Positions 1 to 64,000 of a DNA stretch of 64,000 bases are shown piece after piece (position 1 is the first letter of the stretch; every line of letters begins with the position of its first letter). The DNA is from Litoreibacter janthinus (GTDB taxonomy: Bacteria; Pseudomonadota; Alphaproteobacteria; Rhodobacterales; Rhodobacteraceae). The DNA is taken from positions 2,735,751 through 2,799,750 of the forward strand of contig NZ_FOYO01000001.1 of the NCBI RefSeq assembly GCF_900111945.1, in the 5' to 3' direction. Below the pieces are notes generated by a model. The model searched no databases and was not told the origin of the DNA. It saw only the letters and a program-made list of their open reading frames with translations. Position numbers and translations under genes: made by a program.

Positions 1-1674
1 GCCGCCCGGCCAAGGTCGTGCGAACGCTGCCACATATGGGGCATGCGCAACCTCGTCCCCTTTAAGAAGCGGCAGGTCCATGAACTGAGCCACCACCGGA
101 ACAGGCACCGCAAAGGGGCGCACCTCGCCGACTGTCTCGACTGCTTCGCTTGGTGTGTAAATGTGGCGCTCCACCCGCACTGCCTCAATCCGGCGCGCAC
201 CGCGATCCTCTATCCGGTCAACACGGTACAATGTCGTGTCACCCCGCGCATCCGTGAGCTCTGCCAGGTCGCCTGCCCTCAGATCGCTGCGAGAGGGTGG
301 CAAAGAAAAGCTGACCGCATCCCGTGAAACCCGGGCTTCCGACAACCAACGCTCGGCAATTGTGGTCGCCTCCGCTTCGGTTAGCGCCAGCGGTAATTCG
401 TTCTGGGTTACGTCAGATGTGCCATCATGGGGGAACCGAGCGTCTGCAATACGCGCGACAAACTCACCTTCGGCCTCGACATAGCCAAGACGCACTTCTC
501 CCACGACCTCTGCCATTGGCGCGCGAACCTTCTCAAGCGTGGCGTCCCCGGAATTGACCACCAACTCCGCATCGCTCACGCCATGTTCGCTCGCATCCTT
601 TCGGGTTTGAAACACAATCTTGCCGCCGCGTTCGATCGCATCGAAACCCAGCGCGATCATCAACGGCTGCAATGCCGCGCGGGGTGTATCGAAATCGGCG
701 ACGCTAAAACCGCGCACGATGCCATGAAGGTTGGTCGCGTCATAATCTATGAAGCTGACACTTTCACAGATTTCACCAACGACATGCGCCAACGGCATCA
801 CAGAGGTCCGACCGGTCAGCCAATGCCCCGTCACGTGATTTTGCCCGTCACTCCAAATCGAAAGATCGCTTGGAAAATTCGGCCAAGGTCGCGCATCCCA
901 CGCCCAAACGAAAGCCCGCGACATGTCCACCATCGGGCCGTCGTAAAGAGAGCTCTCGGGATTGTTCTCGGATTCACCAAAAAAGCCGTAATAGGCGCGC
1001 AAGTACTGCATTTGAACATAGTCATCCCGCTTGCCGCTTGAGAAATGCGGGATCGCGCTTTCGCTAGATTTCGGATCTAGAAACTTGTTCGGCTCGTTCG
1101 GAGCTTTGTTGATTGCGGCGCAGCCAATCTCATCCACCCAAGCCGCGTCAAACTGCGGGCCGCGCATATGCTCAGGCGAGGACGCGCTATGCGCCTCCGC
1201 GACAGCTCCGTTCGGCCACACAAGGCGACGCCGTGTCGCTTGCCATTCAGGGCGCCGATCAGGGGGCGAGCATGCCAGTATCCCGCTGTCGCCAAAAATC
1301 ATCACGTCCCTTACTTGGTCAAACGTCTCGCCCACCAACGCCACGCGCCGCGCACGGCCCGCGTCACCGGGCATGTTGCCTTCGACCATCATCCGCACCC
1401 ATTCGGCGCCGGCACGTGTCTTACCCGCGCCGCGCCCGCCCATAATCACCCAAGATCGCCAATCGACTTGCGGTGGCAGCTGATGCGGATGGGCCCAAAA
1501 GTCGAACAGGAACGGCAGAGCCGACATTTCCTGCTCGCTCAACCCGTCAAGAAAGGCGTCCTGCACCGCTCGCGGCGCGGATGCTATCAAGGCGGCGCCT
1601 GATCTCAATTCGGGCTGCTCCAAGGTCGAGGGCGTATTCTCCAGCTCGACCGGCACGCTTTCTGCGGTGTTCAT
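1..1674 (-). CDS. GTA terminase (orfg2)-orfg15 chimeric frame, partial
   Basis: An open frame of 558 codons that runs off the left edge. It starts at 1674, inside the 3' end of orfg1. Residues 1 to about 178 are the front of the gene transfer agent large terminase: GGRGAGKTRAGAEWVR is the Walker A region and FDAAWVDE looks like Walker B. Right after AWVDE (about 1123-1140) the protein becomes the C-terminal part of GTA orfg15: EIGCAAINKAPNEPNKF, DPKSSES and RDDYVQMQYLRA are typical of the GTA_TIM domain, followed by a Phage-tail_3-like stretch (LHGIVRGFSVADF). The rest of the ATPase, the nuclease domain and every gene between orfg2 and orfg15 (portal, protease, capsid, tail) are absent. I traced the frame to base 1 without a stop. 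It is either a deletion scar in the genome or a mis-assembly at a short shared sequence. It cannot be a working terminase. Confidence 0.85.
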   Translation of the reverse strand, partial: MNTAESVPVELENTPSTLEQPELRSGAALIASAPRAVQDAFLDGLSEQEMSALPFLFDFWAHPHQLPPQVDWRSWVIMGGRGAGKTRAGAEWVRMMVEGNMPGDAGRARRVALVGETFDQVRDVMIFGDSGILACSPPDRRPEWQATRRRLVWPNGAVAEAHSASSPEHMRGPQFDAAWVDEIGCAAINKAPNEPNKFLDPKSSESAIPHFSSGKRDDYVQMQYLRAYYGFFGESENNPESSLYDGPMVDMSRAFVWAWDARPWPNFPSDLSIWSDGQNHVTGHWLTGRTSVMPLAHVVGEICESVSFIDYDATNLHGIVRGFSVADFDTPRAALQPLMIALGFDAIERGGKIVFQTRKDASEHGVSDAELVVNSGDATLEKVRAPMAEVVGEVRLGYVEAEGEFVARIADARFPHDGTSDVTQNELPLALTEAEATTIAERWLSEARVSRDAVSFSLPPSRSDLRAGDLAELTDARGDTTLYRVDRIEDRGARRIEAVRVERHIYTPSEAVETVGEVRPFAVPVPVVAQFMDLPLLKGDEVAHAPYVAAFARPWPGG

Positions 1675-1903
1675 CCAGTTTTCCTTCTGCGTCTCTACTC
1701 GTGTTCAACAGATGCTGAAGATCCGTCTTCAGCTTTGCTTTCAGGGTTGAAGGAACCGATTGGTCTGTACGCACACGCCGCCATTCCCGTCTGACTTCCA
1801 TCGTCAGGTCATGGGCCATGATCGTTAGGTCCTCCAAAATCTCGTCTACAGTCTTCGTCACCAATGTGTCCGGCGAGCCGGGTGAATCAGGGGTCTCTGT
1901 CAT
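1547..1903 (-). CDS. GTA small terminase-like protein (orfg1)
   Basis: 118 residues, mostly charged and helical, with the core LTMEVRREWRRVRTD and RAGEYALDLGAARIEI that I recognise from the first gene of Rhodobacterales gene transfer agents. That protein acts as small terminase, recognising DNA for packaging. The start at 1903 has a strong AGGAGG site. The 3' end overlaps the downstream terminase start by 128 bases. The gene looks intact, but its partner terminase is truncated and fused to orfg15, so packaging from this locus should be dead. Family call by memory of the sequence, not by a search. Confidence 0.85.
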   Translation of the reverse strand: MTETPDSPGSPDTLVTKTVDEILEDLTIMAHDLTMEVRREWRRVRTDQSVPSTLKAKLKTDLQHLLNTSRDAEGKLDEHRRKRAGRAGEYALDLGAARIEIRRRLDSIRAASGAGRLS

Positions 1904-1963
1904 GGGGCCTCCTGCGTCCCTCGCCAGCGGCGGGGAGGCTCAGTCTAGGGACGGAAAAACAAA

Positions 1964-1999
1964 AAAGCGGCCTTGGATCCTCGTGACCCGAGCCGCTTT
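1964..1999 (-). terminator. Intrinsic terminator after mltG
   Basis: Perfect 8-base arms AAAGCGGC and GCCGCTTT around a 20-base loop, followed on the minus strand by a T run. It lies between the mltG stop and the orfg1 start, so it should end the fabF-mltG transcript and insulate the GTA genes. Confidence 0.65.
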
Positions 2000-2117
2000 C
2001 TCTATTCGTCCGTCTTGAGAAGACTTGTCTCTCACCAAAGGGCAAAAGTCAAGAAGTTGCGCCTCACCAGAAGTTGCGAACGCCGTTTGTTAACAATGCG
2101 TTAACGTCAATTCCTGC

Positions 2118-3275
2118 CTAGTTATTGGCGTTGCGTTCTGCTTCGATCTTGCGCCACTTCGCCACGTTTTCGTTGTGCTCTTGGATCGTCACAGCAAACG
2201 CATGGCCGCCGGTGCCATCCGCCACAAAGAAGATGAACGGGGTTTCGTCTGGGTTCAGCGCCGCCTCGATCGACAACCGGCCAGGGTTGGCAATCGGCGT
2301 CGGTGGCAAGGCCGGGATCACGTAGGTGTTGAAGGGCGTCTCGCGGCGCAACTCCGACTGCCGCAGGCCGCGTCCAAGAACGCCTTCCCCCCGGGTAATC
2401 CCGTAGATCACAGCAGGGTCGGTTTGCAGCTTGATTCCTTGGCGTAAACGGTTGGTGAACACGCTGGCAACCTGACGCCGCTCCTCGGCAATGCCGGTCT
2501 CTTTCTCGATGATTGAGGCAAGCACCAGCGCCTCCTCAGGGGATTTCAGCGGAACATCAGGGTCTCTGTTTTCCCAAGCCTCAGCCAAAATCCGTTCCTG
2601 AGCCGCCGTCATCCGCGCAATCAACTCTTCGCGCTGCGCTCCGGGCACCACTTCATAGCTGTCGGGGGCAAGGCTCCCCTCTGCGGGCGTTGCGTCGATC
2701 TCGCCTTCCAGCACGTCCAGCGCACGCAGGCTGTCGACAATCTGCCAGCTGGTCGCGCCCTCAGCCACGGTAACGCGGTATCGGACATCACGGTCGTCGC
2801 GCGCTTCAAGATACTCCGCCGGAACTTCATCCACACCGGGGGTGTAGTTCGCGGTTTCCACATATGCGTTCGTTGAAGGGTCCAACTCACGCACCACCGC
2901 GCGGCGCGAGGTCACGCCAATGCGGTAAACCACTTCCGTGCCACAGGTGTTCTGACCGCCGCGGGTCACGATATCAACGATCTCTTCCATCGATGCGCCG
3001 GCTGGCACCAGAAAGCTGCCCGCTTTGAGTTTCTGCGACTTGTCCGCATAGTCCGCGCCAATGCGGAAGATGCGCCCGTTGGACACCGCGCCTTTCGCCT
3101 CAAGCTCGCGCGACACCAGCGCCATCGAACCGCCCAAAGGAACCCGAACGCAAATCGCGTCGTCCAAAGGGCCTGTTTTGCTGTATTGCGACTGCCCCCA
3201 GCCCACCAATGCGCCGGCAGCAATCAGCAGCAAGATAAACAGAGTCAGAAAGTTCGAGGCGATAGATTTCCACAT
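2118..3275 (-). CDS. mltG: Endolytic murein transglycosylase MltG
   Basis: 385 residues, the usual length for MltG/YceG. One N-terminal membrane segment (about residues 7-27) anchors the enzyme in the inner membrane with the catalytic part in the periplasm. The signature ASIIEKETG, around residue 260, carries the catalytic glutamate and is followed by the conserved VFTNRL and LQTDPAVIYG. MltG cuts nascent glycan strands and so sets where chains end during peptidoglycan synthesis. Only 7 bases separate it from the fabF stop, so the two are cotranscribed, a common arrangement in alphaproteobacteria. Confidence 0.95.
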   Translation of the reverse strand: MWKSIASNFLTLFILLLIAAGALVGWGQSQYSKTGPLDDAICVRVPLGGSMALVSRELEAKGAVSNGRIFRIGADYADKSQKLKAGSFLVPAGASMEEIVDIVTRGGQNTCGTEVVYRIGVTSRRAVVRELDPSTNAYVETANYTPGVDEVPAEYLEARDDRDVRYRVTVAEGATSWQIVDSLRALDVLEGEIDATPAEGSLAPDSYEVVPGAQREELIARMTAAQERILAEAWENRDPDVPLKSPEEALVLASIIEKETGIAEERRQVASVFTNRLRQGIKLQTDPAVIYGITRGEGVLGRGLRQSELRRETPFNTYVIPALPPTPIANPGRLSIEAALNPDETPFIFFVADGTGGHAFAVTIQEHNENVAKWRKIEAERNANN

Positions 3276-3282
3276 GAGCGGA

Positions 3283-4536
3283 TTACACTTTCCCCATAAT
3301 CAGGCAAGCATTGGTGCCGCCGAAGCCGAAGCTGTTGGATAAAACGACATTAACTTCGCGCTCTACAGCCTTGTTTGCACACAGATCAATGTCCGTTTCT
3401 GTCGCCGGATTATCAAGGTTGATCGTGGGCGGGCAAATCTGGTCACGCAATGCTAGAATGCAGAAGATCGCCTCGATCGCGCCGGCAGCACCCAGCAGGT
3501 GGCCCGTCATTGATTTGGTTGACGACATGGTCGCGCCCTTACAGGCATCGCCCAGCAGCCGCTCCACGGCGCTCAACTCAATCGTGTCGGCCATGGTCGA
3601 GGTGCCATGCGCGTTGATATAGTCGATCTGCGACGGCTTGATCCCCGCGCGTTTCACTGCCGCCCGCATCGCCCGCTCTGCACCCTCGTGGTCAGGGGGC
3701 GGTGCCGTGATGTGATAGGCATCGCCCGACAGGCCGTAGCCCAGCACTTCGGCGTAAATCTTCGCACCGCGCGCTTTGGCATGTTCGTACTCTTCCAGCA
3801 CGACAACGCCCGCGCCCTCGCCCATCACGAAGCCGTCGCGGTCCGCATCCCAAGGCCGAGAGGCTTTGGTTGGATCTTCCGCGCCAGTCGTCGACAGTGC
3901 TTTGCATGCGTTGAAGCCCGCAATGCCAATCTCGCAAATCGGGCTCTCCGCACCGCCTGCAATCATCACATCGGCGTCGTCCAGCGCAATCAACCGTGCG
4001 GCGTCGCCAATGGCATGCGCACCGGTGGAACACGCCGTCACAACAGCGTGGTTCGGTCCCTTGAAGCCATAGCGGATGGACACTTGCCCGGACACCAGGT
4101 TCACCAAGGCCCCCGGAATAAAGAACGGCGACACGCGGCGTGGGCCGCGTTCCTTGATCAGCACAGCCGTGTCGGCAATCGAGGATAGCCCGCCAATGCC
4201 AGAGCCGATCATCACGCCGGTGCGTTCCAGTTCGGTTTGGTCCTCGGGGGTCCAGCCTGCGTCTTCCACAGCCTGTTGGGCTGCAGCCATCCCGTAAAGG
4301 ATGAAGTCGTCAACCTTACGCTGCTCTTTGGGCTCCATATAGATGTCGGCGTTGAACTCGCCTTCGCCCTCACCGCGCGGCACTTCGCAGGCGTAGCCCG
4401 TCCCCAGATGGGAGGCATCAAATTTCTGAATAGTCCGCGCCCCGGATTTTCCTGCCAGCGCATTCTTCCACGTGGTCTCCACGCCGTCGCCCAAAGGCGT
4501 TACCATCCCAAGACCGGTCACAACAACTCGACGCAT
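3283..4536 (-). CDS. fabF: 3-oxoacyl-ACP synthase II
   Basis: 417 residues. Condenses malonyl-ACP with growing acyl-ACP in fatty acid elongation and is the enzyme that makes temperature-dependent cis-vaccenate precursors. Catalytic Cys169 lies in VVTACSTGAHAIG; the two histidines lie in NAHGTST and KSMTGHLLGAAG; the C-terminal SFGFGGTNA is intact. I start at 4536 (MRRVVVTGLG), preceded by an AAGGGG site, rather than at the in-frame ATG 27 bases upstream. It forms an operon with mltG. Here fabF is separated from acpP by a GST gene and a VOC gene. Confidence 0.96.
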   Translation of the reverse strand: MRRVVVTGLGMVTPLGDGVETTWKNALAGKSGARTIQKFDASHLGTGYACEVPRGEGEGEFNADIYMEPKEQRKVDDFILYGMAAAQQAVEDAGWTPEDQTELERTGVMIGSGIGGLSSIADTAVLIKERGPRRVSPFFIPGALVNLVSGQVSIRYGFKGPNHAVVTACSTGAHAIGDAARLIALDDADVMIAGGAESPICEIGIAGFNACKALSTTGAEDPTKASRPWDADRDGFVMGEGAGVVVLEEYEHAKARGAKIYAEVLGYGLSGDAYHITAPPPDHEGAERAMRAAVKRAGIKPSQIDYINAHGTSTMADTIELSAVERLLGDACKGATMSSTKSMTGHLLGAAGAIEAIFCILALRDQICPPTINLDNPATETDIDLCANKAVEREVNVVLSNSFGFGGTNACLIMGKV

Positions 4537-4689
4537 ACCCCACCCCTTTTTTCTATAGCACAAGGTTTATCCCCCGCGTCTTACACGCCCACGACCCAAA
4601 GGGGCAAGGCGTCAGCATGGGAATTCATAACTGCGCACAAGATGGATTGGCAACTTCACGCCTGCAAGGGGGAAGGTTACACTTGGGCT

Positions 4690-5322
4690 ATGTATGACAT
4701 CTATTCCGTCGATCATTCACTCTATTGTGCCAAACTCCGCCTCGTGCTGCGCACCAAGGGGCTGAACTGGCGCGACCTGGCCCCGCCCGAGGATTACCTG
4801 TCGCTGGTCCCCACGGGGAACCTTCCCGCGTTGGCCGACAAAGAGCTGATCCTGACAGACAGCGAGGCGATTGCCGAATACCTCGACGAAAAACACCCCG
4901 ACCCCGCGATGCTGCCCAAGGGCCTTATCCCGCGCGCCAAATGCCGCGAGCTGTCGCGCTTTCACGACACAAGACTGGAACCGGCGCTACGGTTGCTGTT
5001 CCGCAATGTCTCGCCGGCTACGCGCGTTGCGTCCGAGGTGCAGGCAGCGCACGCCGAGATCACCAAACGCCTGACTGCGCTGAGCACGCTGCTAGACCAA
5101 AGCCCGCTCCCCCGCGACCGCCTCTGGCTAAGTGATTGCGGCTTGATCGTCACGTTGGAATGGCTGGAGCTAATGGAGACCCACACCGTCCTGCCCCTGT
5201 TGCACTGGTCAGACACCGTGCGCACCTACCGCGCGCAGATGTCCGCCCTTCCCCAGGTCGTGCAGGAACTGGCGTTCTACCGCCCGCATATGCGGGAGTG
5301 GATGGAGGGGAAGTTGGGGTGA
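4690..5322 (+). CDS. Glutathione S-transferase-like protein
   Basis: 210 residues with an N-terminal thioredoxin fold: YSVDHSLYCAKLRLVL, then TGNLPALADKELILTDSEAI with the cis-proline and the SEAI turn that binds the glutathione gamma-glutamyl group. The C-terminal half is all-helical, as in GSTs. The substrate cannot be told. A serine or the cysteine of SLYC may be the thiol-activating residue. It is transcribed away from fabF with a 153-base divergent gap. Another in-frame ATG lies 39 bases upstream, but it would add residues outside the fold, so I use 4690. Confidence 0.8.
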   Translation: MYDIYSVDHSLYCAKLRLVLRTKGLNWRDLAPPEDYLSLVPTGNLPALADKELILTDSEAIAEYLDEKHPDPAMLPKGLIPRAKCRELSRFHDTRLEPALRLLFRNVSPATRVASEVQAAHAEITKRLTALSTLLDQSPLPRDRLWLSDCGLIVTLEWLELMETHTVLPLLHWSDTVRTYRAQMSALPQVVQELAFYRPHMREWMEGKLG

Positions 5323-5714
5323 GGCAACTTGATCAGTAAATAGCTTAGGTGAATGTCCATTTTGAGCCCAACTTGCCGGATGCGGCACAGTGCACGAATG
5401 TCCGGTTTTGACACGCCCTCAGAAGTACCTGCATATCTGACGGAAGTGGGTAGCCTGTTCACATTCGTTTCTGTGCGGACAGCGGTACATCGATGTTTCT
5501 AAGGCCGGATTTGATGCATAAACGGGGCAAAGCAAAAGCTCTTGATAGCGCAATGAACGAAGCCACGCGTCATTCCGAACCGTTCATGGCGGGACGGCCA
5601 GAAAACTGAAAGTATTCGCCGGTTGATTGAGCGAGTATAAGCCGCCATGTACGGCCAACTTGGGCACATAAGTTGTGGCAAGGGGCTTTTGTCTGATATT
5701 CCGATCATCCCCGT
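5323..5714. other. Intergenic stretch with decayed repeat-like sequence
   Basis: 392 bases with no supported gene and visibly lower GC than the flanks. It contains two related phrases, GAATGTCCATTTTGAG at 5351 and GAATGTCCGGTTTTGA at 5396. Short phrases of the type AATGTCCGCTTTGRGC are, from memory, scattered in intergenic DNA of this family. The 69-residue minus-strand frame at 5499-5708 has no recognisable motif and looks accidental. This is probably a remnant of inserted DNA between the GST and VOC genes. Confidence 0.4.
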
Positions 5715-6068
5715 CTAGGAGCCAACGAGTTCAGCCACTGTTCCATCGGGCAATCGGAAGTGCACCCAATGACGGTCATCTTCGGATTGGATTTCGGTGA
5801 GTTGCTCAACTCCGATCCGCGTCAGTCGCTCCCAGCTTCTTTGGAAATCCGGAACTGAGAAACCGACGACTGGCCCCGTCGTGAAGAAACTGTGGAAGGC
5901 GTTTGCATAGCCGTAAGCTTCCAACCGCGTACCGTCTGATAGAAGATACCCGACCTGATCAGGTGATGTATCAGTCGGAACCATTTCGAGACCCTCTTCA
6001 AAAATCTCACGTAAGGCTTCTAGATCAGTCGAACGAAAACCAACAAAACCAACTTTCTCGACGGCCAT
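5715..6068 (-). CDS. VOC-family (glyoxalase/dioxygenase superfamily) protein
   Basis: 117 residues, one vicinal-oxygen-chelate module: MAVEKVGFVGFRSTDLEALREIF opens the first beta-alpha unit, and the C-terminal HWVHFRLPDGTVAELVG is the typical closing strand with a possible metal-ligand glutamate. Usual metal-binding histidines are not obvious at the N terminus, so it may be a binding protein rather than an enzyme. Start at 6068 has a GGGAGGA-like site upstream. It lies on the same strand as acpP, downstream of the acpP terminator, and so is probably a separate unit. Confidence 0.75.
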   Translation of the reverse strand: MAVEKVGFVGFRSTDLEALREIFEEGLEMVPTDTSPDQVGYLLSDGTRLEAYGYANAFHSFFTTGPVVGFSVPDFQRSWERLTRIGVEQLTEIQSEDDRHWVHFRLPDGTVAELVGS

Positions 6069-6246
6069 CTCTTCCTCCCAAAGGACTTGCTGCCCACCTC
6101 TTCTATCAAGACTTCGCCATATGGCCGAAGACTATAAAGGCAATTACGTCGAAGTCGCCGTCCAAAAGCAGACATTGGCGCAGCCGCAGCGAATTGGTGC
6201 TTCGTCCGCAAAGCCGACAATCAAACATCTTTTCCCAAAACAAAAA

Positions 6247-6268
6247 ATGGCGCCCCGAAGAGCGCCAT
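6247..6268 (-). terminator. Intrinsic terminator of acpP
   Basis: Arms ATGGCGC and GCGCCAT with an 8-base loop. On the minus strand the stem is followed by six Ts, 30 bases past the acpP stop. Confidence 0.8.
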
Positions 6269-6298
6269 CTTTAATCTCGTCAAAGCTGTAAGGTGAAC

Positions 6299-6532
6299 TT
6301 AGGAAGCTTCGGTGATGAATTTCGTCGCGTCGCCGAAAGTCTGGATGGTTTCTGCAGCGTCGTCTGGGATCTCGATCCCGAACTCTTCTTCGAACGCCAT
6401 AACCAGCTCAACGGTGTCGAGGCTGTCTGCGCCCAGATCGTCGATGAACGATGCGTTTTCAACAACTTTGTCTTCTTCTACACCAAGGTGCTCGACAACG
6501 ATCTTTTTAACGCGGTCTGCGATATCGCTCAT
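6299..6532 (-). CDS. acpP: Acyl carrier protein
   Basis: 77 residues, acidic. Ser37 in [12 protein letters not shown] takes the 4'-phosphopantetheine arm that carries the growing fatty acid. The start at 6532 ([10 protein letters not shown]) is preceded by GAGGAA; a longer in-frame start adds 33 residues without ACP character. It has its own likely promoter (6672-6699) and terminator, fitting the high expression ACP needs, and follows fabG on the same strand. Confidence 0.98.
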
Positions 6533-6671
6533 GTTGTATTCCTCGTAGTTGCTCGGGAAGGCCCCGATTTGTGGCGGGCAGGTTTCCCCGCCCAGTTGGT
6601 ATCGGCCATTTGGCCTGTTATCTCGCCGCAAACGCGGCCACCAGAGGAAACCCCCTAGCGTATCTGCGCCG

Positions 6672-6699
6672 CCTATAGCACACCAAATGGGGAACGCAA
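6672..6699 (-). promoter_or_regulatory. Probable acpP promoter
   Basis: Read on the minus strand: TTGCGT, a 16-base spacer, then TATAGG. It lies between the fabG stop and acpP and implies a leader of roughly 130 bases. Found by eye. Confidence 0.5.
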
Positions 6700-6750
6700 A
6701 CGCTTATACAACCCTCATTTGACCTTAGGGAAATCGCCGCGCCGCAGCGC

Positions 6751-7488
6751 TTAGATCATTGCCATTCCGCCGTTCACATGCAGCGTCGTCCCTGTAGTAT
6801 AGCCCGCCTCGGCGCTGGCAAGATAGAGTGCGGCCGAAGCAATTTCACCTGCGTCGCCCATCCGGCCAGCCGGAATTTGCCCAAGGATGCCAGCTTTTTG
6901 GTCATCCGTCAGCTTTTCTGTCATTGGGGTGGTGATAAAGCCCGGCGCGATGCAATTGACTGTGATCCCGCGCGACGCGACCTCATAGGCCAGCGACTTG
7001 GACATCCCCACCATTCCAGCCTTGGATGCCGCGTAGTTCCCCTGCCCCGGATTGCCCGTGGCCCCGACAACGCTGGAGATATTCACGATCCGCCCCCAAC
7101 GCGCCTTCATCATGCCGCGCAAAACGCCTTTGCACAGCTTGAAGGTCGAGGTCAGGTTGACATCGATCACCGATTGCCACTCGTCATCCGACATGCGCAT
7201 GAACAGGTTGTCCCGCGTGATCCCCGCGTTGTTGACCAGAATATCCACCGCGCCCATCGCCTCGACTGCCTGCTTGGGAAGCGCGTCGACGGCTTCAAAG
7301 TCGCTCAGGTTGCAAGGTAGTACATGCGCACGGTCGCCCAGCTCAGCTGCCAATGCCTCCAGCGGTTCTACCCGTGTGCCAGACAGCGCGACCGTTGCGC
7401 CTTGTGCGTGTAACACTTTGGCGATCTCGCCGCCGATACCACCGGACGCACCCGTTACCAGCGCCGATTTTCCTTCTAGGTTAAACAT
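6751..7488 (-). CDS. fabG: 3-oxoacyl-ACP reductase
   Basis: 245 residues, short-chain dehydrogenase fold. NADPH-binding GASGGIGG is at residues 13-20, NNAG near 87, and the catalytic Ser139, Tyr152 and Lys156 are in place (NYAASKAG). It reduces 3-oxoacyl-ACP to 3-hydroxyacyl-ACP, the second step of each elongation round. It lies 24 bases after the COG3904-like lipoprotein gene and belongs to the fabD-led operon. Confidence 0.96.
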   Translation of the reverse strand: MFNLEGKSALVTGASGGIGGEIAKVLHAQGATVALSGTRVEPLEALAAELGDRAHVLPCNLSDFEAVDALPKQAVEAMGAVDILVNNAGITRDNLFMRMSDDEWQSVIDVNLTSTFKLCKGVLRGMMKARWGRIVNISSVVGATGNPGQGNYAASKAGMVGMSKSLAYEVASRGITVNCIAPGFITTPMTEKLTDDQKAGILGQIPAGRMGDAGEIASAALYLASAEAGYTTGTTLHVNGGMAMI

Positions 7489-7512
7489 CTTACTGCCCTT
7501 TCTTAAACTTCG

Positions 7513-8073
7513 TTAGCGTGTGACCACACCGTATTTGATTAACTCATTTCGGGTCATAACATGCACACTGTCAAACGGTGCGGCCTCCACTGTGAACCAG
7601 TAAAAGGCGTCAGAGCCCAACATATCTTCAATGTAGCCGCGCGTTGGCTCGTGCTGCTTGGCACCGCGCGGATAGTCTCGAGCCGTGCCGAACCCGGTTT
7701 CCCATTCATGCACACCCACAACAGCGCCCGCAGGCACCGTGCGCTGCACACCGGCCAAGAATAGATCGACCCCGCCCGAATACACCTCGGAGGATGGCAG
7801 CATCCGTGTCGCCAAGCCGCGGTCCCGCAACGTGTATCCCATCTCAGCGACCACGTCGTCGTCCAGAGAACCCTCAACCTTGCCTAAAACGACTTCTCTC
7901 AGCGTCGGATTATCGTCCAACACCCCCACAAACTGCCTGAGCGCGCGGGTGTTGATGATGCCATCCATGCGCAGAACCTGCCCTTCAACCTGCAAGTTCA
8001 GGGTTTGGGACATGTTCTCGACCGTCCCGCAGCCCGCCAGAAGGGCCAGCGAAAGAAGGCGGGCTTTATGCAC
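7513..8073 (-). CDS. Predicted lipoprotein, ClpP/crotonase-like fold (COG3904 type)
   Basis: 186 residues. The N terminus is a short lipoprotein signal with lipobox LLAGC (Cys15), so the protein is probably anchored in a membrane facing the periplasm. The rest resembles the COG3904 group, distantly like ClpP/crotonase folds: GIINTRALRQF, then LREVVLGKVEGSLDDD, and RMLPSSEVYSGGVDLFLAG where ClpP-like folds place an oxyanion turn. I see no certain catalytic triad. The gene overlaps the end of fabD by 8 bases and precedes fabG, so it is cotranscribed with fatty-acid genes, but no role there is established. Confidence 0.65.
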   Translation of the reverse strand: MHKARLLSLALLAGCGTVENMSQTLNLQVEGQVLRMDGIINTRALRQFVGVLDDNPTLREVVLGKVEGSLDDDVVAEMGYTLRDRGLATRMLPSSEVYSGGVDLFLAGVQRTVPAGAVVGVHEWETGFGTARDYPRGAKQHEPTRGYIEDMLGSDAFYWFTVEAAPFDSVHVMTRNELIKYGVVTR

Positions 8074-9004
8074 TCAGCGACTCCACGGCCGCCTTCACAT
8101 CGTCAGCCGTTCCAACCGCAAGGGTGCCGATGTCGCGATTGATGCGTCGGATCATACCCGACAACGCTTTGCCTGCACCGATCTCCCAAATCTCGGTCAC
8201 ACCATGATCGCCCATGTACCCAATGCTTTCGCGCCAGCGCACGGAACTGGTGATTTGCTCGACCAGCAGGTTGCGAATGGTCAGCGGGTCATTCACGGCG
8301 GAGGCAAGCACGTTCACCACCACCGGAACAGCTGGGACTTCGATATCCACATCGTCCAACGCCCCTGCCATTACGCGGGCGGCAGGCTCCATAAGAGCGC
8401 AATGGAATGGAGCGCTAACAGGCAAAAGCACCGCACGCTTCGCACCGCGCGCCTTGGCGATCTCCACCGCGCGCTCCACCGCAGCTTTATGACCGGACAC
8501 AACAACTTGGCCCGGATCATTGTCATTCGCGGCTTGGCAAACGTCGTCCCCTGCGGCCTCCGCGGCCACCTCTTGCACTGTCGCGAAGTCCAAACCCAGC
8601 AGCGCCGCCATTGCACCGACACCGACCGGCACAGCCTCTTGCATTGCCAAGCCGCGGGTCCGCAGCAACCGAGCAGTGTCCGCAACGGTAATAGAGCCAG
8701 CAGCGGCCAAGGCAGAATACTCGCCCAGCGAATGGCCTGCGACGTAGGCAGCAGCGTCAATGCTCACCCCTTCGGATTTCAGCGCGGCCATGACAGCCAA
8801 GGACGTTGCCATCAGCGCGGGTTGTGCGTTTTGGGTAAGAGTCAGCGTATCTTGCTCGCCCTCCCAGATCAGCTTGGACAGCTTTTCGCCCAACGCCTCG
8901 TCGACCTCGTCGAAGACGGCTTTTGCCTCTGGGTAGGACTCGGCCAAATCGCGCCCCATCCCGATGGTCTGGGCCCCTTGGCCCGGAAATACAAATGCGC
9001 GCAT
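8066..9004 (-). CDS. fabD: Malonyl-CoA:ACP transacylase
   Basis: 312 residues. Transfers malonyl from CoA to ACP, feeding chain elongation. Motifs: FPGQGAQ at residues 6-12, the nucleophile Ser92 in GHSLGE, and the second active-site histidine in SAPFHCALM. First gene of the minus-strand operon fabD-lipoprotein-fabG. The 169-base gap to the next, divergent gene holds both promoters. Confidence 0.96.
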   Translation of the reverse strand: MRAFVFPGQGAQTIGMGRDLAESYPEAKAVFDEVDEALGEKLSKLIWEGEQDTLTLTQNAQPALMATSLAVMAALKSEGVSIDAAAYVAGHSLGEYSALAAAGSITVADTARLLRTRGLAMQEAVPVGVGAMAALLGLDFATVQEVAAEAAGDDVCQAANDNDPGQVVVSGHKAAVERAVEIAKARGAKRAVLLPVSAPFHCALMEPAARVMAGALDDVDIEVPAVPVVVNVLASAVNDPLTIRNLLVEQITSSVRWRESIGYMGDHGVTEIWEIGAGKALSGMIRRINRDIGTLAVGTADDVKAAVESLSA

Positions 9005-9173
9005 TGGCTGCTCCCCTTCATGGATTAGGCGTTTTATACGGGTCTAGCCGACACGATCCCCCCTCACAAGCGCCCCGACCCCTAAGTGCACAAATCCTGT
9101 GCGCAATTCTGAGATAGGATCGACATGAGTTTCGCCATAGCCTAACCGGAAACCCATTCAGGAGCATCGCCCA

Positions 9174-10370
9174 ATGCGTGGCAATAGCACGACAACTTAC
9201 GGCACCGTAACCAAAGGATTTCACTGGCTGATTGCGCTTTTGGTGATCACTATGATCCCGCTTGGCATCTACGCCAATGACCTACCCTACGACACGGGCG
9301 ACGCGCTGGCCTTCAAGGCGCAGGTCTTCTCGCTGCACAAAACGCTTGGAGTGTTCATCTTCTTCGTCGCGCTGGCCCGCATTGCTTGGGCCGTGTCGCA
9401 ACCAAAGCCCGCGCTGTTGAATGCCAACAAGCGGCTTGAGGCCACTTTAGCAGAAATGGTGCATTGGGCGCTCTATGCCGCATTGGTGCTGGTCCCGCTG
9501 AGCGGTTGGATTCATCACGCAGCCACTACAGGGTTCGCTCCGATCTGGTGGCCCTTTGGCCAAGGTTTGCCCTTCGTGCCGAAAGACGAAGGTGTCGCCC
9601 ACCTGTTTGGCTCGTTGCACATCATATTCGAGCGTGTGCTGGCGATCTCGATCTTCCTCCACGTGGCTGGCGCGTTGAAGCATCACTTCATAAACAAGGA
9701 TGCCACCTTGAAGCGCATGTTGCCCGGCACAACCGAGCCCGAGTTAATCCCGGCGCAGCATCGTTCGGCCCTACCCATTCTGAGTGCAGTTGGCGCCTAC
9801 CTTCTGGCCATGGTCGTCGGCGCAAGCATGGGGCTGTTCGCTGACACGACTGTGATGGAAAATGAACCCGCGCTAGAGGTCGTCGAAAGTGGCTGGACGG
9901 TTCAGGATGGCACGCTTGCCATTACCGTGCGACAATTGGGGAGCGACGTGCAGGGCAGCTTCGCCGACTGGACTGCCGCCATCGACTTCACCGAGGTACC
10001 GAACGCGGAGGGCGTCTACGGGACTGTGGAGGTTCAGATCGCAATCAGCTCCCTCACCCTCGGCTCGGTCACAGCACAAGCTATGGGGCCGGATTTTCTG
10101 AATGCGGCGGAGCATGGAACAGCGTCGTTCAAAGCCGACATTCTAGCCGACGCGCAAAACTACAAGGCGGAAGGCACATTGACCCTGAAAGGCATCGAAG
10201 CGCCGGTGCTTTTGCCCTTCTCGCTTAGTATCGACGGCGACACTGCAACGATGCAGGGGCAAACACGGCTAAACCGTACGAGCTTCCGCGTGGGTGAGAG
10301 CTATCCCGACGAAAGTTCTTTGGGCTTCGACGTCGCGGTGGAGGTCAATCTAACTGCCACGCGAAATTGA
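9174..10370 (+). CDS. Cytochrome b561-YceI fusion protein
   Basis: 398 residues in two parts. Residues about 1-230 are a cytochrome b561-type membrane domain with four or five membrane segments and haem-ligand-type histidines (FHWLIA, SLHKTLG, MVHWALY, HHAATTG, SLHIIFE, FLHVAG). Residues about 235-398 are a periplasmic YceI/lipocalin-like beta-barrel domain that binds isoprenoids such as polyprenyl-quinones. An electron-transfer membrane module joined to a quinone-like binder suggests lipid- or quinone-linked redox work at the inner membrane. It faces a stand-alone YceI gene across a shared terminator. Start at 9174 follows AGGAGC. Confidence 0.88.
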   Translation: MRGNSTTTYGTVTKGFHWLIALLVITMIPLGIYANDLPYDTGDALAFKAQVFSLHKTLGVFIFFVALARIAWAVSQPKPALLNANKRLEATLAEMVHWALYAALVLVPLSGWIHHAATTGFAPIWWPFGQGLPFVPKDEGVAHLFGSLHIIFERVLAISIFLHVAGALKHHFINKDATLKRMLPGTTEPELIPAQHRSALPILSAVGAYLLAMVVGASMGLFADTTVMENEPALEVVESGWTVQDGTLAITVRQLGSDVQGSFADWTAAIDFTEVPNAEGVYGTVEVQIAISSLTLGSVTAQAMGPDFLNAAEHGTASFKADILADAQNYKAEGTLTLKGIEAPVLLPFSLSIDGDTATMQGQTRLNRTSFRVGESYPDESSLGFDVAVEVNLTATRN

Positions 10371-10395
10371 GCAGGCCCACGTCAGCGCACAAAAA

Positions 10396-10428
10396 AAGCC
10401 CCGTCAGCAGAGATGCCAGACGGGGCTT
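10396..10428. terminator. Bidirectional intrinsic terminator
   Basis: Arms AAGCCCCGTC and GACGGGGCTT with A and T runs on both sides, lying between the convergent b561-YceI and YceI genes. It should work for both. Confidence 0.85.
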
Positions 10429-10448
10429 TTCGTAAAAATCGAATGCGA

Positions 10449-11018
10449 TTATTCGGCTTTTTGTGCCTCAACCGAGATCATCAGCTGAACTTCGTCGCTT
10501 ATGGCTGGCGCGAACGCACCCAAGCCAAAGTCGGAACGGAGCAGCGTGGTCGTCGCGTCGAACCCCAGCCAAGGCTTGCCTGCCATCGGATGCACGTCTG
10601 CCTTGTTCAACTTAGTATCCAGCACAACCGATTTGGTTACATCATTCATCGTCAGATCACCGGTGATCAAAGCGGTCGCGTCGCCCGTGACCTCGATTGC
10701 CGTGGACGTAAAAGTAACCATGTCACCATCTTCGGCGCCAAAGAAATCGGGCGACATGAAATGCCCTGTCCGCGCGTCCCACCCAGTGATCATGCTTTTC
10801 ACCGGCATCGAGACGGAAACGGAAGACGCTGCCGGATCGGCCTCGTCGAATGAAATCTCGCCCTCAAAGCCGGAGAACATGCCATATGTCGTGGAAAAGC
10901 CGAGGTGGCTGTAGTTGAACACAACTTGGCTGTGGCTTGCATCAAGCGTGTAAGTGTCGGCGGCAAAGCCGGCAGTCGTGGCAAGTGCGAAGGCTGTCGC
11001 GAGGGTAAGAGTTTTCAT
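10449..11018 (-). CDS. YceI-family periplasmic lipid-binding protein
   Basis: 189 residues. A Sec signal peptide (MKTLTLATAFALATTAGFAA) precedes a single YceI domain: DTYTLDASHSQVVFNYSHLGFSTTYG is the classic opening strand pair, and the C-terminal ends on a beta strand. YceI proteins form an elongated barrel that holds a polyisoprenoid. I place the start at 11018, with AAAGGACG upstream, instead of 18 bases earlier. A paralogous domain is fused to cytochrome b561 in the facing gene. Confidence 0.9.
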   Translation of the reverse strand: MKTLTLATAFALATTAGFAADTYTLDASHSQVVFNYSHLGFSTTYGMFSGFEGEISFDEADPAASSVSVSMPVKSMITGWDARTGHFMSPDFFGAEDGDMVTFTSTAIEVTGDATALITGDLTMNDVTKSVVLDTKLNKADVHPMAGKPWLGFDATTTLLRSDFGLGAFAPAISDEVQLMISVEAQKAE

Positions 11019-11182
11019 TTCGGGGCGTCCTTTCAAGACTGAATTTCTGGCGCTAAAGTCCCTAAATGCCCTCAGATAGCAATTCGGCGACGATCAACAG
11101 TTTGTGTGCGCAAATACACGATGGCCGCGAAAAACTCTTCGCAAACTGCTATCATCGGGATTTCAGCATATGGGATGGGCGG

Positions 11183-11905
11183 ATGATTGGCCTCATCAAA
11201 GAGTATTGGGACGACTATTTGCGCTTTTGGGAGTTGCTGGGCGCTGCGCTGCTGCGGCCCATCCACGAGATTTCTTACAGGGTCCGGCACGACAGCGGCA
11301 TGCGCAATTCGGTGCTGTTTCTCGGCTCCGCGCTGCTGACCAATGCGGTTTTGATCACACTGGTGCTGGGGCAAAGCCTGACCGATATGAGCCGCGTGGT
11401 GATCCTTGGCATTAATGCGGCCTTTCTGTCGCTGCTGGGGTTCGTCAGCTTTGCGCTGGCTTGGAGGATCTGCCGCTACAGGGGAAATTTCAGACGGCTC
11501 ATGCGTCTGGGATTCTATTTCAACGGAATATATGTGGCGATCACAACCCTCGGGGCGCTGCTGTTTTACGGGGCGTTCAAGGCACTGTCGCCGCAGCTTT
11601 ACCGTGAATACCATAACGGGCTGACCAATTGCGACGACGGGCTTGGTGCGAAAATCCAGCGGCTGAACGATCTGGTGGCAAGCGATCCGCTGGTCAACAT
11701 GCTCAACAACGTTCAGGCGACGGTCATCTTCTTAGCGCTGATCGTCTACTGGATCGCTTCCTTGCGACTATATTTCCAGCTGTTCCCGATGGGCGCACTG
11801 CGCGGCGCAGCGGCGTTCATCCTCGCGCTGGTGTTCTGGCACGTGCTGCTGGTGGTGGACTTCGTGTTTTTCCTCGCAATCGGCCAATTGGTCAACGGCT
11901 GCTAG
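11183..11905 (+). CDS. Uncharacterised multi-pass membrane protein
   Basis: About 240 residues, not recognised. Roughly five membrane segments are visible: near SVLFLGSALLTNAVLITLVLG, VILGINAAFLSLLGFVSFAL, the FNGIYVAITTLGALLFYGAF stretch, ATVIFLALIVYWIASL, and a C-terminal FILALVFWHVLLVVDFVFFL. Between segments three and four is a soluble loop with NCDDGLGAKIQRLNDL. The overall pattern resembles Yip1-like membrane proteins, but that is only a likeness. The start at 11183 follows a GGGATGGGCGG stretch; the frame stays open to 11066, but the extra 39 residues look non-coding. Confidence 0.6.
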   Translation: MIGLIKEYWDDYLRFWELLGAALLRPIHEISYRVRHDSGMRNSVLFLGSALLTNAVLITLVLGQSLTDMSRVVILGINAAFLSLLGFVSFALAWRICRYRGNFRRLMRLGFYFNGIYVAITTLGALLFYGAFKALSPQLYREYHNGLTNCDDGLGAKIQRLNDLVASDPLVNMLNNVQATVIFLALIVYWIASLRLYFQLFPMGALRGAAAFILALVFWHVLLVVDFVFFLAIGQLVNGC

Positions 11906-11922
11906 GCGTGCTGCCAAAGTCC

Positions 11923-11950
11923 TTGCGCCTTGCCCGAACCCTGCTATACC
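11923..11950 (+). promoter_or_regulatory. Probable promoter of the rpsF operon
   Basis: TTGCGC, a 16-base spacer, then TATACC, followed by a leader of about 100 bases to rpsF. Spacing and hexamers fit housekeeping sigma promoters of alphaproteobacteria. Confidence 0.5.
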
Positions 11951-12058
11951 GCCCCAACCTTCGTGAATCTTTTTGAACCGCGACGCCTCTCGTGGATGGG
12001 TGCGAAGGTCTTGATTGCCCGTCCTATGAAGCACGCCTGAAATATAGAGGAATTACAC

Positions 12059-12409
12059 ATGCCAATGTATGAGCACGTGTTTATCTCGCGCCAAGACCTG
12101 AGCAACACTCAAGCTGAAGGTCTGATCGAGCACTTCTCCACCGTCCTGTCGGACAATGGTGGCAAAGTTGTCGAGCACGAGTACTGGGGCCTGAAAACCA
12201 TGGCCTACAAGATCAACAAAAACCGCAAGGGCCACTACGCCTTCGTCCGTTCGGATGCGCCAGCCGCCGCCGTTCAGGAGATGGAACGCCTGATGCGCCT
12301 GCATGACGACGTCATGCGTGTTCTGACCATCAAGGTCGACGAGCACGAAGAAGGCCCATCCGTCCAGATGCAGAAGCGCGACGAGCGTGAACGCCGCCCT
12401 CGCACGTAA
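12059..12409 (+). CDS. rpsF: 30S ribosomal protein S6
   Basis: 116 residues. Begins MPMYEHVFISRQDLS and carries the conserved YWGLKTMAYKINKNRKGHY core. It binds the central domain of 16S rRNA together with S18, which is encoded next. First gene of the S6-S18-L9 operon; its start follows AGAGGAA. Confidence 0.98.
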   Translation: MPMYEHVFISRQDLSNTQAEGLIEHFSTVLSDNGGKVVEHEYWGLKTMAYKINKNRKGHYAFVRSDAPAAAVQEMERLMRLHDDVMRVLTIKVDEHEEGPSVQMQKRDERERRPRT

Positions 12410-12439
12410 CCTGTTGACCTGAATTCAAGGAGCTAAACC

Positions 12440-12667
12440 ATGGCTGCTAAACCATTTTTCCGCCGTCGTAAGTCCGATCCATTCGAGGGTGATAACGCCC
12501 CGAAGATCGACTACAAAGACACCCGCACCCTGCAACGCTACATCTCTGAGCGCGGCAAAATCGTACCCTCGCGTATCACCGCTGTGGGCGCCAAGAACCA
12601 GCGTGCGCTGGCCCGTGCCATCAAACGCGCACGTTTCTTGGCCCTGCTGCCCTACGCAGTGAAGTAA
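12440..12667 (+). CDS. rpsR: 30S ribosomal protein S18
   Basis: 75 residues: [31 protein letters not shown] is the conserved core (given here as landmarks [11 protein letters not shown] and GKIVPSRIT), ending [13 protein letters not shown]. Forms a heterodimer with S6 on the small subunit platform. Thirty bases after rpsF, start after AAGGAG. Confidence 0.98.
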
Positions 12668-12680
12668 GGAGCTCAAGCAC

Positions 12681-13307
12681 ATGCAAGTCATCCTTCTGGA
12701 ACGCGTCGCGAAACTCGGCCAAATGGGCGAAATCGTAGACGTAAAGCCGGGCTACGCTCGTAACTATCTCCTGCCACAAGGCAAGGCGATGAACTCGACC
12801 GCAGCCAACATGGCCGTCTTCGAAGCGCAAAAAGCGCAACTCGAAGCCAACAACCTGGAAACCAAGAAAGAAGCCGAAGCAATGGCTGACAAACTTGGCG
12901 GCCAACAGTTCATCGTGATTCGTCAGGCCTCTGACGCAGGCGCGCTGTACGGCTCTGTCACCACGCGTGACGCTGCTGACTCCGCAACTGCTGAAGGCTT
13001 CACTGTTGATCGTGGTCAAATCGTGCTGGAACGCCCGATCAAATATCTCGGCGTGCATGACGTGACCGTGCGTCTGCACCCTGAAGTGGAAACCACCTTC
13101 GCGCTGAACGTGGCCCGCTCGGTAGAGGAAGCAGAACTGCAAGCCTCCGGCAAATCCATTCAAGAACTGGCAGCAGAGGCCGAGGCCGAAGCAGAATTCG
13201 AAATCGCCGAACTGTTCGACGATATCGGTGCCGCCGCTTCTGAAGACGAAAATCTGGCCGAGGCTGTTGAAGCCCCTGCCGCTGAGGAAGCTGAAGACGA
13301 GGCGTAA
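12681..13307 (+). CDS. rplI: 50S ribosomal protein L9
   Basis: 208 residues, against about 150 in most bacteria. The N-terminal 23S-binding domain is normal ([32 protein letters not shown]) and the C-terminal domain ends near residue 150. Beyond it lies an acidic Glu/Ala-rich tail of about 55 residues, a feature I associate with Rhodobacterales L9. Last gene of the operon. Confidence 0.97.
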
Positions 13308-13332
13308 GCCCCTCTTCCGTCCTCACCAATTT

Positions 13333-13359
13333 AAGGCCGCCTTTCGGGGCGGCCTTTTT
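13333..13359 (+). terminator. Intrinsic terminator of rpsF-rpsR-rplI
   Basis: AAGGCCGCC and GGCGGCCTT arms, tight loop, then a run of five Ts, 25 bases past the rplI stop. Confidence 0.9.
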
Positions 13360-13482
13360 CGTTGTGCGGGCCTGTAACGGCTTCGGTATCCCTTACACTA
13401 ATAGGGGCGCCCACATGACATGGGCGCCCCGAAAAGTTGTAGAAAAGGTCTTACGATAATTCCGCGCGTTCCAGATCGGGGC

Positions 13483-14064
13483 TTAAGCCACTCCGGTGTC
13501 GCCGCGCAGACGGCTCAACAATGGTTCCAGATCCATCATATCCCCGCCAATCAGATTGAAACGACGGCCACCATCGGCGCTGAGGGTGATACGTCCGTAG
13601 TCCAGCCGAGAAATGGCGCTGCGCAGCTCGGTGACCAAGCTGGTCTCTGCCAGATCAATGCGGGTGATTTCTTCAAAGCGGAGCGTCTTGCGTGTTTTGA
13701 ACCAGCCATTCGGCGAGCGAGACGTGATACGCAACACGCGGCCTTTGACGTCCACTTGGACTTCATCAGGTTGCTGTGTGAAGACACCGTTGGCCACCAG
13801 AGCAGCAGCAACGATATAAATGGCAGTCGACAAAACCGCCTTGCTGATGGCTGGATCACCGGGGAAGCTCGCGTCGGTCAACGTCCAGATCATCCCGCCA
13901 GCCGCCATCATCCCGAAGCAAACGACCGCGGTCAGAGCGCGCGCGGCTTGAACGCGCCATCCATCAGCCTTTGCTTCGCGCAGGCGATAACCGGATGAGT
14001 TGCGTTTCATTTCGATTGTTGGTTGCTGATCTGGCGTATCTAGCGTGAAATCCATCAATGTCAT
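13483..14064 (-). CDS. Uncharacterised protein with two membrane segments
   Basis: 193 residues, not recognised. A polar N-terminal 45 residues is followed by two membrane spans (around ALTAVVCFGMMAAGGMIWTL and AVLSTAIYIVAAALVANGVF) and a C-terminal cytoplasmic part with strand-like VQVDVKGRVLRITSRSPNGW, EEITRIDLAETSL and GRRFNLIGGDMMDLEPLLSR. The C-terminal half has the look of a PH-like (bacterial YdbT/DUF304-style) domain, which is inference only. Start at 14064 (MTLMDFTLD) follows AAGGACG. Lies alone between rplI and tig. Confidence 0.6.
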   Translation of the reverse strand: MTLMDFTLDTPDQQPTIEMKRNSSGYRLREAKADGWRVQAARALTAVVCFGMMAAGGMIWTLTDASFPGDPAISKAVLSTAIYIVAAALVANGVFTQQPDEVQVDVKGRVLRITSRSPNGWFKTRKTLRFEEITRIDLAETSLVTELRSAISRLDYGRITLSADGGRRFNLIGGDMMDLEPLLSRLRGDTGVA

Positions 14065-14177
14065 AACGATCGTCCTTTTAGTCTTTTCCCTTGGATGATC
14101 ATTGGCGACCAAATGAGACGAAAATTAAGCAAACTTGGGTAAAACCTAAGACTTTAGCCGGACGTTTTGACGAAACG

Positions 14178-14202
14178 AAAAAGGCCGCCCCGAAGGGCGG
14201 CC
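14178..14202 (-). terminator. Intrinsic terminator of tig
   Basis: GGCCGCCC and GGGCGGCC around a four-base loop, followed on the minus strand by five Ts. Confidence 0.85.
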
Positions 14203-14227
14203 CAGATAGTGCCTACAAGTCAAAGAC

Positions 14228-15565
14228 TTAGGAAGCTTCGTCTTCCAGTGCCTCAACCGCCTTCTCAAGGTCGGCTTTCTTGACTGTCTTTTCCTTAACC
14301 TCAGCCAGCTCGAAGATGTAGTCGACGACTTTGTCTTCAAAAATCGGCGCGCGCATCTGTTGCTGCATCTGTTGGTTTTGCTGGATGAACTCGAAGAACT
14401 GGCGTTCCTGGCCCGGATATTGGCGGGCTTGGTTCATGATCGCTTGTGTCATCTCGGCGTCGGTGACTTCGATCTCGTTCTTGCGGCCCATCTCGGCGAG
14501 CAGCAGACCAAGGCGCACACGGCGCTCGGCCAAGCTTTTATGCTCGTCAGTGGTTTCGATCTCTGGGTGATCGTGGCCTTGCACGTCAGGGTTTTCCTCG
14601 TGCCACAGCTGGTGAGCAATCTGGCCCGCTTCCGCATCGACCAGCGATGGAGGCAGCTCGAATTTCACCAAAGTGTCCAGCTCATCCAAAAGCTTGCGCT
14701 TCAGAACCGCGCGGGAAGCCCCGCCGAACTCGGCTTCAAGGCGCTCGGCCACTTGGCCTTTCAAAGATGCCAGATCTTCAGCGCCGAACTGTTTTGCCAA
14801 CTCGTCGTTGATTTCAGCGGCTTTGGGTTCTTTCACGGCTTTGATCTTGCACTCGAACACGGCGGCTTTGCCGGCCAGATGCTCTGCTTGATACTCTGCA
14901 GGGAAATCCACTTTGACTTCGACGTCGTCACCAACCTTGGCGCCAACCAACTGACCTTCAAAGCCCGGAATGAAAGAGTTGGAGCCTAGCACCAGCGGAT
15001 AGTCTTCCGCAGCGCCGCCTTCAAACGCTTCGCCATCAACCTTGCCGAGGAAGTCGATCGTCACTTGATCGCCATCTTTCGACTTCGCGCCTTTTTTGCG
15101 ATCTTCAAAGTTCTGTGCGTTTTCCGCCAGATTTGAGAGCGCTTCGTCGATGTCCTTGTCTTCAGCCTTCACAACCAGCTTTTCCAGCTTGATCTTCTTC
15201 AGATCAACGTCAGGAATTTCTGGCAGGGTTTCGTAGGCAACAGACACGTCAACGTCGTCGCCTGGCTTCCAGTCTTCGTTGGTCATCTTGATTTCAGGCT
15301 GAAGCGCAGGGCGGTCGCCGGTTTCTTCAAAATGTTTGGACATGGCGCCATCAATGCTTTCTTGCATTGCTTCGCCCATGACGCGGTCGCCGAACTGCTT
15401 TTTCAGCAGTGCCATAGGCACTTTGCCTTTGCGGAACCCCTTCATTTCAACTTCAGGCTGCGCCTCGAGAAGTTTTTCATTCACCTTCTCTTCTAGCTCA
15501 GCGGCGGTGACTACGATGTTGTAGCCGCGCTTGAGGCCTTCGTTCAGGGTCTCGGTGACCTTCAT
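14228..15565 (-). CDS. tig: Trigger factor (ribosome-bound chaperone and prolyl isomerase)
   Basis: 445 residues in the usual three parts: the ribosome-binding tail domain with [17 protein letters not shown], an FKBP-like PPIase domain ([21 protein letters not shown], here positions about 155-240), and a helical C-terminal cradle. It meets nascent chains at the tunnel exit. The start at 15565 ([10 protein letters not shown]) follows AAGGACG; the frame extends 17 residues into the tRNA gene upstream, which cannot be coding. Lies just after tRNA-Leu on the same strand. Confidence 0.96.
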
Positions 15566-15586
15566 ATTAGTCGTCCTTATATATAA

Positions 15587-15671
15587 TGGTGCGGGTGAAG
15601 GGACTCGAACCCCCACGCCTTGCGGCGCCAGAACCTAAATCTGGTGCGTCTACCAATTCCGCCACACCCGC
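15587..15671 (-). tRNA. tRNA-Leu (anticodon UAG)
   Basis: 85 bases including the encoded CCA. The acceptor stem pairs GCGGGTG with CACCCGC. The anticodon arm is CCAGA-TTTAGGT-TCTGG, giving UAG, which reads CUA and other CUN leucine codons. A long variable arm (GCGCCGCAAGGCGT) marks it as class II, and the T arm holds GGTTCGAGTCC. It sits directly upstream of tig. Confidence 0.97.
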
Positions 15672-15923
15672 ATATCTCTGTAGGCTTGAGAGTCGCCCCC
15701 TAAGCCTGCTTCGCGCCCATGTAGCAAAGCCCGTCAGAGGATGCGAGACGAAAATCACTCAATTCGCCACCAAAAGGTAAGGCAACCCAGACCTTATGCC
15801 CCAGTTGCCTCTGATTCATCCCGACATGGCCTTGGACTCGACAGGGTCATGTCCATTTTCTGCCTTATTTGCTTTGCATTAATTAACCATCGAAAGACGC
15901 AACCAATAACACGGAGCGAACAC

Positions 15924-16433
15924 ATGTCTGCCAACATGCACAAGACTTTCGGTGGGGGAATTGAAACCAACACCAAGCTGACCGGCCTTCTGGGCGGCGC
16001 CCAGGTACTGACGATGCGCGGCTACATGCCGATTGCCGGCCTTGAAGTCGGCGACCGCATTATCACCCGCAACGGAATGCGCACACTGCAAGAGTTGCGC
16101 GTAGAGCGTCACATGATGCGCCCTATCCGCGTCGGCCAGGGCACGCTGGGCTTCTCGCGTCCTAACGCTGACATGCTCATGGCCCCTGACCAAGAGGTCA
16201 TGGTTCGCGACTGGCGCGCCGAGATGCTCTTTGGCCGCGACATGGTCATCGTCAACATCAGCACGATGGTAGATGGCAAATACATTGCCGAAGAGGAAGA
16301 GCTGGCTTTGCACGACGTGTACCAGCTGCGCTTCGACGGCGAAGAAATCTTCTACGCAGACGGCGTTGAGGTGATCTCCGACTTCACGGCAGAGACAGCC
16401 GAAGGCAGCCACAAGGTCCGCGAAGCCGCCTAA
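15924..16433 (+). CDS. Hint-domain (Hint_2-like) protein lacking the nucleophilic cysteine
   Basis: 169 residues. GAQVLTMRGYMPIAGLEVGD, then RIITRNGMRTL, match the start of the Hedgehog/intein (Hint_2) domains common in Rhodobacterales, and LMAPDQEVMVRD fits the motif that usually reads LxVSPxHxVLV. Working Hint domains begin with a cysteine before the GT; here that place reads LTGLLGGAQ and the whole protein has no cysteine at all. Self-splicing by the normal route is therefore impossible, so it may be a binding or regulatory relic. Start at 15924 follows CGGAG. Stands alone. Confidence 0.75.
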   Translation: MSANMHKTFGGGIETNTKLTGLLGGAQVLTMRGYMPIAGLEVGDRIITRNGMRTLQELRVERHMMRPIRVGQGTLGFSRPNADMLMAPDQEVMVRDWRAEMLFGRDMVIVNISTMVDGKYIAEEEELALHDVYQLRFDGEEIFYADGVEVISDFTAETAEGSHKVREAA

Positions 16434-16472
16434 GGCCGACCGACCACCGCACCGCTACACCGCATTGGCAGC

Positions 16473-16497
16473 GGGGCCCCGCTTAACAAGGGGCCCC
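16473..16497. terminator. GC-rich hairpin between convergent genes
   Basis: Two copies of the self-complementary GGGGCCCC separated by nine bases, lying between the Hint gene and nnrD. No T run follows, so it is a weak terminator at best. Confidence 0.4.
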
Positions 16498-16510
16498 ACA
16501 CCGCCAACAC

Positions 16511-17368
16511 CTACACACCCAATTCGCGATAGAGCACCGGGATTTGCTTCGGCAAATCCTCGGCGATGAGCCCAGGCCCCGCCAGTTTCGCGGCCAGGGC
16601 ATGCAACAGCGCGCCTAGCTCAGCGGCCTCCGCTGGTGAGTTGCCCCTCGCCAGCAGGCCCGCAATGAGGCCCGCAAGCACATCGCCCGCCCCCGCCGTA
16701 GCCAACCATGCTGCCTTTGGCTCGGACGTGGTGTCCATGACAGCTACTGGACATCCGGGGGCCGCGATGGTGGTCAGCGCCCCTTTATAAAGCACCACAG
16801 AACCCGACAGATCCGCCGCGCGCATCGTGGCGTCTTTCTTTTCATTGAGATCGAACGGCACGTCATCCTCGCCCAAGCCTGGAAACAGCCGTCGGAACTC
16901 TCCCGCATGTGGCGTTAACACGCACTGCTCATGCAATTGGGTGAACAATTCGCGGTCCTGCGCCATCAAGGTCAATGCGTCCGCATCTAGCACCACCGCG
17001 CGCTGCGTGGCGAGTGCCGCACGCAGGGTAGCACCGTTCGCAGCCTCCAATCCGAAGCCAGGCCCGATACACATCGCGTTGATCCTTTGGTCTTCGGCCA
17101 AGATCAGCGACAAGTCCAACGCTTCCGAGACCTCACGCAGCATGATCCCCGTCAACTGCGCAGCACATTCCGGCAACGCATCCTGCGGCGCGCCGACCGT
17201 CACCACCCCTGCCCCGACGCGAAGCGCCGCCATCGCCGCCAGCCGCGCCGCTCCCGTGCGGGTCGCAGGACCAGACAGTACCAACACCGAGCCATGGTCA
17301 AACTTGTGCTGGTCAGCGCGCTTGCGCAGGGTCAGCAGCTGTTCCGGCTTGATGGCGAGCAGAGTCAT
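16511..17368 (-). CDS. nnrD: ADP-dependent NAD(P)H-hydrate dehydratase
   Basis: 285 residues, ribokinase-like carbohydrate kinase fold (YjeF C-terminal domain). It removes water from damaged NAD(P)HX to restore NAD(P)H. Landmarks: KFDHGSVLVLSGPATRTGAA, VLDADALTL, VLTPHAGEFRRL and the nucleotide-binding AWLATAGAGDVLAGLIAGLL near the C terminus. The start codon overlaps the nnrE stop as ATGA, so the two are coupled. In most bacteria the two enzymes are one polypeptide; here they are separate genes. Confidence 0.92.
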   Translation of the reverse strand: MTLLAIKPEQLLTLRKRADQHKFDHGSVLVLSGPATRTGAARLAAMAALRVGAGVVTVGAPQDALPECAAQLTGIMLREVSEALDLSLILAEDQRINAMCIGPGFGLEAANGATLRAALATQRAVVLDADALTLMAQDRELFTQLHEQCVLTPHAGEFRRLFPGLGEDDVPFDLNEKKDATMRAADLSGSVVLYKGALTTIAAPGCPVAVMDTTSEPKAAWLATAGAGDVLAGLIAGLLARGNSPAEAAELGALLHALAAKLAGPGLIAEDLPKQIPVLYRELGV

Positions 17369-18162
17369 AGGCCGATATCCTTTACGATAATGTTCCCACA
17401 AAGAACCTTCGCGTGCTCCGACTCGTGCCCAATTTTCTTGCTATGAAACGTCACAGTCAGGTCAGCATGAACTGCAAGAAAGTAAAGAGATGTGATCGGA
17501 TCGCATATTGGTGCCTCGCCAGTATCGCTGTTCAACCCACTGGGGATGTCAATCGCGACACATCTTGGCGCACGAATGGGGGTCTCGCCAAAACGCAAAA
17601 AACCAAAGTGCTCAATATTCTCGAAGATTGGTTGGAACGCCTCCAACGGACGACTAAGTCCGATGCCAAGCAAAGCGTCAACGATTAGAGGCGTTCCCGT
17701 GAGGCTATCCGTCCTCTTCAGGAACTCGTCCGCATCAGCTGGGTTGAGGTTTGGAAACCCTAGATCGTAGCATCTGCTTTCGCCAACCCATAAATCATAG
17801 TTCCGACGCGCATCTGGTCCGAGCCGTTCCGCATCACCGTAGAAAAATACACTGACCTCCCACTTCAATTCACGTAGGAGCCGAGCGACGACAAATCCGT
17901 CGCCCCCGTTATTGCCCGGCCCGCAAAAAACTACGGCACGTTTTGCCCAAATCGATAGGTCGCCCCAATGAACTTCATGTGTCTCATCCCAAACCTCTGG
18001 AGCAAATGCGTGCTCCAACTCAGGCCATTCCTCAAAAATCGCCTCCACAACGCCCCTGCCCGCGCGCTCCATCAGTTCAAGCCCAGTGGCGTCGCCTGAT
18101 GAAATCGCGGCCTGTTCCAAGGCGCGCATCTGGTCACTGGTGAGGGTGGTAGCAGTGTTCAT
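17365..18162 (-). CDS. nnrE: NAD(P)H-hydrate epimerase
   Basis: 265 residues, YjeF N-terminal domain. It interconverts R- and S-NAD(P)HX so that the dehydratase can act on both. Motifs: LMERAGRGVVEAI, the phosphate-binding FCGPGNNGGDGFVVARLL, VDALLGIGLSRPL and AIDIPSGLNSDTGE. There are short insertions before FCGPG and before the AIDIPSG strand compared with common forms. First gene of the nnrE-nnrD pair, with glnB divergent upstream. Confidence 0.9.
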   Translation of the reverse strand: MNTATTLTSDQMRALEQAAISSGDATGLELMERAGRGVVEAIFEEWPELEHAFAPEVWDETHEVHWGDLSIWAKRAVVFCGPGNNGGDGFVVARLLRELKWEVSVFFYGDAERLGPDARRNYDLWVGESRCYDLGFPNLNPADADEFLKRTDSLTGTPLIVDALLGIGLSRPLEAFQPIFENIEHFGFLRFGETPIRAPRCVAIDIPSGLNSDTGEAPICDPITSLYFLAVHADLTVTFHSKKIGHESEHAKVLCGNIIVKDIGL

Positions 18163-18202
18163 TTTGCCGTCTTTTCACTTTTCGACTTCATATTAATCAG
18201 TT

Positions 18203-18219
18203 TGCACAAAATTTAAGCA
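18203..18219. promoter_or_regulatory. Possible NtrC-type site upstream of glnB
   Basis: TGCACAAAATTTAAGCA fits the GC-N11-GC frame of enteric NtrC sites, with a perfect left half and a weak right half. It is 110 bases before glnB, a gene family often under NtrC control. Only suggestive. Confidence 0.3.
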
Positions 18220-18295
18220 TGGCGTAGTCAATCACCCATGGCGACCTGCTTTCGGCAACCCTGCCAATTGTGCGTGGGAAATGAAAGTGGTCTGA

Positions 18296-18667
<372 letters not shown>

Positions 18668-18704
18668 CTAACACTATCTTAACTGACAGAAGAGGAACGG
18701 TCAG

Positions 18705-20111
18705 ATGAGCAACAAAGATCTGCTGAAGACCATCAAGGACGAGGGTGTCGAATACGTCGACATTCGTTTCACCGACCCACGCGGCAAGCTGCAGCACGTG
18801 ACCGTCGTCGCCGATTTGGTGGACGAGGATTTCTTGGAAGAGGGCTTCATGTTTGACGGCTCCTCCATCGCGGGTTGGAAGTCTATCGACCAGTCCGACA
18901 TGAAGCTGATGCCAGACGCGAAATCCGCGTATATGGATCCCTTCTACGCTGAAAAAACCATCTGCGTTCACTGCTCTGTTGTCGAGCCCGACACCATGGA
19001 GCCTTATGACCGCGACCCGCGTGGCACCGCAGAGAAGGCTGAAGCTTATCTGAAAACCTCCGGCATCGGTGACGTCTCCTACTGGGGTCCAGAAGCTGAA
19101 TTCTTCCTGTTCGACGATGTTCGCTTCTCGGTCCAGATGAACAAAGTGTCCTTCGAAGTTGACGCGCAAGACGCGGCTTGGAACTCCGACACCGAGTACG
19201 AAATGGGCAACATGGGCCACCGTCCTGGCATCAAGGGCGGCTACTTCCCTGTGAACCCAACCGACGCGGCACAAGACCTGCGTGCGGAAATGCTGTCCAC
19301 GATGAAGCGCATGGGCATGAAGGTCGACAAGCACCACCACGAAGTGGCGTCCTGCCAGCACGAGCTGGGCCTGATCTTTGGCTCGCTGACGCACCAAGCG
19401 GACGAGCTGCAAAAGTACAAATACGTGATCCACAACGTGGCCCACGCCTACGGCAAGTCGGCAACCTTCATGCCGAAGCCAATCGCAGGTGACAACGGCA
19501 CCGGTATGCACGTGAACATGTCGATCTTCAAAGACGGCAAGCCACTGTTTTCCGGCGACAAATACGCTGACCTGTCTCAGGAAGCCCTGTACTTCATCGG
19601 TGGCATCCTGAAGCACGCGAAAGCGCTGAATGCGATCACCAACCCGTCGACCAACTCCTACAAGCGCCTGATCCCAGGGTTTGAGGCTCCGGTTCTGCGC
19701 GCCTACTCTGCTCGCAACCGCTCCGGCTGCGTGCGTATCCCATGGGCCGAATCCCCCAAGGCCAAGCGCGTAGAAGCCCGCTTCCCGGATCCAGCGGCGA
19801 ACCCCTACCTGTGCTTCGCAGCCCTTCTGATGGCTGGCCTCGACGGCATCAAAAACAAAATCGATCCGGGCCCATCGTCCGACAAAGACCTCTACGATCT
19901 TCCACCAGAAGAACTGGCCGGCATCCCAACAGTGTGCGGCAGCCTGCGCGAAGCTCTGCAAGCTCTGGAAGAAGATCACGAGTTCCTGCTGGCTGGTGAC
20001 GTATTCACCAAGTCGCAGATCGAAGGCTATATGGAGCTGAAGTGGGAAGAGGTTTATGCCTACGAGCACACACCGCACCCAATCGAATACAAGCTGTACT
20101 ACAGCTGCTAA
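18705..20111 (+). CDS. glnA: Glutamine synthetase type I
   Basis: 468 residues, typical GSI-beta. Makes glutamine from glutamate, ammonia and ATP. Motifs: FDGSSIAGWKSI near residue 50, the NGTGMHVNMS and KHHHEVASCQHELG metal and ATP sites, and Tyr397 in KDLYDLPPEEL, the residue adenylylated by GlnE. Forms an operon with glnB; the start follows GAGGAA. Confidence 0.98.
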   Translation: MSNKDLLKTIKDEGVEYVDIRFTDPRGKLQHVTVVADLVDEDFLEEGFMFDGSSIAGWKSIDQSDMKLMPDAKSAYMDPFYAEKTICVHCSVVEPDTMEPYDRDPRGTAEKAEAYLKTSGIGDVSYWGPEAEFFLFDDVRFSVQMNKVSFEVDAQDAAWNSDTEYEMGNMGHRPGIKGGYFPVNPTDAAQDLRAEMLSTMKRMGMKVDKHHHEVASCQHELGLIFGSLTHQADELQKYKYVIHNVAHAYGKSATFMPKPIAGDNGTGMHVNMSIFKDGKPLFSGDKYADLSQEALYFIGGILKHAKALNAITNPSTNSYKRLIPGFEAPVLRAYSARNRSGCVRIPWAESPKAKRVEARFPDPAANPYLCFAALLMAGLDGIKNKIDPGPSSDKDLYDLPPEELAGIPTVCGSLREALQALEEDHEFLLAGDVFTKSQIEGYMELKWEEVYAYEHTPHPIEYKLYYSC

Positions 20112-20131
20112 GATTAGCGCCAATCTATCGG

Positions 20132-20159
20132 AAAAGGCACCCGCTTCGGGTGCCTTTTT
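20132..20159 (+). terminator. Intrinsic terminator of glnB-glnA
   Basis: AAAGGCACCCG and CGGGTGCCTTT with a short loop, followed by Ts, 20 bases past the glnA stop. Confidence 0.9.
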
Positions 20160-20200
20160 CTTTTGGCGATCACGAAAAGACGCCAGAGACCTCTGCCGCG

Positions 20201-21229
20201 CTAGTGAGGCTGTTCTGTCAATTCCTTGGGCTCAGAGGAAGGCATCTCCCGCTCGTTCAGGCTCGCTTCGCTTGGCGCTAATTTAGCGTCGTCGCAAAGC
20301 AAAGCATCAGCCCCAGTCGCAGCCAAATCATCAATGTGCAGATCGGAAGCCGCGCTGACGGGAAGTTTACCCCGATCCGCATGAGGCGTTTCCAGACGCA
20401 ACGCTCGTCGTCCATTCAACTGGCCCAAGCGCCCTTTGCCCAAAGTCGTGTTGCGGCTGTCGCGCAGTTGAGCGCGAGTCAGAATATCGTTGGGCAGGGA
20501 AATTACCGAGTCCGTTTCCAATCCCAATAGCGTTGAAACCGGCAGTCGAATTGACGGCAAGAATGCCTCCAGTTTAAGCGGGCTATCCTGAAGGATCGCA
20601 ACCATTGCAGGGTTTACCCTTTTCGGCTTTGGCTGCGCGACGGTCACCACCGCGGGAAACATCAAAAGCGCCCGCCCTGACTTGATACCGGGTCCCAAGT
20701 CGACAGAAAGTTGCAACACATCATACGCCCTGTCCGACAACGCCAGACTAAGCGCAGCACGGTCGGTTTGCGGTGCGCCGCAAGAAAATCCTGCCAACGC
20801 ACTGGCGTCTCTGCGGTCAGCGCAAACCTGCGCCAGTTTGGCGACCACTGCAGACGCGAACGCAGTGCTCAACGCCGCGTCGATTGCCGTCACCGGACGA
20901 TCCACACGTGGCGCTGCCGAAATGCGCCCCAAGGTCTGCTGCTCGATTAAAGCGTCGACCAGAATACCATCGAAAACGATCAACCCTGTCGCTCCGTCAG
21001 GCCCTTCTAACAGATGGGGCACCGCGACATCGGGGATGCATGCAACGGCGTTGGCCTGAGAAAAGCACTGCGCCTCAGCCGCCTTCACCAAAAGATCTAT
21101 GCCCTGAGTTGTCTTGGCCGGACCACGGAACAAGGTGTCCGCGATATCCTCCAACAGAATGTGGCTCGTGCCGCGTGTCGGTTTTCTTGGGCGCACCATC
21201 AGCGCCAAGGCGGTATTGGGTCCGGTCAC
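20201..21229 (-). CDS. Orphan FliM/FliN (SpoA-domain) protein
   Basis: 342 residues. The C-terminal third carries a SpoA/FliN-like module: LPVSTLLGLETDSVISLPND, then LGKGRLGQLNGRRALRLE, which is the surface-presentation fold of flagellar switch proteins and type III C-ring components. The front resembles the middle domain of FliM (LSTAFASAVVAKL, PYDVLQLSVDLG-like LSVDLGPGIKSG). A disordered acidic tail of about 70 residues follows. No other flagellar gene is in the window; instead it lies 97 bases after a transporter-histidine kinase. FliM binds CheY-P, so it may be an output partner of the single-domain response regulator encoded in the same block. This is inference. Confidence 0.7.
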   Translation of the reverse strand: MTGPNTALALMVRPRKPTRGTSHILLEDIADTLFRGPAKTTQGIDLLVKAAEAQCFSQANAVACIPDVAVPHLLEGPDGATGLIVFDGILVDALIEQQTLGRISAAPRVDRPVTAIDAALSTAFASAVVAKLAQVCADRRDASALAGFSCGAPQTDRAALSLALSDRAYDVLQLSVDLGPGIKSGRALLMFPAVVTVAQPKPKRVNPAMVAILQDSPLKLEAFLPSIRLPVSTLLGLETDSVISLPNDILTRAQLRDSRNTTLGKGRLGQLNGRRALRLETPHADRGKLPVSAASDLHIDDLAATGADALLCDDAKLAPSEASLNEREMPSSEPKELTEQPH

Positions 21230-21326
21230 GGTTGCGGCCTATCTGTTCTTGTTTAGTTCCTTGGCAGAATTGACCACAAGGTCCTGCCAATTGATTAACC
21301 CAGACAAGTTTAAGCGTGGATTTTTA

Positions 21327-24011
21327 TCAGTCGGTGCGTACTGCGACCGAAAGCGGCAGGTGCACCCGAAACGCAGCGCCACCCTGCCCTGGCAAGTAAT
21401 CCAGCGTTCCGCCCAACCGGTGCATAATCTCGCGGCTGATGGCCAACCCCAACCCCGCACTTCCCGCAGAGGCCTGATCGCTCAGGCGGGCGAATTTCTC
21501 GAAGATCACAGACGCATCTTTGGGCGCGATCCCCTGACCGTTGTCGATAAAGTCGATATCCAAGCTGCCTTGCGTTTTGGACACGGCGATCCGCAACTGC
21601 GGCGCTTCGGCCACGCAGTATTTTTGCGCGTTGGAAATCAGATTAATAAACACCTGCGTCAGCCGGTCGGTGTCGGTTTCCAGAAATGCCTCCTCACCCT
21701 CGCCGCTGCGTAGAACTTTCAGAGAATCAGGCTTCAAAGTCTCCAACCCCGCTGACGAGACGGCGCGGTCCAAAAGATCGCGTAAAACGGCAGATTGTCG
21801 GTTCAGCACGATCTGGCCGCTTTCCAAAACACTCAGGTCCAGCAAGTCATCGAGCAAGCGGGTCAGGCGGATGCTTTCCTCATGAATGATACCGGCATAG
21901 CGACCCTGTGCTTGCTCATCCATGCCGCCTTCCATCAGGAATTCGGAGAACGACCGGATTGACGTCATCGGCGTGCGCAACTCGTGGCTGACTTGGCTCA
22001 GAAAGGCGTCCTTTTGAACAGATAGTGCCGTGAGTTTGGCGTTGGCTTCCCTAAGCTTGCGGGCGGTTTGCTCCAGCTCGCGCGACTGGGTCTCGAGCTG
22101 GCTGGAATATTCCAGCATCTGCGCACTCTCGTCGGCCACCGCCAGAAGGTCACGCACCGAAATCGAGGCTTGCCCGTTGATCTGGGCGATCATCGCATGT
22201 GCCGTTGCCCCACCAACCGAGCCTGCCAGCTCGCGTTCCAGCAGAGATATGAAATCCGGCGTCGGATCTGGCAAGTAACCGGCCTTTCCCTGACGTGTGG
22301 CTTCGCGTTGAAACAATGTCTGTGCCTCTCGCGCACCCAGCAAGCGCTGCGCCATCACCAGAAAATCTTCTGTCTCGGCTTGGCCGCCGGACGGGGCAAC
22401 TGCACCGTCCCCGCGTTCGAACACGTTCACAAAGCCCGCACCCTGAAGACGCTCCATCGGCGTCGGGAAAGACACGAGCGATACGATGACAAACGACAAT
22501 GTATTAAGCGAGATGGACCAGAAAATGGAGTGGACCAGCGGGTCCATCCCGGTTAGCCCCGCCAAGGCCTGAGGCCGCAGCAAGCCCGCACCAAACGGAC
22601 CTTCCAACAACATCGCGGCAGGGAACACACCGATCGCGGGCATGAATAGCGTGTAAACCCACAGCCCGAACCCGACGACCAGCCCCGCAATCGCGCCGCG
22701 GCGGGTCGCACCGCGCCAGAACAATCCGCCAAGCAGGGCTGGAATAACCTGCGCCACGCCCGCAAAACTCACCAGACCGATCGCGGACAGCGCGGCAGAA
22801 CCACCTGTGGTGCGGTAATAGGTGTAGCCCAGCCCCAAAACCGCTGCGATTGAGACGCGCCGCGACAACAACACCACCTGACGCATATCCCCAAACATCG
22901 ATGCGCCGGTAGAGCGGGTGTTCAGCCAGATAGGCACAACGATATGGTTCGACACCATCGTCGCAAGCGCGATGGAGGCGACGATCACCATGGACGTTGC
23001 CGAGGAGAACCCGCCCAAAAATGCCAGTAGTGCCAACCCCTCTTGGCCCAATTCCAACGGAAGGGTCAGAACGAACAAGTCAGGGTTGGAACCTTCGGGC
23101 ATAACGGCAAGCCCGACAACAGCGATGGGCAGCACGAAGAGGCTCATCGCCATCAAGTAGGCGGGAAAGGCCCATGCAGCGGTTCGCAAATGCCGCTCGT
23201 CCGAGTTCTCGACCACCAGAACCTGAAACATCCGCGGCAAGCAGATCACCGCCGCCGCCGATACGAAAATCATCGACGTCCAGCGGCTTGGGCTGGGCTG
23301 CCAACGCGCAACAGGGCTAGCCTCAATCGCGCGCAGCGTATCCGCCAGCCCCCCGGACGCCCCCCAGACCACAAAAATCCCGACCGCCAGCAGCGCCACC
23401 AGCTTCACGATGGCTTCCAGCGCGATGGCGGTCACCACACCGTGGTGTCGCTCATTCGCGTCTAGGTTGCGCGTACCGAAGAAAATGGTGAACAACGCCA
23501 AGCCCGCAGACAGCCAGAACGCGGTAGCATTCAGATCGGAGCCGCCGCCGGCTGACACGGGAAATTCCGAAAATACGGCCACGGACAATGTCACGGACTG
23601 CAATTGCAGCGCGATATAAGGCGTCGTTCCCGCGATGGCGAGCACGGTTACTATGACTGCGATAGCTGGGGATTTGCCGTAGCGGCTGGAAATCATGTCG
23701 GCGATCGAGGTAATTCGCTCTGCTTTGCCAATCCGCACCAGCTTTCGCAGCAACCACCACCATGCCAGAAACACCACGGTGGGGCCCAAATAGATGGTTA
23801 AATATTCCAAACCTGACCGCGCGGCGTTGCCGACCGCGCCATAAAACGTCCACGCGGTGCAATACACGCTTAGCGAAAGCGTGTAGGTCCAAGGAGATCG
23901 CAGCCACCGTGACGGCCCGCGCTGCGCCCGCTGATCCGCGTAGAACGCCACCCCGAACAGCACCATGGTGTAAATCACGGCGACCGTGATGAGGACGTTG
24001 AAGCTCACCAT
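21327..24011 (-). CDS. Sodium:solute symporter-histidine kinase fusion (CbrA/CrbS-like)
   Basis: 894 residues. The first 520 or so form a sodium:solute symporter (SLC5-type) domain with about 12-13 membrane spans (WTFYGAVGNAARSG, AFLGGFSSATSMVIVA). A linker region resembling the STAC segment (PDPTPDFISLLERELAG) and a coiled coil follow, then HisKA with phospho-acceptor His676 (SQVSHELRTPM) and a HATPase with FINLISNAQKY, DNGQGIAP and SAGLGLAISREI. The family senses substrate or flux in membranes; CrbS controls acetate use in Vibrio. There is no fused receiver, so the single-domain regulator encoded upstream is the likely partner. Its start overlaps the previous stop (TGATG). Confidence 0.9.
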   Translation of the reverse strand: MVSFNVLITVAVIYTMVLFGVAFYADQRAQRGPSRWLRSPWTYTLSLSVYCTAWTFYGAVGNAARSGLEYLTIYLGPTVVFLAWWWLLRKLVRIGKAERITSIADMISSRYGKSPAIAVIVTVLAIAGTTPYIALQLQSVTLSVAVFSEFPVSAGGGSDLNATAFWLSAGLALFTIFFGTRNLDANERHHGVVTAIALEAIVKLVALLAVGIFVVWGASGGLADTLRAIEASPVARWQPSPSRWTSMIFVSAAAVICLPRMFQVLVVENSDERHLRTAAWAFPAYLMAMSLFVLPIAVVGLAVMPEGSNPDLFVLTLPLELGQEGLALLAFLGGFSSATSMVIVASIALATMVSNHIVVPIWLNTRSTGASMFGDMRQVVLLSRRVSIAAVLGLGYTYYRTTGGSAALSAIGLVSFAGVAQVIPALLGGLFWRGATRRGAIAGLVVGFGLWVYTLFMPAIGVFPAAMLLEGPFGAGLLRPQALAGLTGMDPLVHSIFWSISLNTLSFVIVSLVSFPTPMERLQGAGFVNVFERGDGAVAPSGGQAETEDFLVMAQRLLGAREAQTLFQREATRQGKAGYLPDPTPDFISLLERELAGSVGGATAHAMIAQINGQASISVRDLLAVADESAQMLEYSSQLETQSRELEQTARKLREANAKLTALSVQKDAFLSQVSHELRTPMTSIRSFSEFLMEGGMDEQAQGRYAGIIHEESIRLTRLLDDLLDLSVLESGQIVLNRQSAVLRDLLDRAVSSAGLETLKPDSLKVLRSGEGEEAFLETDTDRLTQVFINLISNAQKYCVAEAPQLRIAVSKTQGSLDIDFIDNGQGIAPKDASVIFEKFARLSDQASAGSAGLGLAISREIMHRLGGTLDYLPGQGGAAFRVHLPLSVAVRTD

Positions 24012-24361
24012 CAGCGTGACGCCTCGTCATCGTCCGGTTTGCCATCGTTCGGGAAATCGGCCCCAAACAGTCCTCGCGCAATCGTGGCGCAGGTGGCAAT
24101 CAGACAGATCCAGACAAAAAAGAAGTAGATCAGCCGAAGCGATGTGCTCCCCGCTGCGTTGTCTGACCCGGGCGTACCAAGGATCAACGCTGGGACAACA
24201 AACAAAAACAGCCCCGCAAAAGGCAACAACTTTGCAGCGTCAATCAGGCGGCGGCGTTGGTAGACGCGTCGTTCCAGAAATAGAGTGCGGGAATTGGGGC
24301 TGGTAGCGCTCAGCCTGATGCGGCGGCGACCCTGCCCTTTTGGCTCGTCGGAATCAGGCAT
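24011..24361 (-). CDS. Small two-span membrane protein coupled to the symporter kinase
   Basis: 116 residues: a basic N terminus (RRRIRLSATSPNSRTLFLERRVYQ, here cited as landmarks RRRIRLSA and LERRVYQRRR), two membrane spans (LLPFAGLFLFVVPALILG and LIYFFFVWICLIATCATIA) and an acidic end. Function unknown. Its stop overlaps the kinase start by one base, so the two are translationally coupled, and it starts 8 bases after the response regulator gene. Similar size and placement to the small partner subunits found with some symporters, but I do not recognise a family. Confidence 0.7.
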   Translation of the reverse strand: MPDSDEPKGQGRRRIRLSATSPNSRTLFLERRVYQRRRLIDAAKLLPFAGLFLFVVPALILGTPGSDNAAGSTSLRLIYFFFVWICLIATCATIARGLFGADFPNDGKPDDDEASR

Positions 24362-24369
24362 CGCGTAGC

Positions 24370-24753
24370 TTAGGCCTTCGGCGCGGATGCGGCGTAGAGT
24401 TCGCGCACTTTGCCAAGCATCTCTTCATTCGAAAACGGCTTGGTCATGAAATGGCTCACTCCGTAGCTTTCCGCCAGTTCCCTGTCTTTGGTTTGCCCAC
24501 GCGCTGTGAGCATCAAAATAGGAAGGTTCTTGGTCTCGGCCGCGTTGCGCAAGTCTCGCAAGATGTCGAAACCGCTGCGACCGGGGAGCATCACATCCAG
24601 CACCAGCACATCCGGTTTGACCCGCGCAACAGCGTCAACTGCGTCAGCCCCCTCCGAATGAATGCGCACCGTCCAGCCGTCACGTTCCAGAAGGAAGCTT
24701 ATGGCCTCAATGATGTTCGGCTCATCTTCGACGAGCAAAACGGACTTCGACAT
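24370..24753 (-). CDS. Single-domain response regulator
   Basis: 127 residues, one receiver domain and no output domain. Acidic pocket ED at residues 9-10, phospho-acceptor Asp53 (VLVLDVMLPG), the switch threonine in LMLTARG and Lys105 in FMTKPFS are all present. The start at 24753 follows GGGAGGGG; longer in-frame starts add arginine-rich filler. First gene of the block regulator, membrane protein, symporter kinase, SpoA protein. Acting alone it must signal by binding a partner, like CheY. Confidence 0.92.
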   Translation of the reverse strand: MSKSVLLVEDEPNIIEAISFLLERDGWTVRIHSEGADAVDAVARVKPDVLVLDVMLPGRSGFDILRDLRNAAETKNLPILMLTARGQTKDRELAESYGVSHFMTKPFSNEEMLGKVRELYAASAPKA

Positions 24754-24791
24754 GAGCCGTACCCCTCCCCAAGTTTGGCCGTGTGCCCCAA

Positions 24792-26120
24792 TTAGACGGG
24801 ATTTCCACCGCTTGTCAAAACGCCGTTGTTTAAACCACGCGTCAAAACGGTCGGTTCTCGACGGGCATCGCACCCGTCTCGGGCACAAACGCGACAAGAA
24901 CTGCCCACGGAAAGGGGCGTGCCCGACGCGTTTCGATCGTGCGCGACCAGCAACATGATGGACTGGTAGACCGGGGCGCGATCAAAGCGGAGCGGCCCCG
25001 CCGGATGCGCCAAAGCCATCGCGGTGAACTGCGTGCCGTCCTCGCTTTCGATGTTCCGTCGGATCGGCACGCCCGGCGCATTCAACGCAGCATATAAGGG
25101 CCAAAGCGGGCACCCTGCCCCAAACCAGGGTAAGGCCAGTCCCGATGGCGATTTGCGCACCAGCAAGGCCCCAGAAGCATCGCAGCTGACCAAACCGATG
25201 TCGGGAATGGTTGCACTCCGCTGAAGGCTCGCGAGGCGGCGGAAGGCCGCTTGCAATGGCACACCAAACTGCACCGCCAACGCTGCGGGATCAAATCGCA
25301 CTTCATGCGCAGCAGCCTCGAAGACTTCCAGCGGCATCGCCTGAACGTCTGCGAGGTAAACCCCGAAGTAATGCAAAGCCAACGATCTGGCCTCTGCGCT
25401 GTCGAGCTCTGGCATCTGGGCGGTGAGGCTTTCGGGATCCCCGCCTTGTTCGAGTTCCACCAAATGATGCCCCCGTGCGTCAAACGCGGCGAAGACCGCC
25501 TCCAGCGGGGTGGCACTCCCCGTGTCGCGGCGCGATAGATGATCCAGATGCGCCGCCATCGACGCCGAACTTTCCGCGAGCCGTCGGCTTTCGGTGTCAA
25601 TGTTAGAGTAGAACCGCGCCTGCCACTCGGTCCCGAGGTCCGGCGTCGCAACAAGGATCGACGCGGTGGAGCGGATCGCCGACACTGTCGACAGAACCTC
25701 GTGCATTTTTTCAGACAGCACTGGGTCATGGGTCAGGCGGTCGTTCAACCCACCCACGGTTTGTTCCAGTGCCCGCAGGCGACGGTGTTGGGCGGTAATC
25801 TTTGCCGCCCACCCCGGAAAGCGCGCCACAAGATCGTCGATCTGGTCAAGCTCCACTGCTGTATTTGTATCCGTGGCAGCAGCGTCTTGAAGCTCCGTCA
25901 CCACCGCGCGCTCGGCTCCTTGGCTCAGGGTAGAGGGGTCAATTCCCAGCACTTCCGACAGGGCGAGCAGGGTTTTGCCGCCGATTCTTCGGCGGTTGTG
26001 CTCGATTAGATTGAGATAGCTGGCGGAGATTCCGATCTGGCGGGCCAAGTCGGCCTGCTTATAGCCCCGCATCAGTCGGTGTTCGCGAATTCTGGAGCCG
26101 GTCAGGGCAGATTTTGGCAT
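24792..26120 (-). CDS. Short-chain acyl-CoA regulator (ScfR/RamB type, XRE family)
   Basis: 442 residues. An XRE helix-turn-helix at residues 8-62 (GYKQADLARQIGISASYLNL), a middle helical region, a DUF2083-type acyl-CoA-sensing section, and a C-terminal cysteine motif CRVCARDGCDAR that probably binds a metal or cluster. Relatives in actinobacteria (RamB) and Rhodobacterales control acetate, propionate and ethylmalonyl-CoA genes. It is next to a CrbS-like kinase block, which would fit joint control of short-chain acid metabolism; that link is inference. Divergent from the ABC operon. Confidence 0.85.
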   Translation of the reverse strand: MPKSALTGSRIREHRLMRGYKQADLARQIGISASYLNLIEHNRRRIGGKTLLALSEVLGIDPSTLSQGAERAVVTELQDAAATDTNTAVELDQIDDLVARFPGWAAKITAQHRRLRALEQTVGGLNDRLTHDPVLSEKMHEVLSTVSAIRSTASILVATPDLGTEWQARFYSNIDTESRRLAESSASMAAHLDHLSRRDTGSATPLEAVFAAFDARGHHLVELEQGGDPESLTAQMPELDSAEARSLALHYFGVYLADVQAMPLEVFEAAAHEVRFDPAALAVQFGVPLQAAFRRLASLQRSATIPDIGLVSCDASGALLVRKSPSGLALPWFGAGCPLWPLYAALNAPGVPIRRNIESEDGTQFTAMALAHPAGPLRFDRAPVYQSIMLLVAHDRNASGTPLSVGSSCRVCARDGCDARREPTVLTRGLNNGVLTSGGNPV

Positions 26121-26227
26121 TTCAACTCCTTAGTGTTCCGAAGCTCCGGTCAGATTTCCCGAACGAATCCAGCGGCTTTCCGCGCCGCGTTGAAAATTAC
26201 TTTACAGTTTCTGCACGCGCAATGTCC

Positions 26228-26241
26228 ATTTGTTTACAAAT
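26228..26241. promoter_or_regulatory. Inverted repeat in the scfR/ABC-operon gap
   Basis: ATTTGTTTACAAAT: six-base arms ATTTGT/ACAAAT with two bases between. It lies in the 250-base divergent region, 107 bases upstream of scfR and 130 before the binding-protein gene. It resembles the TTTGCAAA-like sites of RamB, so it is a candidate operator. Confidence 0.35.
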
Positions 26242-26370
26242 TTTTAAAGCGAACCCAATGGCTTGTTGCGCGATTTACGTAACGTCCCTGATACTGGCGA
26301 TGGCTTGAGAACCATCAGGCTGCGGCTTTCTCGGAGGAGGAGAAGGCCACAATCACTTAGGGAGGATTTT

Positions 26371-27729
26371 ATGTCCAAATCGAACTTCACGCGTCGTGGC
26401 TTGCTCAAGACGTCCGCAATGGCTGGCGGCGCACTGGCGATGCCTACCATCTATGACGGCTCTGTCTGGGCCGACGCTCACTCCGGTTATCTGAACGCGC
26501 CAACCGGCTCCACCGTAACTCTGGGCTTCAACGTGCCACAGTCCGGCCCTTACGCCGACGAAGGCGCAGACGAGCTGCGCGCATATGAGCTGGCAGTCGA
26601 GCACCTGAACGGTGGCGGCGACGGCGGCATGATGAACACTTTCTCGTCCAAAGCCCTGAAAGGCAACGGCATCTTGGGCAAGAAAGTCGAATTCGTCACG
26701 GGCGACACGCAAACGAAATCTGACGCAGCCCGCGCATCGGCAAAGTCGATGATCGAAAAAGACGGCGCAATCATGATCACTGGCGGCTCAAGCTCCGGTG
26801 TGGCTGTTGCTGTTCAAGGTCTGTGCCAAGAAGCTGGCGTGATCTTCATGGCGGGTCTGACCCACTCCAACGACACAACCGGTAAAGACAAGAAAGCCAA
26901 CGGCTTCCGTCACTTCTTTAACGGCTACATGTCTGCTGCAGCTTTGGCACCAGTGCTGAAAGCCCGCTACGGCACCGACCGTACCGCCTACCACCTGACA
27001 GCCGACTACACATGGGGCTGGACCCAGCAAGAATCCATCCAAGCTGCGACTGAAGCTATGGGCTGGAAGACTGCGAACAACGTCCTGACACCGCTGGCAA
27101 CAACCGACTTCTCATCCTACGTTGCTCCGGTTCTGAACTCCGGCGCCGACGTTCTGGTTCTGAACCACTACGGCGGGAACATGGTGAACTCGCTGACATC
27201 TGCAGTTCAGTTCGGCCTGCGTGAAAAGCAAGTAAACGGCAAGAACTTCGAAATCGTTGTTCCGCTCTACTCCCGCCTGATGGCGAAAGGTGCTGGCGAA
27301 AACGTTAAGGGCATCTTCGGTTCCACCAACTGGCACTGGTCGCTGACCGACGAAGGCTCCAAAGCATTCGTTAAATCCTTCGGCGAAAAGTATGGCTTCC
27401 CACCGTCGCAGGCGGCGCACACATGCTACGTGCAAACTATGCTCTATGCGGATGCGGCCGAGCGTGCTGGCACGTTCAACCCATGTGGCATCGTAGAAGC
27501 TCTCGAAGGCTTCAAGTTCGATGGTCTGGGCAACGGCGCAACCGAATACCGTGCCGAAGACCACCAGTGCTTCAAAGACGTTCTGGTCGTGAAGGGTAAA
27601 GACAACCCGACTTCCGAGTTCGACCTTCTGGAAATCGTGGAAATCACCCCACGTGCACAGGTTGAGTACGCGGTTGATCACCCAATGTTCGCCGGTGGCG
27701 ATCTGGGGTCTTGCAACCCAGGCGCATAA
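26371..27729 (+). CDS. ABC transporter periplasmic binding protein (branched-chain amino acid / amide type)
   Basis: 452 residues. A twin-arginine signal (FTRRGLLKTSAMAGGALAMP) suggests export in folded form. The mature protein is a type I periplasmic fold of the LivJ/AmiC/urea class (TLGFNVPQSGPYADEG, ITGGSSSGVAVAVQGLC, GVIFMAGLTHSNDTT). Ligand not determinable. I start at 26371, after GGGAGG, since the frame upstream is arginine-rich filler. First gene of a five-gene operon and followed by a stem-loop typical of such genes. Confidence 0.9.
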   Translation: MSKSNFTRRGLLKTSAMAGGALAMPTIYDGSVWADAHSGYLNAPTGSTVTLGFNVPQSGPYADEGADELRAYELAVEHLNGGGDGGMMNTFSSKALKGNGILGKKVEFVTGDTQTKSDAARASAKSMIEKDGAIMITGGSSSGVAVAVQGLCQEAGVIFMAGLTHSNDTTGKDKKANGFRHFFNGYMSAAALAPVLKARYGTDRTAYHLTADYTWGWTQQESIQAATEAMGWKTANNVLTPLATTDFSSYVAPVLNSGADVLVLNHYGGNMVNSLTSAVQFGLREKQVNGKNFEIVVPLYSRLMAKGAGENVKGIFGSTNWHWSLTDEGSKAFVKSFGEKYGFPPSQAAHTCYVQTMLYADAAERAGTFNPCGIVEALEGFKFDGLGNGATEYRAEDHQCFKDVLVVKGKDNPTSEFDLLEIVEITPRAQVEYAVDHPMFAGGDLGSCNPGA

Positions 27730-27748
27730 GTCGACCTAACGACACGAC

Positions 27749-27785
27749 GCCGGGGCCTTTTCTTCCCAAGGGAGAAGGCCTCGGC
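27749..27785 (+). promoter_or_regulatory. Stem-loop between binding protein and permease genes
   Basis: Long imperfect hairpin (GCCGGGGCCTTTTC paired with GAGAAGGCCTCGGC-like sequence, small bulge). Such structures commonly protect the binding-protein mRNA and lower expression of downstream permease genes, giving binding protein in excess. Confidence 0.55.
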
Positions 27786-27859
27786 ACCCCCCTGCCCTCC
27801 CGGGCCGCGCGCGCGGCACTGGTTTCGGCAAGATCACCCCAACAGGCGAGACGGGAACG

Positions 27860-28891
27860 ATGGACGTAATCATTCTTCAACTTTTGAACGGCTTGGACAA
27901 AGGCTCCGCTTACGCGTTGATCGCCTTGGGTCTGACCTTGATTTTCGGCACGCTTGGCGTGGTGAACTTTGCCCACGGGGCCTTGTTCATGCTGGGTGCC
28001 TTTTGTGCGGTGACTCTTCAACGCATCCTTTCATTGTCTTTCGAGACGATTGACCCCACCAAGACCGACTTCCTTGGCAATCCTGCAAAGATCAAAACGC
28101 CTTATATAGAAAGCTGGTTCGGACCGGAGCTGGGCAGCTCGATCATCGACTGGTCTGTGCCGCTCGCCATTCTGTTCGCCATCCCGATCATGATCGGTGT
28201 CGGCTACATTATGGAACGCGGCCTGATCAAGCACTTCTACAAGCGTCCACACGCGGACCAGATCCTTGTGACCTTTGGCCTCGCCATCGTGATCCAAGAG
28301 GTCATCAAGCAATTCTACGGTGCGAACCCGATCCCGACCCCTGCCCCTGACGCGTTCAAAGGCTCGTTCGATTTCGGCTCGCTGCTGGGATTTGACCCGA
28401 ATGTGGTCATCTACCCCTACTGGCGCTTGGTTTACTTCTTCTTCGCCGCGCTGATTATCGCCGCCGTCTTCGGCTTCCTGCAATTCACCACCTTCGGCAT
28501 GGTTGTCCGCGCCGGCATGGCGGACCGCGAAACCGTGGGGCTGCTGGGCATCAACATCGACCGCCGCTTTACCATCATGTTCGGGATAGCGGCCGCGGTG
28601 GCAGGACTAGCGGGGGTCATGTATGCGCCGATTAACTCGCCCAATTACCATATGGGTATGGACTTCCTTGTCCTGAGCTTCGTGGTGGTTGTGGTCGGCG
28701 GCATGGGCTCGTTGCCCGGCGCCGTTCTCGCAGGCTTCTTGCTGGGCATTCTCGAGAGCTTCTCTTCGATGAATGAAATCAAGCAAATCCTGCCGGGCAT
28801 CGACCAAATCATCATCTATCTCGTTGCAATCATCATTCTGCTAGTTCGTCCTCGTGGCCTTATGGGTCGCAAGGGTGTGATGGAGGACTAA
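27860..28891 (+). CDS. livH: Branched-chain amino acid-type ABC permease LivH
   Basis: 343 residues with about eight membrane spans; begins with the family opening [30 protein letters not shown], here shown by its core [17 protein letters not shown]. The conserved cytoplasmic loop is present ([14 protein letters not shown]). It forms the translocation channel with LivM. A poorly conserved loop of about 40 residues after SLSFETID is longer than usual. Four bases before livM. Confidence 0.92.
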
Positions 28892-28895
28892 GAAA

Positions 28896-30089
28896 ATGCT
28901 AGGTCTCGAAAAGAAAGACACCTCCCTGCTCATCATCGTTGCAATTCTGACGATGTGTGCCCCCTTCATCCTGAACCCCTTCCCTGAAGGGTCGGCGATG
29001 GCGCAGTTCAACGCGGGTTACCCCGACTTGATGCAACGCTTTGTGATCTTTGGCATCTTTGCCATCGGGTTCAACATCCTGTTCGGTCTGACCGGCTACC
29101 TGTCCTTTGGCCACGCGGCCTTCCTCGGGATAGGCTCCTACTCTGCCGTTTGGATGTTCAAGCTCTTGGGCTACAACATCCTGCCAGGCATCGTTTTGTC
29201 GGTGATCACCTCGGGCTTGTTTGCCCTGCTGATCGGCTACATCTCTCTGCGGCGCTCGGGCATCTACTTCTCGATCCTGACCTTGGCTTTTGCGCAGATG
29301 TCCTTCGCGCTGGCCTATTCGGTGCTGACGCCGCTGACCAATGGCGAAACCGGATTGCAGGTCTACAACTCCGACCCGCAGTATTTCCACTCCGACGCGT
29401 TGCCAAACATCCCGCATCTGTTCGGTCAGGAAATGCAGTCCACATTCAAATTGTCGCTGGGCGGATGGAGCTTTGACTTCAACTTCGGCTACTACATCTG
29501 TGCGGTGATCATGCTTGTGATGTTCTACATTGCGATCCGCATTTTCCGCTCCCCGTTCGGGCTGATGCTGAAGGCGATCAAAACCAACCAGACGCGCCTG
29601 AACTACACCGGCCTGAACCCTCGCCCCTACACATTGGCAGCGTTCGTAATCTCCGGCATGTATGCTGGCCTTGCTGGCGGTCTGATGGCCTCCATGGACC
29701 CGCTGGCAGGTGCAGAGCGTATGCAGTGGACCGCGTCCGGTGAAGTCGTTCTGATGACCATCCTCGGCGGTGCAGGCACACTGATCGGCCCGGTCTTGGG
29801 TGCGGGTTTCATCAAATATTTCGAGAACATCTTCTCGAAGATCAACGACACCGTCCTGCACCAGTGGTTCGCGTTCCTGCCAGACGGCATTGAGGACTTC
29901 CTGATTGCGGTCATCCACCCCTTCGTGGGCAAAGGCTGGCACCTGACGCTTGGTCTGCTGTTCATGGCCATCGTGATCTTCCTGCCCGGTGGGCTCGTCG
30001 AAGGTGGTCAGAAAATCATCAGCAAGTTCCGCGGCAAGAAGGCAAAAGACGACGCCCCTGCTGCACCTGACTCAACCCCTGCTGAATAA
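28896..30089 (+). CDS. livM: Branched-chain amino acid-type ABC permease LivM
   Basis: 397 residues, about ten spans: [20 protein letters not shown] is the family signature, and [20 protein letters not shown] marks the C-terminal half. A short charged, proline-rich tail ends the protein. Partner of LivH, encoded immediately upstream. Confidence 0.92.
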
Positions 30090-30101
30090 GGAGCGAATGA
30101 C

Positions 30102-30860
30102 ATGGGAATCCTAGAGATCAAAAATGTCGGCAAACGCTTTGGCGGGTTGCAGGCGCTGTCCGATGTGAACCTGAGCGTGGCAGAAAACACTGTCCACGCC
30201 ATCATCGGCCCCAACGGGGCTGGCAAGTCCACCCTGCTGAACTGCCTTGTGGGCAAGCTGATCCCCGACACCGGTTCTGTCACCTTTCAGGGACAGTCTC
30301 TGCTCGGGCGCAAGCCTCATGAGATCAACCAAATGGGCGTTTCGAGGGTGTTCCAAACGCCCGAGATCTTCGCCGAATTGACAGTGTTCGAAAACGTGAT
30401 GATCCCCTGCTTTGCGGCACGGGACGGCTCGTTCCAGCTCAACGCATTGACGGCGATCCGCGGGCAAAACGATATTAAAGAGATGGCCGAAGCCATCCTT
30501 GAAGACGTGAGCATGCTCGACAAACGCAACATGACGGCGTCAAGCTTGTCACGTGGCGACAAACGTCGCTTGGAAATGGCCATGTGCCTTGTCCAAGAGC
30601 CCAAACTGCTGCTGCTCGACGAGCCGACCGCTGGCATGGCACGCGCCGACACCAACAACACGATCGACCTGCTGAAAGAGATCAAAGAGAAGCGCGACAT
30701 CACCATGGCCATCATCGAGCACGACATGCACGTTGTGTTCTCGCTGGCCGAGCGCATCACAGTGTTGGCCCAAGGCACGCCACTGGTTGAAGAAACGCCT
30801 GAAAACATCAAAGGCCATCCCAAGGTGCGCGAAGCGTATCTGGGTGAAGCCCAAGTCTGA
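30102..30860 (+). CDS. livG: ABC ATP-binding protein LivG
   Basis: 252 residues. Walker A GPNGAGKST at about residues 37-45, signature SLSRGDKRRLE and Walker B LLLLDEPTAGM. The signature SRGD replaces the usual SGGQ, as in some urea/amide-type members. Drives uptake with LivF. Confidence 0.92.
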   Translation: MGILEIKNVGKRFGGLQALSDVNLSVAENTVHAIIGPNGAGKSTLLNCLVGKLIPDTGSVTFQGQSLLGRKPHEINQMGVSRVFQTPEIFAELTVFENVMIPCFAARDGSFQLNALTAIRGQNDIKEMAEAILEDVSMLDKRNMTASSLSRGDKRRLEMAMCLVQEPKLLLLDEPTAGMARADTNNTIDLLKEIKEKRDITMAIIEHDMHVVFSLAERITVLAQGTPLVEETPENIKGHPKVREAYLGEAQV

Positions 30861-30871
30861 GGATTGGCCCC

Positions 30872-31627
30872 ATGAATGTAAAACCCGACTTCAACAAGAA
30901 TGCCAACAACGCGGCCACCGCCCCTGCCTTCCTGTCCGTCTGGGACATCGAGGCCTACTACGGCGAAAGCTATATCGTGCAAGGTGTCAGCTTCAACGTG
31001 CACGAGGGTGAAATCCTCGCCCTTCTGGGCCGCAACGGCGCTGGCAAAACCTCGACACTGCGCACATTGGCCCGCCTTGGCGACCCACAGCTCAAGCATG
31101 GCGAGATCTGGCTGGATCACCAACCGCTGCACAACATGGCGTCCCACGAAGCATCGGCTGCGGGCATCGCCCTGGTTCCGGAAGACCGCCGCATCATCCC
31201 CGGCCTGACCGTTGAAGAGAACCTGCAACTCGCACAAATCGCCCCGCCAATTGGCTGGTCAATCGAGCGCGTTTACGAACTGTTCCCACGTCTAGGTGAG
31301 CGTCGCAAGCAAGAGGGCGTCACGCTGTCTGGCGGGGAGCAGCAGATGCTTTCCATCGCACGCGCGCTGTGCCGCGACATTAAAGTGCTGCTGCTGGATG
31401 AGCCCTATGAAGGCCTTGCCCCAGTTATCGTGCAGGAAATTGCCAAAACGCTGCAGATCATCCGCGACCAAGGCATCACAACGATCATCGTTGAGCAAAA
31501 CGCCGTAGCCGCGTTGAAGCTGGCCGACCGTGCGGTGATCTTGGATACGGGCTCTGTGGTCTTTGATGGCTCTGCCGAAGAAGTGCTGGAAAATGACGCG
31601 CTGCGGGCCGAATATCTGGCGATCTAG
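30872..31627 (+). CDS. livF: ABC ATP-binding protein LivF
   Basis: 251 residues. Walker A GRNGAGKTS, signature LSGGEQQMLSIARAL and Walker B VLLLDEPYEGLAP. An N-terminal extension of about 20 residues (NKNANNAATAPAF) precedes the domain, more than in typical LivF. Last gene of the operon before a strong terminator. Confidence 0.92.
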   Translation: MNVKPDFNKNANNAATAPAFLSVWDIEAYYGESYIVQGVSFNVHEGEILALLGRNGAGKTSTLRTLARLGDPQLKHGEIWLDHQPLHNMASHEASAAGIALVPEDRRIIPGLTVEENLQLAQIAPPIGWSIERVYELFPRLGERRKQEGVTLSGGEQQMLSIARALCRDIKVLLLDEPYEGLAPVIVQEIAKTLQIIRDQGITTIIVEQNAVAALKLADRAVILDTGSVVFDGSAEEVLENDALRAEYLAI

Positions 31628-31649
31628 CGCGCCGAAAAACACACGAATG

Positions 31650-31681
31650 AAGGCGTAGTTTTCTAAAACTGCGCCTTTTTT
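31650..31681 (+). terminator. Intrinsic terminator of the ABC operon
   Basis: Thirteen-base arms AAGGCGTAGTTTT and AAAACTGCGCCTT (one G-U pair) with a two-base loop, then Ts. Confidence 0.85.
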
Positions 31682-31765
31682 CATGGCTGCTATTAGGAAA
31701 GGCTTTAGGGCATCGGCACAGACTTGGCCTTGGGTGGGCCTCGTCTATTTGGAAAGGCCTTTGCG

Positions 31766-32101
31766 ATGGCTTTACTTTCTCAGCAGCTGAACAGTGTGTT
31801 GCCGCTGCCTTTAAAACCTGTAACCCCTCCAGCAGCCGTTCGGGCGCAGTCGCCCGACACCCCGCTTTTGGCACCGCCTGCATCACAAGCGCGGGTGAAG
31901 GCCGTCGCCCCGGCTGCGACGGCAATCGCGTCGTTATTTCCGGCAGATACCCCAACGGCTTCAGCGCTTCGCGATCGCCAAGAGCATGAATTGCAAGCTC
32001 TGCTCCGCAATATGCAAGGCATCGAGCCGCCTCGCCCCATAGGGGAAAGGGTCGACCTGTTGGTGCCACGCCCAAGCTTGCCGGACCCGAACCCCACTTA
32101 G
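31766..32101 (+). CDS. Hypothetical Pro/Ala-rich small protein
   Basis: 111 residues, not recognised. Rich in proline and alanine (VLPLPLKPVTPPAAV, LLAPPASQARV), with one helical patch (ALRDRQEHELQALLRNMQG) and a proline-rich end. No signal peptide or membrane segment. The start at 31766 has GGAAAGG upstream. Probably disordered. It lies between the ABC operon terminator and accB, 127 bases before accB. Coding status rests on the ribosome site and composition. Confidence 0.5.
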   Translation: MALLSQQLNSVLPLPLKPVTPPAAVRAQSPDTPLLAPPASQARVKAVAPAATAIASLFPADTPTASALRDRQEHELQALLRNMQGIEPPRPIGERVDLLVPRPSLPDPNPT

Positions 32102-32228
32102 GAAGCGATATTTCACGGCTTTTCACCTAAACAGCCTTGGCCTATAAGCGGAGAACAGTCGAAGCAAGCCGCATTACCGGACCTATCTCCGGGACGTAAG
32201 AACGGCACCCGGGTCGAGGAAGAGACAA

Positions 32229-32729
32229 ATGGCAAAGAACTCCCATGACGGCGACGTCGCTTTTGTGAAAGCACTGGCCGAGGTTTTGAAAGACAACGAC
32301 CTGACCGAGCTTGAGGTCAAGCGTGAATATGGCGAAGACGACAGCCTGAACGTTCGCGTATCCAAACAGGTTACCGTGGTTCAGCAAACTGTTGCTGCCG
32401 CTCCCATGGCCGCCGCCGCGCCAGTTGCGGGCGCGCCTGCTGCCGCCGCGCCGTCTGCTGTTGCTGCCTCCGCCAATGACGATCCAGCGATGCATCCCGG
32501 CGCGATCACCTCACCTATGGTAGGCACCTGCTATTTGCAGGCCGAGCCGGGCACGCCCCCCTTCGCCGCCGTTGGCGACAAAGTGACCGAAGGGCAAACC
32601 GTGATGATCATCGAAGCGATGAAAACCATGAACCACATCCCTGCCCCCAAATCCGGCACTGTAAAACGCGTGCTGGTCGAAGATGGCACACCAGTGGAAT
32701 TCGGCGCGCCGCTGATGATCGTGGAGTAA
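32229..32729 (+). CDS. accB: Acetyl-CoA carboxylase biotin carboxyl carrier protein
   Basis: 166 residues. A flexible Ala/Pro linker (about residues 55-82) leads to the biotinyl domain; Lys132 in EAMKTMNH carries the biotin. It shuttles carboxyl groups from AccC to the carboxyltransferase, the first committed step of fatty acid synthesis. Six bases before accC. Confidence 0.97.
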   Translation: MAKNSHDGDVAFVKALAEVLKDNDLTELEVKREYGEDDSLNVRVSKQVTVVQQTVAAAPMAAAAPVAGAPAAAAPSAVAASANDDPAMHPGAITSPMVGTCYLQAEPGTPPFAAVGDKVTEGQTVMIIEAMKTMNHIPAPKSGTVKRVLVEDGTPVEFGAPLMIVE

Positions 32730-32735
32730 TCCTCC

Positions 32736-34079
32736 ATGTTTAAAAAAATCCTTATCGCGAACCGGGGCGAAATTGCCCTGCGCGTGATCCGCGCCGCGCG
32801 CGAAATGGGCATCCAGTCCGTCGCAGTGCATTCCACCGCAGACAGTGACGCCATGCATGTGCGTATGGCGGACGAAGCAATTTGCATCGGGCCGCCCTCC
32901 AGCACCGAAAGCTACCTCTCTATTCCCGCCATCATCTCGGCCTGCGAAATCACCGGCGCCGAAGCGATCCACCCGGGTTACGGCTTTCTTTCGGAAAACG
33001 CGGGCTTTGTTCAGATTGTGGAAGATCACGGTCTGAAATTCATCGGCCCGACTGCTGAACATATTCGCGTCATGGGCGACAAAATCACCGCCATCGAGAC
33101 GATGAAAAAATTGGGCGTTCCGTGCGTGCCCGGATCAGGCGGCGGTGTAGCCACGCTTGAGGATGCCTACAGCATCGGCGACGAAATCGGCTATCCCGTC
33201 ATCATCAAAGCCACTGCTGGCGGCGGCGGCAAAGGCATGAAAGTCGCGGAATCCCGTGAGGGCATGAAAAGCGCCTTCCAAACTGCGCGTTCCGAAGGCA
33301 AAGCCAACTTTGGCAATGATGAAGTCTACATCGAGAAATATCTGACCACTCCGCGCCACATTGAGATTCAGGTATTCGGCGACGGCAAAGGCCGCGCGGT
33401 ACATTTGGGCGAGCGCGATTGCTCCTTGCAGCGCCGCCACCAAAAGGTGTTCGAAGAAGCCCCCGGTCCAGCAATCGACGCTGAAACCCGCGCAAAAATC
33501 GGCAAAATCTGCGCTGATGCGGTGGCAGGTATCGACTACGCTGGCGCAGGCACGATCGAGTTCCTCTATGAAAACGGCGAGTTCTACTTCATCGAGATGA
33601 ACACCCGTCTTCAAGTGGAGCATCCCGTGACCGAAGCCATTTTTGGCGTCGATCTGGTGCGCGAACAAATCAACGTGGCCGCAGGATTGCCGATGTCGTT
33701 CCAGCAGGAAGACCTCGTCGTTAACGGCCACGCGATCGAGGTGCGGATCAACGCGGAAAAGCTACCCAACTTCAGCCCCTGCCCCGGGAAAATCACGCAA
33801 TATCATGCCCCTGGCGGGCTTGGCGTTCGGATGGACTCGGCGCTTTATGACGGCTATTCGATCCCTCCCTATTACGACAGCCTGATCGCCAAACTGATCG
33901 TGCACGCCCCGGATCGCCCTGCCGCATTGGCACGTTTGCATCGGGCTTTGGGCGAGTTGATCGTGGACGGTATCGACACCACGACCCCGCTGTTCCATGC
34001 CCTACTGGCCGAAGAAGCTGTCCAAACCGGTGATTACAACATCCACTGGCTGGAGCATTGGCTCGAAGAAAACACCTAA
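32736..34079 (+). CDS. accC: Acetyl-CoA carboxylase biotin carboxylase subunit
   Basis: 447 residues, ATP-grasp fold. Landmarks: [18 protein letters not shown] at the start, the glycine loop [11 protein letters not shown], the [15 protein letters not shown] stretch, and [14 protein letters not shown] with the catalytic residues. Carboxylates biotin on AccB using ATP and bicarbonate. Coupled with accB. Confidence 0.97.
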
Positions 34080-34119
34080 GTGAGTTGCGCCTTGCGCGCA
34101 GCCCTGCTTTTCTAAGTCT

Positions 34120-34758
34120 ATGGCTAAAGATGAACATTCCCTTGAGCTTACGCCCGCGCTGATCCTGAGCGGGTATGCCCAAGGGATCTTTCCAATGGCG
34201 GAAAGCCGCGACGATGACAGGCTGTTCTGGCTTGACCCGGAGTTGCGCGGCATCATCCCGCTGGATGGGTTCCATATCTCACGCAGTCTGCGAAAAACCA
34301 TTCTGCGCGAGCCCTACCAGATCAAAGTCGACAGCGACTTTGCCGGCGTGATCGAGGGCTGTGCAGACCGCGAAGAGACTTGGATCAATGGTCCGATCTT
34401 CCAGCTTTATCTGGACCTGTTCGAGGCCGGGCATGCCCATTCAGTTGAGGTGTGGGACGGCGCGGAATTAATCGGTGGCGTCTACGGCGTCACGCTCAAC
34501 GGTGCGTTTTTCGGTGAATCGATGTTCTCACGGAGCACAGATGCCTCGAAGATCGCACTAGCCTATTTGGTTTCACGCCTAAACGCCGGGGGATTTCTCT
34601 TGCTCGACACCCAGTTCCTGACCCCGCATCTGGCGTCTCTGGGCGGCATCGAAATTCCGCGTGCTAGTTACCGCCAAGCCCTTCAGGACGCTCTATCGGT
34701 CGAGGCGAACTTTCTCCGGCAACCACTGACGGTGTCCGGTCATCAAGTTTGCACCTGA
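34120..34758 (+). CDS. aat: Leucyl/phenylalanyl-tRNA-protein transferase
   Basis: 212 residues. Adds Leu or Phe from its tRNA to N-terminal Arg or Lys, marking proteins for ClpS/ClpAP. Motifs: YAQGIFPMAE, FWLDPELRGIIPL, GGVYGVTLNGAFFGESMFSR and LDTQFLTPHLASLGG. Its last 95 bases overlap the convergent DUF2155 gene, so both proteins share this stretch in opposite directions. Confidence 0.95.
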   Translation: MAKDEHSLELTPALILSGYAQGIFPMAESRDDDRLFWLDPELRGIIPLDGFHISRSLRKTILREPYQIKVDSDFAGVIEGCADREETWINGPIFQLYLDLFEAGHAHSVEVWDGAELIGGVYGVTLNGAFFGESMFSRSTDASKIALAYLVSRLNAGGFLLLDTQFLTPHLASLGGIEIPRASYRQALQDALSVEANFLRQPLTVSGHQVCT

Positions 34759-35164
34759 TCGCCCAAACGTCATAGCGCGGGTGATCCATCGCATTCAGCG
34801 CAGGGCTTGAGGCGACCATCCAGCCTTGAAACGCAACCTTGCCAGTGCTGTTGTCCACAATCGTCAAGCTGACAAAAGCATCGCCGCTTGGGTTGCCTTT
34901 GGGATAGCGGCAATCCTGCATTGTGATGGTGAGCGGCCCAAACTGCGTGTTTTCGCCTGTCGTGAGGATGATATCCTCGCTGGCCCCTGCCAACTTGTCC
35001 AAGCCGCGCATAACCGCTTGAGCCGCGCTGGAGGCCGCATGGCGCATCTTGCTCTCTGCCACAGGCGCGTTGCCTAGGCTAATCACCGTGTCGTCGCCCT
35101 GAATAGTCGTCTGCGCGGCTGCTGGCGCTGCCAACAGCAACAATGCCGCAATGAAGCGCTTCAT
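34664..35164 (-). CDS. DUF2155 protein
   Basis: 166 residues with a Sec signal (MKRFIAALLLLAAPAAAQ). The body carries the DUF2155 pattern: FGPLTITMQDCRYP, DAFVSLTIVD, VAFQGWMVASSPALNAMDHPRYDVW, with two cysteines that could pair. Secreted to the periplasm; role unknown. In alphaproteobacteria it sits beside mlaD and NDUFA12 as here. The start overlaps the mlaD stop (ATGA). The 3' end overlaps aat. Confidence 0.85.
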   Translation of the reverse strand: MKRFIAALLLLAAPAAAQTTIQGDDTVISLGNAPVAESKMRHAASSAAQAVMRGLDKLAGASEDIILTTGENTQFGPLTITMQDCRYPKGNPSGDAFVSLTIVDNSTGKVAFQGWMVASSPALNAMDHPRYDVWAIRCKLDDRTPSVVAGESSPRPIERPEGLGGN

Positions 35165-35610
35165 TCGTCGTCGTTCCCCGCCACGAACTTCATCAGAAGC
35201 GTGATGAGCGACACCGAGCTTTGGGTGTCCTCAATCTCGCCACCGGGCTCAAGATTGAACGGCGACCCGCCCGGGATCACCTCTACGAAGTTCCCCCCCA
35301 GAAGACCTTCGGAGCTGATTGAAATGGCACTGTCATCAGGGACCTCGATCCCCTGCTTCATCGTGAAGGTCGCATCCGCGCGGAAGGTCTGTGGGTTCAG
35401 ATCCAGTGACGTGACGGTGCCAACTTTGACGCCCGCCATGCGCACATCAGTGCCGACTTTGACGCCTTCAGCAGACCGGAAACTGGCCGCCAACGGGTAC
35501 GCGTCACCGCCTGTTGCCAATGAGGTCGCACCGGTCGCAAAGACCAGAAACCCGATCGCCACGGCCAGGACACCCGTGCCAACGATTACTTCAGTTGTGT
35601 TCTCAGACAT
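35161..35610 (-). CDS. mlaD: MlaD-like MCE protein of phospholipid transport
   Basis: 149 residues. One N-terminal membrane anchor (VGTGVLAVAIGFLVFATGA) and one MCE domain: YPLAASFRSAEGVKVGTDVRMAGVKVGTV, cited in part as SAEGVKVGTDVRMAGVKVG, then ISISSEGLLGGNFVEVIPGG. It forms a periplasmic ring of the Mla system, which moves phospholipids between membranes. The other Mla components are not in the window. Start taken at 35610; 35625 is possible. Confidence 0.88.
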   Translation of the reverse strand: MSENTTEVIVGTGVLAVAIGFLVFATGATSLATGGDAYPLAASFRSAEGVKVGTDVRMAGVKVGTVTSLDLNPQTFRADATFTMKQGIEVPDDSAISISSEGLLGGNFVEVIPGGSPFNLEPGGEIEDTQSSVSLITLLMKFVAGNDDE

Positions 35611-35635
35611 ATCAGCCCCCAGCAAACTGTCGCTG

Positions 35636-36019
35636 CTATTCTGGCGACCAGGCCTCGTAATCCTGACGGACTTTCGGCTCGGCGCGTCGCAGAGAGCCTT
35701 GTGGCGCGTAGGCCATTGTCGTCCCCGTCAGGTTCGGTTGGTGCGGTTTTTCCCAAGTTTTATGGGCAATTGGGGCTTTGGTCGGTGGCTCATCCCAAGT
35801 GTGATGCAGCCAGCCATGCCAATCGGGACTAACGCGCGACGCTTCCGCCTCTCCGTTGAAGATCACCCAACGACGTTTGCCGTCTGCGGTCTGATAGAAG
35901 ATGTTCCCGCCTTCGTCCTCGCCCACCCTGACGCCCTTGCGCCATGTAAAAAGCTGCGTGTTCAGCGTTTGGCCGTTCCACCAAGTCACTGCGCGAAGAA
36001 GAGTGTTGAGAATGCCCAT
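35636..36019 (-). CDS. Complex I accessory subunit NDUFA12 (B17.2) homolog
   Basis: 127 residues. [19 protein letters not shown] and [19 protein letters not shown] are the hallmark of NDUFA12, a supernumerary subunit of respiratory complex I shared by alphaproteobacteria and mitochondria. It supports assembly of the peripheral arm. First of the cluster NDUFA12-mlaD-DUF2155. Confidence 0.95.
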
Positions 36020-36089
36020 GTCGGCCTCCGAAATTCGTCTCGCTTTATATGGACCATCGCCACGCTACAGTCCAGAGCGCAGGGTGCGG

Positions 36090-36479
36090 CTAGAGCCCCG
36101 GTTTGTAGGCCGTAACCTCAATCTCGATGCGGTATTTGGGGTCAATAAGTCCCGCCTCTATCATCATCGCCGCGGGCGGATTGCCTGCAAATGCAGCGCT
36201 GAGCGCAGGCCAGCACGCTTCAAACTCGCGCGCGTCCGGAAGGACGTAGTTGACCCGAACAACATCCGCGAACGTCGCACCGGCTTCTTTTAGAGCTTTT
36301 TCGATGATTTGAAGGGCAGAAACAGTTTGTGCCGGCGCGCCTTCGGGCGGATCGCCTCCTTCAACCAAAGGAGCAGCAACGGTTCCAGAGACGTGAATCC
36401 AATCACCCGCGACGACGGCACGGCAGTACCCGATTTTCGGTTCGTAAATGCCGCCTGAAGAAATCCGGCGAATGGACAT
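36090..36479 (-). CDS. RidA-family protein
   Basis: 129 residues, chorismate-mutase-like trimer fold. Opens SIRRISSGGIYEPKIGYCRAVV and includes HVSGTVAAPL, KALKEAGATFADVVRVNYVL. True RidA enzymes keep an arginine near residue 105 that deaminates enamines; here the equivalent region reads PPAAMMIEAGLIDP, so the deaminase may be lost. Its start overlaps the clpX stop by one base (TAATG), so it is coupled to clpX. Confidence 0.88.
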   Translation of the reverse strand: MSIRRISSGGIYEPKIGYCRAVVAGDWIHVSGTVAAPLVEGGDPPEGAPAQTVSALQIIEKALKEAGATFADVVRVNYVLPDAREFEACWPALSAAFAGNPPAAMMIEAGLIDPKYRIEIEVTAYKPGL

Positions 36480-37744
36480 TAGCCCGCTTCCGCTCCGGCT
36501 TCTTTCTTGGCTTCACCATAGATGATCAGCGGCTTCGCTGTCCGGCCCACGGCGTCTTCGTTGACCAAAACTTCGTCCACGTTGTCCAATGCTGGCAACT
36601 CGAACATGGTGTCCAGCAGGATGTCTTCGAGGATGGAACGAAGCCCGCGTGCACCTGTCTTACGCTCGATTGCGCGCTTGGAAATGGCGGTCAGCGCGTC
36701 ATCGGTAAAGGTCAGCTTGGCATCTTCGAGTTCGAACAGGCGTTGATATTGCTTGATCAGCGCGTTCTTGGGTTGGGTCAGGATGGTGACCAATGCGTCC
36801 TCATCCAGATCTTCGAGCGTTGCAATCACTGGCAGACGGCCCACGAACTCGGGGATCAAACCGAACTTCAGCAAGTCTTCGGGCTCCAGCTCTTTGAACA
36901 GGTCACCGACGCCTTTTTCGTTTTCTTCACGCACATCGGCACCAAAGCCCATCGCAGAGCCCTTGCCGCGCTGCGCGATGATTTTGTCGAGACCGGCAAA
37001 TGCGCCGCCGCAGATAAACAGAATGTTGGTGGTATCTACCTGCAGGAATTCTTGCTGCGGGTGCTTGCGCCCGCCCTGAGGCGGCACAGAAGCAACGGTG
37101 CCTTCCATGATTTTCAGCAGCGCCTGTTGAACGCCCTCGCCCGATACGTCGCGAGTGATCGAGGGATTGTCCGACTTGCGGGTGATTTTGTCGACTTCGT
37201 CTATGTAGACGATCCCGCGCTGCGCGCGCTCGACATTGTATTCGGAGGCCTGAAGCAGCTTCAGGATGATGTTCTCGACATCTTCGCCGACATAGCCCGC
37301 TTCTGTCAGCGTGGTGGCGTCAGCCATAGTGAACGGCACGTCAAGGATCCTCGCGAGCGTTTGCGCAAGCAAGGTCTTACCGCAGCCGGTCGGGCCGATC
37401 AGCATGATATTGGATTTGGCCAGCTCGATATCACCGGATTTTCCAGCATGGTTCAGGCGCTTGTAGTGGTTGTGGACAGCCACGGACAGCACGCGTTTGG
37501 CGTGGCTTTGGCCGATAACATAGTCGTCCAGAACTTCGCAAATCTCTTGTGGCGTCGGGACCCCATCAGCGGCCTTCAGGCCCGCTGTTTTGGTTTCCTC
37601 GCGGATGATGTCCATGCAAAGTTCGACGCATTCATCGCAGATGAACACGGTCGGGCCTGCAATCAGCTTGCGTACTTCGTGCTGGGACTTCCCACAGAAC
37701 GAGCAATAGAGGGTGTTTTTGCCGTCACCAGAGTTGTTTGCCAT
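36479..37744 (-). CDS. clpX: ClpX ATPase subunit of the ClpXP protease
   Basis: 421 residues. N-terminal zinc-binding domain with CSFCGKSQ and CDECVELC, then AAA+ with Walker A GPTGCGKT, Walker B YIDEVDKI, the [16 protein letters not shown] region of the pore loop and sensor 2 in TGARGLRSI. Unfolds tagged proteins and feeds them to ClpP, encoded just upstream. Start at MANNSGDG. Confidence 0.97.
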
Positions 37745-37855
37745 TGCACCACCTATCCTGATTTTGCCCACCACTTGATGTAGCGTAGCGTCGCGATTTT
37801 GCCTGTCGTCTCAAGTTAGGCCACCATCAAGGGAGGCACAACGTCAAAAACGTAT

Positions 37856-37896
37856 TTCCTGCGCCCTGCCTTCCGCAAGGTTTCAGGGCGCAGGAA
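37856..37896 (-). terminator. Hairpin after clpP
   Basis: Thirteen-base perfect arms TTCCTGCGCCCTG and CAGGGCGCAGGAA five bases past the clpP stop; on the minus strand the sequence continues AATACGTTTTTG. Probably partial, letting some reads continue into clpX. Confidence 0.75.
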
Positions 37897-37900
37897 GGCC

Positions 37901-38527
37901 TTATTTGTCGTCGTCACCCTTCACGCGGTTTTCGACGATCTCGTCAATATGGCCCCACTCCTTGGCTTCTTCAGGCGACATGAAATTGTCGCGATCCAAC
38001 GCCTTCTCGACTGCTTTTTTGGTCTGGCCGGTGTGCTTCACATAGATGTCGTACAAGCGGTCTTTCAGCTTCTGCGTCTCGGCGGCGTGGATCATGATGT
38101 CGGACGCCTGCCCCTGATAACCGCCAGACGGCTGGTGAACCATGATGCGCGAGTTCGGAAGCGAGAACCGCATCCCCTTCTCGCCACCAGCCAGCAACAC
38201 GGATCCCATGGACGCCGCCTGCCCGATACACAGCGTGGACACTTTCGGCTTGATGTATTGCATGGTGTCGTAGATCGACAGCCCCGAGGTCACCACACCA
38301 CCCGGCGAGTTGATGTAGATGCTGATCTCTTTGGAGGGGTTTTCCGCCTCAAGGTGCAGCAACTGCGCGACCACCAGATGGGACATACCATCATGGATCG
38401 GGCCATTGATGAAAATGATACGCTCCTTCAGCAGGCGCGAGAAAATGTCGTAAGCCCGTTCGCCGCGGCTGGTCTGTTCGACCACCATGGGGACGAGGTT
38501 CATATAGGTTTCGACTGGATCGTACAT
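37901..38527 (-). CDS. clpP: ClpP serine protease subunit
   Basis: 208 residues. Catalytic Ser106 (GQAASMGS) and His131 ([10 protein letters not shown]) are in place. Forms the barrel-shaped protease that degrades proteins unfolded by ClpX. I start at [10 protein letters not shown] (38527), leaving a short non-coding front of the longer frame. Upstream region shared with the divergent glycerate kinase gene. Confidence 0.97.
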
Positions 38528-38892
38528 GCCTGCCTGCCTTCTGCTTTTGAGCGGTTCGTAGTGCGTAAATATGAACGCGAGGTTAGTGTCGGAGAAAAAC
38601 GGGTGCAAGCGCATCTCGCCCGCTATCCGTGTCAGAGTTAATTGGGTCGCCGAAAGCGAAGTTCAAGCTTGGCCAATCGAGACACAAATCAGACGCATAA
38701 AACCAAGGAAGCGCCACCGCACCCCACGGCTCAGGTTGACTTGAGGGCATCTGTCGGGCTTTTTGTGCCCAACTTTTGGGAGCGAGTCCCGCAATTCAAG
38801 CGCTTCGCTCTCATCTCCGCCGATCGCCCTAGAGAATCTACATTTACATTGGACCGTAAGATCATGTTTTCAATAATATATAACGTGAAATC
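38528..38892. other. Divergent intergenic region clpP/glycerate kinase
   Basis: 365 bases without a supported gene; it should hold promoters for both directions. The only strong element I see is the promoter at 38849-38877 for the kinase. A 202-codon minus-strand frame from 39339 that crosses this region is a shadow. Confidence 0.5.
38849..38877 (+). promoter_or_regulatory. Probable glycerate kinase promoter
   Basis: TTGGAC, a 17-base spacer, then AATAAT. The predicted start of transcription lies fewer than ten bases before the ATG at 38893 and there is no clear ribosome site, so the message may be nearly leaderless. Confidence 0.45.
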
Positions 38893-40137
38893 ATGAGCGC
38901 TGTATCTGACATGCGCACTGAAGCGAAGCAGTTGTTCAAGATCGCTGTCGCCGCCGCGGAGCCAGCTCAGGCTGTTCAAAAAGCCTTGGCTGGCGCATCC
39001 TTGAGCGCACAGGGAACGCTGTATCTGATTGCTGTGGGAAAAGCTGCCGTTCCGATGATGCGCGCGGCGCTCGGCAACGTGAAGCCGCACGCGCAAGTCG
39101 AAGCGCTTGTCGTGACCAATCCGGAAAATGCCGCGCAGATTGATGGATGCACCGTTTTGCAATCCAGTCACCCTGTCCCCGATGCTGCTGGCGAGGCCGC
39201 GTCGGCCGAGGTTGAACGGATTCTGTCGAACACCACAGCCGAGGACCGCGTAATTGCGCTGATTTCTGGCGGTGGGTCTGCCTTGCTCCCTGCCCCAGTC
39301 ATAGGTGTGACCTTGGCAGAGAAAGCCCGCGTCAATCAACTGCTGCTTGGGTCAGGGTTGGAAATCAATGACATGAACCATATCCGCCAACAACTTTCTC
39401 GGCTTAAAGGCGGCGGGTTCCTGCGTGCTGCGGCCCCTGCTCCGGTCACGGCCTATATCTTGTCAGACGTCGTGGGCGACGACCTGCGCGCAATTGCATC
39501 CGGCCCGACGGTAAGCCCGATTGGCACCAAGGCCAGTGCCAGAAAACTGCTGGAAAACGCGCGCATTTGGGACGACATGCCTGATAGCGTGAAAACGCAT
39601 CTGAGTGCGCGTGACGCAACGATGCCCGCCCTTCCCGCCGCTGAAAATCACCTTATCGCGTCAAACCGCCAAAGCCTCGACGCTATGCGCGCCGCCTGCC
39701 CCGAGGCGCAGATCCTCAACGACAGGCTCGAAGGCAATGTCGCAGATGTAGCGCCCCAATTGGCAGATATCTTTCGCACGCTTCCACAGGACGAACCGGC
39801 TGTTTTACTGTTCGGTGGGGAAACCACTGTAACGATAACCGGAAACGGGAAAGGCGGGCGAAATCAGGATCTTGCCCTGCGCATGGCGCTCCAAGATATC
39901 CCCGGTGATTGGGTGTTTCTGTCGGGTGGCACAGATGGCCGCGACGGGCCAACAGATGCCGCAGGCGGGATGGTCGATTCCGGCTCTCATACTCGAATGA
40001 GCGCTGCCGGCGTCGACCCAGAGGCGCTTCTGGCAAATAACGACGCTTACGCAGCCCTTGGGGCCTCTGGCGATCTGCTGATGACAGGTGGCACCGGCAC
40101 CAATGTCGCCGACGTGCAAATCTTTATTAGACGTTAA
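38893..40137 (+). CDS. Glycerate 2-kinase (MOFRL family)
   Basis: 414 residues. Two-domain GckA/TtuD type: an N-terminal nucleotide-binding part with LYLIAVGKAAVPMMRA and VIALISGGGSALLPAP, and a C-terminal MOFRL part with GGETTVTITGNGKGGRNQDLALRMA and TDGRDGPTDAAGG, the latter probably active-site. Phosphorylates glycerate, often in the serine/glyoxylate cycle or tartronate routes. Older annotations call this hydroxypyruvate reductase. Confidence 0.88.
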   Translation: MSAVSDMRTEAKQLFKIAVAAAEPAQAVQKALAGASLSAQGTLYLIAVGKAAVPMMRAALGNVKPHAQVEALVVTNPENAAQIDGCTVLQSSHPVPDAAGEAASAEVERILSNTTAEDRVIALISGGGSALLPAPVIGVTLAEKARVNQLLLGSGLEINDMNHIRQQLSRLKGGGFLRAAAPAPVTAYILSDVVGDDLRAIASGPTVSPIGTKASARKLLENARIWDDMPDSVKTHLSARDATMPALPAAENHLIASNRQSLDAMRAACPEAQILNDRLEGNVADVAPQLADIFRTLPQDEPAVLLFGGETTVTITGNGKGGRNQDLALRMALQDIPGDWVFLSGGTDGRDGPTDAAGGMVDSGSHTRMSAAGVDPEALLANNDAYAALGASGDLLMTGGTGTNVADVQIFIRR

Positions 40138-40146
40138 GCGCGAGCC

Positions 40147-41316
40147 CTAAGGCTCGCGAAACGCTTCGCGGGATTTGTATAGCGGCTTGGTCAGATACTG
40201 CAAAATGGTCTTCTCGCCCGTGTGCAACTCGACCTGAGCCAGCATACCTGGGCGAATTTCTACTGTTTTCTGACGCGGCGACAGATGCGCCATGTCGACA
40301 GACAGCAGCACTTTGTAATGTGGATCCCCATCGGCAACGCGCTCGTCCTTGAACGTATCGGCAGAGATCACTTGAACCTTGCCCTCCAAAGTTCCGTAGA
40401 TCGTGTAGTCATAAGCCGACAGCTTGACCGTGGCGTCTTGACCGGGGCGCAGGCTGGCGATGTCCTTGGGCTTAACCTTGGCTTCTACGAACAGTTCCTC
40501 GCCCATCGGGATGATCTGAAAAATCTCTTCACCCGGACGCACAACGCCACCAATTGTCGAAATCGCCACGTTGTTCACGATCCCTTTCATCGGCGAACGG
40601 ATCACGGTGCGGGCCAGTTGGTCTTCGCTCAGCTTCATGTTCTGGCGCAGCGTCGCCAATTCCTTGAGCGTGTCGGAATATTCAGATGCGCGCTCCAGCT
40701 CGGCCTTGGACACGATCTCTTTGTACTTTGCCTGAGCATCAGTGTTCGACTTGCGCGCGCGGGTCGCTTCGATCAAAGAGACGATATTCTGCTCCAACAA
40801 ATCTTCCATCAAGGCGGCCTCACGGCTGGTTTCCTTGAGGATTGCACGCGCACTTTCGGTGCGACCTTCGAAGTCGGACTGGCGTGCATTCAGCAAGGCG
40901 CGCTCGGAGGCGACGATGTCGGCCTGGCGTTCTTCCAGTTGACTTGGCACGAAGAAATCAAACTGGCCAGCCAGTTCAGCCTCTAGGCGCATCCGGCGAA
41001 TTTCCAGCGCGTCGATCTGGTCTTGCAGATCATCAACGGAGGTCTGGAAGTTGGTGCCGGACAGGCGGGCGAGTATATCGCCAGGCTTCACGGTGTCGCC
41101 TTCCGTCACCAGTAGCTCCGACAGGATCCCGCCTTCGAGGTTCTGGATAATTTGCGGTCGGGAGGATGACACGAACTCACCGTCCGAGCGAACGATCTCG
41201 TCCACCCAAGCAAAGGATGCCCAGACGATAAAGACGAAAACGGTCAACCCGATCAGGCGGATCACCCAAGACGGGCCACGCAGGTCATCCTCAAAAGCAG
41301 CGTCGATCGTGGCCAT
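40147..41316 (-). CDS. Type I secretion membrane fusion protein (HlyD family)
   Basis: 389 residues. One N-terminal membrane span (VIRLIGLTVFVFIVWASFAW), a lipoyl-like/barrel half ILSELLVTEGDTVKPGDILA, a long coiled-coil hairpin of about residues 90-240, and the C-terminal barrel with VIRSPMKGIVNNVAISTIGG and GDPHYKVLLSVD. It links the inner-membrane ABC exporter with the TolC pore. Coupled to the ABC gene by TGATG. Last gene of the adhesin export operon. Confidence 0.93.
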   Translation of the reverse strand: MATIDAAFEDDLRGPSWVIRLIGLTVFVFIVWASFAWVDEIVRSDGEFVSSSRPQIIQNLEGGILSELLVTEGDTVKPGDILARLSGTNFQTSVDDLQDQIDALEIRRMRLEAELAGQFDFFVPSQLEERQADIVASERALLNARQSDFEGRTESARAILKETSREAALMEDLLEQNIVSLIEATRARKSNTDAQAKYKEIVSKAELERASEYSDTLKELATLRQNMKLSEDQLARTVIRSPMKGIVNNVAISTIGGVVRPGEEIFQIIPMGEELFVEAKVKPKDIASLRPGQDATVKLSAYDYTIYGTLEGKVQVISADTFKDERVADGDPHYKVLLSVDMAHLSPRQKTVEIRPGMLAQVELHTGEKTILQYLTKPLYKSREAFREP

Positions 41317-43619
41317 CACTTGTCCCCTTTCGGCGTATTGATTTGAACAGAACCTTTGGCCGAGGCCGTCGTCGATTTGAGGTGCTCGAGCACTTGCTCG
41401 CGTGGGCCATCTACAGACAGTTTCCCGCCTTTGAGGACCATCACACGCTCTGTCAGTGTCAGGATCGGCATCCGGTGCGTCGCGATCACGGCCGTGCGGC
41501 CTTTGAGCCAACCGTTCAGGTTGGCGACAAGCGCCGTTTCCAACGATTGATCAAGCGCAGCGGTCGGTTCGTCCAACAATACAACCGACGGGTCTTGCAA
41601 CCATAACCGCGCCCAACCGATGGACTGGCGTTGGCCGATGGAAAGCCCCATGCCGCCGTCATGTATTGGCAGGTCCAACCCTTTGGCGTGTTCGCGCACA
41701 TATCGGCCCAACCCAGCGAAATCGAGAGCGGCCAGAAGGCGGGCGTCATCACGCTCCAGCCCCGAAAGGTTCAGGTTCTCGCGCAAGGAGCCCGCGAACA
41801 AGCGCACTTCTTGGCTCAGGTAGCCCACGCCGCGACGCAGGTCTTTGGGATGGATTTGCCCCATATCGATCCCGTCAATCAGGACGCGGCCTTGGTCGGG
41901 GGAATATAGGCCCGACAACAGTTTGATCAGTGTCGATTTACCGGACCCGTTGGCGCCAAGGATTGCTACGTGCTGACCTGCTGGAATAGCCAGACCGCCC
42001 AGATCCAGAACCGGTGCCGCGTCCTCGTCATAGCGGTGGAGCACATCGCGTAGCTCGAACCGGCCGGTGATCCGTTCGCGGCGCAGGTAGCTGCGCTCTG
42101 CGTCATAGTCCTGCGGGCTTTCAACGACCGCATCGAGCCCTACCAGCGCAGTTTTCACGTTGGACCACCGCGCCATGGTGCCCGCCAGTTGCGTCAGAGG
42201 CGCAAGAGTGCGTGAGGTCAGAATACCAACGGCAATGATGGAGCCAACGGTGAACTCCCCCGAAAACACAAGAAATGTTCCCAGAACGACTGCGCCAACG
42301 TAAGTTGCCTGCTGCACCCCCTGCGACCAGAAGGTCAGCGCGGAGGCGAGGCGACGCTGCTCGGACGACTTCAGAGCAGACAGCGCATTCAGCTCGTTCC
42401 AAAGACGCGCGAACCGCTCTTCACCGCGATGCGACTTAACGGTGTCGGCTTCGTAAATGGCTTCGTGCAACAGACGGTTCGCTTTAACCGAGGCCCCTTG
42501 GGTTTCTTCGGTCAGCTTCATCATGCGCTTTTGCAGGAAGAACCCCGGGAGCAGCATCAAGATGCCGCCGAGGACCAAGACCCAGACCACATTGCCAGCG
42601 ATTGAGCTGACGAGCAGCAAAAACAGGAAAATAAACGGCACATCGGTCAGTGAGCCGATGGTTGAAGCGGTGAAGAACTCGCGGATCGATGAGAACTCGC
42701 GCATCGCGGAAAACGTGCCCGAAGGCGTCGCCCCTGCGGTGCCTGCGCGCATGCCCAGAAGACGGCTCATCAGGGTTTGTTGCACGGCAAGTTCGATCTT
42801 GCGCCCCGCCCCGTCCATCATCCGGGCGCGGGCAATCTTCAAAAATGCCTCCAGCGTCAGCGCGCCAACAGCCCCGATGGCCAGAACCCACAGAGTAGCG
42901 TGAGATTGGTGCGGGATAACGCGGTCATAAACCTGAAGCGAAAACAGCGCGACTGCGACGGCCAAGATATTGGCAACGAAGGAGCCTGCGGTGATCTCGA
43001 TCAAGTGGCGCTTATACTTCGAAAATTCGCCCCAAAACCAATGGGCTGGCTTGGTTTCGAGACGATGCTTCGCCGCCACCTGCGCCATAGAGCTTTCGGC
43101 CTTCAAGACCTTGCCGGAAAACACCTTTGCGAACTCACCGAGCGGGACTTCCGCACGGCGGTCGCCGATCGTTTGATCGAAAATCGTCAACGTCTGATCA
43201 TGCTGCTCCAGAACCAAAACCAGCTGGCCCGTCTTCATCTCGACCAATGCGGGCCACAAGTCAGGGCGCAACCGCACATTTCGGACCGAGCAGACGAGCC
43301 CAAGCGACTTCATCGCCCGTGCCAAAAGCTCTGGCGAAACGCCACCCGCATCCAAAGGAAGCTCAACCGCGGCATCAAGAACGTCGGATGGTTGCAGATC
43401 TACGCCTAAAAGCCCTGCATAGACCGACACCAGATCAGCACGGCTGCGCAGCTTCTTGGAAAACCGGCCCGCCTTATCCGGCGTTTGTGGCATCGGAACG
43501 CGCAGCCCCGGATCGTTTGCGACGGAGGTTGGCGTCTGAACCGGTTTTAGCTTTGCAGTATTCGATGCTTGGGCGGCCTTGGCCCGTGCCATGTCAAACG
43601 CAATGACGGGCGTGTTCAT
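41316..43619 (-). CDS. Type I secretion ABC transporter (LapB-like), cysteine-less C39-like domain
   Basis: 767 residues. Front about 60-200: a peptidase C39-like domain where the usual catalytic Cys of bacteriocin exporters is missing (RADLVSVYAGLLGVDL), so it docks substrate and does not cut it, as in LapB/HlyB. Then six membrane spans and an ATPase with Walker A GANGSGKST, signature LSIGQRQSIGW and Walker B VVLLDEPTAA. It exports the large adhesin encoded next. Its stop/start overlap with TolC (ATGA) and HlyD. Confidence 0.93.
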   Translation of the reverse strand: MNTPVIAFDMARAKAAQASNTAKLKPVQTPTSVANDPGLRVPMPQTPDKAGRFSKKLRSRADLVSVYAGLLGVDLQPSDVLDAAVELPLDAGGVSPELLARAMKSLGLVCSVRNVRLRPDLWPALVEMKTGQLVLVLEQHDQTLTIFDQTIGDRRAEVPLGEFAKVFSGKVLKAESSMAQVAAKHRLETKPAHWFWGEFSKYKRHLIEITAGSFVANILAVAVALFSLQVYDRVIPHQSHATLWVLAIGAVGALTLEAFLKIARARMMDGAGRKIELAVQQTLMSRLLGMRAGTAGATPSGTFSAMREFSSIREFFTASTIGSLTDVPFIFLFLLLVSSIAGNVVWVLVLGGILMLLPGFFLQKRMMKLTEETQGASVKANRLLHEAIYEADTVKSHRGEERFARLWNELNALSALKSSEQRRLASALTFWSQGVQQATYVGAVVLGTFLVFSGEFTVGSIIAVGILTSRTLAPLTQLAGTMARWSNVKTALVGLDAVVESPQDYDAERSYLRRERITGRFELRDVLHRYDEDAAPVLDLGGLAIPAGQHVAILGANGSGKSTLIKLLSGLYSPDQGRVLIDGIDMGQIHPKDLRRGVGYLSQEVRLFAGSLRENLNLSGLERDDARLLAALDFAGLGRYVREHAKGLDLPIHDGGMGLSIGQRQSIGWARLWLQDPSVVLLDEPTAALDQSLETALVANLNGWLKGRTAVIATHRMPILTLTERVMVLKGGKLSVDGPREQVLEHLKSTTASAKGSVQINTPKGDK

Positions 43620-45109
43620 ATATCCTCACCATCAACCAACGCACCCATAAGATGGGCAATCTGCAACTCTACCAACGCAATCTGATACTTGAGGCCGATC
43701 TGGTCGCGCTCCGTTGCGACCTTGGTTTCATAGACGCGCACGACATCCATCACGGGACGCTGACCACCCTTATATTGGCGATCAAACAGAGACAGGTTGG
43801 CGTTTGCTGACTCTAGCAGTCCCTTGCCCTGCACCTGCTGGCGCTTGAGCGAGATCAGGTTCTGTTCCAGCCGACGCATCGTGCGCGACTGATCCTCGAA
43901 CGCTTGGGATACACGACGCCCTGCGGCCTCTTTGGTGGCTTCAATCGCTTTCAGGCTGGCCTTGGTACCAAACCCGAAACCGTTCGCAGCGCCCGCGTTC
44001 AGCCCCACGCCGGAGCCGCCATTCGCAACGACAGCTTGTGCCGAAACGCTTGGCAGAAAACCCGCGCGGCTGATTGTGGCTTGTGCAATGTCGCGGTCCC
44101 GTTCGGCTTCTGCCTTCAGGATCGACAGAGGCTTGGCGGCCTTCGCGTTCGAGATCGACGCCAACCCGCGCACGTCAGACAAAGGCTTGAAGGACATCGC
44201 GTTGAGTTCTGCAACCGCGGTGCGCGCCGTTTCCAGATCGGAATTCCTCTGGTTCTCGGCCTCTGCCAGCTTCTGGTTTACCACTTGCAAGTCCGCAGGG
44301 TTGGACACCCCGCCCCGCACGCGCTGATCCATGATCCACGCGAATTCGCCCAAACGGCTGGCAGCGCGGCTGCCTGCTTCGGCCTGTGCGCGACCTTGCT
44401 CGGCAGTGATATACAGCTCAAGCGCAGCGTAGACGCGGTCATTGGTGTCTTGCGCCAATGCAACCGCTGCGACTTCGACGTCGGACTTGGCGAAGCTGCG
44501 CTCGGCTTTCTTACGTCCGTTGTCGAACAGCACTTGGTCGATCACCAAAGACGCTACGACTTCCCCCAAAGAGGACAGCGAAAGCGATGGTCCAATGGTA
44601 GGCAGCCAGTTCTTGGAGGCCGCTTCTGCGCGCAATTTGGCGGAGCGTAGCTCTGCCTCTGCCGCGCGGGAGTTTGCCGCTAGAACCGCGCCTGCAACTT
44701 TGCCGTAAGGCGAGCGTGCGTCTAGAACTGATTGGCGTTCCAGCAAGGTTTCGATCAGGACGGAGCTTTCCTTGCCGCCGGTGCCACCGGCAAGCGCGGG
44801 TTGCGCCTGCGAGTTTGCCGCCGAGAGGTTCTCCCCCACTTGAATGTCCGACGCATTACGCGTCGCGGTCTCGTCTGTGGATCTACGTTTCAGAAACCCG
44901 AAAATTGGTGTGGTCTCTTTGCCCTCACGCTCCAGTTGAACGCTTTCGGCAAATCGACCTGTGGTTTTCACCTTTTCGGTCAATGCGGGCCGCGTCCCGG
45001 AGAATGTCCCCCGCGTTGCCTCGTCGCCCATGCAGCCCATTAGTGAAACTGCTGTGGTGCCTGCCAGCACCATGCGCATAACTGCGCGATTACTTTTACC
45101 CTGTCCCAT
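43616..45109 (-). CDS. TolC-family outer membrane efflux protein
   Basis: 497 residues. Lipoprotein-like start (LAGTTAVSLMGCMGDEATRG, lipobox around Cys26), a disordered section of about 60 residues, then the duplicated outer membrane efflux repeat: SVLDARSPYGKVAGAVLAANSRAAEAELRSAKL is one helical coil, with VSNPADLQVVNQKLAEAENQR in the other. It builds the outer-membrane duct of the type I system. Seventy bases separate it from the adhesin stop, holding an attenuating hairpin. Confidence 0.92.
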   Translation of the reverse strand: MGQGKSNRAVMRMVLAGTTAVSLMGCMGDEATRGTFSGTRPALTEKVKTTGRFAESVQLEREGKETTPIFGFLKRRSTDETATRNASDIQVGENLSAANSQAQPALAGGTGGKESSVLIETLLERQSVLDARSPYGKVAGAVLAANSRAAEAELRSAKLRAEAASKNWLPTIGPSLSLSSLGEVVASLVIDQVLFDNGRKKAERSFAKSDVEVAAVALAQDTNDRVYAALELYITAEQGRAQAEAGSRAASRLGEFAWIMDQRVRGGVSNPADLQVVNQKLAEAENQRNSDLETARTAVAELNAMSFKPLSDVRGLASISNAKAAKPLSILKAEAERDRDIAQATISRAGFLPSVSAQAVVANGGSGVGLNAGAANGFGFGTKASLKAIEATKEAAGRRVSQAFEDQSRTMRRLEQNLISLKRQQVQGKGLLESANANLSLFDRQYKGGQRPVMDVVRVYETKVATERDQIGLKYQIALVELQIAHLMGALVDGEDI

Positions 45110-45142
45110 GCGGAGCCCCTTCTTATTACATCGAGAGGTTGG

Positions 45143-45170
45143 AAAAGGGCGTATCCTCGTGAATACGCCC
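45143..45170 (-). promoter_or_regulatory. Attenuator hairpin between adhesin and exporter genes
   Basis: Perfect eight-base arms GGGCGTAT and ATACGCCC, eight-base loop, then TTTT on the minus strand. A leaky terminator here would make many more adhesin than exporter transcripts. Confidence 0.65.
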
Positions 45171-45180
45171 CCGCCCGCTT

Positions 45181-48100
45181 TTAGTAGTTTACTGTGACTG
45201 TCTGATCGATAATCAGGCTGCCGTCGTCGCCCAATGTGTAGACATCGTAGACCCGCCCGCCGATTACCTCGGTCTGTCCGGTCGCCTGCGCGCCTGCCAC
45301 GTTAACCACGTCGGAGTTATCGCCGTGGATGATAAGTGAGTTGGTGTCATCCGACAGTCCAAGCAGATCAGCTTCGCTGAGCGTCAGCTGGCTTTCAGCC
45401 ACGATGGACAGATCGATTGCGCCGACATCGAAGCTGGACAACCCTGCCAGCGAGACGTTGACCGCCCCTGCCGCATTGTCGTCGAGCACCACGAGTGTCG
45501 CGTTTTCGTTGCCAACAGCATCTTCCGAGTTGACCACAAGGTTGGAGCCGTCCGGGATACGTTCGTTGAAGGTGAACTGCAGCTCACCATCGCGGACACC
45601 TGGGATTTCGGACACTGTGCGCGTGTCATAGGCCACGTTGCTGACCTGACCGGTCTCGCTCACTTGGCTGATGGCCACAATGTCATCCGTCAACTCGGTG
45701 CCGATACCTGACACACCCGGATCGCCGCGGGTGTACTCCGTGTAGGAGATCACGACCGGTGCGTCTGGCACTTCAGTATCCACAGTCACTGGGGTCGATA
45801 CGCTATCGGGGTTCCCGTTGCGATCAACCGTCGTGACGGTCACGTTAGAGGTGTATTCCCCTGTCGGAATTTCATTCGGGCCAAAGGTGACCGACCAGCT
45901 ACCATTCGCACCAACCGTTGCAGCGCGTGCTGGCAGGTTGTGGAAGGTGACCATGACACTTTGCGCACCCGGCTCGGTGGTGCCCGTCAGGGTGAAGCCG
46001 GTTCCGGCCTCGCCCGCGTCAACGACGCCGTCACCTGTAACCTCGTTCACACCCAGATTGCGCACGATTGTGTCAACCTCGACCGTCCCGTTGGCCACTG
46101 CAGTGTTACCTGCGGCATCCGTGAAGGTTGCCTGAACCGGAATGGTCGTCTCGACGCCGGCCGGAACATCGCCCGGGCCGAATGAGGCCTGCCAGTTGCC
46201 GCTTCCGTCAGCGACCACAGTGCGCAACGCGCCGCCGAAATCGACTTCGACCCGCGCATTCGCCTCGGCGGTACCGGTGATGATCACCCCGTCGCTGGCC
46301 TCTTGGATATTGATGACGTTGTCGCCTTCAACATTGAGCGTGTTCACCGACACATTAGCGACCGTGTCCACCGCGAAAGTGGACGACGCAGTCGCAGTGT
46401 TGCCCGCCCCATCCGTCGCAACGGCGGAGACGTTTACATCATACTCACCACCAGGCAGCGTGCTGGCCGGGAAGTTGGTTGTCCAAGTGCCGTTGGAATT
46501 CGCGATAACCGTCTGGGTGCCCAGAACAACGCCCGCTTGCGACGTCAAGGTGACTGCTACAGATGCCCCCGCTTGCGCGGTGCCGTTCAAAGCAGTGCCG
46601 CTGGCGCTTTCCACAAGGTTCATAACATTGTCGATGCCGGTATTGTTGCCGGTTATGGCAACATCTGTGACGGTATCGATGTTCATAATCGCCGTGGCAG
46701 AGTCCGTGTTACCCACTGCGTCGGTGATGGACACCGTGACGGTTGGGGCAAGCTCGCCAGTTGGAATCTGTGAGGACAAGAAGTTGACCTGCCACGTCCC
46801 ATCCGCGCCAACGACGCTGTTCACACTGCCGCCACCGGCAACAGCGACCGTGATCTGACCACCAGGCTCGCCTGTGCCGGACATCACGACACCATCGGCA
46901 TGAGCCACCGCGTTCACAACGCCGGTCCCGGCAGGCTGACCTTCGATCTGGCCGATTTCTACGTGAGTGATCGTATCCACTGGGACCGTGGCGGAGGTTG
47001 TTTCGGAGTTGCCCGACGCATCTGTTGCCACTGCACTCACAGTCACATCATATTCGCCCTGCGGCAGGGAATTCGACGGATATTCCACGGTCCATGTTCC
47101 TCCAGCCGTTGCTGTGACCGTTTGAACGCCCAGCGTTTGGCCCGTTGGTCCGGTTAGCGTCACAACAACCGAAGCCCCCGCTTGCGCAGTGCCGTTCAGA
47201 ACAGCAACACTTGCCGCCTCTGCATTGTTATAGACACCGTCCACGCCAGCGTTGTTCGCGGTGATCTCCACGTTGGTGATCGTATCAACTGGGAAGGTGG
47301 AACTGGTCGACGCCGTGTTACCTGCAGTGTCAGTGGCGACTGCCGTCACGGTCGCATCATACTCGCCACCAGGAAGCGTGCCGCCCGCAAATTCTGCGGA
47401 CCACTCACCTGAAGAAGTTGCTGTAACCGTCTGAGTTCCAAGAACTTGTCCGTTCGGACCTGTCAGCGTTACAACAACACTGGAACCCGCCTGAGCCGTC
47501 CCTGACATAGTCGTTGCGCTACCAACTTCGGAGCCATTATAGATGCCGTCGATACCGGAATTGTTGCCGGTGATGGCAACATCCGTCACCGTATCGACAA
47601 CCATCTGCGCCGTTGCAGTGGCGGAGTTTCCGTAGGCGTCGGTGCTGGTCACCGTTACTGAGCTTGTGTATTCGCCGGTCGCCACTTGATCAGAGCTGAA
47701 CTCCACAGACCAGTTGCCATCCGCATCGACAACCGCCGTCGCAGTTGCGCCGTTTTCGTCAAGAGTGACGACTACATTTGCGCCGATTTCACCAGTGCCG
47801 GTCAGCGTCACGCCGTCCGCGTGCTCTACAGCGTTAATCACGTCGCCCGACCCTGTGGCCGCGCCGTCAATTGTCAGCACATCAACTGTCGTGACAGTAT
47901 CAATACGCACGACGTCAGTGATAGTGGTCACGTTGCCCGCATCGTCAGTCGCCGTGATCGTCACGTCGACATCATACTCGCCCTCTGGGACTTGCGTCGG
48001 ATCAAAAACAACACCCCAGACACCGTCTTCGTCGACGACAGCCTCTTGAGTCTCGCCATCAATCTCAACGACAACCTCAACTCCGGGCTCGCCAGTGCCG

Positions 48101-48747
48101 CCAATCTCGATGCCATCCGCATGGTCATCCGCGTCAAAAACGTGATCGACTGAGACAACGCCTTGATCAAGCGAAATTTCTGGCGCCACTGTATCAGGAG
48201 TGGACCCGCCACCCCCGCCAGCACCGCCAATGACAGCCGCGCCACCGACAACCGCTGCCGCAGCGCCCAAGCCGGTCGCACCTGCACCGCCCAAACCAGC
48301 AAGGATCGGAGCGGCCAACATTGTTGCCGTTTCCTCAGAAGCCACAGCGTCGGCAGCTATAATGGTGTCAACTTCAGAGCCCCCCACGTAGAAGAGCGCA
48401 TCATCCGGACTCCATTTGCCAAAAACCTGCGCTTCAGCATAGTCAGCACTCACAAGACCTTCTTGCGCGCCCGCCAAGTCAACTTCGGTCAGCAACCCGT
48501 CCGCACTGAGGTAAAGATCAGCATCCGCGCTAAAGTATCCTTCCAGCCGGATTTTGCGGCCATCAGCAAGAGTTACGATAACCGCATCCCCTGCCCGCTC
48601 ATATCCTGCGACCTGAAACCTACGCAGGTTCAGGGAGATATCGTCGCCACTGTTGATGAAAATTGTGTCTGCTGCGTCCGCCTTTGCGAGCACACCACGC
48701 CTAATGTTACCCGCACGATCGCGAACAACGAATTCAATCGCTTCCAT
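45181..48747 (-). CDS. Large Ig-repeat adhesin exported by type I secretion (BapA/LapA-like)
   Basis: 1188 residues. Residues 1-150 resemble the BapA/LapA prefix domain (MEAIEFVVRDRAGNIRRGVL, FQVAGYERAGDAVIVTLADG), followed by a Gly/Ala-rich hydrophobic stretch (GLGGAGATGLGAAAAVVGG) near 150-182 and a polyglycine linker. Residues 184-988 are eight bacterial Ig-like repeats of 98-103 residues. The last 200 residues carry strands and the C-terminal export signal. It should be held at the cell surface for attachment or biofilm. Very acidic. The start at 48747 has GGAG at about 12 bases; upstream residues look non-coding. No LapG/LapD gene lies near. Confidence 0.88.
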   Translation of the reverse strand: MEAIEFVVRDRAGNIRRGVLAKADAADTIFINSGDDISLNLRRFQVAGYERAGDAVIVTLADGRKIRLEGYFSADADLYLSADGLLTEVDLAGAQEGLVSADYAEAQVFGKWSPDDALFYVGGSEVDTIIAADAVASEETATMLAAPILAGLGGAGATGLGAAAAVVGGAAVIGGAGGGGGSTPDTVAPEISLDQGVVSVDHVFDADDHADGIEIGGTGEPGVEVVVEIDGETQEAVVDEDGVWGVVFDPTQVPEGEYDVDVTITATDDAGNVTTITDVVRIDTVTTVDVLTIDGAATGSGDVINAVEHADGVTLTGTGEIGANVVVTLDENGATATAVVDADGNWSVEFSSDQVATGEYTSSVTVTSTDAYGNSATATAQMVVDTVTDVAITGNNSGIDGIYNGSEVGSATTMSGTAQAGSSVVVTLTGPNGQVLGTQTVTATSSGEWSAEFAGGTLPGGEYDATVTAVATDTAGNTASTSSTFPVDTITNVEITANNAGVDGVYNNAEAASVAVLNGTAQAGASVVVTLTGPTGQTLGVQTVTATAGGTWTVEYPSNSLPQGEYDVTVSAVATDASGNSETTSATVPVDTITHVEIGQIEGQPAGTGVVNAVAHADGVVMSGTGEPGGQITVAVAGGGSVNSVVGADGTWQVNFLSSQIPTGELAPTVTVSITDAVGNTDSATAIMNIDTVTDVAITGNNTGIDNVMNLVESASGTALNGTAQAGASVAVTLTSQAGVVLGTQTVIANSNGTWTTNFPASTLPGGEYDVNVSAVATDGAGNTATASSTFAVDTVANVSVNTLNVEGDNVINIQEASDGVIITGTAEANARVEVDFGGALRTVVADGSGNWQASFGPGDVPAGVETTIPVQATFTDAAGNTAVANGTVEVDTIVRNLGVNEVTGDGVVDAGEAGTGFTLTGTTEPGAQSVMVTFHNLPARAATVGANGSWSVTFGPNEIPTGEYTSNVTVTTVDRNGNPDSVSTPVTVDTEVPDAPVVISYTEYTRGDPGVSGIGTELTDDIVAISQVSETGQVSNVAYDTRTVSEIPGVRDGELQFTFNERIPDGSNLVVNSEDAVGNENATLVVLDDNAAGAVNVSLAGLSSFDVGAIDLSIVAESQLTLSEADLLGLSDDTNSLIIHGDNSDVVNVAGAQATGQTEVIGGRVYDVYTLGDDGSLIIDQTVTVNY
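45784..48198 (-). repeat. Eight tandem Ig-like repeats in the adhesin
   Basis: Boundaries recur at (V/I)DT(V/I), with each unit 98-103 codons and phrases such as GTAQAGASVVVTLTGP, GEYDVTVSAVATD and DAAGNT. Units 3, 4 and 6 (with VAITGNN, VEITANN, VAITGNN) are closest relatives, suggesting recent duplication. Units 1, 5, 7 and 8 are more divergent. Confidence 0.8.
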
Positions 48748-49270
48748 AGTTACTACTCCGCCTCTGGCATCTACGGGCGCTTCAGCGCCTCGATTATTGT
48801 GACTATCTTTAACCAGAAATGTTCGATTTATCCAAGGGGAAATGCCGATATATTCGATCAATTTCCATATGTAGTGGTTTTCCTTGACGTTACGGCAAGA
48901 GATTCGCGGGCAAATCACCCACCACAACCCGCGATTTTCAACATGCTGCCTGTTTTCCTGCGATCAGGGGTTTAGAAACATGCCAAACATGTAACAAAGC
49001 GTGCCCTTCGGTCGTCGGTGCGATCTGGTACGTGTACACACACATGGATCATTCCGCAGGAACTCGCCCAAAGATCTCTGGACGGGAAGCCGATTTTCGG
49101 GCCTGTTCATAACTTGAAGAACGCCCATTACTGAATTGAAATATATTATTTATCTTTAGATTAATGTCGAATATTCGACCTAGGATCCGCCACCTCATCA
49201 GAAAACCCCGAAGCAAGTTCCCATTGAGCAAAGTGGGACCACAACGGAATGAGAGGGTTAGCTTTTACTC
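48748..49270. other. Gene-free region upstream of the adhesin operon
   Basis: 523 bases, AT-rich for this genome, lying between the adhesin and IclR genes. Neither strand has a supportable gene; small frames are short and without motifs. It should carry the adhesin promoter and control sites, including the palindrome at 49166. A long leader is possible. Confidence 0.5.
49166..49179. promoter_or_regulatory. Perfect 14-base palindrome GTCGAATATTCGAC
   Basis: Perfect palindrome inside the AT-rich stretch upstream of the adhesin operon, about 420 bases before its start codon. Possible binding site of a dimeric regulator. Confidence 0.35.
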
Positions 49271-50056
49271 TTAGCTAAACAAGGTTTCGCGTAGTTTTTC
49301 CGCGGCGGACTGGAGCGTTGGCACCATCTCACGCGCATTCGGCATGGTCATACGCTGTGACGGGCCGTGAACCGCCAGGGACGCAACATATCGCCCGAAA
49401 TGGTCGCGGACTGGCACTGCAACAGCGACCATGTCGTCAAGAAATTCCTCGTCATCTTCCGCATAACCTTGCTTGGCAATACGCTTAAGCTCAAGCATCA
49501 ACGCCTCGGCGCTGACATGGGTTTTTGCGGTTTTCTGGTTCAACTCCAGCGTGTTGACGAAAGCAGCGCGCGATTTGGGAGCCAGCGAGGCCATGAAAAC
49601 CTTGCCGGATGCTGTGCAATGGAACGGCACATTTGTCCCCACTGGCAGCTGGATACGAAATGACCATCGCGTATCGACCCGATCCAGATACCGCATCCCC
49701 GCCTCTTCGGGGACGACATAGTTCACCGTTTCGCCGACAGCGCCAGCTACCTCGGCCAGAATATGGTGACGAGCGATATTGGCCCAACCGGCGTGAAGCA
49801 GACCTGACGCCATCAGCCGGGTGCGCCGAGCGGCCCGGAACCCTTTGCCGTCGCCATCGCGCACCAAGAACCCTTCGGCTTCGAGCGTCGCGCAAAGCCG
49901 GTGGACCGTTTGCTTGGGTAGCCCGACGAATGCATTCATCTCCGTTGGCGTCATGGCCCTATCGCTATGGCCCAGTGCCTCCAGCAGTAGCAGCGTGCGC
50001 ATATTAGTCGGGATACGTGCATCTAAATCGTCTTGGGCGGTCATGGTATTTGGCAT
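49271..50056 (-). CDS. IclR-family transcriptional regulator
   Basis: 261 residues. N-terminal winged helix (about 20-75: MTPTEMNAFVGLPKQTVHRL) and C-terminal ligand-binding GAF-like domain (GETVNYVVPEEAGMRYLDRV, LPVGTNVPFHCTASGKVFMA, DDMVAVAVPVRD). Such regulators respond to small aromatic or organic acids. Divergent from the GMC oxidoreductase, so it probably controls that operon. I start at 50056 (MPNTMTAQDD), after AGAGGA, instead of 111 bases upstream. Confidence 0.9.
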   Translation of the reverse strand: MPNTMTAQDDLDARIPTNMRTLLLLEALGHSDRAMTPTEMNAFVGLPKQTVHRLCATLEAEGFLVRDGDGKGFRAARRTRLMASGLLHAGWANIARHHILAEVAGAVGETVNYVVPEEAGMRYLDRVDTRWSFRIQLPVGTNVPFHCTASGKVFMASLAPKSRAAFVNTLELNQKTAKTHVSAEALMLELKRIAKQGYAEDDEEFLDDMVAVAVPVRDHFGRYVASLAVHGPSQRMTMPNAREMVPTLQSAAEKLRETLFS

Positions 50057-50140
50057 CGCGTCCTCTGAAAATGCACCGCAGCCGCGGATAGGACAATCGG
50101 AATCCCCTTGCCCAAACCACGAATCGCTGTAGGTTATTCC

Positions 50141-50176
50141 TATCAAAAACGAGACTAAAAGTCTCAATTTTTGATA
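50141..50176. promoter_or_regulatory. 36-base near-perfect inverted repeat, probable IclR operator
   Basis: Left arm TATCAAAAA-C-GAGACT and right arm AGTCTC-AA-TTTTTGATA around AAA; the inner core GAGACTAAAAGTCTC is a perfect palindrome. It ends 14 bases before the TTG start of the GMC gene and lies in the 133-base divergent gap, so it overlaps one or both promoters. Confidence 0.65.
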
Positions 50177-50189
50177 TCGGAGGGGTTTT

Positions 50190-51791
50190 TTGGAATTTGA
50201 CTACGTAATTGTCGGTGCAGGCTCTGCCGGATGCGCCATTGCGAACCGTCTTTCCGAAAGCGGTAAGTATACTGTCGCCGTGCTTGAAGCGGGCGGCCGT
50301 GACTCTAATCCGTGGATCCATATCCCCGTCGGCTACTTCAAAACCATGGACAACCCCAATACCGACTGGCGCTACAAAGCTGCCAGCGACCCGGGCCTCA
50401 ATGGCAGGTCTATCCCGTGGCCGCGCGGGCGTGTTTTGGGCGGATCGTCATCGATCAACGGGCTGCTCTATGTCCGCGGACAATCGCAAGACTACGACCA
50501 CTGGGCGCAACTAGGAAATTCCGGCTGGAGCTGGGACAGCGTCCTGCCCTATTTCAAGAAGTCGGAGAATTGGCAAGGTGACGTGGTCGGGGAAGAACGT
50601 GGGCAGAACGGCCCGTTGCAAGTTTCTCCGACGCGGTTGAAACGCGATATTGTCGACAAATGGATCGATGCTGCAGTCGCCGCCGGCTACAAGCGTAACA
50701 CCGATTACAACAATGGCGATCAGGAAGGCGTCGGCTATTTCCAATTGACCATGTCCAACGGGCGCAGATGCTCCAGCGCGGTGGCTTACCTGAAGCCAGC
50801 GCGGTCCCGCAAGAACCTCGCCATCATCACCCATGCCCAAACCAAGCGCCTGATCATGGAAGGCAAACGCATCGTGGGGGTCGAGGTTGATCTTAAGGGG
50901 ACGCACACTGAAATCCGTGCGCAAAAGGAAGTCATTTTATCAGCAGGTTCAATAGGTTCTCCGCAAATCCTCATGTTGTCGGGCATTGGTGACATTGATG
51001 GGATAAAGCGCCATGGCATCGATATGGCTCACGAGCTGAAAGGCGTCGGGCGCAACCTCCAGGACCATCTGCAAGCCAGACCTGTGTTCAAGACCGATCT
51101 GTCGACCATAAATGTCGAGGTGTCGAACTACCTAAAACAAGGGTTGATCGCGCTGGAATATGCGCTGAAGCGCTCGGGTCCGATGGCGATGGCCGCGAGC
51201 CTTGGCACGGGGTTCCTGAAAACCGAAGAGCACATGGACGTTCCTGACATCCAGTTCCATATCCAGCCCTTCTCGGCCTCGCATCCGGCAGAAGGGCCGC
51301 ACAAGTTCTCGGCCTTCACCGCTTCGGTTCTGCAACTGCGCCCTGAAAGCGCGGGGCATTTGGAACTGAAATCCGCAAACTGGCAGGACCATCCGGCCAT
51401 TCATCCGAATTATCTGGCGACGGAAACCGACCAGCGCACCATTGTCAAAGGCATACAGGTGGCGCGCCGGATCGCTCAGTTCAGCCCGTTGAAAGAACAT
51501 ATTCTTGAAGAATTTGCCCCAGGACGCGAGGTCGCCTTTGATGATTACGAGGGAACGCTCGACTGGGCTCGCAATACGGCTGTAACGATCTACCACCCCA
51601 CTGGCACCTGCAAGATGGGGCAAGACGACATGTCAGTTGTCGATGAACGCCTGCGGGTTCGAGGGGTCGAGGGGCTTCGCGTCGCGGATTGTTCGATTAT
51701 GCCGAGCATCGTGAGCGGAAACACCAACGCTCCAGCGATTATGATCGGCGAGAAAGCTTCAGACATGATCCTTGAGGACGCCGTAGCATGA
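50190..51791 (+). CDS. GMC-family FAD oxidoreductase (choline dehydrogenase-like)
   Basis: 533 residues. FAD-binding VIVGAGSAGCAIANRLSE at residues 6-23, the GMC signature GRVLGGSSSINGLLYVRG, and the C-terminal active-site TIYHPTGTCKMGQDD with the histidine, plus NTNAPAIMIGEKASDMI. Oxidises an alcohol; substrate unknown. A TTG start at 50190 with GGAGGGG eight bases before it. Its stop overlaps the TerC gene (ATGA), and a TRAP transporter follows. Likely catabolic operon under the divergent IclR regulator. Confidence 0.9.
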   Translation: MEFDYVIVGAGSAGCAIANRLSESGKYTVAVLEAGGRDSNPWIHIPVGYFKTMDNPNTDWRYKAASDPGLNGRSIPWPRGRVLGGSSSINGLLYVRGQSQDYDHWAQLGNSGWSWDSVLPYFKKSENWQGDVVGEERGQNGPLQVSPTRLKRDIVDKWIDAAVAAGYKRNTDYNNGDQEGVGYFQLTMSNGRRCSSAVAYLKPARSRKNLAIITHAQTKRLIMEGKRIVGVEVDLKGTHTEIRAQKEVILSAGSIGSPQILMLSGIGDIDGIKRHGIDMAHELKGVGRNLQDHLQARPVFKTDLSTINVEVSNYLKQGLIALEYALKRSGPMAMAASLGTGFLKTEEHMDVPDIQFHIQPFSASHPAEGPHKFSAFTASVLQLRPESAGHLELKSANWQDHPAIHPNYLATETDQRTIVKGIQVARRIAQFSPLKEHILEEFAPGREVAFDDYEGTLDWARNTAVTIYHPTGTCKMGQDDMSVVDERLRVRGVEGLRVADCSIMPSIVSGNTNAPAIMIGEKASDMILEDAVA

Positions 51792-52456
51792 TTGACACTC
51801 TTCTAGATTTCTCCAAGATCGTCATCGCGGATTTGATCCTGTCCGGAGACAACGCTCTAATTATCGGCATGGCCGCTGCGGGTCTTGCGCCTCAACTGCG
51901 CAAAAAGGCCATCCTTTATGGTATGGTAATTGCCGCAGCCTTGCGCATCGTATTCGCGGTCGTGGCAACGAAACTTCTGGGCATTCCGGGAATTCTTTTT
52001 GTCGGGTCGCTGTTGCTGTTCTGGGTCTGCTGGCGGCTCTATACGGAAATCCGCGACAATGTGGACGAGCAAGCGGAGCGCGCGCTTGAACGCGCGGAAG
52101 ACCCCGAGCGGGGCTATACCGGCAAGCCGACCCGCACGATGGGATCCGCCCTTCTCTCAATCACCATCGCTGACGTGTCTATGTCGCTGGACAATGTTCT
52201 GGCCGTTGCGGCAATCGCGGATGGTGACACGAACATGCTTATCTTCGGGCTGGTCCTTGCGATCGTGCTGATGGCCTTCGCCGCGACAATGATCATGAAA
52301 CTTCTGACCCACTATCCTTGGATCAGCTGGTTGGGCCTGATCGTGCTGCTCTATGTGGCCGGCGAGATGTTCTACCGCGGCGTGTTTGACATGCACACCG
52401 GAATTGGTCCGATGATGGGCTGGTTCGAGGGCTACAATTTAAGCAAGGGGCACTAG
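51788..52456 (+). CDS. TerC-family membrane protein (YjbE type)
   Basis: 222 residues, about seven membrane spans. The family acid-rich motifs ADLILSGDNALIIGMA and IADVSMSLDNVLAVAAIADG are both present. TerC proteins export metal ions such as manganese at the time of protein secretion, or serve metal or tellurite resistance. It is an odd member of a GMC/TRAP operon; the four-base overlap with the GMC gene shows coupling. A metal supply role for the operon is inference. Confidence 0.88.
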   Translation: MIDTLLDFSKIVIADLILSGDNALIIGMAAAGLAPQLRKKAILYGMVIAAALRIVFAVVATKLLGIPGILFVGSLLLFWVCWRLYTEIRDNVDEQAERALERAEDPERGYTGKPTRTMGSALLSITIADVSMSLDNVLAVAAIADGDTNMLIFGLVLAIVLMAFAATMIMKLLTHYPWISWLGLIVLLYVAGEMFYRGVFDMHTGIGPMMGWFEGYNLSKGH

Positions 52457-52593
52457 CTCCCTGCTCACGATATTCAACCACCGCAACCTTGGAGGAGGAC
52501 GCGCGGTGACCCGTTGAAGAAACCGCCACCGGGGATGCCTTCCCCCGTTGGCTTTAAGGATAACAGGAGGCTTGGACCTTAAGGGAGGACCTT

Positions 52594-53694
52594 ATGTTGA
52601 ACTTGAAAACTATAACGGCAGGCGCACTTGGCTTGTCGATGTTGGCCTCGGCAGCACTTGCTGAGACCACAATTCGCGTACAGTCTGTGATCCCGTCCTC
52701 TGCGGACGAGATTGTCATGCTGAAAGACTTCGCCGAGGATGTGAAAGCCCTCACGGACGGTGAAGTCGTCATCGAAGTGCTGCCCGCAGGCTCCGTCGTG
52801 GGTGTGCAGGAAACGCTTGATGCGGTTGACGCGGGCCTGATCGAAGGGGGCTTTGCGTGGACACACTACTGGTCCGGCAAACACCCTGCCGCCATGCTGT
52901 TCGGCTCGCCCGTGGCCGGTGCCGGTGTCGGCATCGACAACATCGCGTTTATGTCGTGGTTCCTGAATGCCGGCGGCAAAGAGTTGTATGACCAGCTGTG
53001 GAAAGAGATGGGCGTGAATGTCAAAGGCTTCATGCTGCAACCGGTTGGCCCAGAGGCTTTGGGTTGGTTCAAAGAGCCGATCGAAACCATGGCCGATTTC
53101 CGCAAGTACCGCTTCCGGACACCTCCGGGCATTCCGGGCCAGACCTATAAGGACATCGGCGTGGCTTCGGTCGCTATGGGCGGCGGGGACATCTTGCCCG
53201 CGCTTGAAAAAGGCACAATCGACGCGGCGGAATGGTGCTGCCCGAAGCCTGACTCGGTCTTTGGCTTCCAAAAAGTTCTGAAGCACTACTACCTTCAAGG
53301 CTTGCACCAAGTCGTTGTGAACGCTGACCTTTATATCAACGGAGACGTTTATAACGCGCTGACCCCACTCCAGCAGAAAGCCATTGAAGTCGCAGCGAAC
53401 GCTTCGCTGATGAAGTCTATGGCCTACCGCATCCGTGAAAACGGTCTGGCACTGGACAAGCTGGTGAACGAAGACGGCGTCATCCTTCATGACACTCCAG
53501 CCGACTACTTCACCGAGTATATGGCTGCCGCGAACAAAGCGCTGGAAACCAACGCTGCGGAAAACGCTTTCTTCAAGGAAGTCTGGGACAGCCAGAAAGA
53601 ATTCGCCCGTACGGCAATTCCATTCTGGGCCGGTGCGCAAACCTCCAACGCCAATCTAGGCCGCGCATATGCGGCTGAGCTTGCGAAGAAGTAA
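52594..53694 (+). CDS. dctP: TRAP transporter solute-binding protein (DctP family)
   Basis: 366 residues. Signal peptide (LKTITAGALGLSMLASAALAE) then a DctP-type mature protein: VVGVQETLDAVDAGLIEGGF, FRKYRFRTPPGIPGQTYKDI with the arginine that pairs with a carboxylate group, and GTIDAAEWCCPKPDS. Probably binds an organic acid; the alpha-keto acid type (TakP) is the nearest I can suggest. The start follows GGGAGG. A stem-loop follows the gene. Confidence 0.9.
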   Translation: MLNLKTITAGALGLSMLASAALAETTIRVQSVIPSSADEIVMLKDFAEDVKALTDGEVVIEVLPAGSVVGVQETLDAVDAGLIEGGFAWTHYWSGKHPAAMLFGSPVAGAGVGIDNIAFMSWFLNAGGKELYDQLWKEMGVNVKGFMLQPVGPEALGWFKEPIETMADFRKYRFRTPPGIPGQTYKDIGVASVAMGGGDILPALEKGTIDAAEWCCPKPDSVFGFQKVLKHYYLQGLHQVVVNADLYINGDVYNALTPLQQKAIEVAANASLMKSMAYRIRENGLALDKLVNEDGVILHDTPADYFTEYMAAANKALETNAAENAFFKEVWDSQKEFARTAIPFWAGAQTSNANLGRAYAAELAKK

Positions 53695-53708
53695 GCCTCA
53701 AGGCTTGG

Positions 53709-53739
53709 CCTGCCCGCGTCCGATACGGATGTGGGCAGG
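53709..53739 (+). promoter_or_regulatory. Stem-loop between dctP and dctQ
   Basis: Fourteen-base arms starting CCTGCCC and ending GGGCAGG with only G-U wobbles, three-base loop. No T run follows. It probably stabilises dctP mRNA relative to the membrane subunit genes. Confidence 0.6.
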
Positions 53740-53802
53740 ACAAATAACCGCCCCCAAAGCACTGTAACCGGGGCGTCATTTCGCCAGATAGGGACATTCC
53801 CC

Positions 53803-54432
53803 ATGATCAACGAAGATCAAGACAAGATCGACTTCTCGGAATACGAGAACATCGGCGACGAGCTTCTTGCGGACGCAGGCGGTGCGGTTGGCAAAACACT
53901 GCCCGACGACATGCACCCGCTGGCCCGCAAGGCCATCTACGCGATCGACAATTTTTCGAACTGGCAAGGCCGGATCGCCTGTCTGCTGGTGGTGCCGATC
54001 ATCTTCGGGATGTTCTACGAGGTCATCGCACGCAGCTTCTTCACCGCGCCGACCCTTTGGGCTTACGATCTGTCGCGCATCCTTTATGGCGTGTCCTTCA
54101 TGCTGGGCGCCGCATATGCGCTGATGCGCGGGCTGCATATCCGTGCCGACTTTCTATATCGCGGCTTCACCGAACGCACCCAAGGCCGCGTCGATTTGAT
54201 CCTCTATATCGTGCTGTTCATGCCTTCGATGCTGTTCTTCCTGAAAGCGGGCTACGATTTCTCTTTGAAGTCCTTCCTTCAAGGCGAGCGCGCGGGCGAC
54301 AGCACATGGGCGCCCATCGTGTGGCCGGTCAAAATTGCGCTGACAACCGGCGTGCTGTTCCTATGCATTCAGGGGGTCTCTGAAATTCTCAAATCGTGGT
54401 ACGCCGCGACCCGTGGAAAGTGGCCGGTCTGA
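53803..54432 (+). CDS. dctQ: TRAP transporter small membrane subunit
   Basis: 209 residues, four membrane spans after an acidic N-terminal tail of about 45 residues (DFSEYENIGDELLADAGG). The family core WAYDLSRILYGVSFMLGAAYAL and GLHIRADFLYRGF is clear. Partners with DctM. The stop overlaps the dctM start (TGATG). Confidence 0.9.
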   Translation: MINEDQDKIDFSEYENIGDELLADAGGAVGKTLPDDMHPLARKAIYAIDNFSNWQGRIACLLVVPIIFGMFYEVIARSFFTAPTLWAYDLSRILYGVSFMLGAAYALMRGLHIRADFLYRGFTERTQGRVDLILYIVLFMPSMLFFLKAGYDFSLKSFLQGERAGDSTWAPIVWPVKIALTTGVLFLCIQGVSEILKSWYAATRGKWPV

Positions 54433-55763
54433 TGGAATTCTCGAATGAAATAATCGGCCTGTTCATGATCGGAGCCATGCTGTTCGCGATCTTTGTTGGC
54501 TTCCCGATCTCCTTCACTCTGATCTTCCTTGGCGTCGTCTTCGGCGCTTGGGGCTTCGGTGTGAAACTGACCATCTTCCTGATGACCCTGCAATTCTACA
54601 ACTCGATGATGGAGCAGACGCTCGCGGCTGTCCCGTTATTCGTGTTCATGGGCTTTATGATGGAACAGGCCGGATTGATGGAGCGATTATTCGCGGCGAT
54701 CCAGATGATGCTGGCCCGCATGAAAGGCTCCCTCTATATCGCAGTGCTGTTCGTTTCCGTGGTCTTTGGCGCGGCAACCGGCATCGTGGGTGCCTCTGTC
54801 ACGATCCTTGGCATCATGGCCGCCAAAACGATGAACCGCTCCGGTTATGACGTGCGTCTCGCGGCTGGTACCATCACCGCGGGCGGCACATTGGGTATCC
54901 TGATCCCGCCGTCGATCATGCTGGTCGTTATGGGGCCGGTGCTGGAAATCCCGGTCACCGACCTATTTGCCGCCGCGATCATTCCGGGCGTCATGATGGC
55001 AGCGCTCTATTTGATCTATTCGGTTGGCCGCTGCTGGATCAACCCAAGCCTTGGCCCCCCGCTGCCGGAGGATCTGATCGAGCCAGACAAATCGAAAATT
55101 GCGTTGGAATTGCTGTGGGGGTTTGTGCCCCCCACCATCCTGATTGCGTTCGCTCTGGGCTCGATCCTGTTTGGCCTTGCCACCCCGACCGAGGGCGCAG
55201 GCATGGGAGCGTTCGGCTCGATCCTGCTCGCGATGGGCTACCGCAAGTTCACGATTAAGGGCTTCTACGACGCATTGATCAAAACCTTGGAAATCTCGGT
55301 CCTGATCTTGTTCCTCGTCGCAGCGTCCAACTTCTTTGGTGCGGTGTTCTCGCGCTTGGGAACGCCAACCATGATCACTGAGCTTCTGCTGAACCTTGAT
55401 GTCTCCGCGTCCATGGTGGTGATCTTGATCCTTGCGCTGGTCTTCGTGCTTGGCTGGCCGTTGGAGTGGGTGCCGATTGTGCTGATCATCCTGCCAATCC
55501 TCGCGCCTGTCTTGCTGGAATTGGAGGTCGACATGCTGTGGTTCGCGATCCTCGTCGCGGTCTGTCTGCAAACTGCTTGGCTCAGTCCGCCCGTGGCGCT
55601 ATCGGCTTACTTCCTGAAAGGCGTGGTGCCAGAATGGGACCTCAAGGACATCTATCTGGGGATGATGCAGTTCATGGTCATCCAGTTGATCGGCCTTGCG
55701 ATGGTCTTCGCCTTCCCTGCCATAGCAACTTGGTTGCCAGTCTATTTCTACGGCGGCGGCTAA
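54432..55763 (+). CDS. dctM: TRAP transporter large membrane subunit
   Basis: 443 residues, about 12 spans. Family marks: VPLFVFMGFMMEQAG, GGTLGILIPPSIMLVVMG and LVFVLGWPLEWVPIVLII. Forms the ion-driven translocation path. Last gene of the operon before a terminator shared with the K+ channel gene opposite. Confidence 0.93.
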   Translation: MEFSNEIIGLFMIGAMLFAIFVGFPISFTLIFLGVVFGAWGFGVKLTIFLMTLQFYNSMMEQTLAAVPLFVFMGFMMEQAGLMERLFAAIQMMLARMKGSLYIAVLFVSVVFGAATGIVGASVTILGIMAAKTMNRSGYDVRLAAGTITAGGTLGILIPPSIMLVVMGPVLEIPVTDLFAAAIIPGVMMAALYLIYSVGRCWINPSLGPPLPEDLIEPDKSKIALELLWGFVPPTILIAFALGSILFGLATPTEGAGMGAFGSILLAMGYRKFTIKGFYDALIKTLEISVLILFLVAASNFFGAVFSRLGTPTMITELLLNLDVSASMVVILILALVFVLGWPLEWVPIVLIILPILAPVLLELEVDMLWFAILVAVCLQTAWLSPPVALSAYFLKGVVPEWDLKDIYLGMMQFMVIQLIGLAMVFAFPAIATWLPVYFYGGG

Positions 55764-55781
55764 CGCTATAGCATCACACAA

Positions 55782-55816
55782 AAAAGGGCGCGCCGAGATG
55801 ATCGGCGCGCCCTTTT
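55782..55816. terminator. Bidirectional intrinsic terminator
   Basis: Fifteen-base arms AAAAGGGCGCGCCGA and TCGGCGCGCCCTTTT with A and T runs at the ends, between the convergent dctM and channel genes. Confidence 0.88.
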
Positions 55817-55844
55817 CTGTGGAGCAGCAATCCTGTTTTCAGCG

Positions 55845-56267
55845 TTAACGCTGGCGGAACCGGACGACATCCAAAATCTCGACAAGAAATGCGGTGAATA
55901 ACCCGAACACCAAAAGACCATTGGTGGCCGTCATCCCTGCAAGCAACCGCCAATTTTCATCGATCACCACATCGCCATAACCGACAGTGGTAAAGGACAC
56001 GATGGCGAAATAAAGCGCAGTTTCAAGGCGATCGAAGAGCCCGATATACATGAACACGCCCGCCCATCCCCAGATGGAAAGCGTCAAAACCAGCAATATC
56101 CAGAACAGTGCGATCACCAGGACAGCCAGCGTTTGCAGCGCGCGGCTTTTGCGTTCCAAAGCAGCATCCACACGACGTAGCGCGCGGCCCGCAATTTCGA
56201 ACAGCATTGCGGCAGCGAGCATCGTAATCACAATGACCACGGACCCCACAAAGAGAGCTTTAATCAA
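55845..56267 (-). CDS. Two-span potassium channel-like protein
   Basis: 140 residues. Pore motif TVGYGD (FAIVSFTTVGYGDVV) between the last two spans, with two further hydrophobic segments before, one long. A short Ion_trans_2 channel lacking any cytoplasmic RCK domain. Downstream of the DUF442 gene by 86 bases and on the same strand, so probably in one transcript controlled from the Fnr-type box at 56867. Confidence 0.85.
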   Translation of the reverse strand: MIKALFVGSVVIVITMLAAAMLFEIAGRALRRVDAALERKSRALQTLAVLVIALFWILLVLTLSIWGWAGVFMYIGLFDRLETALYFAIVSFTTVGYGDVVIDENWRLLAGMTATNGLLVFGLFTAFLVEILDVVRFRQR

Positions 56268-56353
56268 CAGTCGAGGCCCTTATGTCTTTCGATTTCTGAC
56301 GAACGAAGACCAAGATACCCATCACGCCGCCGAGTTACCACCGCAATTCGGTC

Positions 56354-56695
56354 TCAAACTTCTTTCGCCATGAGCGCGTTGACCAGCTTCTCGCAGCGCG
56401 CGCCAGTCTCGCAGTAAGCCAGAATTGGGCGGGGCAGTGTTTTCAAAAGCTCGGCCATTTTGTCGACGTCTTCATCGGTAGGGCCAGCGGCTTCGATCGG
56501 CAGATATGCGGCTTCCAGACCCGCATAGCTCGCGGCCTGCTTCATCTCATTATACAGGCTTTGGTCAATAGCTTCGCCGTCCGGTCGATTGCTGACAATC
56601 GACTTGAACCCAAGCGTATGGATCAAAGCCAAGTCCTTTGCAGAGGGTTGCGCACTCACGCTGATATCCGGCGTCATCTTCTTAGGTTGAATCAT
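56354..56695 (-). CDS. DUF442 (TIGR01244-type) sulfurtransferase/phosphatase-like protein
   Basis: 113 residues, protein-tyrosine-phosphatase-like fold as in Blh/YgaP-neighbour families: SVSAQPSAKDLALIHTLGFKSIVSNRPDGE, cited by its core LGFKSIVSNRPDGE, then the loop AYCETGARCE. The loop is C-x4-R (Cys-Glu-Thr-Gly-Ala-Arg), shorter than the phosphatase C-x5-R, as is normal in this family. Linked with sulfide detoxification in relatives. Start at 56695 follows AAGGAACAGG; a TTG 90 bases upstream is possible. Confidence 0.85.
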   Translation of the reverse strand: MIQPKKMTPDISVSAQPSAKDLALIHTLGFKSIVSNRPDGEAIDQSLYNEMKQAASYAGLEAAYLPIEAAGPTDEDVDKMAELLKTLPRPILAYCETGARCEKLVNALMAKEV

Positions 56696-56768
56696 TGTCC
56701 TGTTCCTTCCTATGGCACGCAATGCGTGCCGCGTGGCGAAACCAGCCCAGAACGGGCCCGCAAGCCAT
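56682..56768 (-). CDS. Possible 28-residue leader peptide
   Basis: ATG at 56768 with GAAGGG ten bases before it; 28 codons ending TAA at 56682, which overlaps the DUF442 start by 14 bases in another frame. Sequence begins MACGPVLGWFRHAARIACH and ends basic/polar. It lies in the leader that would be made from the Fnr-box promoter. Coding is unproven. Confidence 0.25.
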   Translation of the reverse strand: MACGPVLGWFRHAARIACHRKEQDNDST

Positions 56769-56866
56769 CGCGTTGCGCCCTTCAAACAGCAGCTTTTACA
56801 ACGACACTCGCGACAGGCTGTTGTGCAGGATTATGGATACCCTAAGGTCAATCGGTCGGAAGTGCC

Positions 56867-56880
56867 TTGATCGAGGTCAA
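56867..56880. promoter_or_regulatory. Crp/Fnr-type box upstream of DUF442-channel
   Basis: TTGATCGAGGTCAA, one base from TTGAT-N4-ATCAA. On the minus strand TAGGGT lies exactly where a class II -10 hexamer should be (box centre at about -41.5). Confidence 0.6.
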
Positions 56881-56901
56881 GGCACCGCTCGCCCGAAAGG
56901 A

Positions 56902-57258
56902 TCAGTCCGGCATGAGCTTCGCGCCGGGAATTTTTGCCATTGCAGATTGACTCATCTCAACCAGCTTTCCGGTTTCGGCAGAGTATTGGTCCAGCGCTTT
57001 TTGCACGAACTCGTTCTGAATATGGTGGATATCTTGCAAGGATTTGGCGTGCATCAACTGGTGCTGCGTTTGCACGTCTTCTTTGACGCGTTCCGCAACG
57101 AATCCCAAAACCTCTGCTCCCATATCGCTAAGCGCCTCTGCCCATGCCGTGCCGATTGCAGCGTAGGTGGTCGATCCAGCGGAGTGCACATCTTTCAGTG
57201 CATCCAAACTTGGCATTCCAAAGAAATTCTGGGGTTTTGCTGTGGTTTTCTCGGTCAT
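56902..57258 (-). CDS. Phasin-family protein
   Basis: 118 residues, helical and amphipathic, no signal: NFFGMPSLDALKDVHSAGSTTY, then FVAERVKEDVQTQHQLMHAKSLQDI and FVQKALDQYSAETGKLVEMS (short landmarks: LDALKDVHSAG, HQLMHAKS). Phasins coat polyhydroxyalkanoate granules, and some act as stress chaperones. It is divergent from the VIT transporter with a Crp/Fnr box between. Confidence 0.8.
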   Translation of the reverse strand: MTEKTTAKPQNFFGMPSLDALKDVHSAGSTTYAAIGTAWAEALSDMGAEVLGFVAERVKEDVQTQHQLMHAKSLQDIHHIQNEFVQKALDQYSAETGKLVEMSQSAMAKIPGAKLMPD

Positions 57259-57316
57259 GTCGAAATTCTCCTGATGCTTCTACTCCAGAACTATATCACA
57301 GATCCGACCGCCCGAC

Positions 57317-57330
57317 TTGATCGTGGTCAA
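57317..57330. promoter_or_regulatory. Crp/Fnr-type box between phasin and VIT genes
   Basis: TTGATCGTGGTCAA. Rightward, TAATCT lies at 57353-57358, the exact class II position; leftward, TATAGT lies at 57290-57295, within one base of it. One activator dimer could drive both genes. Confidence 0.7.
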
Positions 57331-57380
57331 GACGCAAGCACCCGTCAGCTCGTAATCTTGTCCAAGTGAAAGGCGCACAT

Positions 57381-58091
57381 ATGATAGACCACGGGCACAG
57401 CACAGAAGAGATAGCCAAGCGCATTGCGGGCGGCGGGCAAGGCACACACTTGCGCGACATGATCTATGGCGGGATCGATGGTGCAGTGACGACCTTTGCC
57501 ATTGTCGCGGGCGTTCAGGGGGCAGGCCTGCCCACGACGGTGATCATAGCTTTGGGCATCGCTAACGTGCTGGCTGACGGATTTTCGATGGCGGCGGGGA
57601 ACTACTCGGGCACCAAGGCTGACCTTGATGATCGCAACCGCCTGAGCGCGATCGAATACCGCCATATCAAGGAATACCCGACAGGAGAGCGGGAAGAACT
57701 TCGGCAAATCCTTGAACTGAAGGGTCTAAGCGGCCCTTTGCTGGACGATGCCACCGACGCCATCGCGAAGCGCCCCGAAAAATGGGTGGAGATGATGCTG
57801 ACCGATGAATACGGCCTATCACCCACCCCGCCTGCCCCAATGGCTGCGGCCATTGCGACTTTTCTAGCGTTCCTTGTTGCTGGGATCGTGCCGCTCCTGC
57901 CGTTTCTGTTCGGCCTTCCTGATCCGTTTCTGATCGCGACTTGCGCGACTGCTTTGGTGTTCTTTGCCATCGGCACCGGCAAAAGCCGCTGGTCCTTGTC
58001 ACCATGGTGGCGGTCCGGATTAGAGACGTTGGCCATCGGCTCGACCGCGGCGGCGATTGCCTATGTTGTCGGAACAATGTTCCATGCCTGA
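57381..58091 (+). CDS. VIT-family iron/manganese transporter
   Basis: 236 residues. VIT1/CCC1 pattern: LRDMIYGGIDGAVTTFAIVAGVQGAGL, cited as DMIYGGIDGAVTTFAIVAG, then GIANVLADGFSMAAGNYSGTKADLD with the metal-site acids, a cytoplasmic helical section with EERE-type residues, and two C-terminal spans. Moves Fe2+ or Mn2+ out of the cytosol. The start at 57381 follows AAAGG, in preference to a GTG 15 bases upstream. Confidence 0.9.
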   Translation: MIDHGHSTEEIAKRIAGGGQGTHLRDMIYGGIDGAVTTFAIVAGVQGAGLPTTVIIALGIANVLADGFSMAAGNYSGTKADLDDRNRLSAIEYRHIKEYPTGEREELRQILELKGLSGPLLDDATDAIAKRPEKWVEMMLTDEYGLSPTPPAPMAAAIATFLAFLVAGIVPLLPFLFGLPDPFLIATCATALVFFAIGTGKSRWSLSPWWRSGLETLAIGSTAAAIAYVVGTMFHA

Positions 58092-58103
58092 ACGAGTCTG
58101 CAC

Positions 58104-58808
58104 CTAAGCCAGCGCGATGTCGCCCCAGATCGGCAAATGGTCTGACGCGCGACGCGCAAGGGGGCCTTCCTCCACGCCGGCATGGCGTAATTGCAACCCC
58201 GCGCTCAATGCGATGCGGTCCAGCGATGCGATCTGTCGGCGTGCATGAAAGGACAGTCCCGGCACATGAACCTCGAACCGGCCTGCAAGTGGCTCCATAC
58301 CGCGATTGGTAGACCATTCATTGAAGTCGCCCGCCACGACTGTTGGCCGATCCGATGCCACCGCTTTCAGGATCGCTTCAAACTGCTGTACGCGGTGGCG
58401 TCGGATCAAACCCAAATGCGCTGCGATCAAATCGACCTCGAACGGCCCGCTCAGCGCCAAATGCACCGCACCGCGCGGCTCCAGCCCCGGCAAGTCAAGA
58501 TGCGTGACCTTGCCCACCGATATCCCTTTCCGCACCAAAACGGCGTTACCATGCCAGCCCAGCCCGACGTCGTTTCGAGCTATAGGTGCCACCGCAAAGT
58601 CGGTTTCCCGCTCGATCAGGCCACGTGAGATGGCCGCAGGGCGCGCGCCAAGACGCAGGTCCGCTTCCTGCAAGGCGACCACATCAGCCTGCAATTCGTT
58701 TATGACTTGGAGAATGCGCGAAGGGTTGCGGCGCTGATCCAGACCACGCGCCTTGCGAATGTTGTAGCTGGCAATGCGTAGCGAAGCGGGTGACTTGGGC
58801 TGGTTCAT
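58104..58808 (-). CDS. Endonuclease/exonuclease/phosphatase-family protein
   Basis: 234 residues. ASYNIRKARGLDQRR, ADVVALQEADLRL (metal glutamate), AAHLGLIRRHRVQQFEAIL, VVAGDFNEW and ASDHLPIWGDI are the successive catalytic motifs of the EEP fold. No signal peptide. It may hydrolyse phosphodiesters in lipids or nucleic acid. It faces the VIT gene with a 12-base gap and no clear terminator. Confidence 0.9.
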   Translation of the reverse strand: MNQPKSPASLRIASYNIRKARGLDQRRNPSRILQVINELQADVVALQEADLRLGARPAAISRGLIERETDFAVAPIARNDVGLGWHGNAVLVRKGISVGKVTHLDLPGLEPRGAVHLALSGPFEVDLIAAHLGLIRRHRVQQFEAILKAVASDRPTVVAGDFNEWSTNRGMEPLAGRFEVHVPGLSFHARRQIASLDRIALSAGLQLRHAGVEEGPLARRASDHLPIWGDIALA

Positions 58809-58860
58809 GGTTGATAGATAGGGCCACTAACCCCACGTTTGAAGGAAGGAGGACCAGAGC

Positions 58861-59517
58861 TTGGCTATAAACCTGAAAAACCAAAGCCCGTTGCTTCTTG
58901 CCTTATGGGGCCTGCTCTTCTTGCTAACGCTGATTGCATTGGGTCTCGGCAGATGGTCGATGGCCTTTGTTGCGCTGGCTACGCTTGGCCTGTCTCTTGC
59001 TCCAAGTATGCTGGCCTCGCGTTTGAAGATCACTTTGCCCGTGCCTTTTGTGGCAACCATCATCGTCTTCGCCTTCGCCACGGTATTTCTGGGCGAGGCC
59101 TTCGGTTTTTACGAACGCTTCTGGTGGTGGGATTTGGCCTTACACGCAGCATCGGCAGTCGGATTCGGCCTGACGGGGTTCCTGTTCGCCTTCATGCTAT
59201 TCGAGGGCGACAGGTTTGCAGCGCCACATTGGGCGCTGTGCCTGATTGCATTTTCCGTGGCAATGACCACAGGCGCATTGTGGGAAGTATTCGAGTTTTC
59301 TATGGACAACGCCTTTGGCCTGAACATGCAAAAGTCAGGCCTAAACGACACTATGCTGGACTTAATTCTCAACGCCGTCGGCGGCGCCATCGGCGCTTTG
59401 GTCGGGTATCTGTACCTGACTGGCACCGAAACAGGCGTGCTGGTACGCCCAATCCAGCAGTTCGTCGCCCTCAACCGAAGGCTCTACCAAAAATCGCGGA
59501 ACCGGCTAAAAAAATAA
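58861..59517 (+). CDS. DUF2238 membrane protein
   Basis: 218 residues, about six membrane spans. The family core WWWDLALHAASAVGFGLTGF and ALWEVFEFSMDNAFGLNMQKSG, with NDTMLDLILNAVGGAIGAL, is present; conserved acids and histidine within membranes suggest ion or proton handling. Function unknown. The start is a TTG at 58861, supported by AAGGAGG 10 bases upstream; there is no better ATG. Confidence 0.78.
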   Translation: MAINLKNQSPLLLALWGLLFLLTLIALGLGRWSMAFVALATLGLSLAPSMLASRLKITLPVPFVATIIVFAFATVFLGEAFGFYERFWWWDLALHAASAVGFGLTGFLFAFMLFEGDRFAAPHWALCLIAFSVAMTTGALWEVFEFSMDNAFGLNMQKSGLNDTMLDLILNAVGGAIGALVGYLYLTGTETGVLVRPIQQFVALNRRLYQKSRNRLKK

Positions 59518-59522
59518 CCCCG

Positions 59523-59825
59523 TTATGATGCCAGATCGAAGCGTCCTAACATTCGACGCAGACGGTCGCGTTCTTCCAACAAGTCCAGCGCCAAGGCTAT
59601 CCCCGGCATGTTGATGCCAAGATCGCGTTCCAGTCGTCGCGCCTTTTTCGCACGGAGCACGCTGACCTGACTGAAGCTATATTCCCGCACGGCTGCGCCA
59701 TAAGGCTCCACCACGCCGTGTTCAATCAGCTCAACCACCCACGCTTCATCAGCATCACAAAACCGGCAAAGCTCGCGCAATGTCAGTTCTCCGAGGGGTT
59801 CGCCCTCTTCGCTATGTAACTTCAT
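59523..59825 (-). CDS. cbpM: CbpM-type chaperone modulator
   Basis: 100 residues, MerR-like helix-turn-helix fold: LTLRELCRFCDADEAWVVELIEHGVVEPYG, cited as ELCRFCDADEAWVVELIEHG, followed by LDLLEERDRLRRML. CbpM binds the J domain of CbpA and inhibits it. The start overlaps the cbpA stop (ATGA), so the pair is coupled. Confidence 0.88.
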   Translation of the reverse strand: MKLHSEEGEPLGELTLRELCRFCDADEAWVVELIEHGVVEPYGAAVREYSFSQVSVLRAKKARRLERDLGINMPGIALALDLLEERDRLRRMLGRFDLAS

Positions 59826-60778
59826 GGTTTGCCCTCCATGTTTGCTCGTGGATCAAAATTTAAATCTTTGGCCATTTGCTCGTAAAGCGCCCGTGCGTTG
59901 TCCGTCGTCACTGGCGGGTTCACGATTTTCAGAACCGCGTAGAGATCGCCCGCCGTTTTGCCCGGAAGCCCCCGGCCCTTCAGGCGCAGCTTTTGACCCG
60001 ACCGCGCGTTTTTCGGGATCGTCACACCGACCTCCCCGCTTGGCGTCGGCATAGTCACTTTGCCACCGAGTGCGGCCTCCCACGGGGCCACAGGCAGGTC
60101 GACGTGTATGTCGCGCCCATCAAGCCGGTAAATCGGATGCGGTGCGAAGGCCACTTCAAGGAACAAGTCCCCTGCAGGTCCGCCACCGATGCCGGGAGAG
60201 CCCTTGCCTTTCAGCCTTATATGCTGCCCTTCGCGCACACCTTTGGGGATTTTGACCGACACGCTGCGGTCTTTCAAAAACATGCGCCCCGAGCCATCCA
60301 TTTCCGGCACCCGCATCGTCAAAACACGACTCGTGCCTTTGAAGGCATCGTCGATATCCAGCGTGACGCGGGCATGTTGGTCTTGCCCCGGCGCTTTCAT
60401 GCCAGACGAAAAGCCCTCAGTCCTACGACCTGAGCGGAACAGGTTTTCAAAGAAGTCGCTGAACGCCGCGTCATCCGGTCCGCCCGCTCCACCTCGGGCG
60501 TTGGAGAATTCGTAGCCTTGATCCCAGTTGGGGGGCGGACGGAAGCCCTGCCCACCGCCTGCAGGCTCGGACCCTAGCGAGTCATAGGCCGCCCGTTTTT
60601 CGGCGTCGCCCAGAACAGCGAAGGCTTCGCCCGCTTCTTTGAATTTGGCATCCGCCTCTTCGTCTGGGTTGACGTCTGGGTGATATTTGCGCGCAAGTTT
60701 GCGATACGCTCGCTTGATTTCGTCTTGAGACGCTGTGCGGTCTACCCCAAGCGCCTTGTAATAGTCTTTGTAGTCCAT
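59822..60778 (-). CDS. cbpA: CbpA-type DnaJ co-chaperone
   Basis: 318 residues. J domain at 1-70 with HPD at residues 34-36 (YHPDVNPDEEADAKF), a Gly-rich linker, then two C-terminal peptide-binding barrels (MRVPEMDGSGRMFLKDRSVSV, FAPHPIYRLDGRDIHVDLPV). No zinc domain, as in CbpA. It stimulates DnaK. Transcribed away from the universal stress gene, with a Crp/Fnr box between. Confidence 0.95.
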   Translation of the reverse strand: MDYKDYYKALGVDRTASQDEIKRAYRKLARKYHPDVNPDEEADAKFKEAGEAFAVLGDAEKRAAYDSLGSEPAGGGQGFRPPPNWDQGYEFSNARGGAGGPDDAAFSDFFENLFRSGRRTEGFSSGMKAPGQDQHARVTLDIDDAFKGTSRVLTMRVPEMDGSGRMFLKDRSVSVKIPKGVREGQHIRLKGKGSPGIGGGPAGDLFLEVAFAPHPIYRLDGRDIHVDLPVAPWEAALGGKVTMPTPSGEVGVTIPKNARSGQKLRLKGRGLPGKTAGDLYAVLKIVNPPVTTDNARALYEQMAKDLNFDPRANMEGKP

Positions 60779-60846
60779 AGTCGGTTCACACTCCGGCCGA
60801 ATAAGCCAATTAGCACCTAGTGTATCACGAAATAGGCCGCCTGCCT

Positions 60847-60860
60847 TTGAGCTATCTCAA
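60847..60860. promoter_or_regulatory. Crp/Fnr-type box between cbpA and usp
   Basis: TTGAGCTATCTCAA, a perfect palindrome of the TTGA-N6-TCAA class. Rightward, TATAAT at 60882-60887 sits at the class II -10 position; leftward, TACACT at 60819-60824 sits exactly there. Confidence 0.7.
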
Positions 60861-60915
60861 GCAGAGCGATGCGTCATCTGCTATAATCGACTCAAATAGC
60901 AACAAGGTGCATGAC

Positions 60916-61770
60916 ATGGAAAATTCAACGATCCTGACCGTCATTGGTGCGAAATGCCCAAATGACGTACTCGCCCCTATCGCCGACATTGCCCGCGCAA
61001 AGAATATCCACTTGGCCTATCTGGCTGTCGGGGCAATTCCCCAGTTCCCGAACTACGGCGTTGGGATGCTTCCCTACGGGACGCCCGTTGTCCCTGATAC
61101 GTGGCAAGACTCGGTTCAGCAGGTTGGGGCCGACCTGAAGATCAAACTGGACGAGATCGAAGATTTCCTGTCCAAGGAAGGCCTGTCAGGTGATGTGAAA
61201 TCCGCCTGTGCGGAGCCGACAGGTCTCACCGACCTTGTCGCTCGTCGCGCTAAGCTTTGCGATTTAGCATTGGTTTGCAATGGGTTGAGAGACGAACCTC
61301 ACACATTCAAAAATGTGTTGGACGGCTTGCTTTTCGGCTCCGCTGCGCCCGTCGTGCTCAACGACTTGGACGGAACCAAAGCGCTCGGCGCTAAGCATAT
61401 TCTTATCGCGTGGAACACAAGCCTTCCTGCCGCTCGTGCGGTCAAGCGCGCCTTGCCGCTGCTTAAACAGGCGGAAACCGTCACGATTGTATGCGTCGAT
61501 CCAGTGATGAGCGAAATGGCGGATGGGGACAACCCCGGCTCCGACTTGGGTAAATGGCTAAGCCATCACGGCTGCAACGTCACGGTGGAGCAGCATCCAA
61601 GTGGCGGCAGGGCGATCTCGGAGTGCTTGCTGGAACGTGCTGAAGAACTGGGCGCGGACCTGATCGTCGCGGGCGCCTATGGCCATTCGAGATTAAGGGA
61701 AACCTTGTTCGGCGGCACCACAGCCAGCCTTGTAGAGCAACGCGGTGTCGCAGTGTTCATGGCCCACTGA
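60916..61770 (+). CDS. Tandem universal stress protein
   Basis: 284 residues, two Usp domains. The second keeps an ATP-binding pattern near the end: DLIVAGAYGHSRLRETLFGGTT, cited as GAYGHSRLRETLFGGTT. The first lacks it. Acts under stress or low oxygen in relatives. The start at 60916 (MENSTILTV) follows AAGGTG; the longer frame is not supported. A consensus TATAAT and the box at 60847 lie upstream. Confidence 0.9.
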   Translation: MENSTILTVIGAKCPNDVLAPIADIARAKNIHLAYLAVGAIPQFPNYGVGMLPYGTPVVPDTWQDSVQQVGADLKIKLDEIEDFLSKEGLSGDVKSACAEPTGLTDLVARRAKLCDLALVCNGLRDEPHTFKNVLDGLLFGSAAPVVLNDLDGTKALGAKHILIAWNTSLPAARAVKRALPLLKQAETVTIVCVDPVMSEMADGDNPGSDLGKWLSHHGCNVTVEQHPSGGRAISECLLERAEELGADLIVAGAYGHSRLRETLFGGTTASLVEQRGVAVFMAH

Positions 61771-61798
61771 CCCTTACCGCCAGCGAAGAAAGAAACGT

Positions 61799-61832
61799 CC
61801 CCGCGCTGCCCATGGGCCGCGCGGGGAATTTT

Positions 61833-61834
<2 letters not shown>
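61799..61834 (+). terminator. Intrinsic terminator after usp
   Basis: CCCCGCG and CGCGGGG arms around a loop holding GCCCATGGGC, then AATTTTTT. It overlaps the last two bases of the convergent katG gene. Confidence 0.75.

Positions 61835-64000
<2,166 letters not shown>

Follow-up and report, generated by a model that had tools for sequence, protein, structure and literature searches.

How gene transfer agents (GTAs) persist although the cells that produce them lyse is a long-standing question, and a locus of Litoreibacter janthinus offers a natural case of GTA loss. We analysed a window of 64,000 nucleotides (the whole stretch of DNA whose first lines stand above), at the left end of which a minus-strand frame starts as the GTA large terminase (TerL, g2) and continues as the baseplate megatron (g15). 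Is this frame real, and how did it come about? A preliminary description, made from the letters alone, had read it as an open frame of 558 codons passing from terminase into g15, and this was borne out: Pfam recognises Terminase_6N, GTA_TIM and Phage-tail_3 in it, and the gene extends past the window edge to a stop, giving a product of 834 aa (Table 1). Here the GTA head-tail cluster has collapsed in frame, with one end of the gap inside g2 and the other inside g15; the chimera is real. Because g15 runs on beyond the window, its end was out of sight of the preliminary description.

Table 1. Features of the chimeric locus, in positions of the window
Feature	Position	Strand	Remark
Chimeric gene, codons 1-558 of 834	1..1674	-	remaining 831 bases, up to the stop, left of the window
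TerL (g2) part, residues 1-182	1129..1674	-	Terminase_6N 77-183; aligns to the separate terminase of relatives
Walker A GGRGAGKT, residues 79-86	1417..1440	-	in 121/121 fusion proteins (best-matching list)
Walker B end W-V-D-E, residues 179-182	1129..1140	-	
Joint D181-E182-I183-G184	1123..1134	-	D from terminase, G from g15, E codon common to both
Megatron (g15) part as far as the window edge, residues 183-558	1..1128	-	
Gene at g1 (TerS) position, 118 aa	1547..1903	-	overlaps the chimera start; 78% identity to the g1-position frame of G004
mltG-like gene, conserved upstream neighbour of the locus	2118..3275	-	relative upstream in 26/27 chimera loci

In relatives the two halves fall on separate genes, the terminase on query residues 1-184 and g15 on about 173-834. 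Pfam placed Terminase_6N at residues 77-183 (profile positions 2-105 of 215), GTA_TIM at 173-268 (profile positions 204-299 of 299), Phage-tail_3 at 330-490 and Rcc01698_C at 581-680. TerL is thus incomplete in the fused gene, its match ending at residue 184, and the g15 half is the last ~650 residues of the megatron (fused-protein residues 172-832 align to 643-1302 of the PDB 6tba chain, E 6e-226). The switch lies between D181 and G184, inside the stretch 1123-1140 that had been named for it. The span 1..1903 that had been named holds, besides the fused frame, a gene at the g1 position, for which a Pfam search gave no match.

In intact sister species terminase and g15 stand far apart. In the intact relative G004 the two sites are separated by 11,337 bp, with a row of same-strand open frames between them, and in 12 of the 21 genomes of the genus both genes lie on one contig with the sites 11.3-11.4 kb apart. 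The order in the L. janthinus genome (G000) is mltG - g1 - chimera - DUF2793 - cysE, with mltG upstream of the locus, and G004 has the same neighbours; pdh genes are also near. Among 27 chimera loci, cysE was found downstream in 26 and a DUF2793 relative in 11 (one query). The missing GTA genes were searched for through the capsid: a GTA capsid orthologue is absent from 27/27 chimera genomes, this one included. No match at all was found in 22, and in 5 there were matches only at ≤36% identity, as expected of prophages. The same joint in 27/27 separately assembled loci, one of them this 3.57-Mb contig and several others on multi-megabase contigs, rules against the assembly artefact that had been offered as an alternative; since those genomes also lack the capsid orthologue, we regard an artefact in the L. 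janthinus genome as practically negligible.

The chimera resembles known systems in its parts and differs from them in their combination. Like the RcGTA-type head-tail cluster (g1-g15) of Rhodobacterales, it occupies the same chromosomal place, its halves are the g2 and g15 of that cluster, and the g1-position gene is retained; unlike it, the locus has no capsid gene, no terminase nuclease half and no N-terminal half of the megatron, so that particles are impossible. In TerL the motifs run in the order Walker A, Walker B and motif III. The chimera shares with phage and GTA large terminases (Terminase_6N) the N-lobe with Walker A and Walker B, but stops at Walker B, without motif III or a nuclease domain (PMC6854486, where the TerL Walker motifs are also described). 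By the megatron limits given in PMC7296036 (peripheral domain 230-744, central 745-984, fibre-binding 985-1304), the joint falls inside the peripheral domain, so the central and fibre-binding domains are whole, compared with megatron g15 (Rcc01698; PDB 6tba, 6teh) and the roseophage megatron (PDB 8gtc), and the terminase N-lobe replaces the iris, the adhesin-like domain and most of the peripheral domain. Ordinary decay of GTA and prophage clusters likewise removes structural genes through large deletions, but with varied end points (G415, G418, G443, G446, G461), whereas the chimera has one codon-exact in-frame joint across genera and is mostly open. The fusion is not mentioned in the accessible parts of the open-access literature (PMC7947584, PMC11409702, PMC6854486, PMC11841831 and PMC7296036 among it); preprints and most subscription papers lie outside this literature, so the fusion may have been published there.

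The fusion is not peculiar to L. janthinus. Of 394 Rhodobacteraceae genomes, drawn at about one per genus, at least 17 carry it: 14 chimeras among the matches listed, one of them (G332) with a single TAA, and three added on re-search (G357; G159, cut by the contig end; G075, split by a frameshift). In this search 366/394 genomes matched at E 1e-30 or better and two candidates were scored per genome; the re-search covered the 28 one-match genomes with no listed chimera, 4 others and 80 of the weaker two-match genomes, and the other two-match genomes were classed from a strong g15 match alone. Within the genus itself 3 of 21 genomes carry the fusion (G000, G006, G017); beyond these and the intact loci, G002 and G010 show different losses, the assemblies of G009, G011 and G012 are fragmented, and G008 (79% complete) gave no match. 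A Ruegeria-type genus has it in 10/54 genomes, one with a TGA (G451); fusion proteins carrying the name Ruegeria are matched by four contigs of this genus. The union of the sets is 28 chimera genomes. A protein search at E 1e-40 gave 2,087 matches, of which the top 120, with the window fragment P0001, form a set of 121; two of the set are the window's own, and as it is ranked by likeness to this junction, near misses may be under-reported. A search of 385 genomes across the class, at a threshold of E 1e-120, gave 16 matches. The 12 of these from other families begin at query 172 only, so none of them is a chimera, and more distant chimeras would have missed that threshold. The chimera pattern had 0 matches in viral contigs. 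Chimeras are scattered over the family, some of them with nearly identical intact loci as close relatives. The preliminary description had spoken of a fossil scar, which is too weak a term for a joint that recurs across the family with 25/28 frames open.

We examined the joint itself, which is identical in 27/27 loci (18 + 9): the terminase ends in D-E, g15 starts with x-G-C, and no codon is gained or lost. The catalytic motifs are conserved after fusion, with W-x-D-E-x-G, like GGRGAGKT, in 121/121 best-matching proteins. The residue after E varies as it does in g15, with Y, L, I, M and F among its forms. In 50/52 chimeras with a relative at ≥70% identity it is that of the nearest intact g15, which places the crossover in or beside the shared GAR codon; below 70% identity it agrees in 31/95, some genes being counted twice under two ids. 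The cluster did collapse in frame at the likeness between the terminase Walker B and the g15 W-x-T-E, as had been described. Recombination at this short likeness had also been given as the cause, and here the claim does not carry: all 66 loci in which both genes are present ≥8 kb from each other offer an exact DNA match of 3-8 bp at the joint (≥6 bp in 9), whereas the same gene pairs hold 168-1,323 exact matches of ≥7 bp, the longest 10-17 bp. Because the two genes share hundreds of such matches, the short likeness is insufficient as a cause, and we rejected microhomology. A DNA recognition site was rejected too, codon entropy at the sites being ordinary (ranks 218 of 465, 429 of 1,093, 136 of 316 and 428 of 620), and codon choice showed no synonymous-site or DNA-level conservation at either site. 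A reciprocal joint was sought in viral contigs and gave 2 pattern matches, both unrelated.

A foreign chimera imported with its flanks was considered and dropped, there being no signal in identity near the joint. Chimera-chimera minus chimera-intact identity ranged from -0.030 to +0.012 over stretches of 15-45 nt and from -0.019 to +0.011 over those of 60 nt and longer, with no chimera-specific excess within 15, 60 or 126 nt of the joint, a comparison whose power is limited by the large synonymous distance of most pairs. In close pairs divergence did not rise toward the joint.

On a family-wide protein tree of the g15 half (FastTree, several long branches; 136 chimeras in 419 rows) the label requires 52 changes, 41 of these forced by supported branches; such counts are blind to gain versus loss, and a lost cluster can return by transfer only. 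On the same tree, for which sampling favoured chimeras, the chimera label was clustered beyond any of 500 shuffles, and the nearest relative was a chimera for 90/135 and an intact locus for 45/135. Chimera-only clades were set aside as proof of age, being a matter of ascertainment: the protein list holds chimeras by design, and intact Sulfitobacter and Thioclava g15 were found among the supposed chimera-only clades. For the Ruegeria-type genus, a tree built from g15-half nucleotides, with four outgroup rows of which two are chimeras, required 9 changes, 8 forced, and a single clade for the 10 chimeras was rejected (AU p 1.4e-6). The rpoB tree (50/54 genomes) likewise had 9 changes, 6 forced, and rejected one clade; the short terminase-half tree had 10 changes, only 2 forced. 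Some chimeras have close intact partners: the g15 half of P0038 is 100% identical over 650 aa to that of the intact P0125, and P0023/P0226 and P0072 (named Ruegeria atlantica)/G422 share 98.5% and 97.4%.

Are the fused genes kept? Frames are open in 25/28 chimera genomes, G159 being counted open as far as its contig goes; the exceptions are G332 (TAA), G451 (TGA) and G075 (frameshift). In the Ruegeria-type genus dN/dS was 0.02-0.18 for pairs and branches with chimeras, vs 0.04-0.12 for intact pairs, and it was 0.05-0.20 over 14 chimera/intact pairs from several genera. Over these 14 pairs, which are not all independent and do not include G332 and G075 (stop, frameshift), 1 nonsense change was seen, against about 698 expected on the assumption that constraint was absent for half of the synonymous distance. 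The ratio of terminase to g15 divergence was 0.35-0.61 in six chimera sets and 0.42-0.65 in three intact sets, so the terminase half is as constrained in chimeras as in intact loci. Open frames and low dN/dS would fit purifying selection or deletions too recent for decay to have begun, which neither stop counts nor dN/dS can tell apart.

Other GTA-related genes are kept as well. The g1-position frame was open in 13/13 chimeras inspected, with its end shorter or altered in 4. The L. janthinus genome holds a GafA-type gene (DUF6456 match, 477-aa frame); we take DUF6456 to mark the GafA-type GTA activator. Frames of at least 364 aa with this domain were present in 24/26 chimera genomes searched, and the gene looked broken or short in G464 and G332 (a short frame in the latter). 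This retention fits youth of the deletions, upkeep by recombination, or another role. Broken or short-looking DUF6456 genes were also seen in G417, G421 and G461, which have other losses, and in G416 and G462, which have both GTA genes; they occur mostly, not solely, where the GTA cluster is damaged.

The reading we favour, at a probability of about 0.45, is that in-frame deletion has occurred repeatedly and that selection on the fused protein has filtered the outcomes. Deletions that rid the cell of a costly, lytic particle would be frequent and have many end points; the form kept would be the one in which the megatron's central and fibre-binding end follows in register on a TerL N-lobe that has both Walker motifs, its product being tolerated or useful. 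The exact joint would then be chosen by selection on the protein and not by DNA homology, the collapse would arise anew repeatedly, and the cell would be left without its GTA capsid, keeping the g1-position gene, the fused protein and usually the GafA-type gene. For this speak the one joint in 27/27 loci and 121/121 best-matching proteins, the rejected single clade, the 52 changes with 41 forced and the close intact partners; the local residue after E, the lack of chimera likeness at the joint and the lack of DNA-level conservation; and the open frames, the constraint on the terminase half and other in-frame terminase fusions found once each. Against a repeated origin, an invariant joint is hard to obtain from independent events without homology, even under selection, and one origin is simpler; the nearest relatives of 90/135 chimeras are chimeras and the label is clustered, in a sample that favoured chimeras. 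Against selection, open frames, low dN/dS and whole GafA-type genes (24/26) also fit very recent deletions with a functionless product. The main rival is a single old deletion allele, whose joint formed once, spread by homologous recombination and was re-flanked locally up to the gap. It would explain why the joint is codon-identical everywhere with no homology to account for repeats, why g15 halves are near-identical between chimeras and intact loci, why GafA-type genes are mostly retained and why the label clusters on the family-wide tree. Strains with and without the cluster would coexist within species, and transfer might even be by GTA particles, as the 2.5-kb fused gene would fit the 4-kb GTA DNA load. 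Yet chimeras show no excess likeness to each other at any of the three distances from the joint (15, 60 and 126 nt), the residue there is local in 50/52 close cases, one clade is rejected by both the Ruegeria-type g15 and rpoB trees, and the allele would need upkeep across genera; we consider it less likely than repeated deletion. Scattered tree changes, near-identical intact partners and the absence of a chimera-specific excess beside the joint are why a repeated origin is preferred.

A mutational hotspot, in which an enzyme or DNA process joins both sites at a high rate and chimeras are young, short-lived and functionless, appears improbable to us. It agrees with this joint recurring in 10/54 Ruegeria-type genomes where the other degraded forms are each different, and with mostly open frames and mostly whole regulators, as expected of young events, but the exact match of 3-8 bp is not the best available, neither site has synonymous-site conservation, and no reciprocal product turned up in viral contigs apart from the two unrelated matches. 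Returning to repeated deletion under selection, what the protein might do is a bolder matter. The R. capsulatus TerS binds its TerL at the ATPase domain, L27-V258 (PMC6854486), a span longer than the terminase part of the fusion, and the fused protein may possibly be bound by TerS. We hold it doubtful, if conceivable, that a hybrid packaging ATPase/baseplate protein has arisen in dozens of lineages, through one and the same codon-exact deletion, on account of what its product does. One example would be a decoy which, together with the retained TerS, poisons related phages or foreign GTA particles, the cell no longer bearing the cost of its own; Walker-B and TIM-barrel strands would then be spliced in register into a natural hybrid alpha/beta fold. 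If the joint was re-made independently, this is a codon-exact convergent gene fusion without guiding homology; a single allele would be a deletion polymorphism that predates genera. In both cases, fusion proteins that carry the name 'baseplate megatron' or 'phage tail protein' in many roseobacters mark GTA loss and not GTA presence, and a loss allele of one form, scattered and sometimes near-identical to intact neighbours, makes selection between producers and non-producers testable in natural strains.

Other ways of losing the cluster were also seen. In G417 (L206) terminase residues about 1-93 are joined in frame to g14, and in G440 (L248) residues 1-127 are joined in frame to the g15 tail, each seen once; in G443 the terminase join is out of frame. 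Single open frames of 977 and 1,083 aa (G065:C1:1933150-1935978 and G229:C1:1215727-1218870) combine a terminase part with a g15 C-terminal part at joints that differ from that of the chimera. Each of these other forms was seen once; in-frame ones may be in excess, though on a small count. Just after the joint, at residues 189-191 (window 1102-1110), the L. janthinus protein has INKAPNEPN in place of the IDKG of most relatives; N or A by itself occurs elsewhere, and relaxed constraint in this copy is a possible explanation. Extra g15 relatives at ~36-39% identity stand beside the GTA copy in G402, G310, G043, G121, G150, G322 and G434, and are probably prophage megatrons.
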